Assembly: GCF_000426365.1 (NCBI RefSeq)
Contig: NZ_AUFF01000001.1
Span: 558,001-622,000, forward strand
Length of the DNA: 64,000 bases
DNA from: Arenimonas composti TR7-09 = DSM 18010
GTDB taxonomy: Bacteria; Pseudomonadota; Gammaproteobacteria; Xanthomonadales; Xanthomonadaceae
Direction: 5' to 3'
Part shown: piece by piece, positions 1 through 64,000 of the stretch
Layout of the letters: each line of letters begins with the position of its first letter
How positions within the stretch are numbered: position 1 is the stretch's first letter
Notes under the pieces: model-generated
Told to the model about the DNA's origin: nothing
Database searches by the model: none
What the model saw: the letters and a program-made list of their open reading frames with translations, nothing else
Made by a program: the position numbers and the translations under genes

Positions 1-1
1 G

Positions 2-511
2 GCCCTGCTCGTGCTGCTGGCGGTGCAGGCCTTCGCGCCGGCCAAGGGCATGGCGATCGCGGTGATCGGCGCCTGGCTGGCCTGCATCGACGTGTTCGCC
101 CGCGCCGCATTGCGCGAACGCGAAACGGGCACCGCGGCGATGGTGTTCAGCGCGCCCGGCGCCGGCTGGCGTCTGCTCGGCGTTCGCCTGGCGGCCTCGG
201 TGCTGCTGGCGCTGGGGGTGGTGCTGCCGGCGCTGGTGCGGGCCGGCATGAGCGGGTCCGGGACGCTGGCGGCGCTGGTCGCGACCGCAGTGGCGATCGC
301 GGTCGTCGGCCTGGCGCTGGCGGCCGCCTGCCGCAATCCGCGCCCGTTCGAGCTGCTGCTGGTGTTCGTCGCCTACATCGGCGTGCAGGGCGATCCGCTG
401 TTGAACCCGTTCGCCGATCCGCCGGCGACCCTGGCGCGGCAGGGCGTGGTGATCGCCGTCGCCGTCGCGCTGCTGCTGGGCGCGTGGGCGGTGTCGATTC
501 GCCGGCATTGA
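2..511 (+). CDS. ABC-2 type membrane permease, C-terminal fragment
   Basis: The reading frame is open to the left window edge, so the true start lies outside. The visible part is about 169 residues with four to five hydrophobic segments and the look of an ABC-2 exporter permease: an RERETGT-like cytoplasmic loop after the first helix, then alanine/leucine-rich helices. The C-terminus ends in SIRRH just after the last helix. No ATPase lies in view, so the partner is presumably upstream. The substrate cannot be inferred. A CcmB-like heme export permease was considered, but no diagnostic motif is visible. The assignment to a membrane exporter is moderately sure; the family is tentative. Confidence 0.5.
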   Translation, partial: ALLVLLAVQAFAPAKGMAIAVIGAWLACIDVFARAALRERETGTAAMVFSAPGAGWRLLGVRLAASVLLALGVVLPALVRAGMSGSGTLAALVATAVAIAVVGLALAAACRNPRPFELLLVFVAYIGVQGDPLLNPFADPPATLARQGVVIAVAVALLLGAWAVSIRRH

Positions 512-533
512 GCCCGCGGCCACCCCGCGTGGC

Positions 534-539
534 TACAAT
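534..539 (+). promoter_or_regulatory. -10-like hexamer upstream of the STAS-like gene
   Basis: TACAAT lies 29 nt before the TTG start of the next gene. A TTGAGC at 508-513 would be a -35, but the 20-nt spacer is long. It is one of several TANAAT-like hexamers placed near start codons in this window. Predicted only. Confidence 0.35.
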
Positions 540-568
540 GCAGCGCCCCGGCCGCCCGACCATCGCCC

Positions 569-958
569 TTGAACCCACTGCCCGACGATATCCAGTTCCA
601 GGTCGAAGACCGCGGCGACTACCTCTACGTCGCCGTCAGCGGCCCCCGTGACAGCAACGAGATCACGGTCGCGTACTGGCAGCGGATCATCGAGGAATGC
701 CAGCGCCGCGGCACCCGCCGGCTGATGGTCTACGAGAATCTCGGCGATCACGAGGGCGAGCGCGACCTGCAGGCCCTGGTCGAGTGGCTGATCGAGGAAG
801 GCCTCGGCGAGCTGCAGGTGGCCTTCGTCGTCGCCCGCATCGAGCTGCTGGCGCACATGGAGTTCGGCGAGATCCTGGCGATGGAGCGCGGCGCCCACGG
901 GCGCGTGTTCGCCGACCGTGCGCTGGCGGAACGCTGGCTGCGGCACGGCAGCGCCTGA
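569..958 (+). CDS. STAS/SpoIIAA-like domain protein
   Basis: A 129-residue single-domain protein that resembles the SpoIIAA-like (STAS) fold: an N-terminal strand pair around YLYVAVSG, a helix with the IIEECQRRG region, then a strand RLMVYENL, and alternating helices and strands to the end. Such proteins act as anti-anti-sigma factors or lipid-binding modules. No conserved phosphoacceptor serine motif is clear here and no anti-sigma factor lies nearby, so the role is unknown. The start is a TTG with no obvious Shine-Dalgarno, chosen because a later ATG would cut the first strands. It is followed 43 nt later by uup. Confidence 0.6.
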   Translation: MNPLPDDIQFQVEDRGDYLYVAVSGPRDSNEITVAYWQRIIEECQRRGTRRLMVYENLGDHEGERDLQALVEWLIEEGLGELQVAFVVARIELLAHMEFGEILAMERGAHGRVFADRALAERWLRHGSA

Positions 959-989
959 ACCCGGCCGCCGGCGAGGGCGCCGGCGCCGG

Positions 990-995
990 TAGAAT
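990..995 (+). promoter_or_regulatory. -10 element of uup, leaderless placement
   Basis: TAGAAT ends 6 nt before the ATG of uup. Transcription from it would start at or within a base or two of the ATG, giving a leaderless mRNA. No good -35 is visible, and no Shine-Dalgarno precedes the ATG. Confidence 0.45.
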
Positions 996-1001
996 GCGCG
1001 C

Positions 1002-2885
1002 ATGTCCCTGATCACCCTTCAGGCCGTCGACTTCAGCGTCGGCGGTCCGCTCCTGCTCGACGGCGTCGACCTCACGGTCGAGCGTGGCGAGCGCCTGTGC
1101 ATCGTCGGCCGCAACGGCGCCGGCAAGTCGACGCTACTGCGGCTGATCGCCGGCGGACTGCAGCCGGACGATGGCTTGATCCGCCGCGAGGGCCGCGTCG
1201 CCGGTCTCGCACAGGAGGTGCCGCGCGATCTCGCCGGAAGTGTCTTCGATGTCGTCGCCGCGGGTCTTGGCGCGCTCGGCGCCGACATCGCCCGCTATCA
1301 CCATCTGGTCCACGCCGGGGACGCGATCGACATGGACGCGCTGGCCACGGTGCAGGCGCGCATCGAGGCGGGCGGCGGCTGGCAGATCGAGCAGCGGGTC
1401 GAACAGGTCGTGGCCCGCCTCGACCTGCCGGCCGACGCGGAGTTCGGGGCGCTGTCGGGCGGCATGAAGCGGCGGGTCCTGCTGGCGCAGGCGCTGGTCG
1501 CCGAACCCGACGTGCTGCTGCTCGACGAACCGACGAACCACCTGGACATCGCGTCGATCGCCTGGCTCGAGGGTTTCCTGAAGGAGTTCGCCGGCAGCGT
1601 CGTCTTCGTGACCCACGACCGCGCCTTCCTGCGCGCGCTGGCGACCCGCATCGTCGAGATCGATCGCGGCCAGGTGACGAGCTGGCCCGGCGACTACGAC
1701 AACTTCCTGCGCCGCCGCGAGGAGCGGCTGCACGCCGAGGCGCAGGCGAACGCGCATTTCGACCGCAAGCTGGCGCAGGAAGAGGTCTGGATCCGCCAGG
1801 GCATCAAGGCCCGCCGCACCCGCAACGAGGGTAGGGTGACGGCGCTGAAGGCGATGCGCCGCGAGCGTGCCGCCCGCCGCGAGCAGACCGGCGACGTGCG
1901 GATGGCGGCCGCCAACGCCGAGAAGTCGGGGCGCAAGGTGTTCGATGCGCGCGACGTGGGTTTCGCCTACGGCGACCGGGTGCTGGTGCGCGCCTTCTCG
2001 ACGGTGATCCAGCGCGGCGACAAGATCGGCCTGATCGGCGCCAACGGCTCCGGCAAGACGACGTTGCTGAAACTACTGCTCGGCCAGCTGGCGCCGCAGG
2101 CCGGCGAGGTCCGTCCCGGCACGAACCTGGAGATCGCGTTCTTCGACCAGCTGCGCGGCGCGCTGCGCGAGGACTGGAACGCCCTCGACAACGTCTCCGA
2201 AGGCCGCGAGTTCGTCGAGATCAACGGCGCCCGCAAGCATGTGATGGGCTACCTGCAGGATTTCCTGTTCAGCCCGGAACGTGCGCGGGCCCCGATCACC
2301 CGCCTCAGCGGCGGCGAGCGCAACCGCCTGCTGCTCGCCAAGCTGTTCGCGCGGCCGTCGAACGTGCTGGTCCTCGACGAGCCGACCAACGACCTCGACG
2401 TCGAAACGCTGGAGCTGCTGGAGGAACTGCTGGTCGACTATCCCGGCACGGTGCTGCTGGTTTCGCACGACCGCGACTTCCTCGACAACGTGGTCACCGG
2501 CACTCTCGTGATGGAAGGCGACGGCCGCGTCGGCGACTACGTCGGCGGCTACAGCGACTGGCTGCGCCAGCGCCCGGACGCGCCCTCCGCCCCCGAAGCG
2601 AAGCCCGCACCAGCTGCCGGCGCGACGCCGCCTTCGCCATCGCCTGCCGACGCCGCCACGCCGGCGCCGCGCCGCAAGCTGTCGTGGAAGGAACAGAAGG
2701 AACTCGAGGCGCTGCCGTCCCGCATCGAAGCCCTGGAGGCCGACATCGCCGCGCTGACGTCGCGCATGCAGGACCCCACGTTCTACCAGCAGGACGCCGC
2801 CGCGGTGCGCCAGGCGACCGAGCAGGCGGCGGCGCTGCAGGCGGCGCTGGACGCCGCCTACCGGCGCTGGGGCGAACTGGAATAG
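1002..2885 (+). CDS. uup: ABC-F family ATPase Uup
   Basis: A 627-residue soluble protein with two ABC ATPase domains and no membrane segments, the layout of the ABC-F family. The first domain has Walker A GRNGAGKST, signature LSGGMKRR and Walker B LLLDEPTNHLD. The second has GANGSGKTT, LSGGERNR and LVLDEPTNDLD. A charged linker separates them, and the last 70 residues form a predicted coiled coil after an alanine/proline-rich tether, which is the DNA-binding tail typical of Uup rather than EttA. Family members act on ribosomes or on branched DNA and affect precise transposon excision. The length fits E. coli Uup (635). It probably uses a leaderless start. Confidence 0.92.
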   Translation: MSLITLQAVDFSVGGPLLLDGVDLTVERGERLCIVGRNGAGKSTLLRLIAGGLQPDDGLIRREGRVAGLAQEVPRDLAGSVFDVVAAGLGALGADIARYHHLVHAGDAIDMDALATVQARIEAGGGWQIEQRVEQVVARLDLPADAEFGALSGGMKRRVLLAQALVAEPDVLLLDEPTNHLDIASIAWLEGFLKEFAGSVVFVTHDRAFLRALATRIVEIDRGQVTSWPGDYDNFLRRREERLHAEAQANAHFDRKLAQEEVWIRQGIKARRTRNEGRVTALKAMRRERAARREQTGDVRMAAANAEKSGRKVFDARDVGFAYGDRVLVRAFSTVIQRGDKIGLIGANGSGKTTLLKLLLGQLAPQAGEVRPGTNLEIAFFDQLRGALREDWNALDNVSEGREFVEINGARKHVMGYLQDFLFSPERARAPITRLSGGERNRLLLAKLFARPSNVLVLDEPTNDLDVETLELLEELLVDYPGTVLLVSHDRDFLDNVVTGTLVMEGDGRVGDYVGGYSDWLRQRPDAPSAPEAKPAPAAGATPPSPSPADAATPAPRRKLSWKEQKELEALPSRIEALEADIAALTSRMQDPTFYQQDAAAVRQATEQAAALQAALDAAYRRWGELE

Positions 2886-2945
2886 CGGCGGGCAGAAACG
2901 CCCGTTGCGGTTTCCCGGCGGGGTGAGGGCAGAAGTCGCGGGAGG

Positions 2946-2951
2946 TAAAAT
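2946..2951 (+). promoter_or_regulatory. -10 element of the fumarase gene
   Basis: TAAAAT lies 30 nt upstream of the fumarase ATG, in an otherwise GC-rich spacer. No convincing -35 hexamer is seen 16-18 nt upstream. The placement matches that of other predicted short-leader promoters here. Confidence 0.45.
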
Positions 2952-2981
2952 GCGCGTTTTCCCCGCCGAGCCCTCGTTGCC

Positions 2982-4499
2982 ATGGCCGCCATCCGCCAGG
3001 AAGACTTCATCCAGAGCGTCGCCGACGCCCTGCAGTACATCAGCTACTACCACCCGGTGGACTACATCCGGAACCTCGCCGCCGCCTGGGAGCGCGAGGA
3101 ATCGCCGGCCGCGAAGGACGCGATCGCGCAGATCCTGATCAATTCGCGCATGTGTGCCGAGGGTCACCGGCCGATCTGCCAGGACACCGGCATCGTCACC
3201 GTCTTCCTCGAGATCGGCATGAACGTGACCTGGCCCGACGCGACGATGGGCGTGGAGGACATGGTCAACGAAGGCGTGCGCCGCGCCTACAACCACCCCG
3301 ACAACAAGCTCCGTGCTTCGGTGCTGGCCGATCCGGCCGGCAAGCGGCAGAACACCCGCGACAACACCCCGGCGGTGGTCAACGTGAAGATCGTGCCCGG
3401 CGAAACCGTCGACGTGATCGTCGCGGCGAAGGGCGGCGGCAGCGAGGCGAAGTCGAAGTTCGCGATGCTCAACCCGTCCGACTCGATCGTCGACTGGGTG
3501 CTGAAGACCGTGCCGACCATGGGCGCCGGCTGGTGCCCGCCGGGCATGCTCGGCATCGGCATCGGCGGCACCGCCGAGAAGGCGATGCTGCTGGCCAAGG
3601 AAGCGCTGATGGAGCCGATCGACATCACCGAGCTGCAGGCGCGCGGGCCGTCGAACCGGGCCGAGGAGCTGCGGCTGGAGCTCTACGACAAGGTCAACGC
3701 GCTCGGCATCGGCGCCCAGGGCCTCGGCGGCCTGACCACGGTGCTCGACATCAAGGTCAAGGACTATCCGACCCACGCGGCGAACCTGCCGGTGGCGATG
3801 ATCCCGAACTGCGCCGCCACCCGGCATGCGCATTTCACCCTCGACGGCAGCGGCCCGGTGATGCTGGAGCCGCCGTCGCTGGAGGACTGGCCGAAGCTGA
3901 CCTACGACGCTTCGAAGGGCCGCCGGGTGAACCTGGACACCGTGACCCGCGAGGAAGTCGCGTCCTGGAAGCCCGGCGAGGTGCTGCTGCTCAACGGCCG
4001 CCTCCTGACCGGCCGCGACGCCGCCCACAAGCGCATCGTCGGCATGCTGGACAAGGGCGAGCCGCTGCCCGTCGACCTGCGCGGCCGCTTCATCTACTAC
4101 GTCGGCCCGGTCGATCCGGTGCGCGACGAGGTCGTCGGCCCGGCCGGCCCGACCACCGCCACCCGCATGGACAAGTTCACCGAGCAGGTGCTGGCGCAGA
4201 CCGGCCTGATGGGCATGGTCGGCAAGGCCGAGCGCGGCCCGGCGGCGATCGAGGCGATCCGCAAGCACCGCTCGGCCTATCTGATGGCCGTCGGCGGCGC
4301 CGCCTACCTGGTCTCGAAGGCGATCCGCGCCGCCCGCGTGGTGGCCTTCGAGGACCTCGGCATGGAGGCGATCTACGAATTCGAGGTCAAGGACATGCCG
4401 GTCACGGTCGCGGTCGATTCCAATGGCGAATCGGTGCACCGCACCGGCCCGCGCGAATGGCAGACCCGCATCGGCCGCATCCCCGTCGCCATAGCGTAG
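2982..4499 (+). CDS. fumA: Fumarate hydratase, class I (4Fe-4S)
   Basis: A 505-residue single-chain class I fumarase that interconverts fumarate and L-malate in the TCA cycle. The N-terminal domain (roughly 1-320) carries the cluster-ligand region PICQDTG and further cysteines in GAGWCPPG and PNCAATRHAHF. The C-terminal domain (roughly 350-505) carries the LTGRDAAHKR and GPTTATRMD regions. Both halves are fused, as in E. coli FumA/FumB, rather than being separate tartrate-dehydratase-like subunits. It is oxygen-labile in known homologues. It appears to be a single-gene unit with its own promoter, followed by a REP-like element. Whether it corresponds to FumA or FumB cannot be told. Confidence 0.93.
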   Translation: MAAIRQEDFIQSVADALQYISYYHPVDYIRNLAAAWEREESPAAKDAIAQILINSRMCAEGHRPICQDTGIVTVFLEIGMNVTWPDATMGVEDMVNEGVRRAYNHPDNKLRASVLADPAGKRQNTRDNTPAVVNVKIVPGETVDVIVAAKGGGSEAKSKFAMLNPSDSIVDWVLKTVPTMGAGWCPPGMLGIGIGGTAEKAMLLAKEALMEPIDITELQARGPSNRAEELRLELYDKVNALGIGAQGLGGLTTVLDIKVKDYPTHAANLPVAMIPNCAATRHAHFTLDGSGPVMLEPPSLEDWPKLTYDASKGRRVNLDTVTREEVASWKPGEVLLLNGRLLTGRDAAHKRIVGMLDKGEPLPVDLRGRFIYYVGPVDPVRDEVVGPAGPTTATRMDKFTEQVLAQTGLMGMVGKAERGPAAIEAIRKHRSAYLMAVGGAAYLVSKAIRAARVVAFEDLGMEAIYEFEVKDMPVTVAVDSNGESVHRTGPREWQTRIGRIPVAIA

Positions 4500-4535
4500 G
4501 AGCGCCTTCAGGCGCGATGCCTTCAGGCGGGATGC
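4497..4535 (+). repeat. REP-like palindrome downstream of fumarase
   Basis: The segment begins with TAGGAGCG at the fumarase stop and continues with the small palindrome GCGCC-TTCA-GGCGC. A partial second copy, GATGCCTTCAGGCGGGATGCC, follows. The TAGGAGCG...CGCGA layout recalls intergenic REP elements of Pseudomonas and Xanthomonas relatives. Only this copy is seen in the window, so calling it dispersed is an inference. Confidence 0.45.
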
Positions 4536-4613
4536 CTTTCATCGCCACACCCCGTACCCCATCACGAAACCTGAACCACCCCCGCGCCCACCCCGGCGCG
4601 GCCGAGGTTTTTC

Positions 4614-4642
4614 TGGCTTTCCCCGGCAGACCCGCGTATAAA
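4614..4642 (+). promoter_or_regulatory. Possible cold-shock gene promoter and start of a long leader
   Basis: TATAAA at 4637-4642 is the best -10 in the 300-nt gap before the cold-shock gene; the region 17 nt upstream (TGGCTT) is a weak -35. Transcription from it would give an untranslated leader of about 155 nt, as in known cspA-type mRNAs. The leader contains a GTAGATCTAC palindrome around 4691. The rest of the gap shows no gene. Confidence 0.35.
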
Positions 4643-4802
4643 GCCTGCGACTGTGTTTGCGAAGGGTCACTGTGAATCGTGGCCTGATGCGGTAGATCTA
4701 CGATCCGCTACATCTTGTTACCTCGCTCTCCTTGCAACCCCAGTCGCGCGGCGGGAAGGTTCCCGTCAGCGATTTCATCCATTGTTCCAAGGAGTGTTTC
4801 AG

Positions 4803-5012
4803 ATGTCGGATCGTCAGATCGGTACCGTGAAGTGGTTCAACGACGCCAAGGGTTTCGGCTTCATCAGCCGCGAGAACGGTGAGGACGTGTTCGTCCACTT
4901 CCGTTCCATCCAGGGCACCGGCTTCAAGTCGCTGCAGGAAGGCCAGAAGGTTTCCTTCAAGCTCGTGAAGGGCCAGAAGGGCATGCAGGCCGACGAAGTT
5001 CAGCCGATGTAA
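4803..5012 (+). CDS. cspA: Cold-shock protein (CspA family)
   Basis: A 69-residue single OB-fold protein binding single-stranded RNA and DNA, acting as an RNA chaperone. RNP1 (KGFGFI, about residues 16-21) and RNP2 (VFVHF, about 29-33) are intact. The start is set by AAGGAG eight bases upstream of the ATG. A longer in-frame version beginning at 4653 is rejected because its extra residues lack the family pattern and overlap the expected leader. A strong terminator follows, so it is monocistronic. Whether it is cold-induced or constitutive cannot be read from the sequence. Confidence 0.95.
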
Positions 5013-5042
5013 TCCCTTCGATCCGCAAGGATCGTTCGGGAA

Positions 5043-5069
5043 CCCCGGGCAGCGATGTCCGGGGTTTTT
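5043..5069 (+). terminator. Rho-independent terminator of the cold-shock gene
   Basis: A GC stem CCCCGG/CCGGGG with a ten-base loop is followed directly by five T residues. It lies 30 nt after the cold-shock stop codon. Confidence 0.85.
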
Positions 5070-5128
5070 GATTTTCAGGGGTCCGTGTAGGCTGCGCGTC
5101 CCCCCGGACGTGCGGAGCACGAGGCCCG

Positions 5129-5761
5129 ATGTACACCCTGTACTACTCCCCCGGTGCCGCCAGCCTGGTCGTGCACTGGCTGCTGATCGAAACCGGAGCA
5201 CGCCACGAGCTGCGCCGCCTCGACACCGCCGCCGGCGAGCACAAGCGCCCCGAATACCTCGCGCTCAATCCCTCCGGCCTGATTCCGACCCTGCTGGTGC
5301 ACGGCGAGCCGCTGACCGAAGCGGCGGCGCTGGTGCTGTACCTGGCGGACGCGCATCCGCATTTCGGCCTGGCGCCGGCCGTCGGCGACATCGATCGCGG
5401 GCGCTACTACCAGTGGGTCCTGCATCTGGCGAACACGCTGCAGCCGGCGTTCCGCATCTGGTTCTATCCGCAGGAAGGCGCCGGCGAGGCGAACAGCGAG
5501 GCCGCGAAGGAACAGGCGCGACTGAAGATCGAGGCCGCCTGGGCGCGCATCGACGCCCACCTGCAGCGCCGCGGTCCCTATCTGCTCGGCGCCGGCGTCA
5601 GCGCCGCCGATTTCCTGCTGTGCATGCTGATGCGCTGGTCGCGCAACATGCCGCGGCCGGCCACCGCCTGGCCGCAGCTCGCGGCGCATGCGCAGCGCAT
5701 GAAGGCCAGGCCCTCGTTCCGGACGCTCTACGAGCGCGAGGGCCTGGACGAGTGGCGCTAG
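5129..5761 (+). CDS. Glutathione S-transferase family protein
   Basis: A 210-residue two-domain cytosolic GST. The N-terminal thioredoxin-like domain (1-80) includes YYSPGAASL, with a serine near the usual catalytic position, and the NPSGLIPTL cis-proline motif followed by LTEAAALVLYLAD, which contacts the glutathione gamma-glutamyl group. The C-terminal all-helical domain (90-205) has the GAGVSAADFLL N-capping motif. The pattern is that of beta-class-like GSTs of proteobacteria, which conjugate or reduce glutathione adducts; the substrate is unknown. It converges on tesA, with 25 nt between the two stops. Confidence 0.85.
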   Translation: MYTLYYSPGAASLVVHWLLIETGARHELRRLDTAAGEHKRPEYLALNPSGLIPTLLVHGEPLTEAAALVLYLADAHPHFGLAPAVGDIDRGRYYQWVLHLANTLQPAFRIWFYPQEGAGEANSEAAKEQARLKIEAAWARIDAHLQRRGPYLLGAGVSAADFLLCMLMRWSRNMPRPATAWPQLAAHAQRMKARPSFRTLYEREGLDEWR

Positions 5762-5786
5762 GCAACGCCAGGAAGTCGCTTATTTC

Positions 5787-6434
5787 CTAGGGCGTTTCAT
5801 CGAGCAGTGGCGCCAGCGCCGCCCACACATGGTCGCGCAGCTGCGGCTGCACCCCGGCGACCGGATGCAGATTGTCGGCCTGGAAAGCCTCGCGGTCCAT
5901 CGCGATCGGCTCGAGCAGGAACGGGAGCAGGGCGGTTCCGTGCTCCGCGGCGAGTTCGCCGTACATCGCGGCGAAAGCCTCGGTGTAGCGGGCGCCGTAG
6001 TTCGGCGGCATGCGGATGCCGACCAGCAGCACGCGAGCGCCGTGCGCCTTCGCCGCGGCGATCATCTTCGCGAGGTTGGCGCGGGTCTGGCCCAGCGGCA
6101 GGCCGCGCAGGCCGTCGTTGGCGCCGAGCGCGATCACGACGACCTCCGGCGAATGCCGCGCGAGTTCGGCGTCGATGCGGCTGGCGCCGCCGGCACTGGT
6201 CTCGCCGCTGAGGCTGGCGTTGACGATCCGCCAGCCCGGATGCCCGGCGCGAAGGCGCTCGCCGGTCAGGGCCACCCAGCCCTGCTCGGCGGGGATGCCG
6301 TAGGCGGCCGACAGTGAATCGCCGAGCACCATCACCGTGCGCGTTTCCGTCGCCCCGGCCGCCGCGGCCGTGGCCAGCCGCGGCGCCGCCGCCAGCAGCG
6401 CCAGCGCGAGGATCAGCAGGCTGTCACGAATCAT
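5787..6434 (-). CDS. tesA: GDSL arylesterase / acyl-CoA thioesterase I (TesA/TAP)
   Basis: A 215-residue periplasmic SGNH hydrolase hydrolysing acyl thioesters and esters. A 25-residue signal peptide ends in the alanine run before GATETRT. The catalytic blocks are all present: GDSLSAAYG (Ser about 40), the glycine in NASLSGETS, GANDGLRG, and DNLHP (Asp about 187, His about 190). The chosen ATG begins the signal peptide; another in-frame ATG five codons upstream is equally possible, and a much longer open frame upstream is a shadow. It is divergent from ybbA-ybbP, the same arrangement as in E. coli. Confidence 0.88.
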   Translation of the reverse strand: MIRDSLLILALALLAAAPRLATAAAAGATETRTVMVLGDSLSAAYGIPAEQGWVALTGERLRAGHPGWRIVNASLSGETSAGGASRIDAELARHSPEVVVIALGANDGLRGLPLGQTRANLAKMIAAAKAHGARVLLVGIRMPPNYGARYTEAFAAMYGELAAEHGTALLPFLLEPIAMDREAFQADNLHPVAGVQPQLRDHVWAALAPLLDETP

Positions 6435-6545
6435 CCCGAAGGCCGTCATGGCAAGTGTCGCCAGACCGCCCCTATCCGGCGGTTGAACACGGCCCATGAT
6501 TCCGCCATATCGAAGGTTCATTCCCATGCTCCGAGGTTTTCCGTG

Positions 6546-7259
6546 ATGGCCGACAGTCTGCCAGCCGATGCCGTGCCCGCCCTCCGTGCCGAAGGTCTCG
6601 GCAAGCGGGTGCCCTTGCCCGGTGGCGAGCTGACGATCCTGGATGGGGTCGACTTCACGATCGCCAAGGGTGAGACGGTGGCCGTCGTCGGCGCGTCGGG
6701 GTCGGGCAAGAGCACGCTGCTGTCCCTGCTCGCCGGCCTCGACCTGCCGACCGCCGGACGGGTCGAGCTCGACGGCGCCGTGCTCTCGGCCCTGGACGAG
6801 GACGGCCGCGCCCGCGTGCGCGGCGACAAGGTCGGTTTCGTGTTCCAGAACTTCCAGCTGCTGCCGTCGCTGACCGCGCTCGAGAACGTGATGCTGCCGC
6901 TGGAACTGCGCGGCGATGCCGATGCGGAAACCCCGGCGCGGGCGATCCTGGGCCAGGTCGGCCTCGGCGAGCGGCTCGGCCACTACCCGCGCCAGCTGTC
7001 CGGCGGCGAGCAGCAGCGTGTCGCGCTCGCCCGCGCCTTCGTGACCCGGCCGGCCTTGCTGTTCGCCGACGAGCCGACCGGAAACCTCGACACCGGTAAC
7101 GGCCAGGCGATCGTCGAACTGCTGTTCCGCCTGAACGCCGAGGCCGGCACGACCCTGGTACTGGTCACCCACGACGAGCGCCTCGCGGCCCGCTGCGACC
7201 GCGTATTGCGGCTGCAGGCTGGACGCCTGCTGGCACCGATGCCGGCGGCGCAGGCATGA
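6546..7259 (+). CDS. ybbA: ABC transporter ATPase YbbA
   Basis: A 237-residue ATPase of the MacB/LolD subgroup: Walker A GASGSGKST, Q-loop VFQNFQLLPS, signature LSGGEQQRVALARA, Walker [13 protein letters not shown] and switch histidine VTHD. It should energise the large FtsX-type permease encoded next, with which it overlaps by four bases (ATGA). The start was placed at the MADSL methionine; an upstream in-frame start at 6483 adds residues outside the family pattern. Proteins of this type are thought to act as mechanotransmission complexes on envelope substrates. The role with tesA is not established. Confidence 0.87.
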   Translation: MADSLPADAVPALRAEGLGKRVPLPGGELTILDGVDFTIAKGETVAVVGASGSGKSTLLSLLAGLDLPTAGRVELDGAVLSALDEDGRARVRGDKVGFVFQNFQLLPSLTALENVMLPLELRGDADAETPARAILGQVGLGERLGHYPRQLSGGEQQRVALARAFVTRPALLFADEPTGNLDTGNGQAIVELLFRLNAEAGTTLVLVTHDERLAARCDRVLRLQAGRLLAPMPAAQA

Positions 7260-9742
7260 AGGCGCTGATGCTGGCCTGGCGCCAGTTGCGCCGGGATCTC
7301 GCCGCCGGCGAGGTCCGCATCCTGCTCGCCGCGCTGATGCTGGCGGTGATGGCCGTGAGCTCGGTCGGCTTCATCACCGACCGCGCCGAACGCGCGCTGG
7401 CCCAGGGCGCGAACGCGCTGCTCGGCGGCGACAGCGTGATCCGTGCCGACGCGCCGATCGACGCGCCGCTGCGCGAGGCCGCGTCGGCGCCGGGGCTGCG
7501 CAGTACCGAGACGCTGAGCTTCCCGACGATGGTCGCGGTCGGCGATCAATTCCGCCTCGGCGACCTGCGTGCGCTCGGCGAGGGCTTTCCGCTGCGCGGC
7601 GCCTTCCGGATCCGTGACGCCGATGGCAGCGAGCACGATGCCGGCGCGGTGCCCGAACCGGGCACCGCCTGGCTGAGCCTGGCCGGCGCCGACGCCCTGG
7701 GGGCCCGCATCGGCGACGAGGTCACGGTCGGCGAAAGCCGGCTGCGCCTCGCCGCGCTGGTCGCCCAGGAGCCGGATGCCGCGCTCGACTACTTCAACAC
7801 GGCGCCGAAGGTGTTCGTGAACCTCGCCGACCTGCCGGCCACCGGCCTCGTGCAGGAAGGCAGCCGCATCACCTACCGCCTGATCGTCGCGGGCGACGCC
7901 ACCGCGGTGGCCGGCTTCGACGCGTTCGCGGCGGACCATCTGGGTCGCGGCCAGCACCTGGAAACCGCCGCGGACGCGCGGCCGGAGATCCGCAACGCGC
8001 TCGACCGCGCCGGCCGCTTCCTGTCGCTGGCGGCGCTGGTCGCGGTGGTGCTCGCCGCGGTCGCGGTGGCGATGGCGGCCCGCCGCCACGGCGACCGCCA
8101 CCTGCAGGGGGCGGCGGTGATGCGCTGCCTCGGCGCCAGCCAGCGCACGCTCGTCGTGATCCATGCCGGCGAACTCCTGCTGCTGGGTCTGCTCGGCAGC
8201 GTGCTCGGCGTGATCGCGGCCTGGGGGCTGCAAGCGGGGGTCGGCGCCGCGCTCGGGCCGATGATGAAGCTCGACCTGCCGGCGGCGGGCTGGCGACCGG
8301 TCGCGGAAGGCTTCGCGGTCGGGCTCACCGTGCTCGTGGCGTTCGGCGTTCCGCCGGTGCTGGCGCTGCGACGCGTGCCGGCGCTGCGCGTGCTGCGCCG
8401 CGACCTCGACCCGACCGAGCCGGCCGCGTGGGCGGTCGCGCTGGCGGCGATCGCCGGGCTCGGCACCCTGATGTGGTGGAAGGCCGGATCGGCGGCGCTC
8501 GGTACGGCCCTGCTGGTCGGCGTCGCGGTGACGCTGGCGGTACTGGCCGGCCTGGCCTGGGTGCTGCTGGCCGTGCTGCGGCGGCTGCGGGGCCGCCTGC
8601 GCGGGCCCTGGCGTTTCGGGCTGGCGAACGTCGCCCGGCGGCCGGGCGTGTCGATCGCCCAGGTCGCCTCGCTCGGCCTCGGCCTGATGGTCCTGCTGCT
8701 GCTCGGCTTCGTGCGTACCGACCTGCTCGAACGCTGGCAGCAGTCGCTACCCGCGGACGCGCCGAACCGCTTCATCGTCAACGTGCAGCCCGACCAGGCC
8801 GAGGCGGTTCTCGGCTTCCTCGACGGTCGCGCGCTCGGCGAACCGGTGCTGTTCCCGATGATCCGCGCCCGTCTGATGGCAGTGAACGGGCGTGCGGTCA
8901 CCGGCGCGGATTTCCCCGAAGGACGCCCGCGCCACCTCGCCGAACGGGAGTTCAACCTGTCGCAGGGCGCGCTCGAACGCGACGACAACCGCATCGTCGC
9001 CGGTACGCCGTGGCAGGGCACGCCGGCGGCGCCGGAGCTGTCGGTGGAGGTCGGCTTCGCCGAGGCGCTGGGCTGGAAGCTCGGCGACGAGATCGGTTTC
9101 GACATCGCCGGCGCGCCCTTCGCCGGCCGCATCACCAGCCTGCGCGAGGTCGACTGGGAGAGCTTCCGCCCGAATTTCTTCGTGTACGCCTCGCCGGGCG
9201 CGCTGGACGGCTACGCCGGCAGCCACATCACCGCCGTCCGCGCCGATGCCGACGACCGCCGTTTCACCGCCGACCTGCTGCGGGAGTTCCCGAACCTGTC
9301 GGTGGTCGACATCGATGCGGTGCTGGCGCAACTGCGCGGCACGATCGGCCAGGTCAGCCTGGTCGTCGAGTCGGTATTCCTGTTCGCGCTGCTCGCCGGC
9401 GTGCTCGTGCTGCTGGCGGCGGTCAGCGCCAGCCAGGACGAACGCCTGCTCGAGGGCGGGGTGATGCGCGTGCTCGGTGGCAGCCGCCGGCAGCTGCGCT
9501 GGGCGCAGGTGTCCGAGTTCGCGACGATCGGCCTGCTCGCGGGTGCCGTGGCAGCGATCGCCGCGATGGTGCTCGCGGGGGTGATCGCGACCCAGGTCTT
9601 CGAGCTCGAGTGGCAGGCGGATCCGGGGCTGGCCGTGACCGGCGGGCTCGCCGGCGCGCTGGCGGCACTGCTGGCCGGCATGGCGGCGACGCGGCGGGTC
9701 GCGGCCACGCCGCCGTCGGTCACGTTGCGCGAGCTGGGCTGA
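7256..9742 (+). CDS. ybbP: FtsX-family ABC permease YbbP
   Basis: An 828-residue inner-membrane permease with two FtsX/MacB_PCD modules. After a short basic N-terminus there is one helix (about 20-40), a large periplasmic domain up to about 260, helices at about 265-285, 305-325 and 355-375, then a second block from about 390 with further helices, another periplasmic domain (about 495-705) and three final helices. This size and duplication is typical of YbbP, not LolC. It is translated with ybbA through an overlapping ATGA. The ORF converges on a DUF456 gene 15 nt away, which closes the two-gene unit. Confidence 0.88.
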   Translation: MKALMLAWRQLRRDLAAGEVRILLAALMLAVMAVSSVGFITDRAERALAQGANALLGGDSVIRADAPIDAPLREAASAPGLRSTETLSFPTMVAVGDQFRLGDLRALGEGFPLRGAFRIRDADGSEHDAGAVPEPGTAWLSLAGADALGARIGDEVTVGESRLRLAALVAQEPDAALDYFNTAPKVFVNLADLPATGLVQEGSRITYRLIVAGDATAVAGFDAFAADHLGRGQHLETAADARPEIRNALDRAGRFLSLAALVAVVLAAVAVAMAARRHGDRHLQGAAVMRCLGASQRTLVVIHAGELLLLGLLGSVLGVIAAWGLQAGVGAALGPMMKLDLPAAGWRPVAEGFAVGLTVLVAFGVPPVLALRRVPALRVLRRDLDPTEPAAWAVALAAIAGLGTLMWWKAGSAALGTALLVGVAVTLAVLAGLAWVLLAVLRRLRGRLRGPWRFGLANVARRPGVSIAQVASLGLGLMVLLLLGFVRTDLLERWQQSLPADAPNRFIVNVQPDQAEAVLGFLDGRALGEPVLFPMIRARLMAVNGRAVTGADFPEGRPRHLAEREFNLSQGALERDDNRIVAGTPWQGTPAAPELSVEVGFAEALGWKLGDEIGFDIAGAPFAGRITSLREVDWESFRPNFFVYASPGALDGYAGSHITAVRADADDRRFTADLLREFPNLSVVDIDAVLAQLRGTIGQVSLVVESVFLFALLAGVLVLLAAVSASQDERLLEGGVMRVLGGSRRQLRWAQVSEFATIGLLAGAVAAIAAMVLAGVIATQVFELEWQADPGLAVTGGLAGALAALLAGMAATRRVAATPPSVTLRELG

Positions 9743-9757
9743 GTCGGGGCAGGGGGT

Positions 9758-10246
9758 TCAGAGCACCCACATGGCGAAGGCGAACACGGCCAGCATCGCG
9801 ACCGCGATCGCGAGCTTAAGCACCACGCCGACGGCCAGCCCCAGCCAGGTCCCGAAGCCGATCTTCGTCGCGGCGCGCCAGTCGGTGCCATGCACCACCT
9901 CGCCGCCGACCGCGCCGAGCCAGGGGCCGAGCAACAGGCCGGGCAGGCCGAAGAACAGGCCGGCGAGGGCGCCGATCGCGGCGCCCCATTGCGCCTTCGC
10001 CGAGGCGCCGGCGCGGCGGGCGCCGTAGTAGCCGGCCAGCACGTCGACCGCGATCGCGACCAGCAGCAGCACCGTCAGCGCCGTGATCGTGCCGGCGCCG
10101 ACGCGCGCGAAACCGTCGTTCCAGGCCGCCAGCAGCAGCCCCGCCCAAAGCACCGGCAGTCCCGGCAGGACCGGAAGCAGGGTACCCAGCAGCCCGATCA
10201 CGACCAGCAGGATCGCGACGAGGTTCCAGATCAGGCCGGTGTCCAT
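9758..10246 (-). CDS. DUF456 family membrane protein
   Basis: A 162-residue, very hydrophobic protein with about five membrane segments and glycine-rich turns. The N-terminal block around LLGTLLPVLPGLPVLWAG matches the DUF456 family of small integral membrane proteins, as does the glycine-zipper-like stretch with LFFGLPGLLLGPWLGA. The function is unknown in all homologues I can recall. The start at the MDTGLIW methionine gives a short cytoplasmic N-terminus before the first helix. It lies 10 nt after the stop of the cytochrome gene on the same strand, so the two may be co-transcribed. Confidence 0.75.
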   Translation of the reverse strand: MDTGLIWNLVAILLVVIGLLGTLLPVLPGLPVLWAGLLLAAWNDGFARVGAGTITALTVLLLVAIAVDVLAGYYGARRAGASAKAQWGAAIGALAGLFFGLPGLLLGPWLGAVGGEVVHGTDWRAATKIGFGTWLGLAVGVVLKLAIAVAMLAVFAFAMWVL

Positions 10247-10256
10247 CCGTCGGCGG

Positions 10257-10655
10257 TCAGCCCTTGAAGTCGCGGTGGCAGTCCTTGCAGCCGGCGGACA
10301 CCCGGTCGAGGGCGACGCCGGCGGAGGCGCAGTCGGTCGGCGGCGTCGCCAGCGCCGCGTCGAGGGCGGCACGGAACGCGCTGGCGTGCTTCGCGAACAG
10401 CTCGTCGTCCTCGGTTTCGCCGAACGCGGGCTCGAGGTCGTTGGCCAGGTGGCGCAGCGTCTGCAGGTGCGGGGTCAGGTCGGTCGCGGCGCAGCGATTG
10501 CTGCGCACGGCCTGGTCCAGGCCGGCGGAGTGGAAACGCAGCATCGCCATCAGCGCCGTCGACGGCGGCGTTTCCTTGCGCAGCGCACTGAGCCCGATCA
10601 GGGAGCAGGCGGCGCCGACGAACAGACCGATCAACAGCACGATGACGAAACGCAT
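10257..10655 (-). CDS. Membrane-anchored cytochrome c'-like protein
   Basis: A 132-residue protein with an N-terminal hydrophobic signal anchor (about 4-24) and a single heme-binding motif CKDCH at residues 123-127, ten residues from the C-terminus. A C-terminal CXXCH after a four-helix body, here with FHSAGLDQAV, LTPHLQTLRHL and FAKHASAFRAAL helices, is the layout of cytochrome c' or b562-like proteins. Cytochromes c' bind NO or shuttle electrons in the periplasm. The sequence is shorter than a typical 130-residue mature domain plus signal, so this is a divergent member. Two other cysteines (about 17 and 55) are outside the motif. Confidence 0.65.
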   Translation of the reverse strand: MRFVIVLLIGLFVGAACSLIGLSALRKETPPSTALMAMLRFHSAGLDQAVRSNRCAATDLTPHLQTLRHLANDLEPAFGETEDDELFAKHASAFRAALDAALATPPTDCASAGVALDRVSAGCKDCHRDFKG

Positions 10656-10670
10656 GCGGCCTCCGAGCCG

Positions 10671-10705
10671 AAAAAAAACCGCCGTGACGATATCACGGCG
10701 GTTTT
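10671..10705 (-). terminator. Rho-independent terminator of the glycine-zipper lipoprotein gene
   Basis: A perfect 9-bp stem CCGCCGTGA/TCACGGCGG with a five-base loop is flanked on the left by eight A residues, which is a T8 tract on the minus strand. It sits between the lipoprotein stop and the cytochrome start, so it ends the upstream minus-strand transcript. Confidence 0.85.
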
Positions 10706-10739
10706 CCCGGGGGCGCGGCGGCGGGCCGCGACAGACCGG

Positions 10740-11219
10740 TCAGAGCGGGGTCAGACGGTTGCCGTCGACCCGCACGTAGGCACCCTCGCGGATGCCGTTG
10801 CCGAGCGAATTGCGGTTGAAGACCAGCACGCGTCCGTCGTCCATGCGCACGGTGATGTCGTAGGTCTCCTCGTTCATGCGGTTCTCGATGGCGTTGCCGG
10901 CAGCCGCACCGGCGACCGCGCCGACCACGGTCGCGGTGTTGCGGCGACCGGTGCTTTCGTCGTCCGCCAGTTCGCGGCCGACGACGGCACCGACGACGCC
11001 GCCGAGGACGGCACCGGTACGCGAGTTGTCGCGGCCGTTGCGGACGATCTGGATGCGCTCGATGCGGCCGCAGTCGTAGCAGCGCGACGGGCGGTCGTAA
11101 CCGCGGTCGTAGCCACGGTCGTAGCCGTAGCCGGAGTTGTAGCTGGACGGCCCGGTGGCACAGGCGCTCAGGGACGCGGCGACGGCCGCGGCGAGAAACA
11201 GGGAAAGCTTGCGGTTCAT
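10740..11219 (-). CDS. Glycine-zipper outer-membrane lipoprotein (17 kDa antigen/SlyB type)
   Basis: A 159-residue lipoprotein with a signal peptide ending LSAC (lipidated Cys about 20). The mature part begins with a tyrosine-rich run of three YDRG units. A glycine-zipper 2TM segment (about 70-115) follows, with GAVLGGVVGAVVGREL and VVGAVAGAAAGNAIE as its two halves. A beta-like tail then carries ITVRMDDGRVLVFNRN. This is the Rickettsia 17-kDa antigen/SlyB fold of outer-membrane stress lipoproteins. A good Shine-Dalgarno (GAGGAG) supports the start. It has its own downstream terminator. A second glycine-zipper protein lies near 15 kb. Confidence 0.8.
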   Translation of the reverse strand: MNRKLSLFLAAAVAASLSACATGPSSYNSGYGYDRGYDRGYDRPSRCYDCGRIERIQIVRNGRDNSRTGAVLGGVVGAVVGRELADDESTGRRNTATVVGAVAGAAAGNAIENRMNEETYDITVRMDDGRVLVFNRNSLGNGIREGAYVRVDGNRLTPL

Positions 11220-11331
11220 GGCATGTCTCCTCGGATTCGGGGGGCGCCCCGAGGTTGGTCCTGCACGGCTTGACGCGGACCGACCAGGAAAGGCTCGGCG
11301 ACGTTGTCCATCAAGCGTGGTGACGCACGCG

Positions 11332-11337
11332 TAAACT
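11332..11337 (+). promoter_or_regulatory. -10 element of tcdA, leaderless placement
   Basis: TAAACT ends 6 nt before the tcdA ATG, predicting a leaderless transcript. There is no clear -35 at normal spacing (TTGTCC lies 22 nt upstream). Confidence 0.42.
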
Positions 11338-11343
11338 GCGCGG

Positions 11344-12126
11344 ATGAACGCGATGTGGAAGGAACGCTTCGCCGGCATCGACCGGCTGTACGGCAGCGGC
11401 GCCGGTGCCCGCCTGGCGACGCGGCACGCCTGCGTCGTCGGCCTCGGCGGTGTCGGTTCGTGGCTCGTCGAATCGCTGGCCCGCAGCGGCGTCGGCCGGC
11501 TGACCCTGATCGACGCCGACGACGTCTGCGTCAGCAACACCAACCGCCAGCTGCATGCGCTCGAAGGCGAGTACGGCCGCGGCAAGGGCGAGGTGCTGGC
11601 CGAGCGCTGCCGCGCGATCAACCCGGGCATCGCCATCGAGGTGGTGCCGGCTTTCCTGACGACCGCCAATCTCGAGTCGCTGCTCGATCGCGACCACGAC
11701 ATCGTGCTCGACGCCTGCGACAGCCTGCGCACGAAGCTCGAGATGATCGTGTGGTGCCGGCGCCGCAAGCTTCCACTGGTGGTCTGCGGTTCCGCCGGTG
11801 GCCGCACCGACCCGACCCTGGTACGCGTGCGCGACCTGTCGCGCACCGAGCACGACGCGATGCTGGCCCTCGTGCGCAAGCGGCTGCGCGCCGGCCACGG
11901 CTTCCCGCGCAATCCCGACCGCTACTTCGGGGTGCCCGCGGTGTACTCGCTCGAGAACGTCCGCTATCCGCAGGCCGACGGCAGCGTCTGCGGCGTGCGT
12001 CCGCAGCTCGATGCGGCGGCCGCACTGAAGCTCGACTGCGGCACCGGCCTCGGCGCGGCGACGCATGTCACGGGCACGTTCGGATTCGCGATGGCCGGCA
12101 GGGCGCTGGCGCTGCTGCTCAAGTGA
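11344..12126 (+). CDS. tcdA: tRNA threonylcarbamoyladenosine dehydratase TcdA
   Basis: A 260-residue E1-like (ThiF/MoeB-type) enzyme that converts t6A at position 37 of ANN-decoding tRNAs into its cyclic form, using ATP. The nucleotide-binding loop is VGLGGVGSW (about 33-41), followed by LIDADDVCVSNTNRQ, which holds the conserved Asp and Arg/Asn residues. The VLDACDSLRTK and CGSAGGRTDPT blocks are typical of TcdA/CsdL. The C-terminal part with GVPAVYSLE and GTFGFAMAGRA is also typical. It is the first gene of a run of four closely spaced genes on this strand. Confidence 0.92.
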   Translation: MNAMWKERFAGIDRLYGSGAGARLATRHACVVGLGGVGSWLVESLARSGVGRLTLIDADDVCVSNTNRQLHALEGEYGRGKGEVLAERCRAINPGIAIEVVPAFLTTANLESLLDRDHDIVLDACDSLRTKLEMIVWCRRRKLPLVVCGSAGGRTDPTLVRVRDLSRTEHDAMLALVRKRLRAGHGFPRNPDRYFGVPAVYSLENVRYPQADGSVCGVRPQLDAAAALKLDCGTGLGAATHVTGTFGFAMAGRALALLLK

Positions 12127-12161
12127 AGCCGCCCGGCCCGCATCGCGAGGACGCTGTCGCC

Positions 12162-12563
12162 GTGAGCGGCTGGATCGTGGCCTTCGCGCTGCTGGCCGCC
12201 GGGGCCGCGGTGTACTGGTTGAGCAGCCGCCCGGCAGTGTTCGAACACTGGTTCCGTCTGCCGCAGCCCTCCGCGCTCGGCCTCGACCACCCGCGTCTGG
12301 TCGCGGTCGCGGATGCGATTCGCCGCTGGTTCCCGGACCTCTGCTGGTCCGTGTTCGCCGGGGTGGCGGCGCGCGACCTGGCGTGGGCCACCTTCCGGCG
12401 TGTCGACCTCGTCGTCGTCGTCTTCGCGGCGATGTCCTGGGAACTCGGCCAGCTCGTGCTCGGACACCGCGGCTACGCACATTCCGACCTGGCCATCAGT
12501 TTCCTCGGCGGCGTGCTAGCGTTCGCGTGGCCCGGGGAAACCGCGAAGGAGTCCGAAACCTGA
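12162..12563 (+). CDS. Small VanZ-like membrane protein
   Basis: A 133-residue protein with about four hydrophobic segments (about 3-20, 55-72, 84-104, 113-128). The order FPDLCWSVFAG, then WELGQLVLG, then HSDLAISFLGG loosely resembles the VanZ-like pattern of Trp, Glu-x-x-Gln and Asp-Leu, but I do not consider that proven. The GTG at 12162 places the first helix right after the start; an earlier GTG at 12123 overlaps the tcdA stop and would add 13 polar residues. The stop codon overlaps the next ATG (TGATG), implying translational coupling to the repeat protein. Function unknown. Confidence 0.65.
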   Translation: MSGWIVAFALLAAGAAVYWLSSRPAVFEHWFRLPQPSALGLDHPRLVAVADAIRRWFPDLCWSVFAGVAARDLAWATFRRVDLVVVVFAAMSWELGQLVLGHRGYAHSDLAISFLGGVLAFAWPGETAKESET

Positions 12564-13231
12564 TGAAGACGTGGATCGTCGCCGCGCTCGCCGTGGCGCT
12601 TTCGGGAGCGGTCGGCGCTGCCGCCGCACAGCAAGACGAGGTCGACCGGCTGCAACTGCTCGGCCCGGATGTCCAGGACTGGCACCTGAGCCTCGATGGC
12701 CACCGCTGGCGCATTCCCCGGGGCTGCCTGATGGGCCGCCTGTTCGGCGGTGACGAGGAAGGCCGGCGCTTCGGTACCGGCGAGGAAGGCAGGTTGCTGG
12801 GCGCCGGTGAAGAGGGTCGCCGCCTCGGGGCCGCGGAAGACGGCAGACGCCTGGGAGCGGACGAGGAAGAACGCCACCTGGGGGCAGCGGAAGACGGGCG
12901 CCGTCTCGGCGCCGACGAGGAAGGCCGCCGGCTGGGCGCCGCCGAGGAAGGCCGACGGCTCGGCGCGGACGAAGAGGGAAGAAGGCTGGGGGCGGCCGAG
13001 GAGGGCCGACGCCTCGGTGCCGCGGAAGAAGGCCGACTTCACGGCTCGGCGGTCGAACCGCTCGCGTGCCGGCATTACAGCGATGCGGACGTGCCGAATG
13101 CCGTTCTCGTCGAAGGCGTGGGTGGACGCCGCATTGTCCTCAATCCGGCGAGCCGTTACCTTCTCGAAGTCCGTCACCTTCCGGCGTCCGCCGGTGGTGA
13201 CGAGGACGACAGGCTGATCGTCATTCGATGA
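12563..13231 (+). CDS. Secreted protein with eleven tandem nonapeptide repeats
   Basis: A 222-residue protein with a signal peptide (about 1-22, ending in the alanine run before QQDEVD). A short domain follows, then eleven contiguous copies of a nine-residue unit with consensus GAxEEGRRL (residues 62-160), and a C-terminal domain of about 60 residues with strand-like LVEGVGGRRIVLN and YLLEVRHLP segments. The only two cysteines (55 and 169) bracket the repeat array, so a periplasmic disulfide closing it is possible. Each repeat is acidic then basic. I do not recognise the family. The start overlaps the previous stop, and the next gene is a lipoprotein. Confidence 0.75.
   Translation: MKTWIVAALAVALSGAVGAAAAQQDEVDRLQLLGPDVQDWHLSLDGHRWRIPRGCLMGRLFGGDEEGRRFGTGEEGRLLGAGEEGRRLGAAEDGRRLGADEEERHLGAAEDGRRLGADEEGRRLGAAEEGRRLGADEEGRRLGAAEEGRRLGAAEEGRLHGSAVEPLACRHYSDADVPNAVLVEGVGGRRIVLNPASRYLLEVRHLPASAGGDEDDRLIVIR
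12746..13042 (+). repeat. 27-bp tandem repeat array, 11 copies, coding
   Basis: Eleven head-to-tail 27-bp units encode GAxEEGRRL. The units differ mostly at third codon positions (for example CGC, CGA, CGG, AGA and AGG all serve for Arg), so the peptide is conserved while the DNA has drifted. The array has no gap and ends with a degenerate unit GAAEEGRLH. Confidence 0.9.
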
Positions 13232-13248
13232 CTACAGGGGAGAACCGA

Positions 13249-13809
13249 ATGAGCAACACGAAGCAGGCGCGCGGCTGGCGTGCAGTCCTCGCAATGGTGG
13301 CGTTCGCCGTCGCGGCCATCGCCGGGCTCGGGTGTGCGACCGGCCCGGTCATGGACACGACGCCACGGCCGATTCCCACCGGAACGCTGGTCAACCGCGA
13401 CGTGACCATCATCGCCGAAGACGGCAGTTTCCAGCTGCAGCCGGGCGAACAGTTCCCGACGCCGTTCGCGACCAGTGCCCTCTGGAACGCGTCGATCCCC
13501 GCGAACACGCTGGTCAATACCTACACACGCGCCCGTTCGTGGGGCGCACGTCCGGTGATCATCCGCCAGGCGGGCAAGGCCGACCTGCACGGCCTGCTGC
13601 TGTTCAACAATGCGATCGCGGCCGCGGTGGGTCCCGGCAGCCAGTCGTATTACGTGAACCTGCCGCAGGACAAGCTGGACAACGCGCGTCGCGGCAACAC
13701 GACGGTCGTCTACGAGATGATGCGCTACAACGTCATCGACGAGTACGGCACGTCGCAGCAGAAGGACTGGTACAGCTGGATCCTGTGGATGTCCTCGACG
13801 CCGCTCTGA
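13249..13809 (+). CDS. Putative lipoprotein of unknown function
   Basis: A 186-residue protein with a long N-region, a hydrophobic stretch and a lipobox GLGC (lipidated Cys about 29). The mature part is mixed alpha/beta with no motif that I recognise; landmarks are GTLVNRDVTIIAEDGSF, a QLQPGEQFPTPFATS loop and a tyrosine/tryptophan-rich C-terminus. An AGGGGAG Shine-Dalgarno before this ATG decides the start; an upstream ATG at 13228 overlaps the repeat-protein stop but lacks such a site. Its position directly after the repeat protein suggests that the two envelope proteins work together. Function unknown. Confidence 0.7.
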   Translation: MSNTKQARGWRAVLAMVAFAVAAIAGLGCATGPVMDTTPRPIPTGTLVNRDVTIIAEDGSFQLQPGEQFPTPFATSALWNASIPANTLVNTYTRARSWGARPVIIRQAGKADLHGLLLFNNAIAAAVGPGSQSYYVNLPQDKLDNARRGNTTVVYEMMRYNVIDEYGTSQQKDWYSWILWMSSTPL

Positions 13810-13821
13810 TCCATCCCGTCG

Positions 13822-13843
13822 ACGGCCGCCCCAGGGCGGCCGT
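13822..13843. terminator. Hairpin between convergent genes
   Basis: A perfect 9-bp GC stem ACGGCCGCC/GGCGGCCGT with a CCAG loop occupies the 40-nt gap between the lipoprotein gene and tatD. There is no real T tract, so termination is likely but not certain. Confidence 0.45.
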
Positions 13844-13849
13844 CCTGCG

Positions 13850-14620
13850 TCAGGCGCCGCGACCGAACAGGCGCTCGGCGTTCGTGAACGTCTGCCGTGC
13901 CACTTCGTCTGCCGACTGGCCGCGCAGCGCCGCGACGGTTTCCAGCACCTCGACCAGGAACGCCGGCTCGTTGCGGCCACCGCGTTGCGCCTGCCCCGGC
14001 TGGTCGGGCGCGTCGGTCTCCAGCAGCAGGAATTCGCCCGGCATCGACGCGACGGTGCGGCGCAGCCGCCGCGCCCGTTCATAGGTCACCGGGCCACCGA
14101 TGCCGAGGCTGAAGCCGAGATCCCAGAGCTGGCGCGCCTGCTCGTCGCTGCCGGACCAGCTGTGCACGACGCCGTGCAGGCCGCCGATCTTGCGGATCGC
14201 CTGGATCACCGCGTCGACCGCGCGCCGGGCGTGTACGACCACCGGCAGGTCGAACTCGCGTGCCAGCCGCAGCTGGCCGTCGAAGAAGCGCGCCATCGCG
14301 TCGTGATCGAGGCCCTCGACGTAGAAGTCGAGGCCGCACTCGCCGACGGCGGCCGGACGTTCGCCGTCGAGCCAGCGCCGCAGCGCGTCGAGATCGGCGT
14401 CGCGGTGGTCGGCGAGGAACATCGGATGCAGTCCGTAGGCGGGCCGCAATCCTTCTTCCTCCGTGCAGATCCCGCGCAGCTTCGGCCAGCCGGCACGGTT
14501 GACCGCCGGCACCAGCTGTCGCGTCACGCCGGCGGCACGGGCGCGCGCCAACACCGCGTTGCGGTCGACGTCGAACTCGGCCGCGTCGAGGTGGCAGTGG
14601 CTGTCGTAGAGCATGGTCAT
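13850..14620 (-). CDS. tatD: TatD family metal-dependent hydrolase (deoxyribonuclease)
   Basis: A 256-residue TIM-barrel metallohydrolase of the TatD group, with 3'-5' DNase or D-aminoacyl-tRNA deacylase activity in relatives. The metal ligands are visible: HCH near the N-terminus (His 8 and 10), the Glu in VGECGLDFY (about 94), His in VVVHAR (about 130), His in VVHSWSG (about 153) and Asp in LLLETDAP (about 203). It starts with ATG overlapping the TGA of the upstream small membrane protein on the same strand. Which TatD subfamily it belongs to (TatD, YcfH or YjjV) cannot be decided by eye; the short length leans to the YjjV side. Confidence 0.87.
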   Translation of the reverse strand: MTMLYDSHCHLDAAEFDVDRNAVLARARAAGVTRQLVPAVNRAGWPKLRGICTEEEGLRPAYGLHPMFLADHRDADLDALRRWLDGERPAAVGECGLDFYVEGLDHDAMARFFDGQLRLAREFDLPVVVHARRAVDAVIQAIRKIGGLHGVVHSWSGSDEQARQLWDLGFSLGIGGPVTYERARRLRRTVASMPGEFLLLETDAPDQPGQAQRGGRNEPAFLVEVLETVAALRGQSADEVARQTFTNAERLFGRGA

Positions 14621-14853
14621 TCGGCAGGCGGCTCCCGGGGCGGTGCCGGCGCGGCCGCCTCGACGACGGCCCCGCGCCGCTTCCAGTTGGCGAGCACGAG
14701 CACGCCGAGCGCGGTCACCAGCTCGTCCAGCAGGGGCAGGGGATCCGGCAGGAGCCAGCTGACCAGCATCAGCACCAGCGTCACCCGGAACAGGGTCGGG
14801 TGCTCGAGGCGGCTGAACCAGCCGACGACCGGGGCGGTGAGGGGGTGCGGCAT
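14617..14853 (-). CDS. Small membrane protein of unknown function
   Basis: A 78-residue protein with one or two hydrophobic segments: a helix around LFRVTLVLMLVSWLLP, a proline break, and LDELVTALGVLVLANWKRR, then an alanine/proline-rich tail. It resembles small conserved Xanthomonadaceae membrane proteins, but I cannot name the family securely. A GAGG site seven bases upstream of the ATG supports the start; a longer version with MRGRS is less likely. Its TGA overlaps the tatD ATG, so the two are coupled. Confidence 0.65.
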   Translation of the reverse strand: MPHPLTAPVVGWFSRLEHPTLFRVTLVLMLVSWLLPDPLPLLDELVTALGVLVLANWKRRGAVVEAAAPAPPREPPAE

Positions 14854-14982
14854 GGATCGACCTCGCACGGCAGCGCGTGAAAACGTGATGATGACATCCT
14901 GCGCTTGCTCCGCCTGCGTTCAGGCACGCGGAGCGAGGCTCCGGGCGACGGTGTCGCCACACCGCCAGATGAGGAGTCCGCC

Positions 14983-15672
14983 ATGAACAAACCCATCGTC
15001 ATCGCCATCGGCGCGGCCGTGCTGGCCGGTGGTGCCTTCGCTGCCTATACGGTCGCCAATCCGCAGGCCGAGGTGGTGTCGTCCGTGCCGATCACCGAGA
15101 AGGAGCCGGTCTTCGCCAACGTCCTCGCCGCCGAGCCGGTGACCGAACTGCGCACCGGCACCCGCGAGGTCTGCGAGGAGGTGGCCGTCGAACGCCGTCG
15201 CCCCGAGCGCTTCGGCGACCGCGACGGCGCCGTGGTCGGCGCCGTCGTCGGCGGCCTGATCGGCAACCAGGTCGGCGGTGGCAACGGCCGCAAGCTGGCC
15301 ACCGTCGCCGGCGTCGTCGGCGGCGCCTACGCCGGCCGCGAGATCGATCGCCGCCACGAGGGCGGCCAGCGCTACACCGACTACGAGACGCGCTGCCACA
15401 CCGTTTCCGAGCCGCGCGAGGAAATCGTCGGCTACGACGTGCGCTACGACCTCGACGGCCAGGTCTCCCTGACCCGCACCGCCGAACAGCCGGGCGCCCA
15501 GCTGCAGGTCGGCGAGCGCGACCGCATCGTCGGCTACGAGGTCACCTGGCGCTACGGCGAGCAGACCGGCACCCTGGTGATGGACGAGGATCCCGGCCGG
15601 CGCCTGCCGTACGCCAACGGCACGGTGCTGGTGCCGGCGCGCACCGCGGTGCCTCCCGCGCCGGGAAGCTGA
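14983..15672 (+). CDS. Glycine-zipper 2TM domain protein
   Basis: A 229-residue exported protein with an N-terminal signal anchor (about 4-24), a variable region, then a glycine-zipper 2TM segment at about 80-120 (GAVVGAVVGGLIGNQVGGG and VAGVVGGAYAGREI). A C-terminal part follows with YDVRYDLDGQ and YEVTWRYGEQTGTLVMDEDPG, a strand-rich domain common to this family. Similar proteins sit in the envelope and are linked to stress; some are annotated as peptidoglycan-associated or as lysozyme inhibitors, which I cannot confirm. GAGGAG precedes the ATG. It is divergent from the small membrane protein, and a hairpin terminator follows. Confidence 0.75.
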   Translation: MNKPIVIAIGAAVLAGGAFAAYTVANPQAEVVSSVPITEKEPVFANVLAAEPVTELRTGTREVCEEVAVERRRPERFGDRDGAVVGAVVGGLIGNQVGGGNGRKLATVAGVVGGAYAGREIDRRHEGGQRYTDYETRCHTVSEPREEIVGYDVRYDLDGQVSLTRTAEQPGAQLQVGERDRIVGYEVTWRYGEQTGTLVMDEDPGRRLPYANGTVLVPARTAVPPAPGS

Positions 15673-15695
15673 CCGCTGCCTCTGCAGGTTCAGGG

Positions 15696-15723
15696 GGGCC
15701 GGCCTTGCCGGCCCTTCGTTCTT
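15696..15723 (+). terminator. Rho-independent terminator after the glycine-zipper gene
   Basis: An 8-bp stem GGGCCGGC/GCCGGCCC with a three-base loop is followed by a T-rich run (TTCGTTCTT). It lies 23 nt past the stop codon. Confidence 0.65.
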
Positions 15724-15754
15724 CCGGGGCTGCCGCCGGGGTCGGCGCGCGGGC

Positions 15755-15760
15755 TAAAAT
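15755..15760 (+). promoter_or_regulatory. -10 element of the glutaryl-CoA dehydrogenase gene
   Basis: TAAAAT lies 33 nt upstream of the ATG in a GC-rich spacer just after the preceding terminator. No clear -35 is seen. Confidence 0.45.
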
Positions 15761-15793
15761 GCCCGACTTTCCCGTCCGCAGACCCCAGACGCC

Positions 15794-16957
15794 ATGGCCC
15801 TGAATCCGACCGACCTGTTCGACATCCGCTCGCTGCTCTCGGAAGAGGAGCGCATGATCCAGGACAGCGTCGCCCGCTTCGTCGACGAGAAGGTCCTGCC
15901 GATCATCGGCGATGCCTTCGACCAGGGCCGCTTCCCGCACGAGATCATTCCCGAAGTCGCGTCGATGGGCCTGCTCGGCTCCTCGCTGCCGGAAAAGTAC
16001 GGCTGCGCCGGCCTCAACGCGGTCAGCTACGGCCTGATCTGCCAGGAACTCGAGCGCGGTGATTCCGGCCTGCGCAGCTTCGTCTCGGTACAGAGCTCGC
16101 TGTGCATGTATCCGATCTACGCCTACGGCTCGGAAGAGCAGCGCATGCAGTACCTGCCGGGCATGGCCCGCGGCGAGATCATCGGCTGCTTCGGCCTGAC
16201 CGAGCCGCACGGCGGCTCCGACCCGGCGAACATGAAGACGGTCGCGAAGAAGGACGGCGGCGACTGGGTGATCAACGGCGCCAAGATGTGGATCACCAAC
16301 GGCAACCTCGCGCACATCGCGATCGTCTGGGCGCAGACCGGGGACGGCATCCAGGGCTTCATCGTGCCGACCGACAGCCCCGGCTTCACCGCCCAGGTCG
16401 TGCACCGCAAGATGAGCCTGCGCGCCTCGGTCACCAGCGCGCTGTTCTTCGACAACGTGCGCATTCCGGATTCGCAGCGGCTGCCGAACGTCAAGGGCCT
16501 GAAGGGTCCGCTGGGCTGCCTGAGCCAGGCGCGTTACGGCATCACCTGGGGCCCGATCGGCGCCGCGATCGCCAGCTACACCTCGGCGCTGGAATACGCC
16601 AAGGAGCGCGTGCTGTTCGGCCGGCCGATCGCCGCCACTCAGGCGGTGCAGCTCAAGCTCGCCGACATGGCCCGCCGCATCACCCTGGCGCAGCTGCTGA
16701 GCCTGCAGCTCGGCCGCCTGAAGGATGCCGGCACCCTGCAGCACTCGCAGGTGTCGCTGGCGAAGTGGAACAACTGCCGGATGGCGCTGGACATCAGCCG
16801 CGAGGCGCGCGACATCCTCGGCGGCGCCGGCATCACCACCGAGTACCCGCCGATCCGGCATGCGCTGAACCTCGAGTCGGTGATCACCTACGAGGGCACC
16901 GAAACCGTGCACCAGCTGGTCATCGGCCGCGAGATCACCGGCATCAACGCGTTCTGA
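15794..16957 (+). CDS. gcdH: Glutaryl-CoA dehydrogenase
   Basis: A 387-residue FAD enzyme of the acyl-CoA dehydrogenase family that oxidises and decarboxylates glutaryl-CoA to crotonyl-CoA in lysine and tryptophan breakdown. Diagnostic features are GDSGLRSFVSVQSSL, whose arginine binds the substrate carboxylate, FGLTEPHGGSDP for FAD binding, and the catalytic base in YEGTETVHQL (Glu about 367), followed by GREITGINAF. The length matches the family. It has its own promoter and is followed one base later by a GNAT gene. A generic acyl-CoA dehydrogenase would lack the Arg in the SVQ block. Confidence 0.9.
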   Translation: MALNPTDLFDIRSLLSEEERMIQDSVARFVDEKVLPIIGDAFDQGRFPHEIIPEVASMGLLGSSLPEKYGCAGLNAVSYGLICQELERGDSGLRSFVSVQSSLCMYPIYAYGSEEQRMQYLPGMARGEIIGCFGLTEPHGGSDPANMKTVAKKDGGDWVINGAKMWITNGNLAHIAIVWAQTGDGIQGFIVPTDSPGFTAQVVHRKMSLRASVTSALFFDNVRIPDSQRLPNVKGLKGPLGCLSQARYGITWGPIGAAIASYTSALEYAKERVLFGRPIAATQAVQLKLADMARRITLAQLLSLQLGRLKDAGTLQHSQVSLAKWNNCRMALDISREARDILGGAGITTEYPPIRHALNLESVITYEGTETVHQLVIGREITGINAF

Positions 16958-16958
16958 C

Positions 16959-17516
16959 ATGCACGACGTCGCGCATCTGCGCCTGGAGACGGAGCGCCTG
17001 GTCCTGCGGCCGACCCTGCCGGAGGACCTGCCGGCGTGGACCGCGCTGATGCAGGACGCCGAGACCTGCCGCTTCATCGGCGGCACCCAGCCGCCGTCGC
17101 TGGCGTGGCGCGGCTTCATGTCGATGCTCGGCGCCTGGCGCGCCACCGGCTTCGGCATGTTCTCGGTGCTCGAGCGCGACACCGGTCGCTGGGTCGGCCG
17201 CTGCGGCCCCTGGAGCCCGCCGGAATGGCCGGGCACCGAGGTCGGCTACACCTTCGCCCGCGCGGTCTGGGGCCGCGGCTACGCGACCGAGGCGGCGACG
17301 GCGGCGATCGACTGGGCGGTCGAGGTGCTCGGCTGGGACGACATCATCCAGACCATCGACCCGGCGAACGTGCCGTCGCAGAAAGTCGCGACCCGCCTTG
17401 GCGCCACGAAGCGCGGCGCCGGCCGGCTGCCGGCACCGCACCAGGACGCGCCCGTCGAGATCTGGGGCCAGAGCGCCGCGCAGTGGCTGGCGAGGCGCGG
17501 GGCAGGGGGATGCTGA
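16959..17516 (+). CDS. GNAT N-acetyltransferase (RimJ/RimL-like)
   Basis: A 185-residue acetyltransferase of the RimJ/RimL subgroup (Acetyltransf_3). It opens with LETERLVLRPTLPEDLPAW, the usual first strand and helix, has the central EVGYTFARAVWGRGYATEA block for acetyl-CoA pyrophosphate binding, and the later NVPSQKVATRLGA helix. Members modify N-terminal amines of proteins or small molecules; the substrate here is unknown. It begins one base after gcdH and overlaps the start of the next GST gene by seven bases, so gcdH, this gene and the following ones probably form one operon. Confidence 0.85.
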   Translation: MHDVAHLRLETERLVLRPTLPEDLPAWTALMQDAETCRFIGGTQPPSLAWRGFMSMLGAWRATGFGMFSVLERDTGRWVGRCGPWSPPEWPGTEVGYTFARAVWGRGYATEAATAAIDWAVEVLGWDDIIQTIDPANVPSQKVATRLGATKRGAGRLPAPHQDAPVEIWGQSAAQWLARRGAGGC

Positions 17517-18112
17517 CCGTCCACGGCACCGCGGTATCGGGCAACTGCTACAAGCTGCAGTTGCTGCTGGAACTCCTGGGCACGCCCTACCGCTGGAACG
17601 AGGTCGACATCTTCAGCGGCGGGAGCCGCACGCCGGAGTTCCTCGCGAAGAACCCCAATGGCCGCGTGCCGGTGCTGGAGCTCGCGGATGGCCGCGTGCT
17701 GGCCGAGTCGAATGCGATCCTGTGCTTCCTCGCCGAAGACACCCCGTGGTTGCCGGCGGAGCGTTTCGCCCGCGCGCAGGTGCTGCAGTGGCTGTTCTTC
17801 GAGCAGTACAGCCACGAACCCTATGTCGCGGTCGCCAGGTTCATCTGCCGGTGGCTGCCGGAAGACCACCCGCGCCGCGCCGAGCTGCCGAAGCTGCGCG
17901 AGCGCGGTCACCAGGCGCTGGCGGTGATGGAACGCCATCTCGCCGACCGCGACTGGTTCGTCGGCGCGTCCGCCAGCGTCGCCGACCTCGCGCTCTTCGC
18001 CTACACGCACGACGCCGACCGCGGTGGCATTTCCCTCCACGGCTATCCGGCCATCCGTGCGTGGATCGCGCGGATCGCCGCGCTGCCCGCTTTCGTACCG
18101 CAGGCCACGTGA
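17510..18112 (+). CDS. Glutathione S-transferase family protein
   Basis: A 200-residue GST with an N-terminal thioredoxin-like domain (1-78). It has AVSGNCYKLQLLLELL, in which a Cys sits near the catalytic position, then NPNGRVPVLEL with the cis-proline and LAESNAILCFLAED for glutathione contact. The helical C-terminal domain carries the GASASVADLALFAYTH capping motif. It differs from the GST near 5 kb in sequence and active-site residues, so they are not recent duplicates. The ATG overlaps the GNAT 3' end, and the GTGA at its own end starts the next gene. Confidence 0.85.
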   Translation: MLTVHGTAVSGNCYKLQLLLELLGTPYRWNEVDIFSGGSRTPEFLAKNPNGRVPVLELADGRVLAESNAILCFLAEDTPWLPAERFARAQVLQWLFFEQYSHEPYVAVARFICRWLPEDHPRRAELPKLRERGHQALAVMERHLADRDWFVGASASVADLALFAYTHDADRGGISLHGYPAIRAWIARIAALPAFVPQAT

Positions 18113-20781
18113 GGCGCCTGCTGTTCATGCTGCTCGCGCTCGCGGGCGCGGCGGGCGCGGCCACGCCGCTGCCCGAAGGCGTGGTGCGCGCGCCTGCACC
18201 GGACTGGATCGAGCCGGTCGCGGCCGAAGGGCTGCCCGCGACCGAAGCACGCAATGGCCTCGCCTACGTGCTCGTCGACGACCAGCTGACGACGCTGCCG
18301 GCGACCCCCGAGCGCTACCGGCGGCTGGTCTTCGACGTCGCCGGCCGCGAGGGCCTCGAGAACGCCGGCCGCCTGTCGATCGGCTTCCTGCCGGGGGACG
18401 AACAGGTGCGGCTGCACGCGCTGCGCATCGTTCGCAACGGCGGCGTGCTCGAGCGCCTGGACGAGGCCGGTGCCGAACTGCTGCGCAAGGAGACCCGCGC
18501 CGACGAGGGCATCCTCGACGGCGAACGCACGCTCGAACTGGTGATTCCCGACGTTCGCGTCGGCGACCGCCTCGATCTGGCCTTCAGCATCGTCGGTTCG
18601 CGCGGGGTATTCGGCGGCGACTTCCATCGCGCGTTCACCACCGGCTATTCGCAGCCGGTGGCGCTGCGCCGCCTGCTCGGGTTCGCGCCGGCCACGCGTC
18701 CCCTGCGGTGGCGGCTGAGTGGTGGATGGCCGGGCCACACCGTCGGGGAGCAGGTGCAGGGGAGTCGCCAGCGCCTGGAACTGCGCGCCTCGCCGTCGCC
18801 GCGGGTGATCGAAGAGTCCGGCGCGCCGGCCTGGTTCGACGGTCATGGCCACGTCGACCTCAGCACCAGCGCGGACTGGGCGGCGGTCGCGGCCTGGTCG
18901 CTGCCGCTGTACCGGATCGACGCGGCGGGCGAGGCGGCCGCCGCGGCGGTCGTCGCCGACCTCGGCCTGCGTGGCCGCCCGGCCGCCGAGGTGCTGGACG
19001 CCGCGCTGCCGTGGGTCCAGCGCGAGGTGCGCTACCTGAGCCTGGGCCTCGGCGCGAACGCCTACAGCCCGGCGCCGCCGGCGACGACGCTGGCGCGCCG
19101 CTTCGGCGACTGCAAGGACAAGGCGCTGTTGCTGATCGCGATACTGCGCGCCGCCGGCATCCCGGCCGAACCGGTGCTGGTGAGCACGACGCTGCGGCGC
19201 ACGGTCGCCGACCACCTGCCGACGCCACTCGCCTTCGATCACGTGATCGTGCGCGCCCGCCTGGACGACGACTGGGTGTACGTCGATCCGACGCGGGACG
19301 TCGAGACCGCCGTCGCCGGCGAGCGCGAGCCGGTCCGCTACGAAACCGGTCTGCCGATCGCCGCCGGCAGCGCCGACCTGGTGGCGATTCCCGCCACCCG
19401 TCTCGAGGGCCCCGCCATCGACGTGCTGCAGCAGGTGGCGGTGCTGCCGGCGGATGCCGAGGCGGGCGGCACCCGCCGCGCTTCGATGCACGTCCGCACG
19501 GTGTACCGCCGCGGCCATGCCGACGGAACGCGTGCGCACTTCCGCAACAGCGGCGCCGAGCAGGTCGGCCGCGACTACCTGGCCTACATGCAGGGCATGT
19601 ACCGCGACATCCGCATGGACGCGGCGCCGACGTTCGAGGACGAGCCGGCGGGCAACCGCTTCGTCGTCGACGAGCACTATGCGGCGGCCTTCCGCCCCGA
19701 CGAAGACGCGCCGCGGGCGATCGGCGACCTCGACCTGATGCTCTTCCAGATCGCCGACTGGGTGCCGCGCGCCCGCGAAGGCGAGCGCCGCTGGCCGCTG
19801 GCGCTCAAAGGCCCGGAGTACGGCGTGCACGAGATCCGGATGGACGTGGCGGGCGGCTGGGACATCGACGCTGCCGAGGAACTGGTCGAGAACGCCTGGT
19901 TCTCGTTCCGGCATCGTGTCCACGTCGATGGCGACACGCTGGTCGTCCGCGGCGAGTGGCGGCGGCACGTCGATGCGATTCCGGCGGCGGATTACGCGGT
20001 CGCCCGGCGTGACCTGCACCGTGTGCGCGACCTGCTGAACTACCCGGTGCAGATCGGCGGTGGCGTCACGGCGAAGCCGGCACGGGAGGATCTCCCGCCC
20101 GGCGCCCTGGTCTGGCCGGCCCTTGCCCTGGCCGGGTCGGTGATCCTGCTCCTGATCGCCTGGCGGCTTCGCCGACGCAGCGACTTCGCCGGCATGCTGT
20201 TCGCCCCGCGGGCGACCGCCGTGCGGGTGGCCGAGCGGCGCGGGCCGGGATCGGCGGTGCTGCTGGTGCTGCTCTACGGCACCGTTTCCGCGCTCGCGGT
20301 GCCGGTATCGGCCTGGCTCGCGGGCACGCCGATGGACTGGCTGGAATTCGCGAAGGCCTTCGCGATGCCGGTGCCGGCGCTGGCGCTGCTGGCCGCGTTC
20401 GTCCGGGTCGTGCTGAAACTGCTGGGCGAGCCGGCGGCCTATCGCCGCCTGTTCGTGACCGGCGGCTGGGCGCATGCGCCATTGCTGCTGCTGACGCCGT
20501 TCGTGCTGCTCGCGGCGGGGCCGATGCTGGTCCTGATCGCCGACGGCGCGACGGTCCCCGGCGGCGCGGTCGCCGCGGTGCTGGTGCTGGTCTGCGTGCT
20601 CGCCGCGCTCGGCGCCTTCACCTGGAGTGCGATCGCCTGGATCGGCGCGATCGCCGGCGCCGCCCCGACCAGTCTGTTGCGCGCCGTGGCAGCCTATGTG
20701 CTCGCCGCCGGCGCATTGTTCGTCCTGACCTTCCTGATCGTGCTCGGGATCCTGATCCCGGGCCTGCTGACCAACGCCTGA
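18109..20781 (+). CDS. DUF3857 / transglutaminase-like protein with C-terminal membrane domain
   Basis: An 890-residue protein: signal peptide (1-18), a DUF3857 domain (about 50-230), a transglutaminase-like cysteine protease fold with an intact triad (Cys 335 in FGDCKDKA, His 378 in FDHVIV, Asp 393 in YVDPT), and a further beta-rich domain to about 650. One helix follows around 665-685, and a final block of five helices (about 715-890) resembles Yip1-type membrane domains. The first two domains commonly occur together in secreted bacterial proteins of unknown substrate. GTG is the start, overlapping the GST stop by four bases, and the signal peptide begins there. Confidence 0.8.
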   Translation: MRRLLFMLLALAGAAGAATPLPEGVVRAPAPDWIEPVAAEGLPATEARNGLAYVLVDDQLTTLPATPERYRRLVFDVAGREGLENAGRLSIGFLPGDEQVRLHALRIVRNGGVLERLDEAGAELLRKETRADEGILDGERTLELVIPDVRVGDRLDLAFSIVGSRGVFGGDFHRAFTTGYSQPVALRRLLGFAPATRPLRWRLSGGWPGHTVGEQVQGSRQRLELRASPSPRVIEESGAPAWFDGHGHVDLSTSADWAAVAAWSLPLYRIDAAGEAAAAAVVADLGLRGRPAAEVLDAALPWVQREVRYLSLGLGANAYSPAPPATTLARRFGDCKDKALLLIAILRAAGIPAEPVLVSTTLRRTVADHLPTPLAFDHVIVRARLDDDWVYVDPTRDVETAVAGEREPVRYETGLPIAAGSADLVAIPATRLEGPAIDVLQQVAVLPADAEAGGTRRASMHVRTVYRRGHADGTRAHFRNSGAEQVGRDYLAYMQGMYRDIRMDAAPTFEDEPAGNRFVVDEHYAAAFRPDEDAPRAIGDLDLMLFQIADWVPRAREGERRWPLALKGPEYGVHEIRMDVAGGWDIDAAEELVENAWFSFRHRVHVDGDTLVVRGEWRRHVDAIPAADYAVARRDLHRVRDLLNYPVQIGGGVTAKPAREDLPPGALVWPALALAGSVILLLIAWRLRRRSDFAGMLFAPRATAVRVAERRGPGSAVLLVLLYGTVSALAVPVSAWLAGTPMDWLEFAKAFAMPVPALALLAAFVRVVLKLLGEPAAYRRLFVTGGWAHAPLLLLTPFVLLAAGPMLVLIADGATVPGGAVAAVLVLVCVLAALGAFTWSAIAWIGAIAGAAPTSLLRAVAAYVLAAGALFVLTFLIVLGILIPGLLTNA

Positions 20782-20794
20782 CACGGACCCGACC

Positions 20795-23065
20795 ATGACC
20801 GCCCCGCCGATTCCCGCCCGCCACAAGGACGTCAACCGCGCCAAGGTGTGCGACGACAACTTCGTCGAGTTCGTGAGCCAGTGGAACGGCACGCCCGCCG
20901 CGAAGCCGGCACCGCACGAGGCGGTGCTGCCGGGCAGCGCCTGCACTGCCGCCGACTTCCTCGACCTGTTCGAGTCGCAGCTGGTCTCGCGCCACCTGGA
21001 CCTGATGGCGCGCGTGCTGCGCGTGCAGCAGAAGGTGTTCTACACGATCGGTTCCAGCGGCCACGAAGGCAATGCGATGGTCGCGCGCCTGACCCGCCAC
21101 ACCGATCCGGCCTTCCTGCACTACCGCTCCGGCGGCTTCATGGCCGAACGCTTCCGCAAGCTGCCGGGCATGGATCCGGTGATGGATTCGGCGCTGTCGT
21201 TCGCGGCGTCGAAGGACGATCCGGCCTCCGGCGGCCGGCACAAGGTCTGGGGCAGCAAGCCGCTGTGGGTGCTGCCGCAGACCTCGACGATCGCCTCGCA
21301 CCTGCCGAAGGCGCTGGGTACCGCGATCGCGATCGAACAGGCGCGGCGCATCGGCCACACCCTGCCGATCCCGGAGGATTCGATCGCGATCTGTTCCTTC
21401 GGCGATGCCTCGAGCAACCACGCGACCGCGCAGACCGCCTTCAACACCGCGCAGTGGACCGCCTACCAGAAGCTGCCGGCGCCGGTGCTGTTCGTCTGCG
21501 AGGACAACGGCATCGGCATCTCGGTGAAGACGCCGGCCGGCTGGGTCGCCGAGGCCTTCCGCCAGCGCCCGGGCCTGGACTATTTCTTCGCCGACGGCCT
21601 CGACCTCGCCGAAGGCTATGGCCAGGTGCAGGCGGCGGTCGAGCACTGCCGGCGTACGCGCCGGCCGACCTTCCTGCACCTGAAGACGACCCGGATCATG
21701 GGTCATGCCGGCACCGACTTCGAGATCGAGTGGCGCAGCATCGCCGAGCTGATGGCGGTCGAGGCCTCCGACCCGCTGCTGCGCAGTGCCGCGATCGCGC
21801 TCGAGTCCGGGTTGATGACGAAGGACGAGCTGCTGGCGCGCTACGAGGCGATGCGGGCGCGCTGCTTCGCCGCCGCCGACGAGGCCGACCGCCGCCCGAA
21901 GCTCGACTCGCTGGCCGAGGTGATGGCGCCGCTGGCGCCGTACACACCGGACGCGGTCGCTGCCGAGGCGGCGCGGGTGCCGGCGCCGGAACGCCGGCTC
22001 GAGGTCTTCGGCGGCGAGGCGAAGCTGCCGGAGAACCAGCCGCCGAAGCACCTCGCGATCCAGATCAACCAGGCCCTGCACGACCTGTTCGCCAAATACC
22101 CGGAAGCCCTGCTGTTCGGCGAGGACGTCGCCCAGAAGGGCGGCGTGTACACGGTCACCAAGGGCCTGCACAAGGTCTTCAGGAATGCGCGCGTGTTCAA
22201 CACGCTGCTCGACGAGACGATGATCCTCGGCCTCGCGCAGGGCTACGCCAACATGGGCATGCTGCCGCTGCCGGAGATCCAGTACCTGGCGTATTTCCAC
22301 AACGCCTGCGACCAGATCCGCGGCGAGGCCTGCAGCCTGCAGTTCTTCAGCAACGGCCAGTACCGCAACCCGATGCTGATGCGCATCGCCTCGCTGGGCT
22401 ACCAGCGCGGCTTCGGCGGCCATTTCCACAACGACAACTCGATCACCGCGCTGCGCGACATCCCCGGCCTGGTCGTCGGCTGCCCGAGCCGCGGCGACGA
22501 CGCGGCGACGATGCTGCGGACGCTGGCGGCGCTGGCCAGGGTCGACGGCCGCGTCTGCGCCTTCCTCGAGCCGATCGCGCTGTACATGACCAAGGATCTG
22601 CACGAGGCCGGCGACGGCCAGTGGCTGACCACGTACCCGGCCCCGGACCAGGCCATGGCCCTCGGCGAGGAGCGGGTCTACGCCCCCAAGGCGACCGATC
22701 TGGTGATCTTCACCTTCGGCAACGGCGTGCCGATGAGCCTGCGCGCCGCCCGCCGGATCGAGGCCGCGCAGGGCTGGAAGGTCCGCGTGGTCGACCTGCG
22801 CTGGCTGCAGCCGCTGAACGCAGCGGCCATCGCCCGCCATGCCGGCGAATGCGCCCGCATCCTGGTCGTCGACGAAGGCCGCCGTTCGGCCGGCGTCGGC
22901 GAGGGCGTCATCACCGCGGTCGTCGAGGGCGGCCACGGCGACAAGCCGCTGCGCCGGGTCGTCGGTGAGGACACCTACACGCCGCTGGCCGGGGCCGCCT
23001 TCCTGGTCATTCCTTCCGACGACGACATCGTCGCGATGGCCGCGGAACTGGCCGGGGAGCGTTGA
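20795..23065 (+). CDS. Fused E1 alpha-beta 2-oxoisovalerate dehydrogenase-type protein
   Basis: A 756-residue fusion of both E1 subunits of a thiamine-diphosphate 2-oxo acid dehydrogenase. The alpha half (1-370) has FYTIGSSGHEG, HYRSGGF and GDASSNHATAQTAFN, the ThDP/Mg motif with Asp and Asn but Ala in place of the second Gly. The beta half (about 405-756) has LLFGEDVAQKGGVY with the catalytic Glu region, then ETMILGLAQGYANMG and LPEIQYLAYF. The branched-chain dehydrogenase type is the closest by pattern, feeding E2 with acyl groups from 2-oxo acids. No E2 or E3 gene is nearby. It lies 13 nt after the transglutaminase-like gene. Confidence 0.82.
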   Translation: MTAPPIPARHKDVNRAKVCDDNFVEFVSQWNGTPAAKPAPHEAVLPGSACTAADFLDLFESQLVSRHLDLMARVLRVQQKVFYTIGSSGHEGNAMVARLTRHTDPAFLHYRSGGFMAERFRKLPGMDPVMDSALSFAASKDDPASGGRHKVWGSKPLWVLPQTSTIASHLPKALGTAIAIEQARRIGHTLPIPEDSIAICSFGDASSNHATAQTAFNTAQWTAYQKLPAPVLFVCEDNGIGISVKTPAGWVAEAFRQRPGLDYFFADGLDLAEGYGQVQAAVEHCRRTRRPTFLHLKTTRIMGHAGTDFEIEWRSIAELMAVEASDPLLRSAAIALESGLMTKDELLARYEAMRARCFAAADEADRRPKLDSLAEVMAPLAPYTPDAVAAEAARVPAPERRLEVFGGEAKLPENQPPKHLAIQINQALHDLFAKYPEALLFGEDVAQKGGVYTVTKGLHKVFRNARVFNTLLDETMILGLAQGYANMGMLPLPEIQYLAYFHNACDQIRGEACSLQFFSNGQYRNPMLMRIASLGYQRGFGGHFHNDNSITALRDIPGLVVGCPSRGDDAATMLRTLAALARVDGRVCAFLEPIALYMTKDLHEAGDGQWLTTYPAPDQAMALGEERVYAPKATDLVIFTFGNGVPMSLRAARRIEAAQGWKVRVVDLRWLQPLNAAAIARHAGECARILVVDEGRRSAGVGEGVITAVVEGGHGDKPLRRVVGEDTYTPLAGAAFLVIPSDDDIVAMAAELAGER

Positions 23066-23079
23066 CGGAAACCGCGGGC

Positions 23080-23108
23080 ATGACGCCCGCGCCGCCTTGT
23101 CCTAGACT
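23080..23108 (+). promoter_or_regulatory. Promoter of the cyclase-FHA gene, leaderless placement
   Basis: ATGACG and TAGACT separated by 17 nt, with the -10 ending 6 nt before the ATG. This predicts a transcript starting at or next to the start codon. Confidence 0.45.
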
Positions 23109-23114
23109 CAGCGC

Positions 23115-24014
23115 ATGTCCCAGTCCCGCCCCCAGACGATCCTGTTCGCCGATGTCAGCGGCAGCACGCGGCTGTTCGAGACCAAGGGCGACCAGGAGGC
23201 GAGGCGGCTGATCGCCAAAGTCCTCGGCGCCCTGACCACGGTCTGCCAGCAGCACGGCGGGCGGGTGATCAAGACCATCGGTGACGAGGTCATGTGCACC
23301 TTCCCGGCGGCGCTCAACGGCGTGCTGGCGGCCTGCGACATGCAGCGCAAGATGGGGCGCGACATCGATTTCGTGCGCGACAGCCTGGCGGTGCGCATCG
23401 GCCTGCACCACGGCGACGCGCTCGAGGAGGCCGACGGCGACGTCTACGGCGACGCGGTCAACACCGCCGCGCGCATGGCCTCGCTGGCCAAGCGCGAGCA
23501 GATCGTCACGACCGCGGCGACCTACAACAGCCTCAGCGGCAAGATTCCCGAGGCGCGCAGCCTCGGCAAGGCGCGGGTCAGCGGCAAGCTGCTGCCGATC
23601 GAGATCGTCGACCTGATCTGGCAGGAGGACACCTCCGGCATGACGATGGTGCAGTCGGCGATCCGCCTCGGCGACCCCACCGGCGGCAGCAATGCCCGCC
23701 TGCGCCTGCGCCACCGCGCGAACCAGATCGAGTTGACGCCGACCTCGCAGCCGTTCTCGATGGGACGCGAGGCCACCAACAATCTCGTGATCGAGGCCGA
23801 CTGGGTCAGCCGCGCGCATGCGCTGATCGAGTTCAAGCGCGGGCACTTCATGGTCGCCGACCGCTCGACCAACGGCACCTACGTGCGCATCGGCGACGAC
23901 GACGAGATCAAGGTGCACCGCGACGAGCTGCACCTGCGCAAGTCGGGCACGATCTCGCTGGGGCAGAGCTTCGGCGTCAACAGCGGCGACGTCATCTACT
24001 TCGACGCCGACTGA
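23115..24014 (+). CDS. Class III adenylate cyclase with FHA domain
   Basis: A 299-residue soluble protein. The cyclase domain (about 8-165) has the metal Asp in LFADVSGSTRLFE (Asp 13) and in KTIGDEVM (Asp 57), the substrate-selecting Lys 53, and the transition-state Asn 116 and Arg 120 in VNTAARM. All catalytic residues thus look intact, and ATP is the likely substrate. A fork-head associated domain (about 205-295) follows, with MGRE, VSRAH and STNGTYV for phosphothreonine recognition. So a cAMP-making module is joined to a phosphopeptide reader. No kinase gene is adjacent. Monocistronic by its own promoter and downstream hairpin. Confidence 0.88.
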   Translation: MSQSRPQTILFADVSGSTRLFETKGDQEARRLIAKVLGALTTVCQQHGGRVIKTIGDEVMCTFPAALNGVLAACDMQRKMGRDIDFVRDSLAVRIGLHHGDALEEADGDVYGDAVNTAARMASLAKREQIVTTAATYNSLSGKIPEARSLGKARVSGKLLPIEIVDLIWQEDTSGMTMVQSAIRLGDPTGGSNARLRLRHRANQIELTPTSQPFSMGREATNNLVIEADWVSRAHALIEFKRGHFMVADRSTNGTYVRIGDDDEIKVHRDELHLRKSGTISLGQSFGVNSGDVIYFDAD

Positions 24015-24020
24015 AAGCAG

Positions 24021-24048
24021 GACGCCGGCTTTCGCCGGCGTCGCTTCC
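24021..24048. terminator. Terminator hairpin between convergent genes
   Basis: A perfect 9-bp stem GACGCCGGC/GCCGGCGTC with a four-base loop lies just after the cyclase stop and is followed by a pyrimidine run. It separates the cyclase gene from the convergent binding-protein gene. Confidence 0.55.
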
Positions 24049-24071
24049 TTCCCGCGAGGTTCCGCGGCCGC

Positions 24072-24974
24072 TCAGCGGTCGGCGCGGACCTCGATGCCGC
24101 CGATGTCCTCGTCCTCGCCCGGGGGCGCCGTGGTCGTGCGCGCCGCCGGTCGCGCGGCCGGCGCCGCGGCCTCGGCCTTGGGCTTGTAGCCGAACATGCC
24201 GCGCAGCAGCGGTTCCGCGGACGCGTAGGCCGTCGGATCGGCGGCGACGAACTGGGTCGTGTCGAGTTCCTGCAGGATCTCGGTGTTGTCGGCATCGTTC
24301 AGCGCCAGCATCGCCGCCGTCACCGCCTCGCGGACATTGGCCGGCACGGTGCCACCGGCCGACAGCGTGCGGCCGATGAACTCGCGCGACTGCGAGACCG
24401 GCACGAGGTCCGGATACTGGTTGGCGATGTAGTTCGGCACCATCGCGCCTTCGGTTTCCTGGGCGTAGACCATCTCGACGCCGTCGCGCCAGTTGGCCGC
24501 GCGCGACAGGATGTCGGGCTGGGCGATCGGGTTCTTGTACATCTCCCCGAGCAGCAGGTAGCCGAGGCTGGGCGCGGGCATGCTGACCACGCGGTAGCCG
24601 ATCAGCCCGGCGGTGCCCTGGTCGGCGAACGACCCGGTGGCCACGAGGGTGTAGCGGGTCGGCTCGACCGTGCGTACCAGCGGCGTGAAGCCGAGGCGGT
24701 CGGCACGGTAACCGGTGAAGTGGGCTTCCTCGAACGCGAAGTCGGTCTTCACCGCGGTGCGCAGGTCGCGCCAGTAGACGTGGTAGTTGCCGGCCGTGCG
24801 CAGCACGAAGGTATGGCCGGTCTCGCGCGACAGGTAGTCGAGCAGCGGCTTGTAGACTTCCTGCGCCTGGTCGGGCGGGTAGTTCGGTTCGACTGCAAGG
24901 GTGTACTCGGCGGACAGCACCGGCGTCGCCATGACGGCCAGCAGCAGGCCCGGCAGAACGTGTTTCTTCTTCAT
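24072..24974 (-). CDS. PhnD-like phosphate/phosphonate-type substrate-binding protein
   Basis: A 300-residue periplasmic binding protein with a 21-residue signal peptide (MKKKH start, cleavage after LSA). The mature part matches the PhnD-like group: YTLAVEPNYPPDQAQEVYKPLLDYLSRETG at the beginning and the DFAFEEAHFTGYRADRLG ligand region. A later domain holds GYRVVSMPAPSLGYLLL. The last 35 residues are an alanine/proline/threonine-rich tail with an acidic end, which is unusual. GGAGGAG precedes the start. No permease or ATPase genes accompany it, so the ligand and the partner (an unlinked ABC system or a sensor kinase) are unknown. Confidence 0.78.
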   Translation of the reverse strand: MKKKHVLPGLLLAVMATPVLSAEYTLAVEPNYPPDQAQEVYKPLLDYLSRETGHTFVLRTAGNYHVYWRDLRTAVKTDFAFEEAHFTGYRADRLGFTPLVRTVEPTRYTLVATGSFADQGTAGLIGYRVVSMPAPSLGYLLLGEMYKNPIAQPDILSRAANWRDGVEMVYAQETEGAMVPNYIANQYPDLVPVSQSREFIGRTLSAGGTVPANVREAVTAAMLALNDADNTEILQELDTTQFVAADPTAYASAEPLLRGMFGYKPKAEAAAPAARPAARTTTAPPGEDEDIGGIEVRADR

Positions 24975-24998
24975 GTTGGACTCCTCCCCGTGGCGGCG

Positions 24999-25028
24999 GG
25001 TATAGCAGAGATCGGCATGCGCCGCCAA
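24999..25028 (-). promoter_or_regulatory. Promoter of the PhnD-like gene
   Basis: On the minus strand, TTGGCG and TATACC are separated by 18 nt. The predicted start lies about 18 nt before the ATG, leaving room for the GGAGGAG ribosome-binding site. Confidence 0.45.
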
Positions 25029-25041
25029 ACCTGCGCAAGGT

Positions 25042-25920
25042 TCAACCGCGCGCGAGTCCGTCGAGTAGAGGCAGGCGCTGCAGCGGCACCGCGGTGCCAT
25101 CGGGAAGGACGGCGGACAACGCGTTTCCGGCGTCGCCGCCGAGCACCGCCAGCGCTTCGTCCGATCCCGTGACGCAGATCACGGTTCCGGCCGGCTGGCC
25201 GTCGCTGGCCACGGCCATGCCGGGTGCCAGGCCCGCGCCGGCGAGGCGGGCGAGGCCGCGCTTGGCCTGGCCGAGGTAATGCGTGCGCGCGACGATTTCC
25301 TGCCCCGGATAGCAGCCCTTGCGCAGGCTGAAGGCCGCGAGGCGGCCGAGCGAAAGCATCTGTGGCGTCCACGCCCCGCGCTGGGCAGCCTCGAGCCGCG
25401 GCAGCCCGTGGGCGACGTCGGCGGACCGCCACGCCGCGGCCACGTCCGGATCGGCGGCGCCGAGGGCAGGGGCGTCCTTCGCCAGCAACCAGAGCGTGCG
25501 CGCACCGCCCTCACCGCCGAAGTCGAGGGCGAACGCACCCTCCACCACGAACGCCTGGTTGCCGCGCGCCCCGTCGATCCCGGGACCGGCGGCCGCCACC
25601 AGGCTGCCGTCGGCGACCAGCGTCAACTTGCTGCGGAACACGAAGCGGCGCAGCGCCGCCGCGAGTTCGCCAGCCGGCATGTCGGGGCAGGCGAGCAGGT
25701 AGCGGCCCGGTTCGGCGTGCAGGACGGCGAACAGCGCGATCACCCGGCCCTTCGGCGTCAGCCAGCCGTTCCAGTGCCAGGTCCCCGGCGCCAGCGCGCG
25801 CGCGTCGTTCATCGTCTGCGCCTGCAGGAAGGCGGCCGCGTCGGCGCCGCCGACCTCGAGAACCGACCAGTCGGACAACGGCGTGCAACATTCGTTTGAA
25901 ACGTGCGGCTTGTACGGCAT
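25042..25920 (-). CDS. ygfZ: YgfZ/GcvT family iron-sulfur cluster protein
   Basis: A 292-residue folate-dependent protein homologous to the glycine-cleavage T-protein. The diagnostic KGCYPGQEIVAR motif with its conserved Cys is present near residue 215, along with WNGWLTPKGRVIALF in the N-terminal folate-binding part. YgfZ supports assembly or repair of some 4Fe-4S proteins, including MiaB and succinate dehydrogenase in E. coli. Its start codon is only 25 nt from that of the divergent SDHAF4-like gene, so the two promoters must overlap coding sequence. This linkage to the succinate dehydrogenase cluster fits a shared Fe-S role, though that is inference. Confidence 0.87.
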   Translation of the reverse strand: MPYKPHVSNECCTPLSDWSVLEVGGADAAAFLQAQTMNDARALAPGTWHWNGWLTPKGRVIALFAVLHAEPGRYLLACPDMPAGELAAALRRFVFRSKLTLVADGSLVAAAGPGIDGARGNQAFVVEGAFALDFGGEGGARTLWLLAKDAPALGAADPDVAAAWRSADVAHGLPRLEAAQRGAWTPQMLSLGRLAAFSLRKGCYPGQEIVARTHYLGQAKRGLARLAGAGLAPGMAVASDGQPAGTVICVTGSDEALAVLGGDAGNALSAVLPDGTAVPLQRLPLLDGLARG

Positions 25921-25939
25921 CGGGGCCGGGACCTATCAT
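25910..25939 (+). promoter_or_regulatory. Putative promoter of the succinate dehydrogenase cluster
   Basis: TTGTAC and TATCAT are 18 nt apart, and the -10 ends 6 nt before the SDHAF4-like ATG. The -35 would lie inside the first codons of ygfZ. On the other strand the same bases read TAATGATAG and might serve ygfZ. Confidence 0.38.
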
Positions 25940-25945
25940 TACGGC

Positions 25946-26137
25946 ATGGCGAATCAGCCGCGAATCATAGGCGAAACCGCTTCTCCGACCGATCCGGCGG
26001 CCGATTCCACGGCCGATCGGGCAGGGGCCGGAACCGGTTCCGGCGATGCCCCGGTCCGCGAGATCGGTGGCCGCGACGGGCCCGATCCCACCCGCTACGG
26101 CGACTGGGAGAAGAACGGCCGCTGCATCGATTTCTGA
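25946..26137 (+). CDS. SDHAF4-like succinate dehydrogenase assembly factor (DUF1674)
   Basis: A 63-residue protein whose C-terminus has the DUF1674/SDHAF4 signature: GGRDGPDPTRYGDWEKNGRC followed by IDF. The N-terminal 40 residues are low-complexity (Ala, Asp, Thr, Gly). In mitochondria and alphaproteobacteria SDHAF4 binds the flavinylated SdhA and protects it until it joins SdhB. Here the gene directly precedes sdhC, which strongly supports that role. The start ATG gives the usual short N-terminus; a longer open frame overlaps the 5' end of ygfZ and is rejected. A leaderless start is predicted. Confidence 0.82.
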   Translation: MANQPRIIGETASPTDPAADSTADRAGAGTGSGDAPVREIGGRDGPDPTRYGDWEKNGRCIDF

Positions 26138-26178
26138 ACCGCCGTCGCGCGGTTTCCTCCGTCCACCAGCCAGCCGAG

Positions 26179-26580
26179 ATGCCAATGGCGACGCCCGAAC
26201 GTCCGCTTTCCCCCTTCATGCTGGGCAGCACCTACCGCTTCCAGCTCACCAGCACGCTGTCGCTGCTGCATCGCGTCACCGGCATCGCGCTCGCCGTCGG
26301 CAGCGTCGTGCTGGTGTGCTGGCTGGTGTCGGCGGCCTTCCTGCCGGAGCACTTCGCGCAGTTGACGGCCTGCCTGGCCTCGGTTCCCGGCAGGATCGGC
26401 CTGTTCCTGTTCTCGGCGGCGCTGAACTACCACTTCCTCAACGGCATCCGCCACCTGATGTGGGATGCCGGCCACGGCTACGAGATCCCGAAGGCCTATG
26501 CCAGCGGCTGGGCCGTCGTCGTGCTGGCGATCGTGCTCACCGCCGTGCTCTGGCTGTTCGTGACCGGAGGTGCGGCATGA
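26179..26580 (+). CDS. sdhC: Succinate dehydrogenase cytochrome b556 subunit
   Basis: A 133-residue membrane anchor subunit of complex II. Near the N-terminus, RPLSPFMLGSTYRFQLTSTLS is followed by LHRVTGIAL, the heme/quinone-site signature of SdhC. Three helices follow (about 35-55, 70-92, 110-130) with the conserved NYHFLNGIRHLMWDAG block, whose histidines are candidate heme b ligands. It passes electrons from SdhB to ubiquinone. The ATG overlaps no gene; a second ATG two codons later is an alternative. Its stop overlaps the sdhD start by four bases. Confidence 0.92.
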   Translation: MPMATPERPLSPFMLGSTYRFQLTSTLSLLHRVTGIALAVGSVVLVCWLVSAAFLPEHFAQLTACLASVPGRIGLFLFSAALNYHFLNGIRHLMWDAGHGYEIPKAYASGWAVVVLAIVLTAVLWLFVTGGAA

Positions 26581-26954
26581 GCCTGCGCAACCCGCTCGCC
26601 CGCGCCCGCGGCCTCGGTTCCGCCCGCGATGGCGTCGGCCACTGGTGGCGCCAGCGCCTGACCGCGATCGCGCTGGCCCTGCTGTCGCCGTGGTTCGTGA
26701 TCTTCGCGCTCGGCCTGCTCGGCGCCGACCAGGCGACGGTGCAGGCGAGCATCGCCCGGCCGCTGACCGCGACCCTGCTGGCCGCCTTCGTGGTGTCGCT
26801 GTTCTGGCACGCCCAGCTCGGTCTGCAGGTGGTCATCGAGGACTACGTGCACGGCTGGAAGGAACTGGCGCTGCAGGTGCTGGTGAGGTTCGCCTGCGTG
26901 CTGGCCGTGATCGCCTCCCTGCTGGCCATCGGCCGCATCGTCTTCTCCGCCTGA
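26577..26954 (+). CDS. sdhD: Succinate dehydrogenase hydrophobic membrane anchor subunit
   Basis: A 125-residue anchor subunit with three helices. [20 protein letters not shown] at the N-terminus is the usual SdhD lead. The block [20 protein letters not shown] carries the conserved His and the Asp-Tyr pair that shape the heme and quinone sites. It forms the complex II membrane domain with SdhC. ATGA overlap with sdhC and an 7-nt gap to sdhA show tight operon organisation. Confidence 0.9.
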
Positions 26955-26961
26955 GTCCGCC

Positions 26962-28788
26962 ATGACCGCTGCCTACAAGATCCACGAACACACCTACGAC
27001 ATGGTCGTCGTCGGCGCCGGCGGCGCCGGCCTGCGGGCGACGTTCGGCCTGGCCCACAAGGGCCTGAAGACGGCCTGCCTGAGCAAGGTGTTCCCGACCC
27101 GCTCGCACACGGTCGCGGCCCAGGGCGGCATCTCGGCCGCGCTCGGCAACATGAGCGAGGACGACTGGCGCTACCACTTCTACGACACCATCAAGGGCTC
27201 GGACTGGCTGGGCGACCAGGACGCGATCGAGTACATGTGCCGCGAGGCCATCCCCGCGGTCATCGAGCTCGAGCACCAGGGCGTGCCGTTCTCGCGCACC
27301 GAGGACGGCCGCATCTACCAGCGCCCCTTCGGCGGCATGACCACCCGCATGGGCACCGGCCCGGCCGCGCAGCGCACCTGCGCCGCGGCGGACCGCACCG
27401 GCCACGCGATCCTGCATACGCTCTACCAGCAGTCGCTGGCGCATTCGGCCGAGTTCTTCATCGAGTACTTCGCGCTCGACCTGGTGATGGACGCCGAAGG
27501 CGCCTGCCGCGGCGTGCTGGCGATGGACATGGCCACCGGCGAGCTGCACCTGTTCCGCGCCCAGGGCACGGTGCTGGCGACCGGCGGCTACGGCCGCGCC
27601 TATTTCTCCGCGACCTCGGCGCATACCTGCACCGGCGATGGCGGCGGCATGGCGCTGCGCGCCGGCCTGCCGCTGCAGGACATGGAGTTCGTGCAGTTCC
27701 ACCCGACCGGCATCTACGGCGCCGGCTGCCTGATCACCGAAGGCGTGCGTGGCGAAGGCGGCATCCTGCGCAACGCCAAGGGCGAGCGCTTCATGGAGCG
27801 CTACGCGCCGAACGCCAAGGACCTGGCCTCGCGCGACGTCGTCAGCCGCTCGATGACGATCGAGATCCGCGAGGGCCGGGGCGTCGGTCCGCACCAGGAC
27901 CACATCCACCTCGACCTGACCCACCTCAATCCGGCCGACATCCACGAGAAGCTGCCGGGCATCGCCGAGACCGCGAAGATCTTCGCCGGCGTCGACGTCA
28001 CCAAGCAGCCGATCCCGGTGCTGCCGACCGTGCACTACAACATGGGCGGCCTGCAGACGAATTATCACGGCGAAGTCGTGACGCTGAAGGACGGCAACCC
28101 GGACAGCGTCGTGCCGGGCCTGTACGCGATCGGCGAGGCGGCCTGCGTGTCGGTGCACGGCGCCAACCGCCTCGGCTCGAATTCACTGCTGGACCTGGTG
28201 GTGTTCGGCCGCGCGGTCGCCAACCGCTGCGCCGAGACGATCCGCCCGGGCGCGCCGCAGCCGACGGTGCAGCGCGGCGCCTATGAGCCTTCGCTGGCCA
28301 ACCTCGACCGCGTCCGCAACGCCAGCGGCGGCACCCCGACCGCCGAACTGCGCCTGCGCATGCAGCGGGCGATGCAGGAGGACGCCGCGGTGTTCCGTAC
28401 CCCGGACGGCCTGAAGCGCGGCGTCGAGCGCATCCGCGAATGCGTGCGCGGCTTCGACGACATCCGCATCAGCGACCGCTCGCTGGTCTGGAACTCCGAC
28501 CTGATGGAGACGCTCGAGCTGCAGAACCTGCTCGGCCAGGCGCTGGCGACGATCGTGTCCGCGGAGAATCGCACCGAGTCGCGCGGCGCCCACGCCCGCG
28601 AGGACTTCTGGGAGAAGGACGAGCAGGGCAACCTCAAGGACGAGGGCATCCGCCGCGACGAGGAGTGGCTCAAGCACACGATCTGCTGGGTCGACGGCGA
28701 CCAGACCCGCATCGACTACCGCCCGGTGCACATGTACACGCTCACCCGCGACGTGGACGTGGTGCCGCCGAAGAAGCGCACTTACTGA
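26962..28788 (+). CDS. sdhA: Succinate dehydrogenase flavoprotein subunit
   Basis: A 608-residue flavoprotein, the catalytic subunit of complex II, oxidising succinate to fumarate. The FAD Rossmann motif is [12 protein letters not shown] (about 14-25), and the covalent flavin histidine lies in [10 protein letters not shown]. The active-site arginine region is [12 protein letters not shown] and the capping domain has [10 protein letters not shown]. The C-terminal region ends with the [13 protein letters not shown] tail. The length is slightly above the E. coli protein (588). It sits between the anchor genes and sdhB, in the usual order C-D-A-B. Confidence 0.96.
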
Positions 28789-28845
28789 GTCATTCCAGGC
28801 AGGGCGGCGGCGCCGCCCCGACCCAGGCACCGATCGAGATCAGAC

Positions 28846-29631
28846 ATGGCCGAGTTTTCGCTCCCGAAGAATTCCAAGGTGAACAAGGGACGGCACTTCC
28901 CCGCGCCGGCCGGCGCGAAGAACGTGCGCGCGTTCAAGGTGTACCGCTGGAACCCGGACGACGGCGCCAATCCGCGCACGGACACCTACGAGATCGACCT
29001 CGACGCCTGCGGGCCGATGGTTCTCGACGCGCTGATCAAGATCAAGAACGAGATCGACCCGACGCTGACCTTCCGCCGCTCCTGCCGCGAGGGCATCTGC
29101 GGCTCGTGCGCGATGAACATCGACGGCACCAACACCCTGGCCTGTACCCGCGCGATCGACGAGTGCAAGAAGGCCGAGGTGCCGATCTACCCGCTGCCGC
29201 ACATGCCGGTGGTCAAGGACCTGGTGCCGGACCTGACCCACTTCTACGCGCAGTACGCCTCGATCCGCCCGTGGCTGCGTACGCAGAGCCCGGCACCGGC
29301 GAAGGAGCGCCTGCAGTCGAAGGCCGACCGCGCCAAGCTCGACGGTCTCTACGAATGCATCCTCTGCGCCTGCTGCTCGACCAGCTGCCCGAGCTACTGG
29401 TGGAACGGCGACCGCTACCTCGGCCCGGCGGTCCTGCTGCAGGCCTACCGCTGGATCGTCGACTCGCGCGACGAGGACACCGGTGCCCGCCTGGACGACC
29501 TGATGGACCCGTTCAAGCTCTATCGCTGCCACACGATCATGAACTGCGCCCGCACCTGCCCGAAGGGTCTGAACCCGGCGAAGGCGATCGGCGAGATCAA
29601 GAAGCTGATGCTGCAGCGGCGCGGCGCCTGA
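28846..29631 (+). CDS. sdhB: Succinate dehydrogenase iron-sulfur subunit
   Basis: A 261-residue iron-sulfur protein that carries electrons from FAD to the quinone site. The 2Fe-2S ligands are in [20 protein letters not shown] and the Cys soon after. The 4Fe-4S ligands are in [12 protein letters not shown], and the 3Fe-4S ligands in [14 protein letters not shown]. The N-terminal 20 residues before [20 protein letters not shown] are longer than in E. coli. A 57-nt spacer, unusual in this otherwise tight cluster, separates it from sdhA and contains no strong hairpin. Confidence 0.95.
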
Positions 29632-29647
29632 GCCGCCGGTCCGAACG

Positions 29648-29902
29648 ATGTCCGCAGACGCCGACGCCGAGCTGCGCCGCCTGCGCTGGCGCTGCCGGCG
29701 CGGCATGCGCGAACTCGACCAGCTGCTGCTGCGTTATCTCGACCGCTGCTGGGCGGCGGCGGATGACGCGGAACGTTCGGTTTTCCTACGCCTCCTCGAC
29801 AGCGAGGACGATAGGCTGTGGCGGTGGTTCATGGGCCGGGAGGCTCCGCAGGATGCGCAACTCGCCGGACTCGTCGCCCGTGTACTCGACCTGCCGCCTT
29901 GA
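29648..29902 (+). CDS. sdhE: FAD assembly factor SdhE (YgfY)
   Basis: An 84-residue helical protein that assists covalent FAD attachment to SdhA. The family signature RRGMRELD is intact around residues 18-25, followed by [10 protein letters not shown] and the DRLWRWFMG block with its conserved Asp and Trp. It is the second flavinylation or maturation factor in the cluster besides the SDHAF4-like protein. It follows sdhB by 16 nt, and the YgfX-like gene overlaps its 3' end by 50 nt. Confidence 0.9.
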
Positions 29903-30317
29903 CTGGCGGACGTCGCGGCCGCTCGCCGCGGCCCTCGTGATCCTCGGCGGCCTCGCCGCGATCTCGATCCTCGCCAGCGCACTCCCCGCGCTCACGGCCT
30001 GCCTCGCCGCCGGGGCCGCGTTCGGATGGTCGCTGCATTCGGCGCGCCGCGAACTCGCGCGTGCCGGCGGCACGCTGACGCTGGACGGGCAAGGGCGGGG
30101 GCGCTGGCAGTGCGTCGGGGACGTGGTCGCGTTGCAGGAGGTGAGTGTCGTGTTCCGCGGCCCGCTGGTGGTCGTCACCGGGCGCACCGCGCAGCGACGC
30201 ACACGACGCTGGCTGTTCTGGCCCGGCATGCTCGTGGCTTCCGACCGCCGCCGCCTGCGCCTGCTCGCCGGCCCCGCACGCGGGGGCGACGCCGCGGTGC
30301 CCTCGGTGGCAGCATAG
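29853..30317 (+). CDS. YgfX-like protein (CptA family)
   Basis: A 154-residue protein with two adjacent hydrophobic segments (about 25-65) followed by a strand-rich soluble part that carries [15 protein letters not shown] and [23 protein letters not shown]. This plan, and its place directly after sdhE, match YgfX/CptA, a small inner-membrane protein encoded with SdhE in enterobacteria and proposed as a toxin or cell-division inhibitor there. Sequence identity to YgfX appears low. The ATG is preceded by GGGAGG; a GTG nine codons later is an alternative. The overlap with sdhE indicates coupling. Confidence 0.65.
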
Positions 30318-30325
30318 GCGCCCAC

Positions 30326-31570
30326 ATGTTCCAGCCCCTTCCCCTGTCGATCGGCCTGCGCTACCTGCGCGCCAAGCGCCGCAACGGCTTCATCTCCTTC
30401 CTGTCGCTGGCCTCGATCCTCGGGATCATCCTCGGCGTGGTCGCGCTGATCACGACCATTTCGGTGATGAGCGGCTTCCAGTCGGAACTGCGCACCCGCA
30501 TCCTCGGCATGGTCGCGCATGCGACGATCACCGGCCTCGACGGGCCGCTGGAGGACTGGCAGCGCGCGGTCGCCTTCGCCAGCGAAGACGGCCGGGTGGT
30601 CGGCGCCGCGCCCTATGTCGAGACCGAAGCGCTGCTGCAGGGCCACCGCCGCCAGGGTGCGCTGGTGCGCGGCGTGCTCCCCGACTACGAGCCGCGGGTG
30701 TCGGAGATCGCGGAGAAGATGACCCACGGCCGCCTCGACGACCTGCGTCCGGGCGAGTTCAACATCATCCTCGGTGCCGAACTCGCGGCCGCGCTCGGCG
30801 TCGGTCCCGGCGATGCGGTGAACATGTACATCTCCGAAGCGACGGCGACCCCGCTCGGGGCGCTGCCGCGCGCGCGCCGCTTCAATGTCGTCGGCGTGTT
30901 CCGTGCCGGCGCCCAGGAATACGACCTCGGCCTGGCGATCATCCATCTGCAGGACGCGCAGCGGCTCGGCCGCCTCGGCGACGGCGTCACCGGCGTGCGC
31001 CTGAAGCTGGCCGACATGTGGCAGGCCTGGCCGGTCGCGCGCGACCTGACCGAGCGCATGCAGGGTTATTTCCGCGTCCGCGACTGGGCCCGCGACCACG
31101 CCAACTTCTTCCGCGCGCTGAAGCTCGAGAAGACGGTCATGTTCATCCTGCTGTCGCTGGTGATCCTGATCGCCGCGTTCAACCTGGTGTCGTCGCTGGT
31201 GATGCTGGTGCAGGACAAGCAGTCGGACATCGCGATCCTGCGCACGCTCGGCATGTCACCGGCCGGGGTGATGCGGGTCTTCGTCGTGCAGGGGATGGTG
31301 ATCGGGCTCGCCGGCATCGCGATCGGCGTCGGCGGCGGCGTACTGCTGGCCAGCAACCTGTCGCACGTGGTGGCCGCGATCGAGAACGCCTTCGGCACCG
31401 AACTGATGCCGGCGGACGTCTACTACATCAGTGGCGTGCCCTCGGAAGTGCATGGCGACGACGTCGCGATGGTCGCGGTGGTCGCCTTCGTGATGTGCCT
31501 GCTGGCCACCCTGTACCCGGCGTGGCGGGCCGCCCGCACCGATCCCGCGACGGCGCTGCGCTATGAATGA
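30326..31570 (+). CDS. lolC: Lipoprotein-releasing ABC permease (LolC/LolE family)
   Basis: A 414-residue FtsX-type permease with one N-terminal helix (about 25-50), a large periplasmic domain (50-270) and three C-terminal helices (about 275-300, 320-345, 375-400). Family marks include [21 protein letters not shown] at the start, [13 protein letters not shown]-like text ([10 protein letters not shown]) and [15 protein letters not shown] before the second helix. It extracts lipoproteins from the inner membrane for LolA. Only one such permease precedes lolD here, whereas E. coli has lolC and lolE around it, so this may be the single LolF-type subunit acting as a homodimer. Confidence 0.88.
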
Positions 31571-32282
31571 CCGCGTCCGCGAACCGGTGATCCGCTGCCA
31601 GGGCCTCGGCAAGACCTACGAGGAGGGCAACCTGCGCACGCCGGTCTTCGACGGGCTCGACCTGACGGTCGGCAAGGGCGAGACCGTCGCGATCGTCGGC
31701 GCTTCCGGAGCTGGCAAGAGCACGCTGCTGCACCTGCTCGGTGGCCTGGACGCGGCCAGCGCCGGCGAGGTGCTGGTCGCCGATCCCGCCGGCGGCGGCC
31801 TGAAGGCGATGTCGGGGCTGGGCGAACGCGAACGCAGCCGGCTGCGCAACCGCGCGCTCGGCTTCGTCTACCAGTTCCACCACCTGCTGCCGGAGTTCAC
31901 CGCGCTCGAGAATGTGATGATGCCGCTGCTGATCCGCGGCGATGCCGTCGCCGCGGCGCGCGGACCGGCGAAGGCGCTGCTCGAGCGCGTCGGCCTCGGC
32001 CATCGCCTCGGCCACAAGCCGGGCGAACTGTCCGGCGGCGAGCGCCAGCGTGCCGCGGTGGCGCGCGCCCTGGTCACCAATCCCGCCTGCGTGCTCGGTG
32101 ACGAGCCCACCGGCAATCTCGACGAGAAAACCGCCGCCTCGGTGTTCGACCTGCTGCTCGAGCTCAATCGCGAGCAGGGCACGGCGCTGGTCCTCGTCAC
32201 CCATGATCGCCGCCTGGCGCGGCGACTGGATCGAACCCTGGAACTGACCCGGGGAAAGCTGCGACCACTGCCCGAGGACTAG
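31563..32282 (+). CDS. lolD: Lipoprotein-releasing system ATPase LolD
   Basis: A 239-residue ABC ATPase powering lipoprotein release from the inner membrane. Walker [10 protein letters not shown], the LolD-characteristic Q-loop block [21 protein letters not shown], signature [15 protein letters not shown], Walker [13 protein letters not shown] and VTHDRR are all present. The ATG overlaps the permease 3' end by eight bases, showing that the two subunits are made together. It is followed three bases after its stop by comEC, continuing the same strand run. Confidence 0.93.
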
Positions 32283-32285
32283 GCC

Positions 32286-34751
32286 GTGCCCACCGCGCGG
32301 GCGACCGCGACGGACACCGGGCCACGGCCGGCCGCCGGGATTCCGGCGGAGCAGGTGCCGCCGCCGTTCGCGCCCGCGATCGCCGCAGCCCTGCTCGCGG
32401 GCGTGCTCTGGGTGCAGGTCTGGGCCGAACTTCCGCCACGGTGGGCGGGCGCAGTCTTGACGCTCGCCGGGCTGCTGATGTGGGGCGGGCGGTGGCGCGG
32501 GCGCGCCTTCGGGGCGCTGTTGGTCGGCATCGCCCTGGCCTGTGCCCACGGCGGCGCGGCGATGGCGCTGCGGCTGCCGGCGGAACTCGCGGGACAGACC
32601 CTCTGGGTCGAAGGGCGCATCGCCGGCCTGCCGGAACGCGGCGATGGCCAGTGGCGGTTCGCTTTCGTCGTGGAGCAGGGCGATGGGCCGGCGGCGATCC
32701 TGAAGGGTCGGCGCCTGCGCCTGGGCTGGTACGCCCGTGATGGCGCGCCGCTGCCCGAACTGGCCGCGGGTAGCCAGTGGCGCCTGCCGGTGCGGCTGCG
32801 TCGGCCACGCGGGCTGATCAACCCCGGCGGCTTCGATTTCGAGCGGCGCGCGCTGGAGCAGCGGCTGGCAGCCACCGGGGCCGTGGTGACGGCGGCGAAG
32901 GGGAGGGACGCGGGCGACGGCGATTCCGGCGGCGAACCGCGGCGCCTGGCCCCCGGCGCGGGTCTGGATCCGCTGCGCGAACTCCTTTCCGGCCGCATCG
33001 CCGCGGCGCTTCCGGCCGAGCGGGCGCGTTTCGTCGCCGCGCTGGCCCTCGGCGACACCCGCGAGCTCGACGACCACGACTGGCAGGTACTGCGGGCGAC
33101 CGGCCTCACCCATCTGATCGCGATCTCCGGCTTCCACGTCGGCCTCGTCGCCGGCTTCGGGGCGCTGCTGGTGCGGGCGCTGTGGACGCTCGTTCCGGGC
33201 CTGGCGCGACGCTGGCCGCGACCGCCGGCAGCGGCGGTCGCCGCGGTCGTGTTCGCGGCCGCTTACGCGGCGCTGGCCGGCTTCGCGCTGCCGACGCTGC
33301 GCACGCTGCTGATGATCGCCGCACTCGCCGGCGCCCGGATCTGGCGCCGGCGGCCGCGTCCCGGTGACGGCCTCGCCCTGGCCCTGGTCGCGGTGCTGCT
33401 GCTCGACCCGCTGAGCGTGCTCGCGCCGGGCTTCTGGCTCAGTTTCGTCGGTGTCGCCTGGTTGCTCTGGTGCCTGCCGCCGGACCCGCGCGCCGGCATG
33501 CTGCGCCCCTTCCTGCAGGGGCAGGGCGTGGCGGTGCTCGGGCTCCTGCCGCTGACCGTCTGGTTCTTCGGGCAGGCCTCGCTGTCGGGACCGCTGGTGA
33601 ACCTCGCCGGGATTCCGTGGATCAGTCTCGTGGTCGTGCCGCTGTGCCTGCTCGGCCTGGCGGCGACACCGCTGTCGGACACCCTCGCGGGGACCGTGTG
33701 GACCCTCGCGGGGCAGGCGATGGACGGCTTCTGGACCGTGCTCGAGCAGGTCGCGGCCTGGCCGGCGAGTCTGGTCTGGCTGCCCGAACCGGCGCTGCCG
33801 GCGCTGGTCCTGGCCTTCGCCGGCGCCTTCTGGTGCCTGTTGCCCCGCGGCGTGCCGGGCAAGCCGCTGGCGCTGCTGCTCCTGCTGCCGCTGCTCTGGC
33901 CGGCAACCGGCCGGCCCCGGCACGGCGAGGCGGAGCTGTGGCTGCTCGACGCCGGCCAGGGCCTGGCCCTGCTGGTGCGCACCGCCGACCACGACCTGCT
34001 GTACGACGCCGGCCCGGCGACCGCGCACGGGGCCGACCTCGGCGAGGTCGCGGTGGTACCGGCGCTGCGCGCCCTCGGCGTCCGCCGGGTCGACCGCCTG
34101 GTGATCAGCCACGGCGACAGTGACCACGCCGGTGGCGCCGACGCGGTGCGCCGCGAATTCGCCGTCGGCGACATCTTCGCGCCGCCCGGCTGGCGACCGT
34201 CGCCGCTGCCACCGACGCCGGTGCGCGACTGTCTCGCCGGCGCAGGCTGGGAGCACGACGGCGTGCGCTTCCGCTGGCTGCATCCGCCGGCCTACTTTCC
34301 CTATCTGCGCAACCAGAGTTCCTGCGTTCTGCGCATCGACGCCGCCGGCGCCTCGGCGATCCTCGCCGGCGACATCGGCCGGCACATCGAGACGCGACTG
34401 GCCGGGCTGCCGCCGGCCGACATCCGCGCCGACGTGCTGCTGGTGCCGCACCACGGCAGCGACAGCTCGTCCAGCCTGGACTTCATCGCCGCCGTGCGGC
34501 CGCGCCTCGGGCTGCTGGCGGTTGGCGCCGACAACCGCTTCGGACTGCCGAAGCCGCGGGTGCTGGCGCGCTACGCGCGCTATTCGGTGCCCCTGTCCGA
34601 CACCGCCATGGACGGGGCGATCGCGGTCCGCCTCGGCACGCATGGCGCCCGCATTCACACGCAGCTGCGCCGCGACCGGCCGCGCTACTGGCGCGATGTC
34701 CGGACTGCAGGCACGGGTTATGCTGGCGAGGTTTCCGCGATCCGAAGGTGA
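32286..34751 (+). CDS. comEC: DNA uptake channel ComEC/Rec2
   Basis: An 821-residue inner-membrane protein that passes single-stranded DNA during natural transformation. It has an N-terminal membrane pair with a DUF4131-type soluble domain (about 25-210), the Competence domain with about eight helices (about 230-540; FVAALALGDTRELDDHDWQVLRATGLTHLIAISG marks its start), and a C-terminal metallo-beta-lactamase-like domain. The latter keeps SHGDSDHAGGA (about 607-617) and PHHGSDSS, so nuclease metal ligands look intact. The start is GTG, three bases after lolD. This suggests that the organism could be naturally competent. Confidence 0.9.
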   Translation: MPTARATATDTGPRPAAGIPAEQVPPPFAPAIAAALLAGVLWVQVWAELPPRWAGAVLTLAGLLMWGGRWRGRAFGALLVGIALACAHGGAAMALRLPAELAGQTLWVEGRIAGLPERGDGQWRFAFVVEQGDGPAAILKGRRLRLGWYARDGAPLPELAAGSQWRLPVRLRRPRGLINPGGFDFERRALEQRLAATGAVVTAAKGRDAGDGDSGGEPRRLAPGAGLDPLRELLSGRIAAALPAERARFVAALALGDTRELDDHDWQVLRATGLTHLIAISGFHVGLVAGFGALLVRALWTLVPGLARRWPRPPAAAVAAVVFAAAYAALAGFALPTLRTLLMIAALAGARIWRRRPRPGDGLALALVAVLLLDPLSVLAPGFWLSFVGVAWLLWCLPPDPRAGMLRPFLQGQGVAVLGLLPLTVWFFGQASLSGPLVNLAGIPWISLVVVPLCLLGLAATPLSDTLAGTVWTLAGQAMDGFWTVLEQVAAWPASLVWLPEPALPALVLAFAGAFWCLLPRGVPGKPLALLLLLPLLWPATGRPRHGEAELWLLDAGQGLALLVRTADHDLLYDAGPATAHGADLGEVAVVPALRALGVRRVDRLVISHGDSDHAGGADAVRREFAVGDIFAPPGWRPSPLPPTPVRDCLAGAGWEHDGVRFRWLHPPAYFPYLRNQSSCVLRIDAAGASAILAGDIGRHIETRLAGLPPADIRADVLLVPHHGSDSSSSLDFIAAVRPRLGLLAVGADNRFGLPKPRVLARYARYSVPLSDTAMDGAIAVRLGTHGARIHTQLRRDRPRYWRDVRTAGTGYAGEVSAIRR
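34719..34724 (+). promoter_or_regulatory. Possible internal -10 upstream of exbB
   Basis: TATGCT lies inside the comEC 3' end, 30 nt before the exbB GTG start, matching the spacing seen for other predicted short-leader promoters. No good -35. It might separate the exbB-msbA unit from comEC. Confidence 0.3.
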
Positions 34752-34754
34752 GGC

Positions 34755-35396
34755 GTGTTCGAACTGATCAAAGCCGGCGGCTGGGTGATGCTGCCGCTGA
34801 TTGCCCTGGCCGTGCTCGCGACGGCGATCGTGCTCGAAAGGTTCTGGACCCTCCGCCGCAAGGACGTGCTGCCGCCCGGGCTCGGCGAGGAGGTGCGCGA
34901 GTGGGCGCGCGGCCGCAATCTCGACCCGAAGCACATCGAGGTGCTGCGCCGGAACTCGCCGCTCGGCGAGCTGCTGGCGGCGGCGCTGGACGTGCGCAAC
35001 CGGCCGCGCGAGCTGATCAAGGAACGCATCGAGGACACCGGCCGCCATGTCGCGCACCGGCTCGAGCGCTTCCTCAATACCCTGGGCACGATCGCCGCGG
35101 TGTCGCCGCTGCTCGGCCTGCTGGGCACCGTGTTCGGCATGATCCGGATGTTCCTGGACATCCTCGGCCACGGCGTCGGCGACGCCAACCAGCTCGCCGG
35201 CGGCATCGGCGAGGCGCTGATCAGCACGGCGGCCGGCCTGGTGGTGGCGATCCCGGCGCTGATCTTCCACCGCTACCTGCGCGGCCGCATCACCGGCTAC
35301 ATCGTCGAGATGGAAGTGCAGGCGACGGCCCTGCTCGACGCCCTCGACGACGGCACCGGCCGCCTGCGTCCGACGGTCAAGCGGAGCGAGGCATGA
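34755..35396 (+). CDS. exbB: MotA/TolQ/ExbB proton channel family protein
   Basis: A 213-residue inner-membrane protein with one helix near the N-terminus (about 10-30) and two more near 105-130 and 155-180. LGTIAAVSPLLGLLGTVFGMI and GEALISTAAGLVVAIPALIFHRY are the hallmark ExbB/TolQ blocks that conduct protons with ExbD. The gene sits in the lipid A cluster rather than with tonB or tol genes. In related genomes ExbBD here is conserved, yet its energised partner is not known to me. The GTG start is only three bases after comEC, with weak ribosome-binding potential. Confidence 0.87.
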   Translation: MFELIKAGGWVMLPLIALAVLATAIVLERFWTLRRKDVLPPGLGEEVREWARGRNLDPKHIEVLRRNSPLGELLAAALDVRNRPRELIKERIEDTGRHVAHRLERFLNTLGTIAAVSPLLGLLGTVFGMIRMFLDILGHGVGDANQLAGGIGEALISTAAGLVVAIPALIFHRYLRGRITGYIVEMEVQATALLDALDDGTGRLRPTVKRSEA

Positions 35397-35815
35397 GGCT
35401 CGGCACCGGCCGCGTCCCCGACGAGCCCGAGATCAACCTGGTCTCGCTGATCGACGTGGTCTTCTGCCTGATCATCTTCCTGGTCGTGACCACCAGCTTC
35501 AACCAGCGCAGTGCGATCCGGCTCGAGCTGCCGAAAGCCGACATCGCGGCGGAGGTGCAGCCACCGGATCCGCTGACGATCGTGATCGACGCCGAGGGCC
35601 GCATCTATCTCGGCAACCAGGAAGTGCTGCGCCGTGACCCCGCCTCGCTGAAGGAAGCGATCGCCCAGGTCGCCGGCGACGACCGCCAGCGGCCGGTGTT
35701 CATCCGCGCCGACGCGCGCGCGCAGACGCAGGCGCTGGTGACGGTGATGGAAGCGGTCGGCCAGCTCGGCTTCACCCGCGTGTCGCTGCCGGTCGCGCCG
35801 GGGGCGCCGGAATGA
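35393..35815 (+). CDS. exbD: ExbD/TolR family biopolymer transport protein
   Basis: A 140-residue single-span protein with N-terminal EINLVSLIDVVFCLIIFLVV, which contains the conserved Asp that carries protons in ExbD/TolR. The periplasmic domain (about 45-135) has PLTIVIDAEGRIYLGNQ and the VFIRADARAQTQALVTVMEA helix typical of the family. It pairs with the ExbB protein encoded just upstream, overlapping by four bases, and overlaps msbA by four bases. Joint translation with msbA suggests that it serves envelope assembly, which is an inference. Confidence 0.9.
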   Translation: MRLGTGRVPDEPEINLVSLIDVVFCLIIFLVVTTSFNQRSAIRLELPKADIAAEVQPPDPLTIVIDAEGRIYLGNQEVLRRDPASLKEAIAQVAGDDRQRPVFIRADARAQTQALVTVMEAVGQLGFTRVSLPVAPGAPE

Positions 35816-37587
35816 GCGGCTCCACGGCCGCCGCGGAGCGCACCGAGACCGCGACCTGGACCATCTACCGCCGCCTGCTCGCACGCTCACGCCGCTACTG
35901 GCCACTGCTGGTGGCCTCGGCGATCGGCATGATCATCGAAGCCGGCGCCGCCGCCGGGTTCACCGCGCTGATGCAGCCGGTCGTCGACGAGACCTTCGTG
36001 ACCCGCACCTCGGCGCTGGACTGGACGCTGCCACTGGCGATCGTCGCGCTGTTCGTGATCCGCGGCGCCGCCACCTTCACCACCGACTACGGCATGGCCC
36101 GCGCCGGCCGCAGCGTCGTGCGCGATCTGCGCGAGGAGATCCTCGGCAAGTACCTGCGCCTGCCGAGCACGCGCTTCGACCAGGAAGCGGTGCCGGCGAT
36201 GGTCTCCCGGCTGAACTACGACACCGAGCAGGTGACCCAGGCGAGCAGCGACGCGCTGAAGACGATCTTCACCGACACGCTGACCATCGTCGGCCTGCTG
36301 GCGGTGATGTTCTGGTACAGCCCGCGGGTGACCGTGGTGATGCTGGTGCTGGCGCCGCTGATCGGCGGCATTTCCAGTGTCGTCGGCCGCCGCTACCGCA
36401 AGATCAACCGCGGCATCCAGGACGGTGTCGCCGGCATGGCCCAGGTCGCCGAGCAGGCGCTGTCGGCGCACCAGGAGGTCAAGATCCACGGTGCCCAGGA
36501 CTCCGAGCGGGCCCGCTACGGCGAACTGGTGAACCGCAACCTGCGCCTGGGCATCAAGGTCGAGTCGACGCGGGCGCTGGCCTCGTCGGTGGTGCAGATC
36601 CTCGCCGCGATCGGGCTGGCGGTGATCCTGATGGTCGCCGGCTACGAGTCCTCGCGGGGACGCATGACCGCCGGCACCTTCGTGACCCTGCTGACGGCGA
36701 TGATGGCGATGCTGCCCTCGCTCAAGCGCATCACCAACGTGCAGGCGATCGTGCAGAAGGGCGTCGCCGCGGCCGAGCGCCTGTTCGCGATCATCGACGA
36801 ATCCGACGAGCCCGACAGCGGCACGACGCCGATCCAGCGTGCCCGCGGCGACATCGAGTTCCGCGATGTTCGCCTGGCCTACGCCGGCCAGGAAGGCGCC
36901 GCGCTCGAGGGCGTGTCGTTCCGCGCCGCGCCGGGAACGGTCACCGCGGTCGTCGGGCGCTCCGGCAGCGGCAAGTCCTCGCTGATCCGGCTGCTGCCGC
37001 GGCTTTACGAGCCGACCGCCGGCACCGTGCTGCTCGACGGCGTGCCGCTGGCCGATTACCGGCTGGCCGATCTGCGCCGGCAGATCGCCCTCGTCGGGCA
37101 ACGGGTCATGCTGTTCGATGACAGCGTCGCCGCCAACATCGCCTACGGTGCGGAAGGCGCCGACCCGGCGCGGATCCGCGCCGCCGCCGAAGCCGCCAAC
37201 GCGGCCGAGTTCATCGACCGGCTGCCGGGCGGCATGCAGGCGCGCATCGGCGAGAACGGCGCGCTGCTTTCCGGCGGTCAGCGGCAGCGGCTGGCGATCG
37301 CCCGCGCGATCCTGCGCGATGCGCCGATCCTGATCCTCGACGAGGCGACCGCGGCGCTCGACACCGAGTCCGAGCGGCTGGTGCAGGCGGCGCTCGACCG
37401 GCTGATTCCCGACCGCACGACGCTGGTGATCGCGCACCGCCTGTCGACGATCGAGCACGCCGACCAGGTGCTGGTGCTGGACGCGGGCCGGGTGGTGGAG
37501 CAGGGCACGCATGCCGAACTGCTCGCGCGCGGCGGCCTGTACGCGCATCTGCACCGCATGCAGTTCCGCGAGCCGGAGGCGGGGTGA
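35812..37587 (+). CDS. msbA: Lipid A export ATP-binding/permease MsbA
   Basis: A 591-residue half-transporter that flips lipid A-core across the inner membrane. The N-terminal membrane domain (about 25-330) has six helices and ends with the AAAERLFAIID linker. The nucleotide-binding domain (about 350-585) carries Walker A GRSGSGKSS (about 382-390), LVGQRVMLFDDSVAANI after the Q-loop, signature LLSGGQRQRLAIARA, Walker B ILILDEAT and the switch His in IAHRLST. Its start overlaps exbD and its end overlaps lpxK, each by four bases, consistent with a lipid A export and synthesis operon. Confidence 0.94.
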   Translation: MSGSTAAAERTETATWTIYRRLLARSRRYWPLLVASAIGMIIEAGAAAGFTALMQPVVDETFVTRTSALDWTLPLAIVALFVIRGAATFTTDYGMARAGRSVVRDLREEILGKYLRLPSTRFDQEAVPAMVSRLNYDTEQVTQASSDALKTIFTDTLTIVGLLAVMFWYSPRVTVVMLVLAPLIGGISSVVGRRYRKINRGIQDGVAGMAQVAEQALSAHQEVKIHGAQDSERARYGELVNRNLRLGIKVESTRALASSVVQILAAIGLAVILMVAGYESSRGRMTAGTFVTLLTAMMAMLPSLKRITNVQAIVQKGVAAAERLFAIIDESDEPDSGTTPIQRARGDIEFRDVRLAYAGQEGAALEGVSFRAAPGTVTAVVGRSGSGKSSLIRLLPRLYEPTAGTVLLDGVPLADYRLADLRRQIALVGQRVMLFDDSVAANIAYGAEGADPARIRAAAEAANAAEFIDRLPGGMQARIGENGALLSGGQRQRLAIARAILRDAPILILDEATAALDTESERLVQAALDRLIPDRTTLVIAHRLSTIEHADQVLVLDAGRVVEQGTHAELLARGGLYAHLHRMQFREPEAG

Positions 37588-38595
37588 GCGCGGCACTGGA
37601 AGCCTGGCTGCTGCGGCGCTGGTACGGCGGCGTGGCGCCGGGGCCGGGCCTGCGTGCGCTCGCGGCGCTGCACGGCACGCTGCTGCGGCTGCGTACGTGG
37701 CTGCGCCGCCGCGGCTGGCCGGCGGTGCAGTCGCTGCCGGTGCCGGTGGTCGTCGTCGGCAACCTGATCGCCGGCGGTGCCGGCAAGACGCCACTGACGA
37801 TCGCGGTGGCCGGCCACCTCGCCGCCGCCGGATGGAAGCCGGGCATCGTCAGCCGCGGCCATGGCCGCCGCAGCCGCGGCCCGGTGCGTGTCCATCCCGA
37901 TACGCCGGCTTCCGAGGCCGGTGACGAGCCGCTGCTGATCGCCCGCCGCACCGGCCTGCCGGTCGCCGTCGACAGCGACCGCGTCGCCGCCGCGCGGCGC
38001 CTGATCTCGGAGGGCTGCGATCTGATCCTCGCGGACGACGGCCTGCAGCATCTGCGCCTCGGCCGCGACATCGAGATCGAGGTCGTCGACGGCGTGCGCG
38101 GCTACGGCAATGGCCGCCTGATCCCTGCCGGGCCCCTGCGCGAGCCGCGCGGTCGGCGGGTCGACCTGCGGGTGCGCAACGGCGGTGACGGGGATTTCGC
38201 CGGTGCCGGCGCAGCACCGGCGCCGTGGCCGATGACGCTGGAACTCGCCGATGCCGAGCGGCTCGTCGGCGGCGAAATCCGGCCGCTGGCGGGCTTCGCC
38301 GGCAGGCGCGTGTTCGCGCTCGCCGGCATCGCGCATCCGCCGCGCTTCTTCGCGGCGCTGGCGGCCGCCGGGCTCGCCGTCGACGGTCGCGGCTTTCCCG
38401 ACCACCACGCGTTCGCCGCCACCGATCTCGACTTCGCCGACGGCGCGCCACTGCTGGTCACCGAGAAGGACGCGGTGAAGCTGCGCGGACTCGCCGGCGT
38501 CACCGCCGACCTCTGGGTCGTGCCGGCGCGGGCGAAACTCCCCGACGGCTTCTTCGCCGCCCTCGACCGCCTGCTCGCCGAACGGAGCGCTTCGC

Positions 38596-38609
<14 letters not shown>
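37584..38609 (+). CDS. lpxK: Tetraacyldisaccharide 4'-kinase
   Basis: A 341-residue membrane-associated kinase that phosphorylates the 4' position of the lipid A disaccharide. The P-loop-like [13 protein letters not shown] (about 53-65) is the LpxK signature, with [11 protein letters not shown], the [20 protein letters not shown] block holding the catalytic Asp region, and TEKDAVK near the C-terminus. The amphipathic N-terminus (about 1-35) is typical. GTG is the start, overlapping the msbA stop (GTGA). The end overlaps kdsB by 14 bases. Confidence 0.94.
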
Positions 38610-39363
<754 letters not shown>

Positions 39364-39381
39364 AGAAGTGTCTCCAAGTCA

Positions 39382-39846
39382 TTGAATATCTTGTTCGTCT
39401 GTCTCGGAAACATCTGCCGATCACCGCTGCTCGAGGGCTGGGCGCGACATGTCGCCGAGGGCGCCAGCCGGCGCGAGCTCGTCTTCGACTCGGCCGGTAC
39501 CGGCGACTGGCACATCGGCCAGCCGCCGGACCCGCGGGCGATCGCCGCGGCCCGCCGCCATGGCATCGACATCGCCGACCTGCGCGCCCGCACGGTGCGC
39601 GGCGATGATTTCGCCCGCTTCGACCTGATCCTCGCGGCCGACCGCGCCAACCTGGACTGGCTGCAGCGACACGCGCCGGCCGATGCCCGCGCGCGCGTGG
39701 CACTGGCGCTGGCGTGGGGCTGCGACACGCCGGGGGCGGAAGTGCCGGATCCGTACACCGGCACCGACGCCGATTTCGACGCCGTCTGCCGGCTCGCGCA
39801 GGCCGTGGCGACGGGCTTGCTGCGCAAATCGGCAGCGCGGTCATAA
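39382..39846 (+). CDS. Low-molecular-weight protein tyrosine phosphatase
   Basis: A 154-residue phosphatase with the catalytic P-loop CLGNICRSP at the N-terminus (nucleophile Cys 7, Arg 13) and the general acid in PDPYTG (Asp 123). FDSAGTGDWHIGQPPDPRA is the typical second block. Such enzymes dephosphorylate tyrosine kinases of the exopolysaccharide type (Wzb/EpsP) or act on other proteins. No polysaccharide genes are adjacent. The start is TTG, with no close ATG, because the P-loop must begin within six residues. Linked to kdsB on one side and an NHL protein on the other. Confidence 0.87.
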   Translation: MNILFVCLGNICRSPLLEGWARHVAEGASRRELVFDSAGTGDWHIGQPPDPRAIAAARRHGIDIADLRARTVRGDDFARFDLILAADRANLDWLQRHAPADARARVALALAWGCDTPGAEVPDPYTGTDADFDAVCRLAQAVATGLLRKSAARS

Positions 39847-39901
39847 TGCCGGCATCCCCCAGTCCGGACCGCGAGGTCCGGCACGCGCAGGAAGCCCCCG
39901 A

Positions 39902-41323
39902 ATGAACCAGGCCGCCACTGCCGCTCCCGAACTCCTCCCTGGCCTGACCTGGCTGAACGCCGAACCGCAGACCATCGGCGGCCACCGCGGCCGCGTGCTG
40001 GCGCTGGTGTTCTGGAATGCCGCCTCGCCGTATTGCCACAACCTGATCGACGATCTCGTGCGCCTGCAGGCGCGGCATCCGCTGGCCCTGTCGCTGGTCG
40101 GCCTGCACCAGCCCAGGTTCGACACCGAACAGGACGCCCAGCGCGTGCTGAAGGCGGTCAACCGCCTCGGCATCACTTTCCCGGTCGCCAACGATCCGCA
40201 CTGGGTCGCGTGGCAGCACTACGGCGTGCAGTCGTGGCCGACCGTCGCGCTGGTGGACCCGCGCGGCCGCCTGCGCGAGGTCTTCGCCGGGGACCAGCGC
40301 ATCGCCGCGATCGATACCGCCGTCGCCGCCCTGGTGGCGGAGGCGGGCGGCACGTTCGCTCCGGCGCCGGCCGCGCGTCCGCGCGGCGCGGAGACGCGGC
40401 TGCCACTGGCGTTCCCGTCGGGCCTGGCGGTGGGCGAGAACCACCTGTACGTCGCCGACACCGGTCATCACCGCATCCTGGAGTGCACGCACTCCGGGCG
40501 CCTGCTGCGCGAGTTCGGCACCGGCCACGGCGACCTCGTCGACGGCGTCGAGGAAGCGGCCTTCCGCGCCCCGCGCGGCCTGTGCCTGGTGCGCGAACAG
40601 CTCTATGTCGCCGACACAGGCAACCACGCGCTGCGGCGCATCCGCCTGCTCGACGGCGCGGTGGAGACGGTCATCGGCAACGGCCGCGCGGGGTCGCCGC
40701 GCGAGGCCAGCGGCGCCGACATCGCCGCGGTCGCGTTGAACGCCCCGTACGACGTCGCGGGCACCCTCGACCGGCTGTACCTGGCGATGGCCGGCACCAA
40801 CCAGATCTGGGAATACGACCTGCAGCAGGCGAAGTTCCGCTGCCTGGCCGGCGCCGGCGACCTCGGCATCGCCGACGGCCATGCCCGCAGCGCGCTGTTC
40901 GCGCATCCGGTGGCGCTGGCGATGGTGCAGCAGACGCTCTACGTCGTCGATTCGGCCAGTTCCGCGCTGCGCGCGATCCAGACCGCCCAGGGCCAGGTGC
41001 AGACCCTGGTCGGGCAGGGGCTCTACGACTTCGGCGACACCGACGGCCAGCGCCGCGATGCCCGCCTGCAGCTGCCGATGGGGCTCGCGCTGGATCCGTC
41101 GTCGCCGGTGCTGTGGGTCGCCGACAGCTACAACGGCAGCCTGCGCAAGCTCCGCCTCGGCGGCGGCGACATGGGCACGCACTCGCTGGCGCAACCGCTG
41201 CAGCAGCCGGTGGCCCTGGCCGCCGGCGCCGGCTCGTTGTGGATCGCCGACGCCGGCGCGCACGAGGTGCTGCGCCTCGATCTGGGCACCGGCAAGCTCA
41301 CCCGCCTGCCGATCGGCGAATGA
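39902..41323 (+). CDS. Thioredoxin-like / NHL-repeat protein (NHLRC2-like)
   Basis: A 473-residue protein with a thioredoxin-like domain (about 20-145) followed by a six-bladed NHL beta-propeller (about 165-470). Blades are marked by repeats such as LYVADTGHHRI, LYVADTGNHAL, LYLAMAGTNQI, LYVVDSASSAL, LWVADSYNGSL and LWIADAGAHEV. The domain pair resembles vertebrate NHLRC2. The thioredoxin active site is degenerate: where CXXC is expected the sequence reads SPYC (Ser 42, Cys 45), so dithiol oxidoreductase activity is doubtful. There is no signal peptide. Its stop overlaps the uvrC start by four bases. Function unknown. Confidence 0.82.
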   Translation: MNQAATAAPELLPGLTWLNAEPQTIGGHRGRVLALVFWNAASPYCHNLIDDLVRLQARHPLALSLVGLHQPRFDTEQDAQRVLKAVNRLGITFPVANDPHWVAWQHYGVQSWPTVALVDPRGRLREVFAGDQRIAAIDTAVAALVAEAGGTFAPAPAARPRGAETRLPLAFPSGLAVGENHLYVADTGHHRILECTHSGRLLREFGTGHGDLVDGVEEAAFRAPRGLCLVREQLYVADTGNHALRRIRLLDGAVETVIGNGRAGSPREASGADIAAVALNAPYDVAGTLDRLYLAMAGTNQIWEYDLQQAKFRCLAGAGDLGIADGHARSALFAHPVALAMVQQTLYVVDSASSALRAIQTAQGQVQTLVGQGLYDFGDTDGQRRDARLQLPMGLALDPSSPVLWVADSYNGSLRKLRLGGGDMGTHSLAQPLQQPVALAAGAGSLWIADAGAHEVLRLDLGTGKLTRLPIGE

Positions 41324-43185
41324 CCGCGGACGAAGACGCGACCCCGGCGTTCGACGGCAAGGCCTTCGTCCGCGAACTGACCCTCGCGCCCGGCGTCTAC
41401 CGGATGCTCGCCGCCGACGGCAGCGTGCTCTACGTCGGCAAGGCGGCCTCGCTGCGCAAGCGCGTCGGCAGTTATTTCCTGAAGGAACAGCCCTCGCGGC
41501 GGATCGCCCACATGGTGCGGCAGATCGCCGCGATCGAGATCACCGTCACCCGCACCGCCGGCGAGGCGCTGATCCTCGAGAACCAGCTGATCAAGTCGCT
41601 GCGGCCGCGCTACAACGTGCTGCTGCGCGACGACAAGAGCTATCCCTTCGTGCTGCTGACCGACGAGACCTGGCCGCGGCTGGCCTTCCACCGCGGCCCG
41701 CGCTCGACGCCGGGGCGCTACTTCGGGCCCTACCCGGGTGCCGGCGCGGTGCGCGAGACGATGGACCTGATGTTCAAGCTGTTCCGCCTGCGCAGTTGCG
41801 AGGACAGCGTTTTCCGCAACCGCAGCCGGCCCTGCCTGCAGCACCAGATCGGCCGTTGCAGCGCCCCCTGCGTCGGCCTCGTCGCGACCCGCGAATACGA
41901 CGCGACGGTGCGGCGAGCCGCGCTGTTCCTCGAGGGCCGCGGCGAGGAACTGGTGCGCGACATGCAGGCGGCGATGGACGAGGCCGCGCACCGGCTCGAC
42001 TTCGAGCAGGCGGCGGTGCTGCGCGACCAGATCGCCGGCATCCGCAAGGTGCAGGCGCGGCAGTACGTCGAGGGCGAGCAGGTGGAGATGGACGTGCTGG
42101 CCTGCGTGGTCGAGCAGGGACAGGCCTGCGTGCTGCTGATGGCCTTCCGCGGCGGCTTCAACCAGGGCACCCGCAGCTTCTTCCCGAAGACCAATGGCGA
42201 GGAGGCCGCGGAGGAGGTGCTCGCCGCCTTCGTCGCCCAGTACTACCTCGATCAGCGACCGCCGCGCGAGATCGTGCTCAGCCATCCGGTCGCCGACCGC
42301 GAGCTGCTCGAACAGGTGCTGGGCGAACAGGCCGGGCGCAAGGTCGAGCTCAAACCCTCGGTGCGCGGCGAGCGTGCGCGCTTCCTCGAACTGGCGAAAC
42401 AGAACGCGGCGCTGGCGCTGGCCACCGAGATCGGTTCCAGCGCCAGCCAGAAGGCGCGCCTGCTCTCGCTGCAGGAGCTGCTGGAACTGCCGGCACCGCC
42501 GCAGCGCATCGAGTGCTTCGACATCAGCCACACGATGGGCGAGGCGACCGTGGCCTCCTGCGTGGTGTTCGACGCCGAAGGCCCGGTACGTGGCCAGTAC
42601 CGGCGCTACAACATCGCCGGCATCGAGCCGGGCGACGACTACGCGGCGATGCACCAGGCGCTCGAACGCCGCTTCCGCCGCGGCGTCGCCGAGGGTGTGC
42701 TGCCCGACCTGCTGCTGATCGACGGTGGCGCCGGCCAGCTCGCGCAGGCGAGGGCGGTGCTGGCCGAACTCGGTGTCGAGGGTGTGGCGATGATCGGTGT
42801 CGCCAAGGGTCCCGAACGCAAGGCCGGCGCCGAGGCTCTGGTCTTCCCCGACGGCCGCGAAATCCGCCCCGGCGCGGCATCGCCGGGCCTGCAGCTCGTG
42901 CAACAGGTACGCGACGAGGCGCACCGGTTCGCGATCACCGGTCACCGCGGCAAGCGGCAGAAACTGCGCGAGACCAGCCGCCTCGAGGACATCCCCGGCA
43001 TCGGCCCGCGCCGGCGTGCGGCGCTGCTGAAACATTTCGGCGGCCTCGCCGGGCTGCGCAACGCCGGCCCGGAAGAGATCGCCCGGGTCGAGGGCGTCAA
43101 TGCGGCGCTCGCGCAACGGATCCACGCCGCTTTGCACGGGCTTGCGCCACAATCTCCCCAGCCCCCCCGCACGGAGACGCCGTGA
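41320..43185 (+). CDS. uvrC: UvrABC excision nuclease subunit C
   Basis: A 621-residue nucleotide excision repair nuclease that cuts on both sides of the lesion after UvrAB loading. The GIY-YIG domain (about 20-100) has GVYRMLAADGSVLYVGKA, and a cysteine-containing region follows (CLQHQIGRCSAPCVG). The UVR motif near 205-240 contacts UvrB. The RNase H-like 5' nuclease domain has ECFDISHTMG and LLLIDGGAGQ. Tandem helix-hairpin-helix motifs end the protein (LEDIPGIGPRRRAALLKHFGG). It is coupled by overlap to the NHL protein before it and to pgsA after it. Confidence 0.96.
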   Translation: MTADEDATPAFDGKAFVRELTLAPGVYRMLAADGSVLYVGKAASLRKRVGSYFLKEQPSRRIAHMVRQIAAIEITVTRTAGEALILENQLIKSLRPRYNVLLRDDKSYPFVLLTDETWPRLAFHRGPRSTPGRYFGPYPGAGAVRETMDLMFKLFRLRSCEDSVFRNRSRPCLQHQIGRCSAPCVGLVATREYDATVRRAALFLEGRGEELVRDMQAAMDEAAHRLDFEQAAVLRDQIAGIRKVQARQYVEGEQVEMDVLACVVEQGQACVLLMAFRGGFNQGTRSFFPKTNGEEAAEEVLAAFVAQYYLDQRPPREIVLSHPVADRELLEQVLGEQAGRKVELKPSVRGERARFLELAKQNAALALATEIGSSASQKARLLSLQELLELPAPPQRIECFDISHTMGEATVASCVVFDAEGPVRGQYRRYNIAGIEPGDDYAAMHQALERRFRRGVAEGVLPDLLLIDGGAGQLAQARAVLAELGVEGVAMIGVAKGPERKAGAEALVFPDGREIRPGAASPGLQLVQQVRDEAHRFAITGHRGKRQKLRETSRLEDIPGIGPRRRAALLKHFGGLAGLRNAGPEEIARVEGVNAALAQRIHAALHGLAPQSPQPPRTETP

Positions 43186-43742
43186 CCCTGACGATCCCGA
43201 CCCTGCTGACGCTGTTCCGGATCCTGCTGATTCCGGTACTGGTGGTCGTCTTCTACCTCGAGGGGCGATGGACCAACCTGGCGGCCGCGGCGGTATTCGT
43301 GCTCGCCGCGCTCACCGACTGGCTCGACGGCTGGGTGGCGCGGCGCTACGGCATGTACTCGGCCTTCGGCGCCTTCCTCGACCCGGTGGCCGACAAGCTG
43401 ATGGTGGCCTTCGCGCTGCTGCTGGTCGTCGAGCGCCACGACACGCCGTGGATGGCCCTGCTGAGCGCGATCATCATCGGCCGCGAGATCACGATCTCGG
43501 CGCTGCGCGAATGGATGGCGCAGGTCGGCGCGCACGGCCTGGTCAAGGTCGCCGCGCTCGGCAAGCTGAAGACGATCGTGCAGATGGTCGCGATCAGCTG
43601 CCTGCTGTTCTACGAAGACCTGTTCGGGCTGCCGGTATTCCGCATCGGCGAATGGCTGCTCGCGATCGCGGCGGCGCTGACGCTGTGGTCGGGCTGGGAC
43701 TACCTGCGTGCGGCGTGGCCGGCGATGCGACAGAAGGGCTGA
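43182..43742 (+). CDS. pgsA: CDP-diacylglycerol-glycerol-3-phosphate 3-phosphatidyltransferase
   Basis: A 186-residue inner-membrane enzyme making phosphatidylglycerophosphate, the committed step to acidic phospholipids. The CDP-alcohol phosphotransferase motif is complete: DWLDGWVARRYGMYSAFGAFLDPVADK without interruption, with its four Asp residues (quoted here by key parts DWLDG, AR, FG and LDPVADK). Five to six helices follow the family plan. GTG start overlapping uvrC by four bases, as in many gammaproteobacteria where uvrC and pgsA are adjacent. The tRNA cluster follows. Confidence 0.94.
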   Translation: MTLTIPTLLTLFRILLIPVLVVVFYLEGRWTNLAAAAVFVLAALTDWLDGWVARRYGMYSAFGAFLDPVADKLMVAFALLLVVERHDTPWMALLSAIIIGREITISALREWMAQVGAHGLVKVAALGKLKTIVQMVAISCLLFYEDLFGLPVFRIGEWLLAIAAALTLWSGWDYLRAAWPAMRQKG

Positions 43743-43764
43743 GAAAAAATTAGTGAAAGAAGGC

Positions 43765-43793
43765 TTGACACACTCGGGGGCCTTCCCCAAAAT
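43765..43793 (+). promoter_or_regulatory. Promoter of tRNA-Gly
   Basis: A consensus -35 TTGACA at 43765-43770 and CAAAAT at 43788-43793 are 17 nt apart, in an AT-richer gap after pgsA. The predicted start lies about 7 nt before the tRNA. Confidence 0.75.
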
Positions 43794-43806
43794 ATGCGTC
43801 TCTTCC

Positions 43807-43882
<76 letters not shown>

Positions 43883-43890
43883 TTTTCGCC

Positions 43891-43919
43891 AAAACCCCGT
43901 TCGCGGGGTTTTGTTTTTT
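43891..43919 (+). terminator. Terminator after tRNA-Gly
   Basis: A 9-bp stem AAAACCCCG/CGGGGTTTT closed by a TTCG tetraloop and followed by TTTTGTTTTTT. It lies eight bases after the tRNA CCA end, so tRNA-Gly is largely transcribed alone. Confidence 0.88.
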
Positions 43920-43973
43920 CGGGTCCCGGCAGGCTAAGCTGCGACCCGCGCGGATGCAGAGTCCGCACACCCA

Positions 43974-44047
43974 GGCCGGGTGGCAGAGTGGTTATGCAGC
44001 GGACTGCAAATCCGCGTACGCCGGTTCAATTCCGACCTCGGCCTCCA
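43974..44047 (+). tRNA. tRNA-Cys (anticodon GCA)
   Basis: A 74-nt cloverleaf with acceptor GGCCGGG paired to CTCGGCC, the D-arm TGGCAGAGTGGTTATGCA, an anticodon stem GCGGA/TCCGC with GCA in the loop CTGCAAA, T-loop GTTCAATTC and encoded CCA. The upstream TAAGCT at 43935 may be a -10 element. Confidence 0.96.
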
Positions 44048-44056
44048 TATGAAACG

Positions 44057-44087
44057 ACGCCCCGGGCAGGAATGCCCGGGGCGTTTT
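44057..44087 (+). terminator. Terminator after tRNA-Cys
   Basis: A perfect 12-bp stem ACGCCCCGGGCA/TGCCCGGGGCGT with a GGAA loop, followed by TTT. It lies ten bases after the tRNA-Cys CCA end. Confidence 0.85.
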
Positions 44088-44161
44088 CATTGCGCGTCCG
44101 GCGCGCGCGCAGCTTCGACCACGGCGGCATGGCACACTCTGCGCGTACACCGTCGCGGCCC

Positions 44162-44248
44162 GCCCGGGTGGCGAAACCGGTAGACGCAACGGACTTAAAA
44201 TCCGTCGGCCTCGCGGCCATGCGGGTTCGATCCCCGCCCCGGGCACCA
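44162..44248 (+). tRNA. tRNA-Leu (anticodon TAA)
   Basis: An 87-nt class II tRNA. Acceptor GCCCGGG/CCCGGGC, D-arm TGGCGAAACCGGTAGACGCA, anticodon stem ACGGA/TCCGT with loop CTTAAAA giving TAA, a long variable arm (CGGCCTCGCGGCCATG), T-arm with GGTTCGATCC, and encoded CCA. It reads UUA and UUG. Confidence 0.96.
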
Positions 44249-44283
44249 GACGCGGCCTGCCGTCTCGTTTCGGGGAGAAGCGG

Positions 44284-44592
44284 ATGTTGTCGGGTTTCAT
44301 GGAATTCCTTTACGGGCTCGTGCAGCTCGGCGTCGCGCTGATCGCGCTGGCGACCTGGCAGCGGAGCGCGATCACCGGCTTCCTGTGGATCGCCTTCGGC
44401 CTGGTGCTGGACACGCTGGCGGGGTGGGTGACGCCGCTGCTGTTCCCGCTGGCCAACACCACCGACGGGGGCGTCGACATCGAGCTGCTGATCCTCGTGG
44501 TCCGCTTGCTGCGGCTGGCGACGCTCGCGGTGGTCGCGATCGGCTTCTGGAAGGTCTACGCCGCGCTGAAGCGGCACGAGGGGAAGGCATGA
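44284..44592 (+). CDS. Small membrane protein linked to a glutamate-synthase-like flavoprotein
   Basis: A 102-residue protein with three hydrophobic segments (about 5-25, 30-55 and 68-92) and a short basic C-terminal tail KRHEGKA. I recognise no family. It starts 35 nt after tRNA-Leu, with GGGGAGAAG before the ATG, and its TGA overlaps the ATG of the following flavoprotein, which itself has an N-terminal membrane anchor. A partnership of the two in the membrane is an inference from this coupling. Whether it has its own promoter or is read through from tRNA-Leu is unclear, as no terminator follows that tRNA. Confidence 0.65.
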   Translation: MLSGFMEFLYGLVQLGVALIALATWQRSAITGFLWIAFGLVLDTLAGWVTPLLFPLANTTDGGVDIELLILVVRLLRLATLAVVAIGFWKVYAALKRHEGKA

Positions 44593-46226
44593 GCCTGGTA
44601 CTGCCGTCGCGCTATGCGGCATTCATCACCGTCGTCGCGCTCACCGTGCTCGCCGGCATCGCGACGATCTGGATCTCCGGCATGGTCTGGGTGCTGGCGG
44701 TGTTCGCGGCGCTGACCCTGGTCGGCATCGTCGACCTGATGCAGAAGAAGCACAGCCTGCGGCGCAATTTCCCGCTGCTGGCGCATTTCCGTTACGGCCT
44801 GGAATCGATCGGCCCGGAGATCCGCCAGTACTTCATCGAGCCGGATACGCAGGAGAACCCGTTCTCGCGGGCGCAGCGGGCGATCGTCTACCAGCGCGCG
44901 AAGGACGTGCTCGACAAGCGCCCCTTCGGCACCCAGATCGACGTCTACGGCGACGATTACGAGTGGATCAACCATTCGCTGCGGCCGGCGACGATCGGCT
45001 CGCACGATTTCCGCGTGCGCGTCGGCGAAGGCCGCGCGCAGCCCTACGACGCCAGCGTCTTCAACATCTCGGCGATGAGCTTCGGTTCGCTGTCGGCGAA
45101 CGCGGTGCGCGCACTGAATGCCGGCGCGAAACGCGGCGGTTTCTACCACGACACCGGCGAGGGCTCGATCTCGCGCTACCACCGCGAGCACGGCGGCGAC
45201 CTGGTGTGGGAGCTCGGCTCCGGTTACTTCGGCTGCCGCCGCGACGACGGCGGTTTCGACCCGGACAAGTTCGCCGCGAACGCCGCCGACCCGCAGGTGA
45301 AGATGATCGAGATCAAGCTCAGCCAGGGCGCCAAGCCGGGGCAGGGCGGCATCCTGCCCGCGGCGAAGGTGTCGCCGGAAATCGCCGAGGCGCGCGGCAT
45401 CCTGCCGGGGGTCGAATGCCATTCGCCGGCGGCGCATTCGGCCTTCTCGACGCCGATCGGCCTGCTCGAATTCGTCGAGCAACTGCGCACGCTCTCGGGC
45501 GGCAAGCCGACCGGCTTCAAGCTGGCGATCGGCCACCCCTGGGAGTGGTTCGCGATCGCCAAGGCGATGCGCGAGAGCGGCATCGTGCCCGACTTCATCG
45601 TCGTCGACGGCGGCGAAGGCGGCACCGGCGCAGCGCCTCTCGAGTTCAGCAACCACGTCGGCGCGCCGATGCGCGAGGCGCTGATGCTGGTGCACAACAC
45701 CCTGGTCGGGCTCGACCTGCGCTCGCGGGTGCGGGTGGCCGCGGCCGGCAAGGTGATCACCGCGTTCGACATCGCCCGCACGCTGGCGCTCGGTGCCGAC
45801 TGGTGCAATGCCGCCCGCGGCTACATGTTCGCGCTGGGCTGCATCCAGTCGCAGAGCTGCCATACCGACAAGTGCCCGACCGGCGTCGCCACCCAGGACC
45901 GCAGCCGGCAGGCGGCGCTGGACCCGGAAGACAAGGCGACGCGCGTCTTCAACTACCACCGCAACACATTGCTGGCGCTGAAGGAACTGCTGGCGGCTGC
46001 CGGGCTGGAACATCCGTCGCAGCTCGGCCCCGAGCACATCGTGCGGCGGGTGTCGTCGACCGAGGTCCGCTCGCTGGCGGCGCTGCACAAGTTCATACCG
46101 CCGGGCGCGCTGCTGGGCGGCGTGCCCGAACATCCGGTCTACCGGGTGTTCTGGGACAAGGCACGCGCGGACAGTTTCACCGCGCCGCCGGAGGCGCTGG
46201 CGATGCTCGCGACCAAGATGCGCTGA
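44589..46226 (+). CDS. Membrane-anchored FMN-binding glutamate synthase family protein
   Basis: A 545-residue protein with two N-terminal helices (about 8-50), then a complete glutamate-synthase central FMN barrel (about 120-480). Family blocks include ISAMSFGSLSANAV, KLSQGAKPGQGGILPAAKV, DGGEGGTGAAPLEF and the FMN-phosphate region AAAGKVITAFDIARTLALGADWC. A CX5CX4C cluster (Cys 418, 424, 429) matches the 3Fe-4S ligands of true glutamate synthase. The glutaminase domain and GXGXG C-terminal domain of GltB are absent, so ordinary glutamate synthesis from glutamine is unlikely; relatives may oxidise amino acid or related substrates. Reaction unknown. Confidence 0.82.
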   Translation: MSLVLPSRYAAFITVVALTVLAGIATIWISGMVWVLAVFAALTLVGIVDLMQKKHSLRRNFPLLAHFRYGLESIGPEIRQYFIEPDTQENPFSRAQRAIVYQRAKDVLDKRPFGTQIDVYGDDYEWINHSLRPATIGSHDFRVRVGEGRAQPYDASVFNISAMSFGSLSANAVRALNAGAKRGGFYHDTGEGSISRYHREHGGDLVWELGSGYFGCRRDDGGFDPDKFAANAADPQVKMIEIKLSQGAKPGQGGILPAAKVSPEIAEARGILPGVECHSPAAHSAFSTPIGLLEFVEQLRTLSGGKPTGFKLAIGHPWEWFAIAKAMRESGIVPDFIVVDGGEGGTGAAPLEFSNHVGAPMREALMLVHNTLVGLDLRSRVRVAAAGKVITAFDIARTLALGADWCNAARGYMFALGCIQSQSCHTDKCPTGVATQDRSRQAALDPEDKATRVFNYHRNTLLALKELLAAAGLEHPSQLGPEHIVRRVSSTEVRSLAALHKFIPPGALLGGVPEHPVYRVFWDKARADSFTAPPEALAMLATKMR

Positions 46227-46242
46227 TCCCGCCGCCCTGCGA

Positions 46243-46272
46243 TTGACCGCCCGAAGCCCGCTCGCGTAAACT
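46243..46272 (+). promoter_or_regulatory. Promoter of tRNA-Val
   Basis: TTGACC and TAAACT separated by 18 nt, with a predicted start about 7 nt before the tRNA gene. Confidence 0.7.
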
Positions 46273-46285
46273 GCGCGTCCTCTAC

Positions 46286-46360
46286 GGGCGGTTAGCTCAG
46301 CGGTAGAGCATCGCTTTCACACGGCGAGGGTCACAGGTTCAAGCCCTGTACCGCCCACCA
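46286..46360 (+). tRNA. tRNA-Val (anticodon CAC)
   Basis: A 75-nt cloverleaf with acceptor GGGCGGT/ACCGCCC, D-arm TAGCTCAGCGGTAGAGCA, anticodon stem TCGCT/GGCGA with loop TTCACAC giving CAC, T-loop GGTTCAAGCC and encoded CCA. It reads GUG, a frequent codon in this GC-rich genome. Confidence 0.95.
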
Positions 46361-46366
46361 CCTCCG

Positions 46367-46399
46367 GAAGGCCACCCTCGCGGGTGGCCTTCGCTTTTT
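46367..46399 (+). terminator. Terminator after tRNA-Val
   Basis: An 11-bp stem GAAGGCCACCC/GGGTGGCCTTC with a TCGC loop and a trailing GCTTTTTC. It starts six bases after the CCA end. Confidence 0.88.
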
Positions 46400-46445
46400 C
46401 CGGGTCGGCGCGGCATGCTTTCCCGGCGAACAGGGGAGAGCCGCG

Positions 46446-46826
46446 ATGAAGTGCCCGAAGTGCAGCGCCGACATGGGGAAGGTCCGGTTCGAGGGTGTCG
46501 AGGTCGACCGCTGCAGCGGCTGCCACGGCATCTGGTTCGACATGCTCGAACACGAGGACCTGAAGGCGATCGCCGGCTCCGAAGCGATCGACACCGGCGA
46601 CGTGGCGCAAGGCCGCAGCAATGACGCCACCCGCCGGATCCGCTGCCCGGTCTGCGACCAGCCGATGATCGCCATGGTCGTCGCCGGTCAGCCGCACATC
46701 GCCTACGAGGCCTGCACGGTCTGCTACGGCATCTATTTCGACGCCGGCGAATTCCGCGATTTCCGCGAGGAAACCTTCGCCGAGGCCTGGCGGGCGATCT
46801 TCGGCGGCGGCAAGTCCGCCGGCTGA
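46446..46826 (+). CDS. zf-TFIIB domain zinc-binding protein
   Basis: A 126-residue protein with two zinc-ribbon halves. The first has CPKCSADM and CSGCHGIWFDMLE; the second has CPVCDQPM and CTVCYGIYFDAGEF. The pattern of CPxC plus CxxCxGIWFD is the zf-TFIIB family of small bacterial proteins, with each half binding one zinc through four cysteines. The function is unknown; a nucleic-acid or protein contact role is presumed. GGGGAGAG precedes the ATG. It has no obvious partner and converges on the TPR gene with nine bases between stops. Confidence 0.8.
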   Translation: MKCPKCSADMGKVRFEGVEVDRCSGCHGIWFDMLEHEDLKAIAGSEAIDTGDVAQGRSNDATRRIRCPVCDQPMIAMVVAGQPHIAYEACTVCYGIYFDAGEFRDFREETFAEAWRAIFGGGKSAG

Positions 46827-46835
46827 GGCGCGCCC

Positions 46836-47696
46836 TTACTCGAGCTGCGCCTTCGCGTAGTCGGCGTCGAGTTTCTCCATCGCGTCGCGCGGCTCGAGCC
46901 TGCCTGCTTTCTCGAACGCGGCGGCGGCATCGTCCTCGCGCTTGTCGCCGTGCAGCAGCAACAGCACGTTGGCCTGCTCCACATGCGCGATCGGCGACGC
47001 GGGCGTCAGCTTCAGCGCCTGCGCGATGTGCTTCTCCGCTTCCGCCGTCTTGGCGCCGTAGGTCATGCCGCCGATCAGGCCGCCGACCTTGGCGATGATC
47101 TCGGCGTGGTAGACGGCGAGCGCGGTGTGCGCTTCGGCGTGTTTCGGTGCCAGCTCCAGGGTCCGGTCCAGGGCCTTGCGCACCTTCGTCGCCAGCCCGA
47201 GCTTGAGCGCCTTGGCGATGCTGATGCCCTGGCTGTAGCGGCCGAGCGCGAAGGCCAGGCGATAGTGGCTGTTGGCCTCGCCGGGCAGGGCGGCGACCGC
47301 GGCTTCCGCCAGTTCGCCCGCCTGCTGGTAGCGGGCCAGCTGTTCGTCCGCGTCGTCGACCAAGTACGTGGCGTGGATGCCGATCGCCCGGGTCGCGACC
47401 GAGGCCCCCACGGGGCCCAGCGCAGCGCCGGCCTCGAAGGCCTGCTGGAAGTCGCCGCGGTGGAAGGCGCGCCAGGCGTCCTGCAGCGATTCCGCCAGCG
47501 CGTCCGCATCGATTCCTTTCGGTGCCGCCTTGCCGGCCGCCTTCAGCAGCGCGGCCGCCCGCTTCGCATCCGGGAAGGGTTCGCAGTCCCCGGCGTGCAG
47601 GCCCGGCCAGGCCTTCTTCAGCTTGTCGCCGGCGAACTCGAACGGCTTCTGGTCGTGCGGAAACTTAGCCCAGGCGGACTTCTTCTTCGTGGCCAT
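46836..47696 (-). CDS. Tetratricopeptide-like helical protein
   Basis: A 286-residue soluble, almost all-helical protein. The N-terminus is basic (MATKKKSAWAKFP). Repeats with TPR-like residues span about 75-280, for example AWRAFHRGDFQQAFEAGAAL, the SHYRLAFALGRYSQG helix, KALDRTLELAPKHAEAHTAL, and a final pair at AEKHIAQALKLTPASPIAHVE and the AFEKAGRLEPRDAMEK helix. No enzymatic motif or signal peptide. It is probably a protein-interaction scaffold of unknown partner. A GGGAGAGG site supports the start. It is divergent from the basic protein gene 135 nt away. Confidence 0.75.
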   Translation of the reverse strand: MATKKKSAWAKFPHDQKPFEFAGDKLKKAWPGLHAGDCEPFPDAKRAAALLKAAGKAAPKGIDADALAESLQDAWRAFHRGDFQQAFEAGAALGPVGASVATRAIGIHATYLVDDADEQLARYQQAGELAEAAVAALPGEANSHYRLAFALGRYSQGISIAKALKLGLATKVRKALDRTLELAPKHAEAHTALAVYHAEIIAKVGGLIGGMTYGAKTAEAEKHIAQALKLTPASPIAHVEQANVLLLLHGDKREDDAAAAFEKAGRLEPRDAMEKLDADYAKAQLE

Positions 47697-47831
47697 GCTC
47701 GCCTCTCCCTGTTCGCGGCGAGCATCCCGCAGCCGCCGCGCGACGCGCAAGCACGCCCTAGTGTGAATGCTCTGAGGCGCGCCGACAGACTCGCTGGCGT
47801 CAGGCCAATCGGCCAACCCTGGAGGTGCGTC

Positions 47832-48251
47832 ATGTCCCGCAAGCCCCGCCGTACTCCGTCCCGCAAGCCCGCGCCGGTCGCGGTCCCGCTGAATCCCCGC
47901 ACGCTGCTGCTCGCCGGCCTCGGCGCCGCCGCGCTGGGCCGCAGCAAGGCGAAGGCGACCGTGCAGGCGATCGGCGACAACGCCGCCGACCTGCGTGGCC
48001 GCGCCGACGACATCGCCCGCGAGGCCGGCGTCCGCGTCGCCCGCCTGCAGGCGCAGGCACAGAAGCGGCTGGCGCCGGTACGCGCGCAGGTCGAGGCCTT
48101 CGCCATGCTCGCCGGGAAGGAATTCGAGACCCGCTTCTCGCCGGTGCTGGTCAAGCTCGGCCTCGCCGAGGCGCCGCGCAAGCCGGCGCCGTCCAGGCGC
48201 GCCAAGGCCACCGCTCCGCGCACCGCCGGCGCTCGCAAGCGCCGCGCCTGA
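47832..48251 (+). CDS. Small basic protein of unknown function
   Basis: A 139-residue protein with basic ends ([13 protein letters not shown] and [14 protein letters not shown]) around a helical centre (about 40-110). That centre holds the [12 protein letters not shown] hydrophobic patch and a long amphipathic stretch rich in Ala, Arg and Gln ([23 protein letters not shown]). The composition resembles phasin-like or nucleoid-associated basic proteins, but I cannot assign either. GGAGG is placed well before the ATG. A terminator follows. The calculated net charge is strongly positive by inspection. Confidence 0.6.
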
Positions 48252-48312
48252 GCCCGGAAGGCGCCGCCGGCCGGCGCCCCGGGCGCGCCCGCATCCCGTC
48301 AGGTGGACGCTT

Positions 48313-48342
48313 CGCCCCGGCCCGTCCGGGGCGCTTCTTTTC
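48313..48342 (+). terminator. Terminator of the basic protein gene
   Basis: An 8-bp stem CGCCCCGG/CCGGGGCG with a CCCGT loop, followed by CTTCTTTTC. It abuts the stop of the convergent DUF1244 gene. Confidence 0.72.
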
Positions 48343-48646
48343 AGCCGTGCGCCTTCTGCGCGGCGGCGAAGGCGGCGAGCTGTTCCGGCGTCGCCTCGCG
48401 CTGGTGCTTCGCCTGCCAGTCCGCATAGGGTTCGCCGTAGACCCATTCGCGGGCCAGGGCCCTGTCGATCGGCGTGCCGGCTTCTCCGGCGGCGTCCTGC
48501 AGCCAGTTCGCCAGGCAGTTGCGGCAGAAGCCGGCGAGGATCATCAGGTCGATGTTCTGCACGTCGCTGCGCTGGCGCAGATGCGCGAGCAGGCGGCGGA
48601 ACGCGGCGGCTTCGAGGGCGGTGGTGTCTTGCGGGAGCGGATTCAT
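48341..48646 (-). CDS. DUF1244 family protein
   Basis: A 101-residue protein with the DUF1244 pattern: [20 protein letters not shown] leading into [13 protein letters not shown], which holds two conserved cysteines, and [21 protein letters not shown]. The family has a small helical fold of unknown function known from structural genomics. There is no signal peptide. It is divergent from folD, with 39 nt between the start codons. Confidence 0.8.
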
Positions 48647-48673
48647 GGCTGGCGGGGAAGGGAAGGGTTCGCG

Positions 48674-48679
48674 GATAAT
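48674..48679 (+). promoter_or_regulatory. -10 element of folD, leaderless placement
   Basis: GATAAT ends 6 nt before the folD ATG. No ribosome-binding site lies in between, so a leaderless mRNA is predicted. The -35 is not recognisable. Confidence 0.42.
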
Positions 48680-48685
48680 CGCAGC

Positions 48686-49561
48686 ATGACCGCACGCCTG
48701 CTCGACGGCAAAGGCATCGCCGAATCCCTGCTCGACCACCTCGCGGCACGCGTGCGCGCCCGCGTCGCCGCCGGCCTGTCGGCGCCGGGCCTGGCGGTCG
48801 TGCTGGTCGGCGACGACCCCGCGTCGGCGGTGTATGTGCGGAACAAGCGCCGCGCCGCCGCGAAGGTCGGCATCCGCGCGGTCGACTACGACCTGCCGGC
48901 CGACACCGGCGACGCCGAACTCGCCGCGCTGATCGACCGCCTCAATGCCGATCCGGACATCCACGGCATCCTGCTGCAGCTGCCGCTGCCGGGCGGGCGC
49001 GACGCCAGTTGCCTCATCCACCGCATCGACCCGCGCAAGGACGTCGACGGCTTCCACCCGCAGAACGTCGGCAACCTCGCGCTGCGCCAGTTCGGACTGC
49101 GGCCGTGCACCTCGCGCGGCATCACCACGCTGCTGGGCTGGACCGACCGTCCCGTGCGCGGCGCCAGTGCCACGGTGGTCGGCGTCAGCAACCACGTCGG
49201 CCGGCCGACGATCTTCGAACTGATGATCGCCGGCTGCACCGTGACCGCCTGCCACCGCTTCACGCCGCGGGCCGAACTCGAGCGCCATGTCGGCGAAGCC
49301 GACATCCTCGTCGTCGCGGTCGGCCGTCCCGGCCTCGTACCCGGTGAATGGGTGAAGCCCGGGGCCGTCGTCATCGACGTCGGCATCAACCGGCTCGACG
49401 ACGGCCGCCTGGTCGGTGACGTCGGCTTCGCGGCGGCCGCGCAGCGGGCGTCGTGGATCACCCCGGTTCCCGGCGGTGTCGGTCCGATGACGGTGGCGAC
49501 GCTGATGCAGAACACGATCGAGGCCGCGGAGGCCTTCGATGCGCGCCCCGACGCGCGCTGA
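48686..49561 (+). CDS. folD: Methylenetetrahydrofolate dehydrogenase / methenyl-THF cyclohydrolase
   Basis: A 291-residue bifunctional enzyme of one-carbon metabolism that interconverts 5,10-methylene-THF, methenyl-THF and 10-formyl-THF with NADP. Marks are the Tyr and Lys catalytic pair in [30 protein letters not shown], the Rossmann region with [11 protein letters not shown] (Val-Ser replaces the usual Arg-Ser) and [19 protein letters not shown] near the end. The length is typical. It overlaps the TatT-like gene by 23 nt, so folate metabolism and the TRAP system appear to share a transcript. Confidence 0.94.
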
Positions 49562-50492
49562 CCGTCTCCCGGATCCGCAGCGCGGCCCGCTGGCCGCGGT
49601 TCCGGCGCGCCGCGCCTTGCGGGCTCCGCTTCTGCGCTTGGCGGCGCTGCTGGCCGCGGCGGCGCTGCTCGCCGGCTGCGCCTCGCTGGTCGGCCGCGCC
49701 GGTGATCGCCTCGCCGGCCGGCTCGGCACCGTGATCCTCGCCAGCGACGACCCGGCGACCGTGCGCGACGCGTTGCCGGCCTACCTGCTGCTGCTCGACG
49801 CGATGCTGATCGAAGGCGACGGCGACGATGCCGGCCGCAGCGGCCTGCTGTTCGCCGCCGCCGAACTCAACGGCGCCTATGCCGGCAACTTCACCGGCGA
49901 CGACCGCGAACGCGCCCGCCGGCTCGCCGGCAAGGCCTTCGCCTACGCCCGCCGCGGCGTCTGCACGACGGCGGCGACGCTGTGCGCACGCATCGACGGC
50001 GACGTCGACGGTTTCGCGCAGGCGGTCGCCGACGCGCCGCCCGCGCAGGCGCCGGCGATGTACGCGCTGGCCGCCGCCTGGGCCGGCCAGCTGCAGGCCA
50101 ACAGCGACGACTGGGGCGCGATCGCCGACCTGCCGAAGGTGCAGGCCCTGCTCGAGCGGGTCGTCGCGATCGACCCGGGCCACGCCCGCGGCATGGCCCG
50201 CGTCTACCTCGGCGTGCTCGATTCGCTGCGCCCGGAAGCCGTCGGTGGCCGCCCGGAGCGCGGCCGGGCGCATTTCGAGGCGGCGATCGCCCAGAGCGGC
50301 GGCCGCAACCTGTACGCGAGCACGCTGTTCGCGGAGTACTACGCCCGCCTGGTGTTCGACCGCGAGCTGCACGATCGCCTGCTGCGCGAGGTGCTGGCCG
50401 CCGACCCGCATGCCGACGGCTACACGCTGACCAATGTGCTCGCGCAGCAGCGGGCGCGTACGCTGCTCGCCAGTGGCGACGACTATTTCTGA
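49539..50492 (+). CDS. TatT-like TRAP-transporter-associated lipoprotein
   Basis: A 317-residue lipoprotein with a lipobox LAGC (Cys about 47). The mature protein is helical with TPR-like repeats and blocks such as [43 protein letters not shown] and [20 protein letters not shown], which fit the TatT component that pairs with TatP in TRAP systems. GGAGG before the ATG supports this start, although the n-region is then 27 residues too long; a TTG at 49617 would give a compact signal peptide. Followed immediately by the binding protein and membrane subunits. Confidence 0.8.
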
Positions 50493-50502
50493 GGATCCTG
50501 CG

Positions 50503-51507
50503 ATGCGCCTGCCGAGCCGATGCCTCGCCCTGTTGCTGCTGCTGGCCGCGGCCATGCCCGCCTGGGCGCAGACGCAGATCAAGATCGCCACGCTCGCGCC
50601 CGACGGCTCGTCGTGGATGCGCGAACTGCGCGTTGCCGCCGCCGAGGTCGAGGCCGGCACCGGCGGCCGCGTGCAGGTGAAGTTCTATCCCGGCGGGGTG
50701 ATGGGCACCGACGCCGTCGTACTGCGCAAGATGCGCCTGGGCCAGTTGCAGGGTGGGGTGCTGACCGGCAGCGAGCTGTCGCTGGTGTATCCGGACGCGC
50801 CGGCCTACAGCCTGCCGTTCCTCTTCTCCGGCTGGGACGAGGTCGCGCGCGTGCGCGAATCCGTCGATCCGCTGCTGGCCGCGGGTTTCGAGGAGCGCGG
50901 CATCCACATGCTCGGCGCCACCGGCGTCGGTTTCGCCTACTTCCTGGGCACGAAGCCGATGGCCGACGCCGCCGCCTGGCGCGGCCTGAAGCTGTGGATC
51001 CCGACCAACGACGAAATCGCCCGGCGGGTGTTCGAGATCGCCGGCGTCGGCACCATTCCGCTGCCGATCGGCGACGTGTTCACCAGCCTGCAGACCGGGA
51101 TGATCGACACCGTCGCGAACACCCCCGCCGGCACCGTCGCCCTGCAGTGGCACGGCAAGGTGCGGCACATGGTCGACCTGCCGCTGACTTATGTCGTCGC
51201 CTACCTGGTGCTCGACCAGCGCGCCTGGGAGCGGCTCTCCGCCGGGGACCAGGCGGTGTTGGCGCGCGCCTTCGCCGCGGCCGCCGCGCGCATGGACGCC
51301 AACGCCCGCCGCGACGACGAGGCCGCACTGGCGGCGATGCAGCGCCAGGGCCTGCAGGTGAGTCCGCCGGATCCGGCCGAGGCCGCACGCTGGCGCCGCT
51401 TCGGCGAGCAGGTGCAGCGCGACATGGAAGCCGACGGTTCCCTGTCGCCGGCGATCCTGGCGGCGATCCGCGCCGCCCGCGGCACGCCGGCGCCCGCGGC
51501 GAACTGA
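50503..51507 (+). CDS. TRAP transporter periplasmic solute-binding protein (DctP family)
   Basis: A 334-residue DctP-type binding protein with a 22-residue signal peptide ending AWA. QIKIATLAPDGSSWMREL and VKFYPGGVMGTD form the first ligand-binding lobe. The TRAP signature GFAYFLGTKPMAD and KLWIPTNDEI follows, with VFTSLQTGMIDTVANTP in the second lobe; the arginine that commonly binds carboxylates is expected around KLW. The ligand is unknown, but the TatT partner points to a non-sialic, possibly hydrophobic solute. It sits ten bases after the TatT-like gene. Confidence 0.87.
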   Translation: MRLPSRCLALLLLLAAAMPAWAQTQIKIATLAPDGSSWMRELRVAAAEVEAGTGGRVQVKFYPGGVMGTDAVVLRKMRLGQLQGGVLTGSELSLVYPDAPAYSLPFLFSGWDEVARVRESVDPLLAAGFEERGIHMLGATGVGFAYFLGTKPMADAAAWRGLKLWIPTNDEIARRVFEIAGVGTIPLPIGDVFTSLQTGMIDTVANTPAGTVALQWHGKVRHMVDLPLTYVVAYLVLDQRAWERLSAGDQAVLARAFAAAAARMDANARRDDEAALAAMQRQGLQVSPPDPAEAARWRRFGEQVQRDMEADGSLSPAILAAIRAARGTPAPAAN

Positions 51508-52013
51508 TGCGACGGCGCTGGCTGCAGGGCCTGCACCGCGCCGAGGACGCGCTGCTCGCGGGCCTGCTGGCGGCGTTGCTGCTGCTCGCGGTGGCGCAGA
51601 TCGGCCTGCGCGTGTTGTTCGACGCCGGCCTCGACTGGGCCGAGCCGGTCAGCCGCACCGGTGTGCTCTGGCTGGCCCTGTTCGGCGCGCTCGGCGCGAC
51701 CCGTGAACGCCGGCAGATCGCGGTCGACGCGCTGCCGCGGCTGCTCGCCGCCGGCCCGCGCCGGCTGCTCTGGGTGGTCGCGCAGGCCGTGGCCGCGGCG
51801 GTGTCGGCGGCGTTGGCCTGGTTCGGGCTCGGGATGGTGCTGCTGGAGCGCGAGGCGCCGGTGCCCTTCGTCGCCGGCATCCCGAGCTGGGTGCCGATGC
51901 TGGCGGTGCCGGCGGGATTCGCGCTGATGGCGCTGCGCTTCGCGATCGCGGCGACGCTGCCGCCGCCCGAGCCCGACGTGGCCTCCGCAAGCGGCGCGGA
52001 GGCGGGCCGATGA
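51507..52013 (+). CDS. TRAP transporter small permease (DctQ)
   Basis: A 168-residue small membrane subunit with four helices (about 15-37, 52-68, 85-108 and 125-148). ALLAGLLAALLLLAVAQIGLR and LDWAEPVSRTGVLWLALFGALGATRERRQIAVDALP follow the DctQ plan, the latter with the Glu and Trp at the end of helix 1. ATG overlaps the last base of the binding-protein stop, and its own TGA overlaps the DctM start. It forms the membrane complex with DctM and links to the DctP-type binding protein. Confidence 0.85.
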   Translation: MRRRWLQGLHRAEDALLAGLLAALLLLAVAQIGLRVLFDAGLDWAEPVSRTGVLWLALFGALGATRERRQIAVDALPRLLAAGPRRLLWVVAQAVAAAVSAALAWFGLGMVLLEREAPVPFVAGIPSWVPMLAVPAGFALMALRFAIAATLPPPEPDVASASGAEAGR

Positions 52014-53308
52014 ACGATGGCCTGATCCTCGGCCTCGTGCTGATCCTGCTGCTGGCGGCCTGTGGGCTGCCCTTGTTCGCGGTGCTGGCGGCGGTGGCGA
52101 TCCTCGGATTCCATCTGGCCGGCTACGACCTGATCGTGGTCGCGGTCGAGTTCTACCGGCTCGCGGACATGCCGGGCCTGGTCGCGATCCCGCTGTTCAC
52201 CCTGGCCGGCTACGTGCTCGGCGAAAGCGGGGCGCCGCGGCGGCTGGTTCGCCTGTCCGAAGCGCTGCTCGGCTGGTTGCCGGGCGGGCTGGCGATCGTC
52301 GCGCTGGTGGCCTGCGCCTTCTTCACCGCCTTCACCGGCGCTTCCGGCATGACGATCGTGGCGATCGGCGCGCTGCTCTATCCGGCGCTGCGCGAGGCCG
52401 GCTACCCGCAGAATTACAGCCTCGGCCTGGTCACCTCCTCGGGCAGCCTCGGCCTGCTGTTCGCGCCGTCGCTGCCGCTGATCCTCTACGGCTTCGTCGC
52501 CGGCCAGCTGCAGACCGAGCAACCGGTGACGATCGAGGCGCTGTTCCTGGCCGGCATCGTGCCCGGCCTGCTGATGGTCGCGGTCCTGTCCGGGCATGCG
52601 ATGTGGGTCGGGCGGCGGCTGCCGCGGCCGGTGCGCAAGACCGGGAAGGGGGACCTGCGGGCCGCCTTGCGCGACGCCGGCTGGGAGCTGCCGCTGCCGG
52701 TGCTGGTGCTGGGAGGCATCTATTCCGGACTGTTCACCGCCAGCGAGACGGCGGCTGTGACGGCACTTTATGTTCTCGTCGTAACCGTCGGAATAAAAAA
52801 AGAAATCACCCTCGGCAAGCTGCCCGCCGTGATAGCGGAAGCCGGACGCATGGTCGGCGCGGTGCTGCTGATCCTCGGCCTCGCGATGGCGATGTCGAAC
52901 TGGCTCGTGGACCAGGAGGTGCCGGCGCGCCTGTTCGAACTGAGCCGCGGATGGATCCACTCGCCGCTGGCCTTCCTGCTGGCGCTCAACGTGCTGCTGC
53001 TGTTCGCCGGCATGCTGATGGACATCTTCTCGGCGATCGTGATCCTGACCCCGCTGCTGCTGCCTGTCGCGGTCGGCTACGGCGTGCACCCGGTGCATTT
53101 CGGCATCGTGATGCTGGCCAACCTGCAGATCGGCTATTTCACTCCGCCGGTGGGCATGGACCTGTTCATCGCCTCCTACCGCTTCGGCATCGGTCTGCCG
53201 ACCCTCGTGCGTGCCTGCCTGCCGTTCTTCCTGCTGGTGGGACTGTGCGTGCTGCTGATCACCTGGTGGCCGGCGCTTTCTCTCGGGGTCGGATCCCTCC
53301 CGGGCTGA
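52010..53308 (+). CDS. TRAP transporter large permease (DctM)
   Basis: A 432-residue ion-coupled permease with about twelve helices, the DctM family length. Typical parts are PLFTLAGYVLGESGAPRRLVRLSEALLGWLPGGLAI and FFTAFTGASGMTIVAIGALLYPALREAGY, whose first loop corresponds to the SGSxxA-type sodium site. VTSSGSLGLLFAPSLPLILYG and the C-terminal NLQIGYFTPPVGMDLFIASYRF follow. A basic loop KKEITLGKLP around 263 has AT-richer codons than its surroundings. The REP-like repeats follow. Confidence 0.9.
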   Translation: MNDGLILGLVLILLLAACGLPLFAVLAAVAILGFHLAGYDLIVVAVEFYRLADMPGLVAIPLFTLAGYVLGESGAPRRLVRLSEALLGWLPGGLAIVALVACAFFTAFTGASGMTIVAIGALLYPALREAGYPQNYSLGLVTSSGSLGLLFAPSLPLILYGFVAGQLQTEQPVTIEALFLAGIVPGLLMVAVLSGHAMWVGRRLPRPVRKTGKGDLRAALRDAGWELPLPVLVLGGIYSGLFTASETAAVTALYVLVVTVGIKKEITLGKLPAVIAEAGRMVGAVLLILGLAMAMSNWLVDQEVPARLFELSRGWIHSPLAFLLALNVLLLFAGMLMDIFSAIVILTPLLLPVAVGYGVHPVHFGIVMLANLQIGYFTPPVGMDLFIASYRFGIGLPTLVRACLPFFLLVGLCVLLITWWPALSLGVGSLPG

Positions 53309-53334
53309 GCACGAAGTCGAATCGCGAGCCGGAG

Positions 53335-53450
53335 AGGGCTCCGACCCCGGTTGTATACGCTGGGTCGGGAACAACCGGGGTCAGAGCCCTTTTCCCGCCG
53401 ACTCGCATTCCGATCGGAAAGTTCGCAAGGGGAAAAGGGCTCCGACCCCT
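53335..53450. repeat. REP/BIME-like inverted repeats between dctM and guaB
   Basis: Three copies of a roughly 16-20 bp motif occur in alternating orientation. AGGGCTCCGACCCCGGTTGT at 53335-53354 and its near-perfect inverse at 53371-53390 (one mismatch) form one palindrome. GGGGAAAAGGGCTCCGACCC at 53430-53449 pairs with the GAGCCCTTTTCCC side of the second copy. Such GGGTC(A/G)GAGCCC elements recall REP sequences of Xanthomonadales that are moved by RAYT transposases, though none is encoded here. Confidence 0.75.
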
Positions 53451-53451
53451 T

Positions 53452-54944
<1,493 letters not shown>

Positions 54945-54951
54945 AGCCGGC

Positions 54952-55072
54952 GCGAAGAAATGATCGAGCGGCGAAGAAATGATCGAGAAGCGCAGAAATG
55001 AGAAATGAAGGCACGACTCGATTTCGACTCTTTCCGATGACGACTGGCCGCCTTCTTCGTTTTTCATTTCTC
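54952..55072. repeat. Direct and inverted repeats in the guaB-guaA spacer
   Basis: A 17-nt unit (GCGAAGAAATGATCGAG) occurs twice at 54952-54968 and 54971-54987, with a degenerate third copy to 55008. An inverted relative (CTTCTTCGTTTTTCATTTCT) lies at about 55051-55070. The AT content is clearly higher than in the neighbouring genes. It could form a long imperfect stem in the intergenic RNA. Confidence 0.6.
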
Positions 55073-55086
55073 CAACCTCATTTCCC

Positions 55087-56658
55087 ATGACCGCCGACAT
55101 CCATTCCGACAAGATCCTCATCCTCGACTTCGGCGCGCAGTACACGCAGCTGATCGCCCGCCGCATCCGCGAGCTCGGGGTCTATTGCGAGATCTGGGCC
55201 TGGGACCATGACCCGGCCGAGATCGCCGCCTGGGGCGCGAAAGGCATCATCCTGTCCGGCGGGCCCGAGTCGACGACCGAAGCCGGTTCGCCGCGGGCCC
55301 CGCAGCAGGTGTTCGACGCCGGCGTGCCGATCCTCGGCATCTGCTACGGCATGCAGACGATGGCGGCGCAGCTCGGCGGCAGGGTCGAGGGCGGCCACCA
55401 CCGCGAGTTCGGTTACGCCGAGGTCGAGGTGGTCGCGCAGTGCGGCCTGCTCGACGAACTGAAGGATCACGCCGGCAGCCCGCCGCGGCTGGACGTGTGG
55501 ATGAGCCACGGCGACCGCGTCACCGCGCTGCCGGAGGGTTTCCGCGCCACCGCCCGCACCGCCAGCGTGGCGATCGTCGCGATGGCCGACGACGCCCGCC
55601 GCTGGTACGGCGTGCAGTTCCATCCCGAGGTCACGCACACGAAGTCGGGCGAGCAGCTGCTGCGCCGCTTCGCCGTCGACCTCTGCGGCTGCCGCACGCT
55701 GTGGACGCCGGCCAACATCATCGACGACCAGATCGCCCGGGTGCGCGAGCAGGTCGGCGACGACGAGGTGCTGCTGGGCCTGTCCGGCGGCGTCGATTCC
55801 TCGGTGGTCGCGGCGCTGCTGCACCGGGCGATCGGCGAGCGCCTGACCTGTGTGTTCGTCGACACCGGCCTGCTGCGCTGGCAGGAAGGCGACCAGGTGA
55901 TGGCGATGTTCGCCGAGCACATGGGCGTGCGCGTCATCCGCGTCGATGCCGCCGAGCGTTATTTCGCAGCGCTGAAGGGCGTCGACGAGCCGGAGGCCAA
56001 GCGCAAGATCATCGGCCGCCTGTTCGTCGAGATCTTCGAGGAGGAGGCGGCGAAGCTGCGCAACGTGAAGTGGCTGGCGCAGGGCACGATCTATCCGGAC
56101 GTGATCGAGTCGGCAGGCAGCAAGACCGGCAAGGCGCACGTGATCAAGAGTCACCACAACGTCGGCGGCCTGCCGGAGCACATGAAGCTCGGCCTGGTCG
56201 AGCCGCTGCGCGAGCTGTTCAAGGACGAGGTGCGGCGCATCGGCGTCGCCCTCGGCCTGCCGCGCGAGATGGTCTACCGGCACCCGTTCCCGGGCCCGGG
56301 CCTGGGCGTGCGCATCCTCGGCGAAGTGAAGGCCGAATACGCCGAACTGCTGGCGCGGGCCGATGCGATCTTCATCGACGAGCTGCGCCGGTCCGGCTGG
56401 TACGACAGGACCAGCCAGGCCTTCGCGGTCTTCCTGCCGGTGAAGTCGGTCGGCGTCGTCGGCGACGCGCGGGCCTACGAATGGGTGATCGCGCTGCGCG
56501 CGGTCGAGACGGTCGACTTCATGACCGCGCACTGGGCGCATCTTCCGTACGAGCTGCTGGGCACGGTCTCCAACCGCATCATCAACGAACTGCGTGGCGT
56601 CTCCCGCGTCGTCTACGACATCTCCGGCAAGCCGCCGGCGACGATCGAGTGGGAATGA
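55087..56658 (+). CDS. guaA: GMP synthase (glutamine-hydrolysing)
   Basis: A 523-residue amidotransferase converting XMP to GMP. The class I glutaminase domain (1-195) has the triad Cys 86 in GICYGMQ, His 179 and Glu 181 in FHPEVTH. The ATP-pyrophosphatase domain (about 205-395) has the P-loop GLSGGVDSS, and the C-terminal dimerisation domain ends with the family [18 protein letters not shown] and [13 protein letters not shown] are typical. It follows guaB as in many proteobacteria. The start ATG follows a T/C-rich leader without a strong Shine-Dalgarno. Confidence 0.96.
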
Positions 56659-56664
56659 GATGGC

Positions 56665-57292
<628 letters not shown>

Positions 57293-57296
57293 GGCG

Positions 57297-57989
57297 ATGC
57301 GATCCGGGACACACGGCAGGGCACTGGTGGTGACACTGCTGTCCTTGGCCGGTGCCGCGGGAAGCCACGCGAACGAGGGCGACCCGCCGCGAACGCCGGT
57401 CACCGTCACCGAATCGGTCGAATACGTGCCGCTGCCGGCGCGAACCCTCGAACACGCGGTCGCCCTGATCCAGGGCAGCGAGCCGATGCCCGACGGCCGG
57501 CCCAAGCCCGAGTTCAATACCGAAGGCGCGCTCTCGCTGGGCTACAAGCTGACGCCGCTGGAACGCGGCGGCTGCCGGCTCGAGAACGTCGCGGTCGGCA
57601 TCACGATCACCACCCGCATCCCGCGCTGGGCACCGCCGGAGAATGCCCGCGCCGACGTCCGCGAGCGGTGGGCGAAGGTCGACGAAGGCATGCACGCGCA
57701 CGAACGCGGCCATCGCAACAACCTGGTGACGATGGCGGAGGACCTGCGGGACCGCCTGCTCGCCCTCGCCGCCGAACCGGCGCCCGACTGCGAAAGCCAC
57801 GCCCGCGCGATCCTGCGCGCCCAGCTCGCCGCGCAGACCCGCCATCAGACCCGCGACCAGGCCTACGACCGGCTGACCCGTCACGGCCAGACCCAGACGC
57901 AGCTGCCACCGGCGGAACCGGCGACCCCGCACACCGACCTGCGTCGCCGTGGACGCGATCGCGACGGCGACGGCAAGCCCGACGCGTGA
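57297..57989 (+). CDS. DUF922 secreted zinc-protease-like protein
   Basis: A 230-residue exported protein with a signal peptide (about 1-25, ending GSHA). It has the DUF922 plan: TPVTVTESVEYVPLPARTLEHAVALI first, then GYKLTPLERGGCRLENVAVGITITTRIPRW, and a helix with HERGH (residues 135-139), a HExxH zinc-binding and catalytic signature. Two cysteines at about 93 and 165 may be bonded. The C-terminus ends in DRDGDGKPDA, similar to a calcium-binding thrombospondin type 3 motif. Substrate unknown. A GAGG site supports the start. Confidence 0.78.
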   Translation: MRSGTHGRALVVTLLSLAGAAGSHANEGDPPRTPVTVTESVEYVPLPARTLEHAVALIQGSEPMPDGRPKPEFNTEGALSLGYKLTPLERGGCRLENVAVGITITTRIPRWAPPENARADVRERWAKVDEGMHAHERGHRNNLVTMAEDLRDRLLALAAEPAPDCESHARAILRAQLAAQTRHQTRDQAYDRLTRHGQTQTQLPPAEPATPHTDLRRRGRDRDGDGKPDA

Positions 57990-57995
57990 GCCCGT

Positions 57996-58457
57996 TCAGC
58001 GCTGCCGGCGCTTGAACTCGTTGTCGAGTTCCAGGTCGAAACTGCGCACCGACAGGCTGACCTCGGCGCCCAGGCTCAGGCTGGCGCCCAGCAGGCAGAC
58101 GACGCCGACGATCGCCAGCCCGGTCGGCAGGTAGAACACGCGGAAGCCGGTCAGCGCGTCGATCGCCAGCATCAGGCTGGTGCCGACGAAGGCGCCGAGC
58201 GCGAGGTAGAGCATCAGGCAGGCGCGCAGCACCAGGTGGGCGCGGCGGCGATGGCGGCGGATCTGGTCTTCGACCTCGGACCGCAGCTGCGGGTTCTCCG
58301 GCACCGGCTGGGCGATGATCGAGCGCAGGCGGTCGACGACCCGGGCCAGGCGCGCATTCGCCGACACCAGCAGCGAGCCGGTCGCCGCCATCAGCAGGGC
58401 CGGCGCCAGCAGCGAGGTCAGGATCCGGTAGTGGTCGAGGGCTTCCAGCGGATTCAT
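57996..58457 (-). CDS. DUF2721 family membrane protein
   Basis: A 153-residue protein with three hydrophobic segments (about 12-32, 75-98 and 108-133). [30 protein letters not shown] at the start, with the [17 protein letters not shown] basic loop, matches DUF2721, a family of small inner-membrane proteins of unknown function. The C-terminal tail is charged ([13 protein letters not shown]). It is convergent with the DUF922 gene (six bases between stops) and divergent from orn. Confidence 0.75.
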
Positions 58458-58496
58458 GCGGGGGACGGGCGGCGGGGTGGGGCGCGGGCGCTGAAG

Positions 58497-58502
58497 TATG
58501 AT
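58497..58502 (+). promoter_or_regulatory. -10 element of orn
   Basis: TATGAT lies 30 nt before the orn ATG in the 75-nt gap to the divergent DUF2721 gene. No clear -35 is seen in the G-rich run upstream. Confidence 0.42.
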
Positions 58503-58532
58503 GCCGCCACCTTCCCGCGAACAGCCGCGCGC

Positions 58533-59087
58533 ATGGCCGCCAACGAGCAGAACCTGATCTGGATCGACCTCGAGATGACCGGCCTCGATCCGGACGTCGA
58601 CTCGGTCCTGGAGATCGCCACGCTGGTCACCGACAGCCAGCTGAACATCCTGGCCGAGGGTCCGGAGCTGGCGATCCGCCACCCGCTGGCACGGCTCGAA
58701 GCGATGGACGACTGGAACCGCCGCACGCACAGCCATTCCGGCCTGTGGGAACGGGTGCTCGCCAGCACGGTCGACATGGCCGCCGCCGAGGAACAGACGC
58801 TGGCCTTCCTGCGCGAATGGGTGCCGGCCGGCAAGTCGCCGATCTGCGGCAACTCGATCTGCCAGGACCGCCGCTTCCTGGTGCGGCACATGCCGCGGCT
58901 CGAGCAGTTCTTCCACTACCGCAACCTCGACGTGTCGACGCTGAAGGAACTGGCGCGGCGCTGGGCGCCGTCGGTGCTCGCGGGCGTGAACAAGGTCGGC
59001 GCGCATACCGCGCTGTCCGACATCCGCGAGTCGGTCAAGGAGCTGGCCTACTACCGCCGGCACATGGGCGGGCTGTCCGGGCTGTGA
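58533..59087 (+). CDS. orn: Oligoribonuclease
   Basis: A 184-residue DEDDh 3'-5' exoribonuclease that degrades dinucleotides such as pGpG, the product of c-di-GMP breakdown. All five catalytic residues are present: Asp 12 and Glu 14 in [11 protein letters not shown], Asp 112 in [10 protein letters not shown], and His 158 and Asp 163 in [12 protein letters not shown]. The length is standard. The gene is followed by a GGDEF diguanylate cyclase-type sensor, which is a fitting but possibly accidental neighbour. Confidence 0.96.
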
Positions 59088-59092
59088 CGACG

Positions 59093-62053
59093 ATGCGGCG
59101 CCTGCTCACCGCCGTCGCCGGCCCGATCCGCCGCGCGGCACTGGCGGCGCTGCTGCTGGCACTGGCGCTGCCCGCGGCGGCGCTGCAGCAGAAGGCGCTG
59201 TCGACCTATTCCCGCGAGATCTGGACGACCCGCGACGGCCTGCCGCACAACCAGGTCAACAGCATCGCCCAGACCCGCGAGGGCTATCTGTGGTTCGCGA
59301 CCTGGGAAGGCGTGGTCCGCTACAACGGCCAGGAATTCCGCAGTTTCGGCCGCCAGAACGTGCCCGAGATCCGCGACAACGGCATCCGCTCGGTGCGGGT
59401 GTCGCCGTCCGGGGCACTGGTGGTGGCGACCTCGCGCGGCGGCATCAGCGTGCTGCGCGGCGAGCAGTGGAGCCACGTGGGGACCGCCGACGGGCTCGGC
59501 CAGGACGAGCTGTCCGTGGCGATCGAGGACCACGCCGGCCGGCTGTGGGCGGCGACCGAGAGCCGTGGCGTCACCCGCCTGGCCGACGGCGTCGCCACCC
59601 ATTTCCGCACCGGCCAGGGCCTGCCTTCGAACGACACCTTCGCGCTGATCGAAGACGGTGCCGGCGCGATCTGGGTCGCCACCGGCGGCGGCGTCGCCCG
59701 CATCGAGGGCGATCGCGTGCAGGCCTTCTCGACGACCGCCGGGCTTCCGGAAGGCTCGGCGTTCAGCCTCGCGATCGACGAGAACGGCGACCTCTATGTC
59801 GGCACCGAACGCGGCGTCTACGTCGGCCGCGGCGGCCGCTTCGCACCGCTGATGCCCGGCTTCCCGAAGGAGGCGATCCCGAGCCTGCAGGTCGACGCCG
59901 AGGGCAGCCTGTGGATCGGCACGGTGAACCGCGGCCTGATGCGCTACGGCGAGCGCGGCCTGGAATTCTTCGACGCCGCCACCGGCCTGCCGAACAACCG
60001 CGTCGCCTCGCTGTTCGCCGATCGCGAGGGCAGCCTGTGGGTCGGTACCAATGCCGGCCTGATGCGCTTCGCCGATACCCCGTTCATCACGATCGACAGC
60101 CACCACGGCCTGTCCGACGACTACGTGCGGGCGCTGCTCGAGGACGCCGACGGGGCGATCTGGATCGGCACCAGCCGCGGCCTCGACCGTTGGCAGGACG
60201 AGCAGGTGAGCCCGCACCCGGCGCTGTCCGGCGACGCCATCCTGAGCCTGGCCCGCGACGACGAGGGCCTCTGGGTCGGCACCTATTCCACGGGGCTCGT
60301 GCGCCTGCGCGGCGGCGCGGTGAGCGAGCGCCTCGACAGCGCCGGCGGCATCCTCCCGTCCAACCAGGTCCGGGCGGTGCTGCGCGCCGGCGACGGCGCC
60401 CTCTGGGCCGGCACCTCGCGTGGCCTGATGCGACGCGATGCCGACGGCGACCGCATCCTGCTGGAAGCCGACGGCCTGCCGCGCAACTTCGTACTGAGCC
60501 TGTTCGAGGCCCGCGACGGCGACATCTGGGTCGGCACCACCAACGGTGCCGCGCGCATCCGCGGCGGCGAGGTCGAAGCCTTCGACTTCAACGACCTCGA
60601 GCAGGCCCAGGACGTCTTCGGCATGCACGAGGATGAAGACGGCACCCTGTGGTTCGCGACCGACCGCGGCGTCATCCGTCTGCGCGGCGACGAGCGCCGC
60701 ATCGTCGGCGCGGTGCACGGGCTGCCGGTGGACACGATCTTCCAGATCGTCGCGGACAGTTACGGCAACTTCTGGCTGAGTTCGAACGCGGGCGTGGTCT
60801 ACGTGCGCCGGCAGGACATGGAAGCGGTCGCCGACGGCCGCCAGCCGCGACTGGATTACCAGCAGTTCGCCGAAGCCGACGGCATGGGCAGCGCCCAGTG
60901 CAACGGCGGCGCCGGTCCTGCCGCGCTGCGCGCCGCCGACGGCAGCATCTGGGTCGCGACCGCGCGTGGCGTCGCCGTCGTGCAGCCGGACGAACTGGCG
61001 CGCTACCAGCTGGCACCGCCGCCGGTGGTCATCGAGGGCCTGCGCGTCGACGACCAGAGCACCAGCGCCAACGGCGTGATCGTGCTGCCGCCGGGCACGC
61101 GCAAGCTCGAGCTCGACTACGTCAGCCTCAGCTACCGCACGCCGGAACAGATCCGCTACCGCTACCGGCTCGAAGGCTTCGACAACGGCTGGGTCGAGCG
61201 CAGCACGCGCCGCAACGCCCAATACACGAACCTGCCGCCGGGCCGCTACCGCTTCCAGGTCAGCGCCGCCCAGCGCGGCAGTGGCTGGAGCCCGGAGACG
61301 GCGACGGTCAACTTCGAGATCCAGCCGGAGTTCTGGCAGCAGCCGTGGTTCCTGCCGGCGGCGATCGGCGGCTCGATCGTGCTGCTGTACGGCTTCTACC
61401 GCCTGCGCGTGCGCCAGCTGACGACCCGCGAGGCGCAGCTCAGCCGGATCGTCGACGAGCGCACGCGCGCCCTCAGCGAGAAGAACACCGAACTCGAGCA
61501 GAAGAACGAGACGATCCGCCAGCAGAGCGAGATCTTCGAGCAGCTCTCGCGCACCGACGCGCTGACCGGCCTGCCGAACCGGCGCAGCATGGAACTGACG
61601 CTGGCGAAGGCGTTCGAGGAATCGCTGCTCGCCGACCGCCCGCTCAGCTTCGGCCTGCTCGACATCGACCATTTCAAGCGCATCAACGACGGCTTCTCGC
61701 ACGACGTCGGCGACGAGGCCCTGCGCCGGGTCGCGGCGACGATGCGCGAGTCGGTCGGCGCCGCCCTCGTCGGCCGCTGGCGCGGCGACGAACGGGTCGC
61801 GCGCTGGGGTGGCGAGGAGTTCGCGCTGCTGTTCCCCGACACCGACCTCGACGCCGCGCGTCGCCAGGCCGAGGCACTGCGCGCCGCGATCGAGGCGATC
61901 GACTGCAGCGACTTCGCCCCGGGCCTGAGGATCACCGCCAGCATCGGCCTCGCCACCCGCATCGACCAGGCGCACCACGAGCGCCTCGTCAACGAAGCCG
62001 ATCACCGCCTCTACGACGCCAAACACTCCGGCAGGAATCGGGTCTGCGGCTGA
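59093..62053 (+). CDS. Two-component-regulator-propeller sensor diguanylate cyclase
   Basis: A 986-residue membrane sensor. A signal peptide (about 1-32) is followed by at least thirteen propeller motifs of the type LW(V/A/I)GTxxGLxR (about 55-640), enough for two seven-bladed beta-propellers. A Y_Y_Y domain follows (about 665-740), then one helix (about 752-770), a coiled coil with EKNTELEQKNETIRQQ (about 795-815) and a GGDEF domain with GGEEF at about 905-909, DALTGLPNRR and DIDHFKRIND. The output is c-di-GMP synthesis. Instead of the RxxD inhibitory site it has RGDE. ATG chosen; a GTG three codons earlier overlaps the orn stop. Confidence 0.9.
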   Translation: MRRLLTAVAGPIRRAALAALLLALALPAAALQQKALSTYSREIWTTRDGLPHNQVNSIAQTREGYLWFATWEGVVRYNGQEFRSFGRQNVPEIRDNGIRSVRVSPSGALVVATSRGGISVLRGEQWSHVGTADGLGQDELSVAIEDHAGRLWAATESRGVTRLADGVATHFRTGQGLPSNDTFALIEDGAGAIWVATGGGVARIEGDRVQAFSTTAGLPEGSAFSLAIDENGDLYVGTERGVYVGRGGRFAPLMPGFPKEAIPSLQVDAEGSLWIGTVNRGLMRYGERGLEFFDAATGLPNNRVASLFADREGSLWVGTNAGLMRFADTPFITIDSHHGLSDDYVRALLEDADGAIWIGTSRGLDRWQDEQVSPHPALSGDAILSLARDDEGLWVGTYSTGLVRLRGGAVSERLDSAGGILPSNQVRAVLRAGDGALWAGTSRGLMRRDADGDRILLEADGLPRNFVLSLFEARDGDIWVGTTNGAARIRGGEVEAFDFNDLEQAQDVFGMHEDEDGTLWFATDRGVIRLRGDERRIVGAVHGLPVDTIFQIVADSYGNFWLSSNAGVVYVRRQDMEAVADGRQPRLDYQQFAEADGMGSAQCNGGAGPAALRAADGSIWVATARGVAVVQPDELARYQLAPPPVVIEGLRVDDQSTSANGVIVLPPGTRKLELDYVSLSYRTPEQIRYRYRLEGFDNGWVERSTRRNAQYTNLPPGRYRFQVSAAQRGSGWSPETATVNFEIQPEFWQQPWFLPAAIGGSIVLLYGFYRLRVRQLTTREAQLSRIVDERTRALSEKNTELEQKNETIRQQSEIFEQLSRTDALTGLPNRRSMELTLAKAFEESLLADRPLSFGLLDIDHFKRINDGFSHDVGDEALRRVAATMRESVGAALVGRWRGDERVARWGGEEFALLFPDTDLDAARRQAEALRAAIEAIDCSDFAPGLRITASIGLATRIDQAHHERLVNEADHRLYDAKHSGRNRVCG

Positions 62054-62107
62054 TGGGTTCGCGGCGTGGGTCGGCGGTGACCATCGCGCCGGATGCCGGA
62101 TCGCCGG

Positions 62108-62953
62108 TCAATCGTTCGGCGCCACCGGCGCCAGGACGGCGACTTCGCGGCGCGGGAGGGCGAGGGGGATGTGCTCGCGGTCGAAGGTGTCGCGAATGGC
62201 CTGGAGCAGCGCGCTGCGCGCCGCCCCGTGGTCGGGCGTCGCCACCCACGCGTAGAGGTTCACCGTGACCGCCGCCTCGCCGAGGGCGCCGACGGTGACG
62301 TCCGACGCGGGCGTCGCCAGCACCCGCGGCTCGTCGCCGGCGATCGCCAGCAGCAGGCTGCGCACGCGGCCGAGGTCCTGGTCGTAGCCGATGTTCAGGG
62401 CGATGTCGATGCGCCGCTGCGGCCGCGCCGTGTAGTTCACGATCGGCGCGGTGGTGATCTGGCTGTTGGGCAGGATCAGCTCGTGACCCTGGGCGGTGCG
62501 CAGCCGGGTCTGGAAGATGCGCACGTGCTCGACGGTGCCTTCCTGGCCGGCGATCGATACCGCGTCGCCGGCACGGAACGGACGCAGCACGATCAGCATC
62601 ACCCCCGAGGCGATGTTCGACAGCGAGTCCTTCAGCGCCAGGCCGATCGCCAGGCCGGCGGCGCCGAGCACCGCCAGCAGCGAGGTCGTCGGCACGCCGA
62701 GCGCGTCGAGCGCCGCGACCAGGACGACGACCAGGCCGATCGCGTTCGCCAGGCCGGCGAGGAAGCCGCGCAGGATCGGCTCGACCGCGAGGCGTTCGAG
62801 CAGCCGCACCAGCGCGCCGGCAAGCCGCTTGGACAACCACCAGCCGCCGCCGGCGATCGCCAGCGCGACGCCGACCCGCAGCAGCCATTCGGTCCAGCGT
62901 TCCGCGGTCAGCAGGTCGGCGGCGCGGACGGACGCCAGCAGGGTGTCGAACAT
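62108..62953 (-). CDS. mscS: Small-conductance mechanosensitive channel (MscS family)
   Basis: A 281-residue channel with three N-terminal helices and the pore-lining TM3 around SLLAVLGAAGLAIGLALKDSLSNIASGVMLIVLRPF, with its alternating Gly/Ala surface. The beta domain has GDAVSIAGQEGTVEHV and RLRTAQGHELILPNSQI, and the C-terminal alpha-beta part ends about VTVNLYAWVATPDHG. It opens on hypo-osmotic stress to release solutes. The length matches E. coli MscS (286). It lies 13 nt downstream of ppsA on the same strand, so co-transcription is likely. Confidence 0.92.
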   Translation of the reverse strand: MFDTLLASVRAADLLTAERWTEWLLRVGVALAIAGGGWWLSKRLAGALVRLLERLAVEPILRGFLAGLANAIGLVVVLVAALDALGVPTTSLLAVLGAAGLAIGLALKDSLSNIASGVMLIVLRPFRAGDAVSIAGQEGTVEHVRIFQTRLRTAQGHELILPNSQITTAPIVNYTARPQRRIDIALNIGYDQDLGRVRSLLLAIAGDEPRVLATPASDVTVGALGEAAVTVNLYAWVATPDHGAARSALLQAIRDTFDREHIPLALPRREVAVLAPVAPND

Positions 62954-62966
62954 CGGCGGCCCGGCC

Positions 62967-64000
<1,034 letters not shown>

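What the first reader, a model, noticed from the sequence alone, without database searches (positions are those of the whole stretch)
12563..13231. Secreted protein built of eleven GAxEEGRRL nonapeptides, bracketed by its only two cysteines
Residues 62-160 are eleven uninterrupted nine-residue units, each acidic then basic, with Leu and Gly at fixed places. The codons for the same residue differ between units (all Arg codon types except CGT occur), so the peptide rather than the DNA seems selected. Cys 55 and Cys 169 flank the array and could close it by a disulfide in the periplasm. I know no named family with this unit. A period of nine suggests a repetitive solenoid or charged helical rod.
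Basis: partly seen in the sequence, partly recalled or inferred. Interest (0 to 1): 0.7.

Follow-up and report, generated by a model that had tools for sequence, protein, structure and literature searches.

The report
Orphan secreted nine-residue-repeat protein
A rare secreted bacterial protein carries eleven near-identical charged nine-residue units whose protein spelling is kept while their DNA spelling has drifted, and it sits in a three-gene set that we found in only two Arenimonas species.

Summary
ORF 12563-13231 (222 aa) has eleven nonapeptides at residues 62-160 and only two cysteines, 55 and 169. One detail is wrong: CGT occurs once. The genus is Arenimonas. A. terrae R29 has an ortholog with twelve units (GDAEDGRRL), both cysteines and the same neighbours. 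I found no other convincing relative, within the limits of the scans. The gene is the middle of three packed genes (weakly VanZ-like membrane protein, repeat protein, lipoprotein-like protein) between ThiF and TatD genes, which are direct neighbours in 22 of 26 loci; the two carriers are not sisters. Peptide constraint is supported: units differ at 0.72 of silent but 0.16 of replacement sites. AlphaFold2 does not support a rod or solenoid: for A. terrae it gives confident strands at both ends (pLDDT 80-88) and an almost structureless array (35-48). I favour a multivalent charged loop inserted in a periplasmic beta domain and clamped at its base by the cysteines. That the two ends form one domain, the disulfide and the function are inferred. 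No fold search could be run.

The parts
11344..12126 (+). ThiF-family gene (TcdA-like, name recalled) upstream; conserved flank, not part of the three-gene set
   Evidence: Pfam ThiF 7.4e-35; found in 26 of 27 genus genomes
12162..12563 (+). gene 1: small hydrophobic, probably membrane protein, weakly VanZ-like; start GTG 12162 chosen by eye; its TGA shares one base with the ATG of the repeat gene
   Evidence: Pfam VanZ E 0.016, 16.3 bits, below the 30.1 cutoff; A. terrae homolog no match; 42% identical to A. terrae; 2 of 200 order genomes; sequence
12563..13231 (+). gene 2: the repeat protein, 222 aa
   Evidence: ortholog P0002 in A. terrae
12563..12628 (+). signal peptide, residues 1-22, likely cleaved before Gln23 (A. 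terrae: ASA/Q)
   Evidence: by eye; no predictor run
12629..12745 (+). N-terminal cap, residues 23-61: DWHLSLDGHRWRIP hairpin and Cys55 (CLM)
   Evidence: 43% identical to A. terrae; strands 41-44 and 47-50 predicted, pLDDT about 62-67, 80 in A. terrae
12746..13042 (+). array: eleven nonapeptides, consensus G-A-[AD]-E-E-G-R-R-L
13043..13228 (+). degenerate last unit with Cys169 and C-terminal beta cap, residues 161-222
   Evidence: 42% identical to A. terrae; strands predicted, block means 60-76, 83-88 in A. terrae from residue 171
13249..13809 (+). gene 3: lipoprotein-like protein, 186 aa (AGLGC; Gly at -3 is unusual for a lipobox, so lipidation is uncertain)
   Evidence: 59% identical in A. 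terrae; 2 of 297 family genomes; no Pfam match at E 1
13850..14620 (-). TatD-like nuclease gene (name recalled), convergent flank; ORF runs 13850-14962, the shorter start MTMLYDSH was used

Best explanation
The gene encodes a Sec-exported periplasmic or surface protein. A short N-terminal beta hairpin and about five C-terminal strands probably pack into one small beta domain, and the array leaves this domain at Cys55 and returns at Cys169, so that a disulfide can clamp the base of a long loop. The loop is a flexible polyampholyte (acidic then basic in every unit) that offers eleven (A. terrae: twelve) copies of the motif G-x-x-E-x-G-R-x-L. I think each unit is a docking site for a partner in the cell envelope, giving many weak contacts; the co-translated membrane protein and lipoprotein-like protein are the first candidates as partners. 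Shown: the anatomy, orthology, conserved cysteines, gene coupling and peptide constraint. Predicted by AlphaFold2 only: strands at both ends, little structure in the array. Inferred: that the ends form one domain, the disulfide, the docking role.
For: A. terrae model: N hairpin pLDDT 80, C strands 83-88, array 53-167 almost all under 50 with one 5-residue helix; same layout at lower confidence for the window protein. Both cysteines kept, spacing 114 and 123. Units under purifying selection: pN/pS 0.23 and 0.29. The constraint is on certain columns: departures from the column majority over 23 units are 0,2,6,1,8,1,0,10,2 for positions 1-9, as for a repeated motif. Three genes co-occur in the same two genomes with overlapping stop and start of genes 1 and 2 in both species.
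Against: No partner, binding assay or PAE is available; that the two ends touch is not shown. Only two sequences exist. Strictly kept Gly1, Gly6 and Leu9 could equally mean a regular fold that AlphaFold2 cannot see with two sequences. The window model puts a helix at 113-160. In the window alone the uneven spread over columns is modest (615 of 20000 random spreads are as uneven). Column constraint does not say what the constraint is for.
Confidence: 0.4

Rival explanations
1. The array is a regular structure: beta meander or solenoid with turns at E/D-G and L-G, or a charged helix, making a rod.
For: Invariant or nearly invariant Gly1, Glu4, Gly6, Arg7 and Leu9 in 23 units; 54-base period scores above the 27-base one, from alternating AAEE/ADEE units; AlphaFold2 helix 113-160 in the window protein.
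Against: Helix confidence is low (block means 47-68) and no helix of that kind appears in A. terrae, where the array is under pLDDT 50 with small exceptions; two Gly per nine residues disfavour a helix (established knowledge); the five window models disagree (means 53.9 to 40.1).
Confidence: 0.25
2. The two cysteines link different molecules end to end, so that the protein forms disulfide chains or a mesh in the envelope.
For: One cysteine at each end of the array in both species; periplasmic location likely from the signal peptide.
Against: No direct evidence; the cysteines lie beside predicted strands of the end caps, which suits an intramolecular bond as well.
Confidence: 0.12
3. An orphan set with little function of its own, gained or lost often between two convergent genes.
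For: Present in 2 of 27 genus genomes, carriers not sisters, absent from A. terrae's sister G003, where ThiF and TatD adjoin.
Against: Purifying selection among units, kept order, coupling, cysteines and copy number near 11-12 across two distant congeners.
Confidence: 0.13
4. A calcium-binding RTX-like beta roll.
For: Nine-residue period with Gly, acid and Leu.
Against: Unit does not fit GGxGxDxUx, no RTX family match, and an N-terminal signal peptide rather than type I export (by eye).
Confidence: 0.02

Closest known systems
A. terrae R29 ortholog (NZ_SMDR01000001.1; P0002)
   Same: Same gene order, signal peptide, caps, two cysteines, nonapeptide array; 53% identity
   Different: Twelve units with GDAEDGRRL consensus; codons more alike by column and a 52-base exact in-phase repeat, so recently homogenised
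RTX nonapeptide proteins (abstract starts of PMC6891781 and PMC3034196 seen in listings)
   Same: Nine-residue tandem unit with Gly, acidic and Leu positions; secreted
   Different: No GGxGxDxUx unit, no family match, Sec-type signal peptide by eye, Arg-rich
ANDGFRAAL / SDSFRAALA / NADFANLMA nonapeptide proteins of the order (L003, L052, L006)
   Same: Period of nine; G016 copy is hit at 8.2e-4
   Different: Different unit, different flanks, no cysteine-bracketed caps; not relatives in my judgement
Borrelia OspA single-layer sheet and eukaryotic CPAP G-box (both recalled, not compared)
   Same: Charged, turn-rich repetitive beta strands as a possible model for the array
   Different: No sequence match in Pfam or PDB searches; AlphaFold2 shows no such sheet

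Membership tests
RTX (hemolysin-type calcium-binding repeats) | match to the curated repeat family | tested here: not met
   Pfam and NCBIfam scans list no such family for P0001 or P0002
RTX (hemolysin-type calcium-binding repeats) | unit GGxGxDxUx (unit recalled) | tested here: not met
   units are G-A-[AD]-E-E-G-R-R-L and G-D-A-E-D-G-R-R-L
RTX (hemolysin-type calcium-binding repeats) | calcium-induced folding | not testable with these tools
   needs protein
RTX (hemolysin-type calcium-binding repeats) | type I secretion with C-terminal signal | tested here: inconclusive
   an N-terminal signal peptide is seen by eye; no predictor was run
beta solenoid or other regular repeat rod | confident regular structure of the array | tested here: not met
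   AlphaFold2 with two sequences, array pLDDT 36-68 by block in the window, 35-48 in A. terrae; shallow alignment limits this
beta solenoid or other regular repeat rod | match to a known fold | not tested
   Fold search never accepted a job
VanZ-like (for gene 1) | Pfam PF04892 above its cutoff | tested here: not met
   16.3 bits against 30.1, E 0.016; none for A. terrae
anti-phage defence | PADLOC model match | tested here: not met
   0 families at E 0.1 for P0001, P0002, P0004 and gene 1

The most novel reading that the evidence does not exclude
A new envelope module: a disulfide-clamped loop of a dozen identical docking motifs, carried by a three-gene set that moves or is lost between congeners, in which the window's species has scrambled the codons of the array beyond what its codon use gives, as natural protection of a repeat array against slippage and recombination, while A. 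terrae's array is still being homogenised.
Probability: 0.15. Interest if true: 0.65.

Novelty: new variant of a known kind. Interest (0 to 1): 0.4.

Why it matters
If right, it gives a clean natural pair for asking how a short tandem array is kept: one species with old, codon-scrambled units and one with recent DNA homogenisation, at the same locus and with nearly the same copy number. It would also be a compact, genetically isolated model of multivalent binding by a tethered repeat loop in a bacterial envelope. If the function is minor, it remains an orphan repeat family known from two species.

Tried and rejected
Weak hits examined and dropped. Genus scan: 3 of 27 genomes matched; G016 is another nonapeptide family. 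Order scan: 8 of 397 genomes at E 0.001, two of them the carriers; the other six (seven places, L005-L011) were translated and are other repeats or other frames. Family scan: 10 of 395, two carriers; of the other eight, the loci L048, L054, L009, L051, L052 and L053 show other repeats, L050 shows none at my threshold and is unresolved, G323 and G016 had been read before, L055 was not opened. Phylum scan: 2 of 200 at E 1e-6, own and G1036, whose locus is a repetitive ORF of other make-up. Lipoprotein-like gene in the class: 2 of 369, own and a 21-bit match in G857 that was not followed up further than the repeat screen.

C-terminal cap in the genus: 5 of 27 at E 0.1, two carriers and three weak ones (E 0.0036 to 0.0167). 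L060 and L061 lie in an unrelated-looking ORF. L062, in A. terrae's sister G003, lies in a secreted-looking ORF without an array; it resembles the A. terrae cap (33% over 54 aa, two-sequence E 6e-9) but not the window's (E 0.23) and stays open.

Limits of the scans: genome contigs was scanned twice by peptide patterns; (597 stretches) confirmed none and so missed A. terrae, which (369 stretches, 1 confirmed) found, so absence there is weak. Viral contigs: 90 stretches, none confirmed. Plasmid and phage tblastn: no match, with BLAST's low-complexity filter on. PDB sequence hits were not significant (best E 0.11, 1ywy).

Rejected: that the minus strand is the coding one. Minus frame 1 has a similar pN/pS (0.31 window, 0.26 terrae, against 0.22 and 0.28 for the plus frame), because its silent positions coincide; start coupling, signal peptide and caps favour the plus frame. 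Paper searches: listings and abstract starts only, no paper opened; the motif strings gave 0 papers.

Not run: fold search.

Full report
What is there. The ORF at 12563-13231 gives 222 residues with eleven 9-residue units at 62-160 and cysteines only at 55 and 169. Column counts over the eleven units: G1 11, E4 11, R7 11, G6 10, A2 9, L9 9, E5 9, R8 8, while position 3 is A, D or G. The pattern is far from chance (68 of 90 period-9 matches, at most 23 in 2000 shuffles). All six Arg codons occur, so the remark about CGT is wrong.

The relative. In whole genomes of the same genus, 27 searched, one other true homolog appeared, in G004; its contig length equals that of NZ_SMDR01000001.1, Arenimonas terrae R29, found. 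That protein (P0002, 218 aa) has twelve units GDAEDGRRL plus a degenerate thirteenth, GDLDVGPRC, and cysteines only at 49 and 172. Overall identity is 53%, caps 43% and 42%. Cys spacing is 114 and 123 residues, both 6 modulo 9, which follows from a change by whole units.

Neighbourhood. A ThiF gene was found in 26 of 27 genus genomes. In those 26 loci the ThiF gene is followed directly by a convergent TatD gene in 22 (TatD match begins 1-91 bases beyond the ThiF match); in G008 another gene lies between; in G009 no TatD was seen in the stretch held; in the window and A. terrae three genes lie between. Gene 1 is a small hydrophobic protein with a sub-threshold VanZ match, gene 2 the repeat protein, gene 3 a lipoprotein-like protein. 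The TGA of gene 1 overlaps the ATG of gene 2 in both species. Gene 3 occurs in 2 of 297 family genomes and gene 1 in 2 of 200 order genomes, the same two each time. On a tree of ThiF, TatD and the cytochrome-like neighbour (649 columns), A. terrae groups with G003 (0.995), which lacks the set, and the window's species lies elsewhere. So the set is patchy: gained twice, transferred, or lost repeatedly; I cannot tell which.

Selection and DNA history. Among the window's units pS is 0.72 and pN 0.163 (pN/pS 0.23; Jukes-Cantor dN/dS 0.07, rough because silent sites are near saturation); A. terrae 0.47 and 0.135 (0.29; 0.20). In the window, codons at the same column are no more alike than if shuffled (0.370 against 0.364, 351 of 1000), in A. 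terrae they are (0.631 against 0.571, 3 of 1000), and A. terrae has a 52-base exact in-phase repeat. Hence the A. terrae array has been homogenised recently, which can explain its uniform Asp at position 2 (12 of 12; GAT in 10), and the window's array is old at the DNA level.

Codon scrambling. Drawing codons for the same peptide from eleven window genes gives a mean unit-to-unit DNA identity of 0.749 (sd 0.015); the observed 0.683 was not reached in 2000 draws. With codon use of the three-gene set outside the array 0 of 2000, with that of the rest of the repeat gene 10 of 2000; in A. terrae no effect (340 of 2000). The longest exact in-phase repeat in the window is 14 bases, as short or shorter in 114 of 2000 draws. 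The whole repeat gene has low GC3 (0.73 array, 0.77 outside; ThiF 0.91; A. terrae 0.78 and 0.77), so weak codon bias of this gene explains part; the rest rests on one gene and a small codon reference. One of the reference genes (50520-52010) has GC3 0.67 and may hold non-coding sequence.

Structure. AlphaFold2 with two sequences gives mean pLDDT 53.9 and pTM 0.37 for the window protein: strands 41-44, 47-50 and five in 169-221, array under 50 up to 116, a helix 113-160 with block means 47-68. For A. terrae, mean 55.4 and pTM 0.40: hairpin 35-44 at 80, C-terminal strands at 83-88, array 35-48 with one short helix 157-161. No PAE was shown and no fold search ran, so the joining of both ends into one domain is my inference from a hairpin and strands that are each confident and flank the array.

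Reading. The most economical view is a flexible charged loop of repeated motifs inserted in a small beta domain, closed at the base by the cysteines. Position-wise constraint (departures over 23 units 0,2,6,1,8,1,0,10,2) is not what a mere spacer would show; it fits either a repeated docking motif or a fold that the predictor cannot see. I put 0.40 on the loop, 0.25 on a regular rod or solenoid, 0.12 on end-to-end disulfide chains, 0.13 on an orphan set of little function.

Known kinds. No family matched in Pfam, NCBIfam, PHROGs or PADLOC at the thresholds used, apart from a sub-threshold signal-peptide model (E 0.14), nor any solved structure with significance. RTX is the nearest kind by period; its unit and family match were tested and not met. 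I therefore call it a new variant of a known kind (secreted tandem-repeat proteins), with an orphan unit.

Noticed in passing
L003:1513-2079 (-), L052:896-1897 (+), L006:1-1263 (+): Another nonapeptide family in the order: a single-pass-looking protein with long arrays ANDGFRAAL, SDSFRAALA or NADFANLMA after a shared LGDEG..F(L/M)Q(S/T)D.F stretch; in L003 it follows what look by eye like an anti-sigma and a sigma factor gene.
   Followed up: partly
L005:1342-2229 (-), L048:1338-2834 (-), L008:922-1890 (+): Proteins with a shared cysteine-containing N-terminal domain (FKGFD...GFHACEYPLDVLGYYPP) and arrays of ATGDQGAAS or STGNYAHAA nonapeptides.
   Followed up: no
L063:1431-2117 (-): Secreted-looking protein of SGMGGM repeats with two WVCTQW motifs, each with a cysteine, one inside and one near the end, next to a multihaem-like CxxCH protein.
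   Followed up: no
L062:1117-1794 (+): Secreted-looking ORF without an array in A. terrae's sister species; resembles the C-terminal cap of the A. terrae repeat protein (33% over 54 aa) but not the window's.
   Followed up: partly
window 50520-52013 (+): 497-aa ORF whose DctQ match covers only residues 354-476 and whose GC3 is 0.67; its first two thirds may not be coding.
   Followed up: no
L025 (G008), between ThiF and TatD: In G008 the gene for the glycine-zipper-like protein found elsewhere beyond TatD lies between ThiF and TatD, so this intergenic place is open to other insertions or rearrangements.
   Followed up: no
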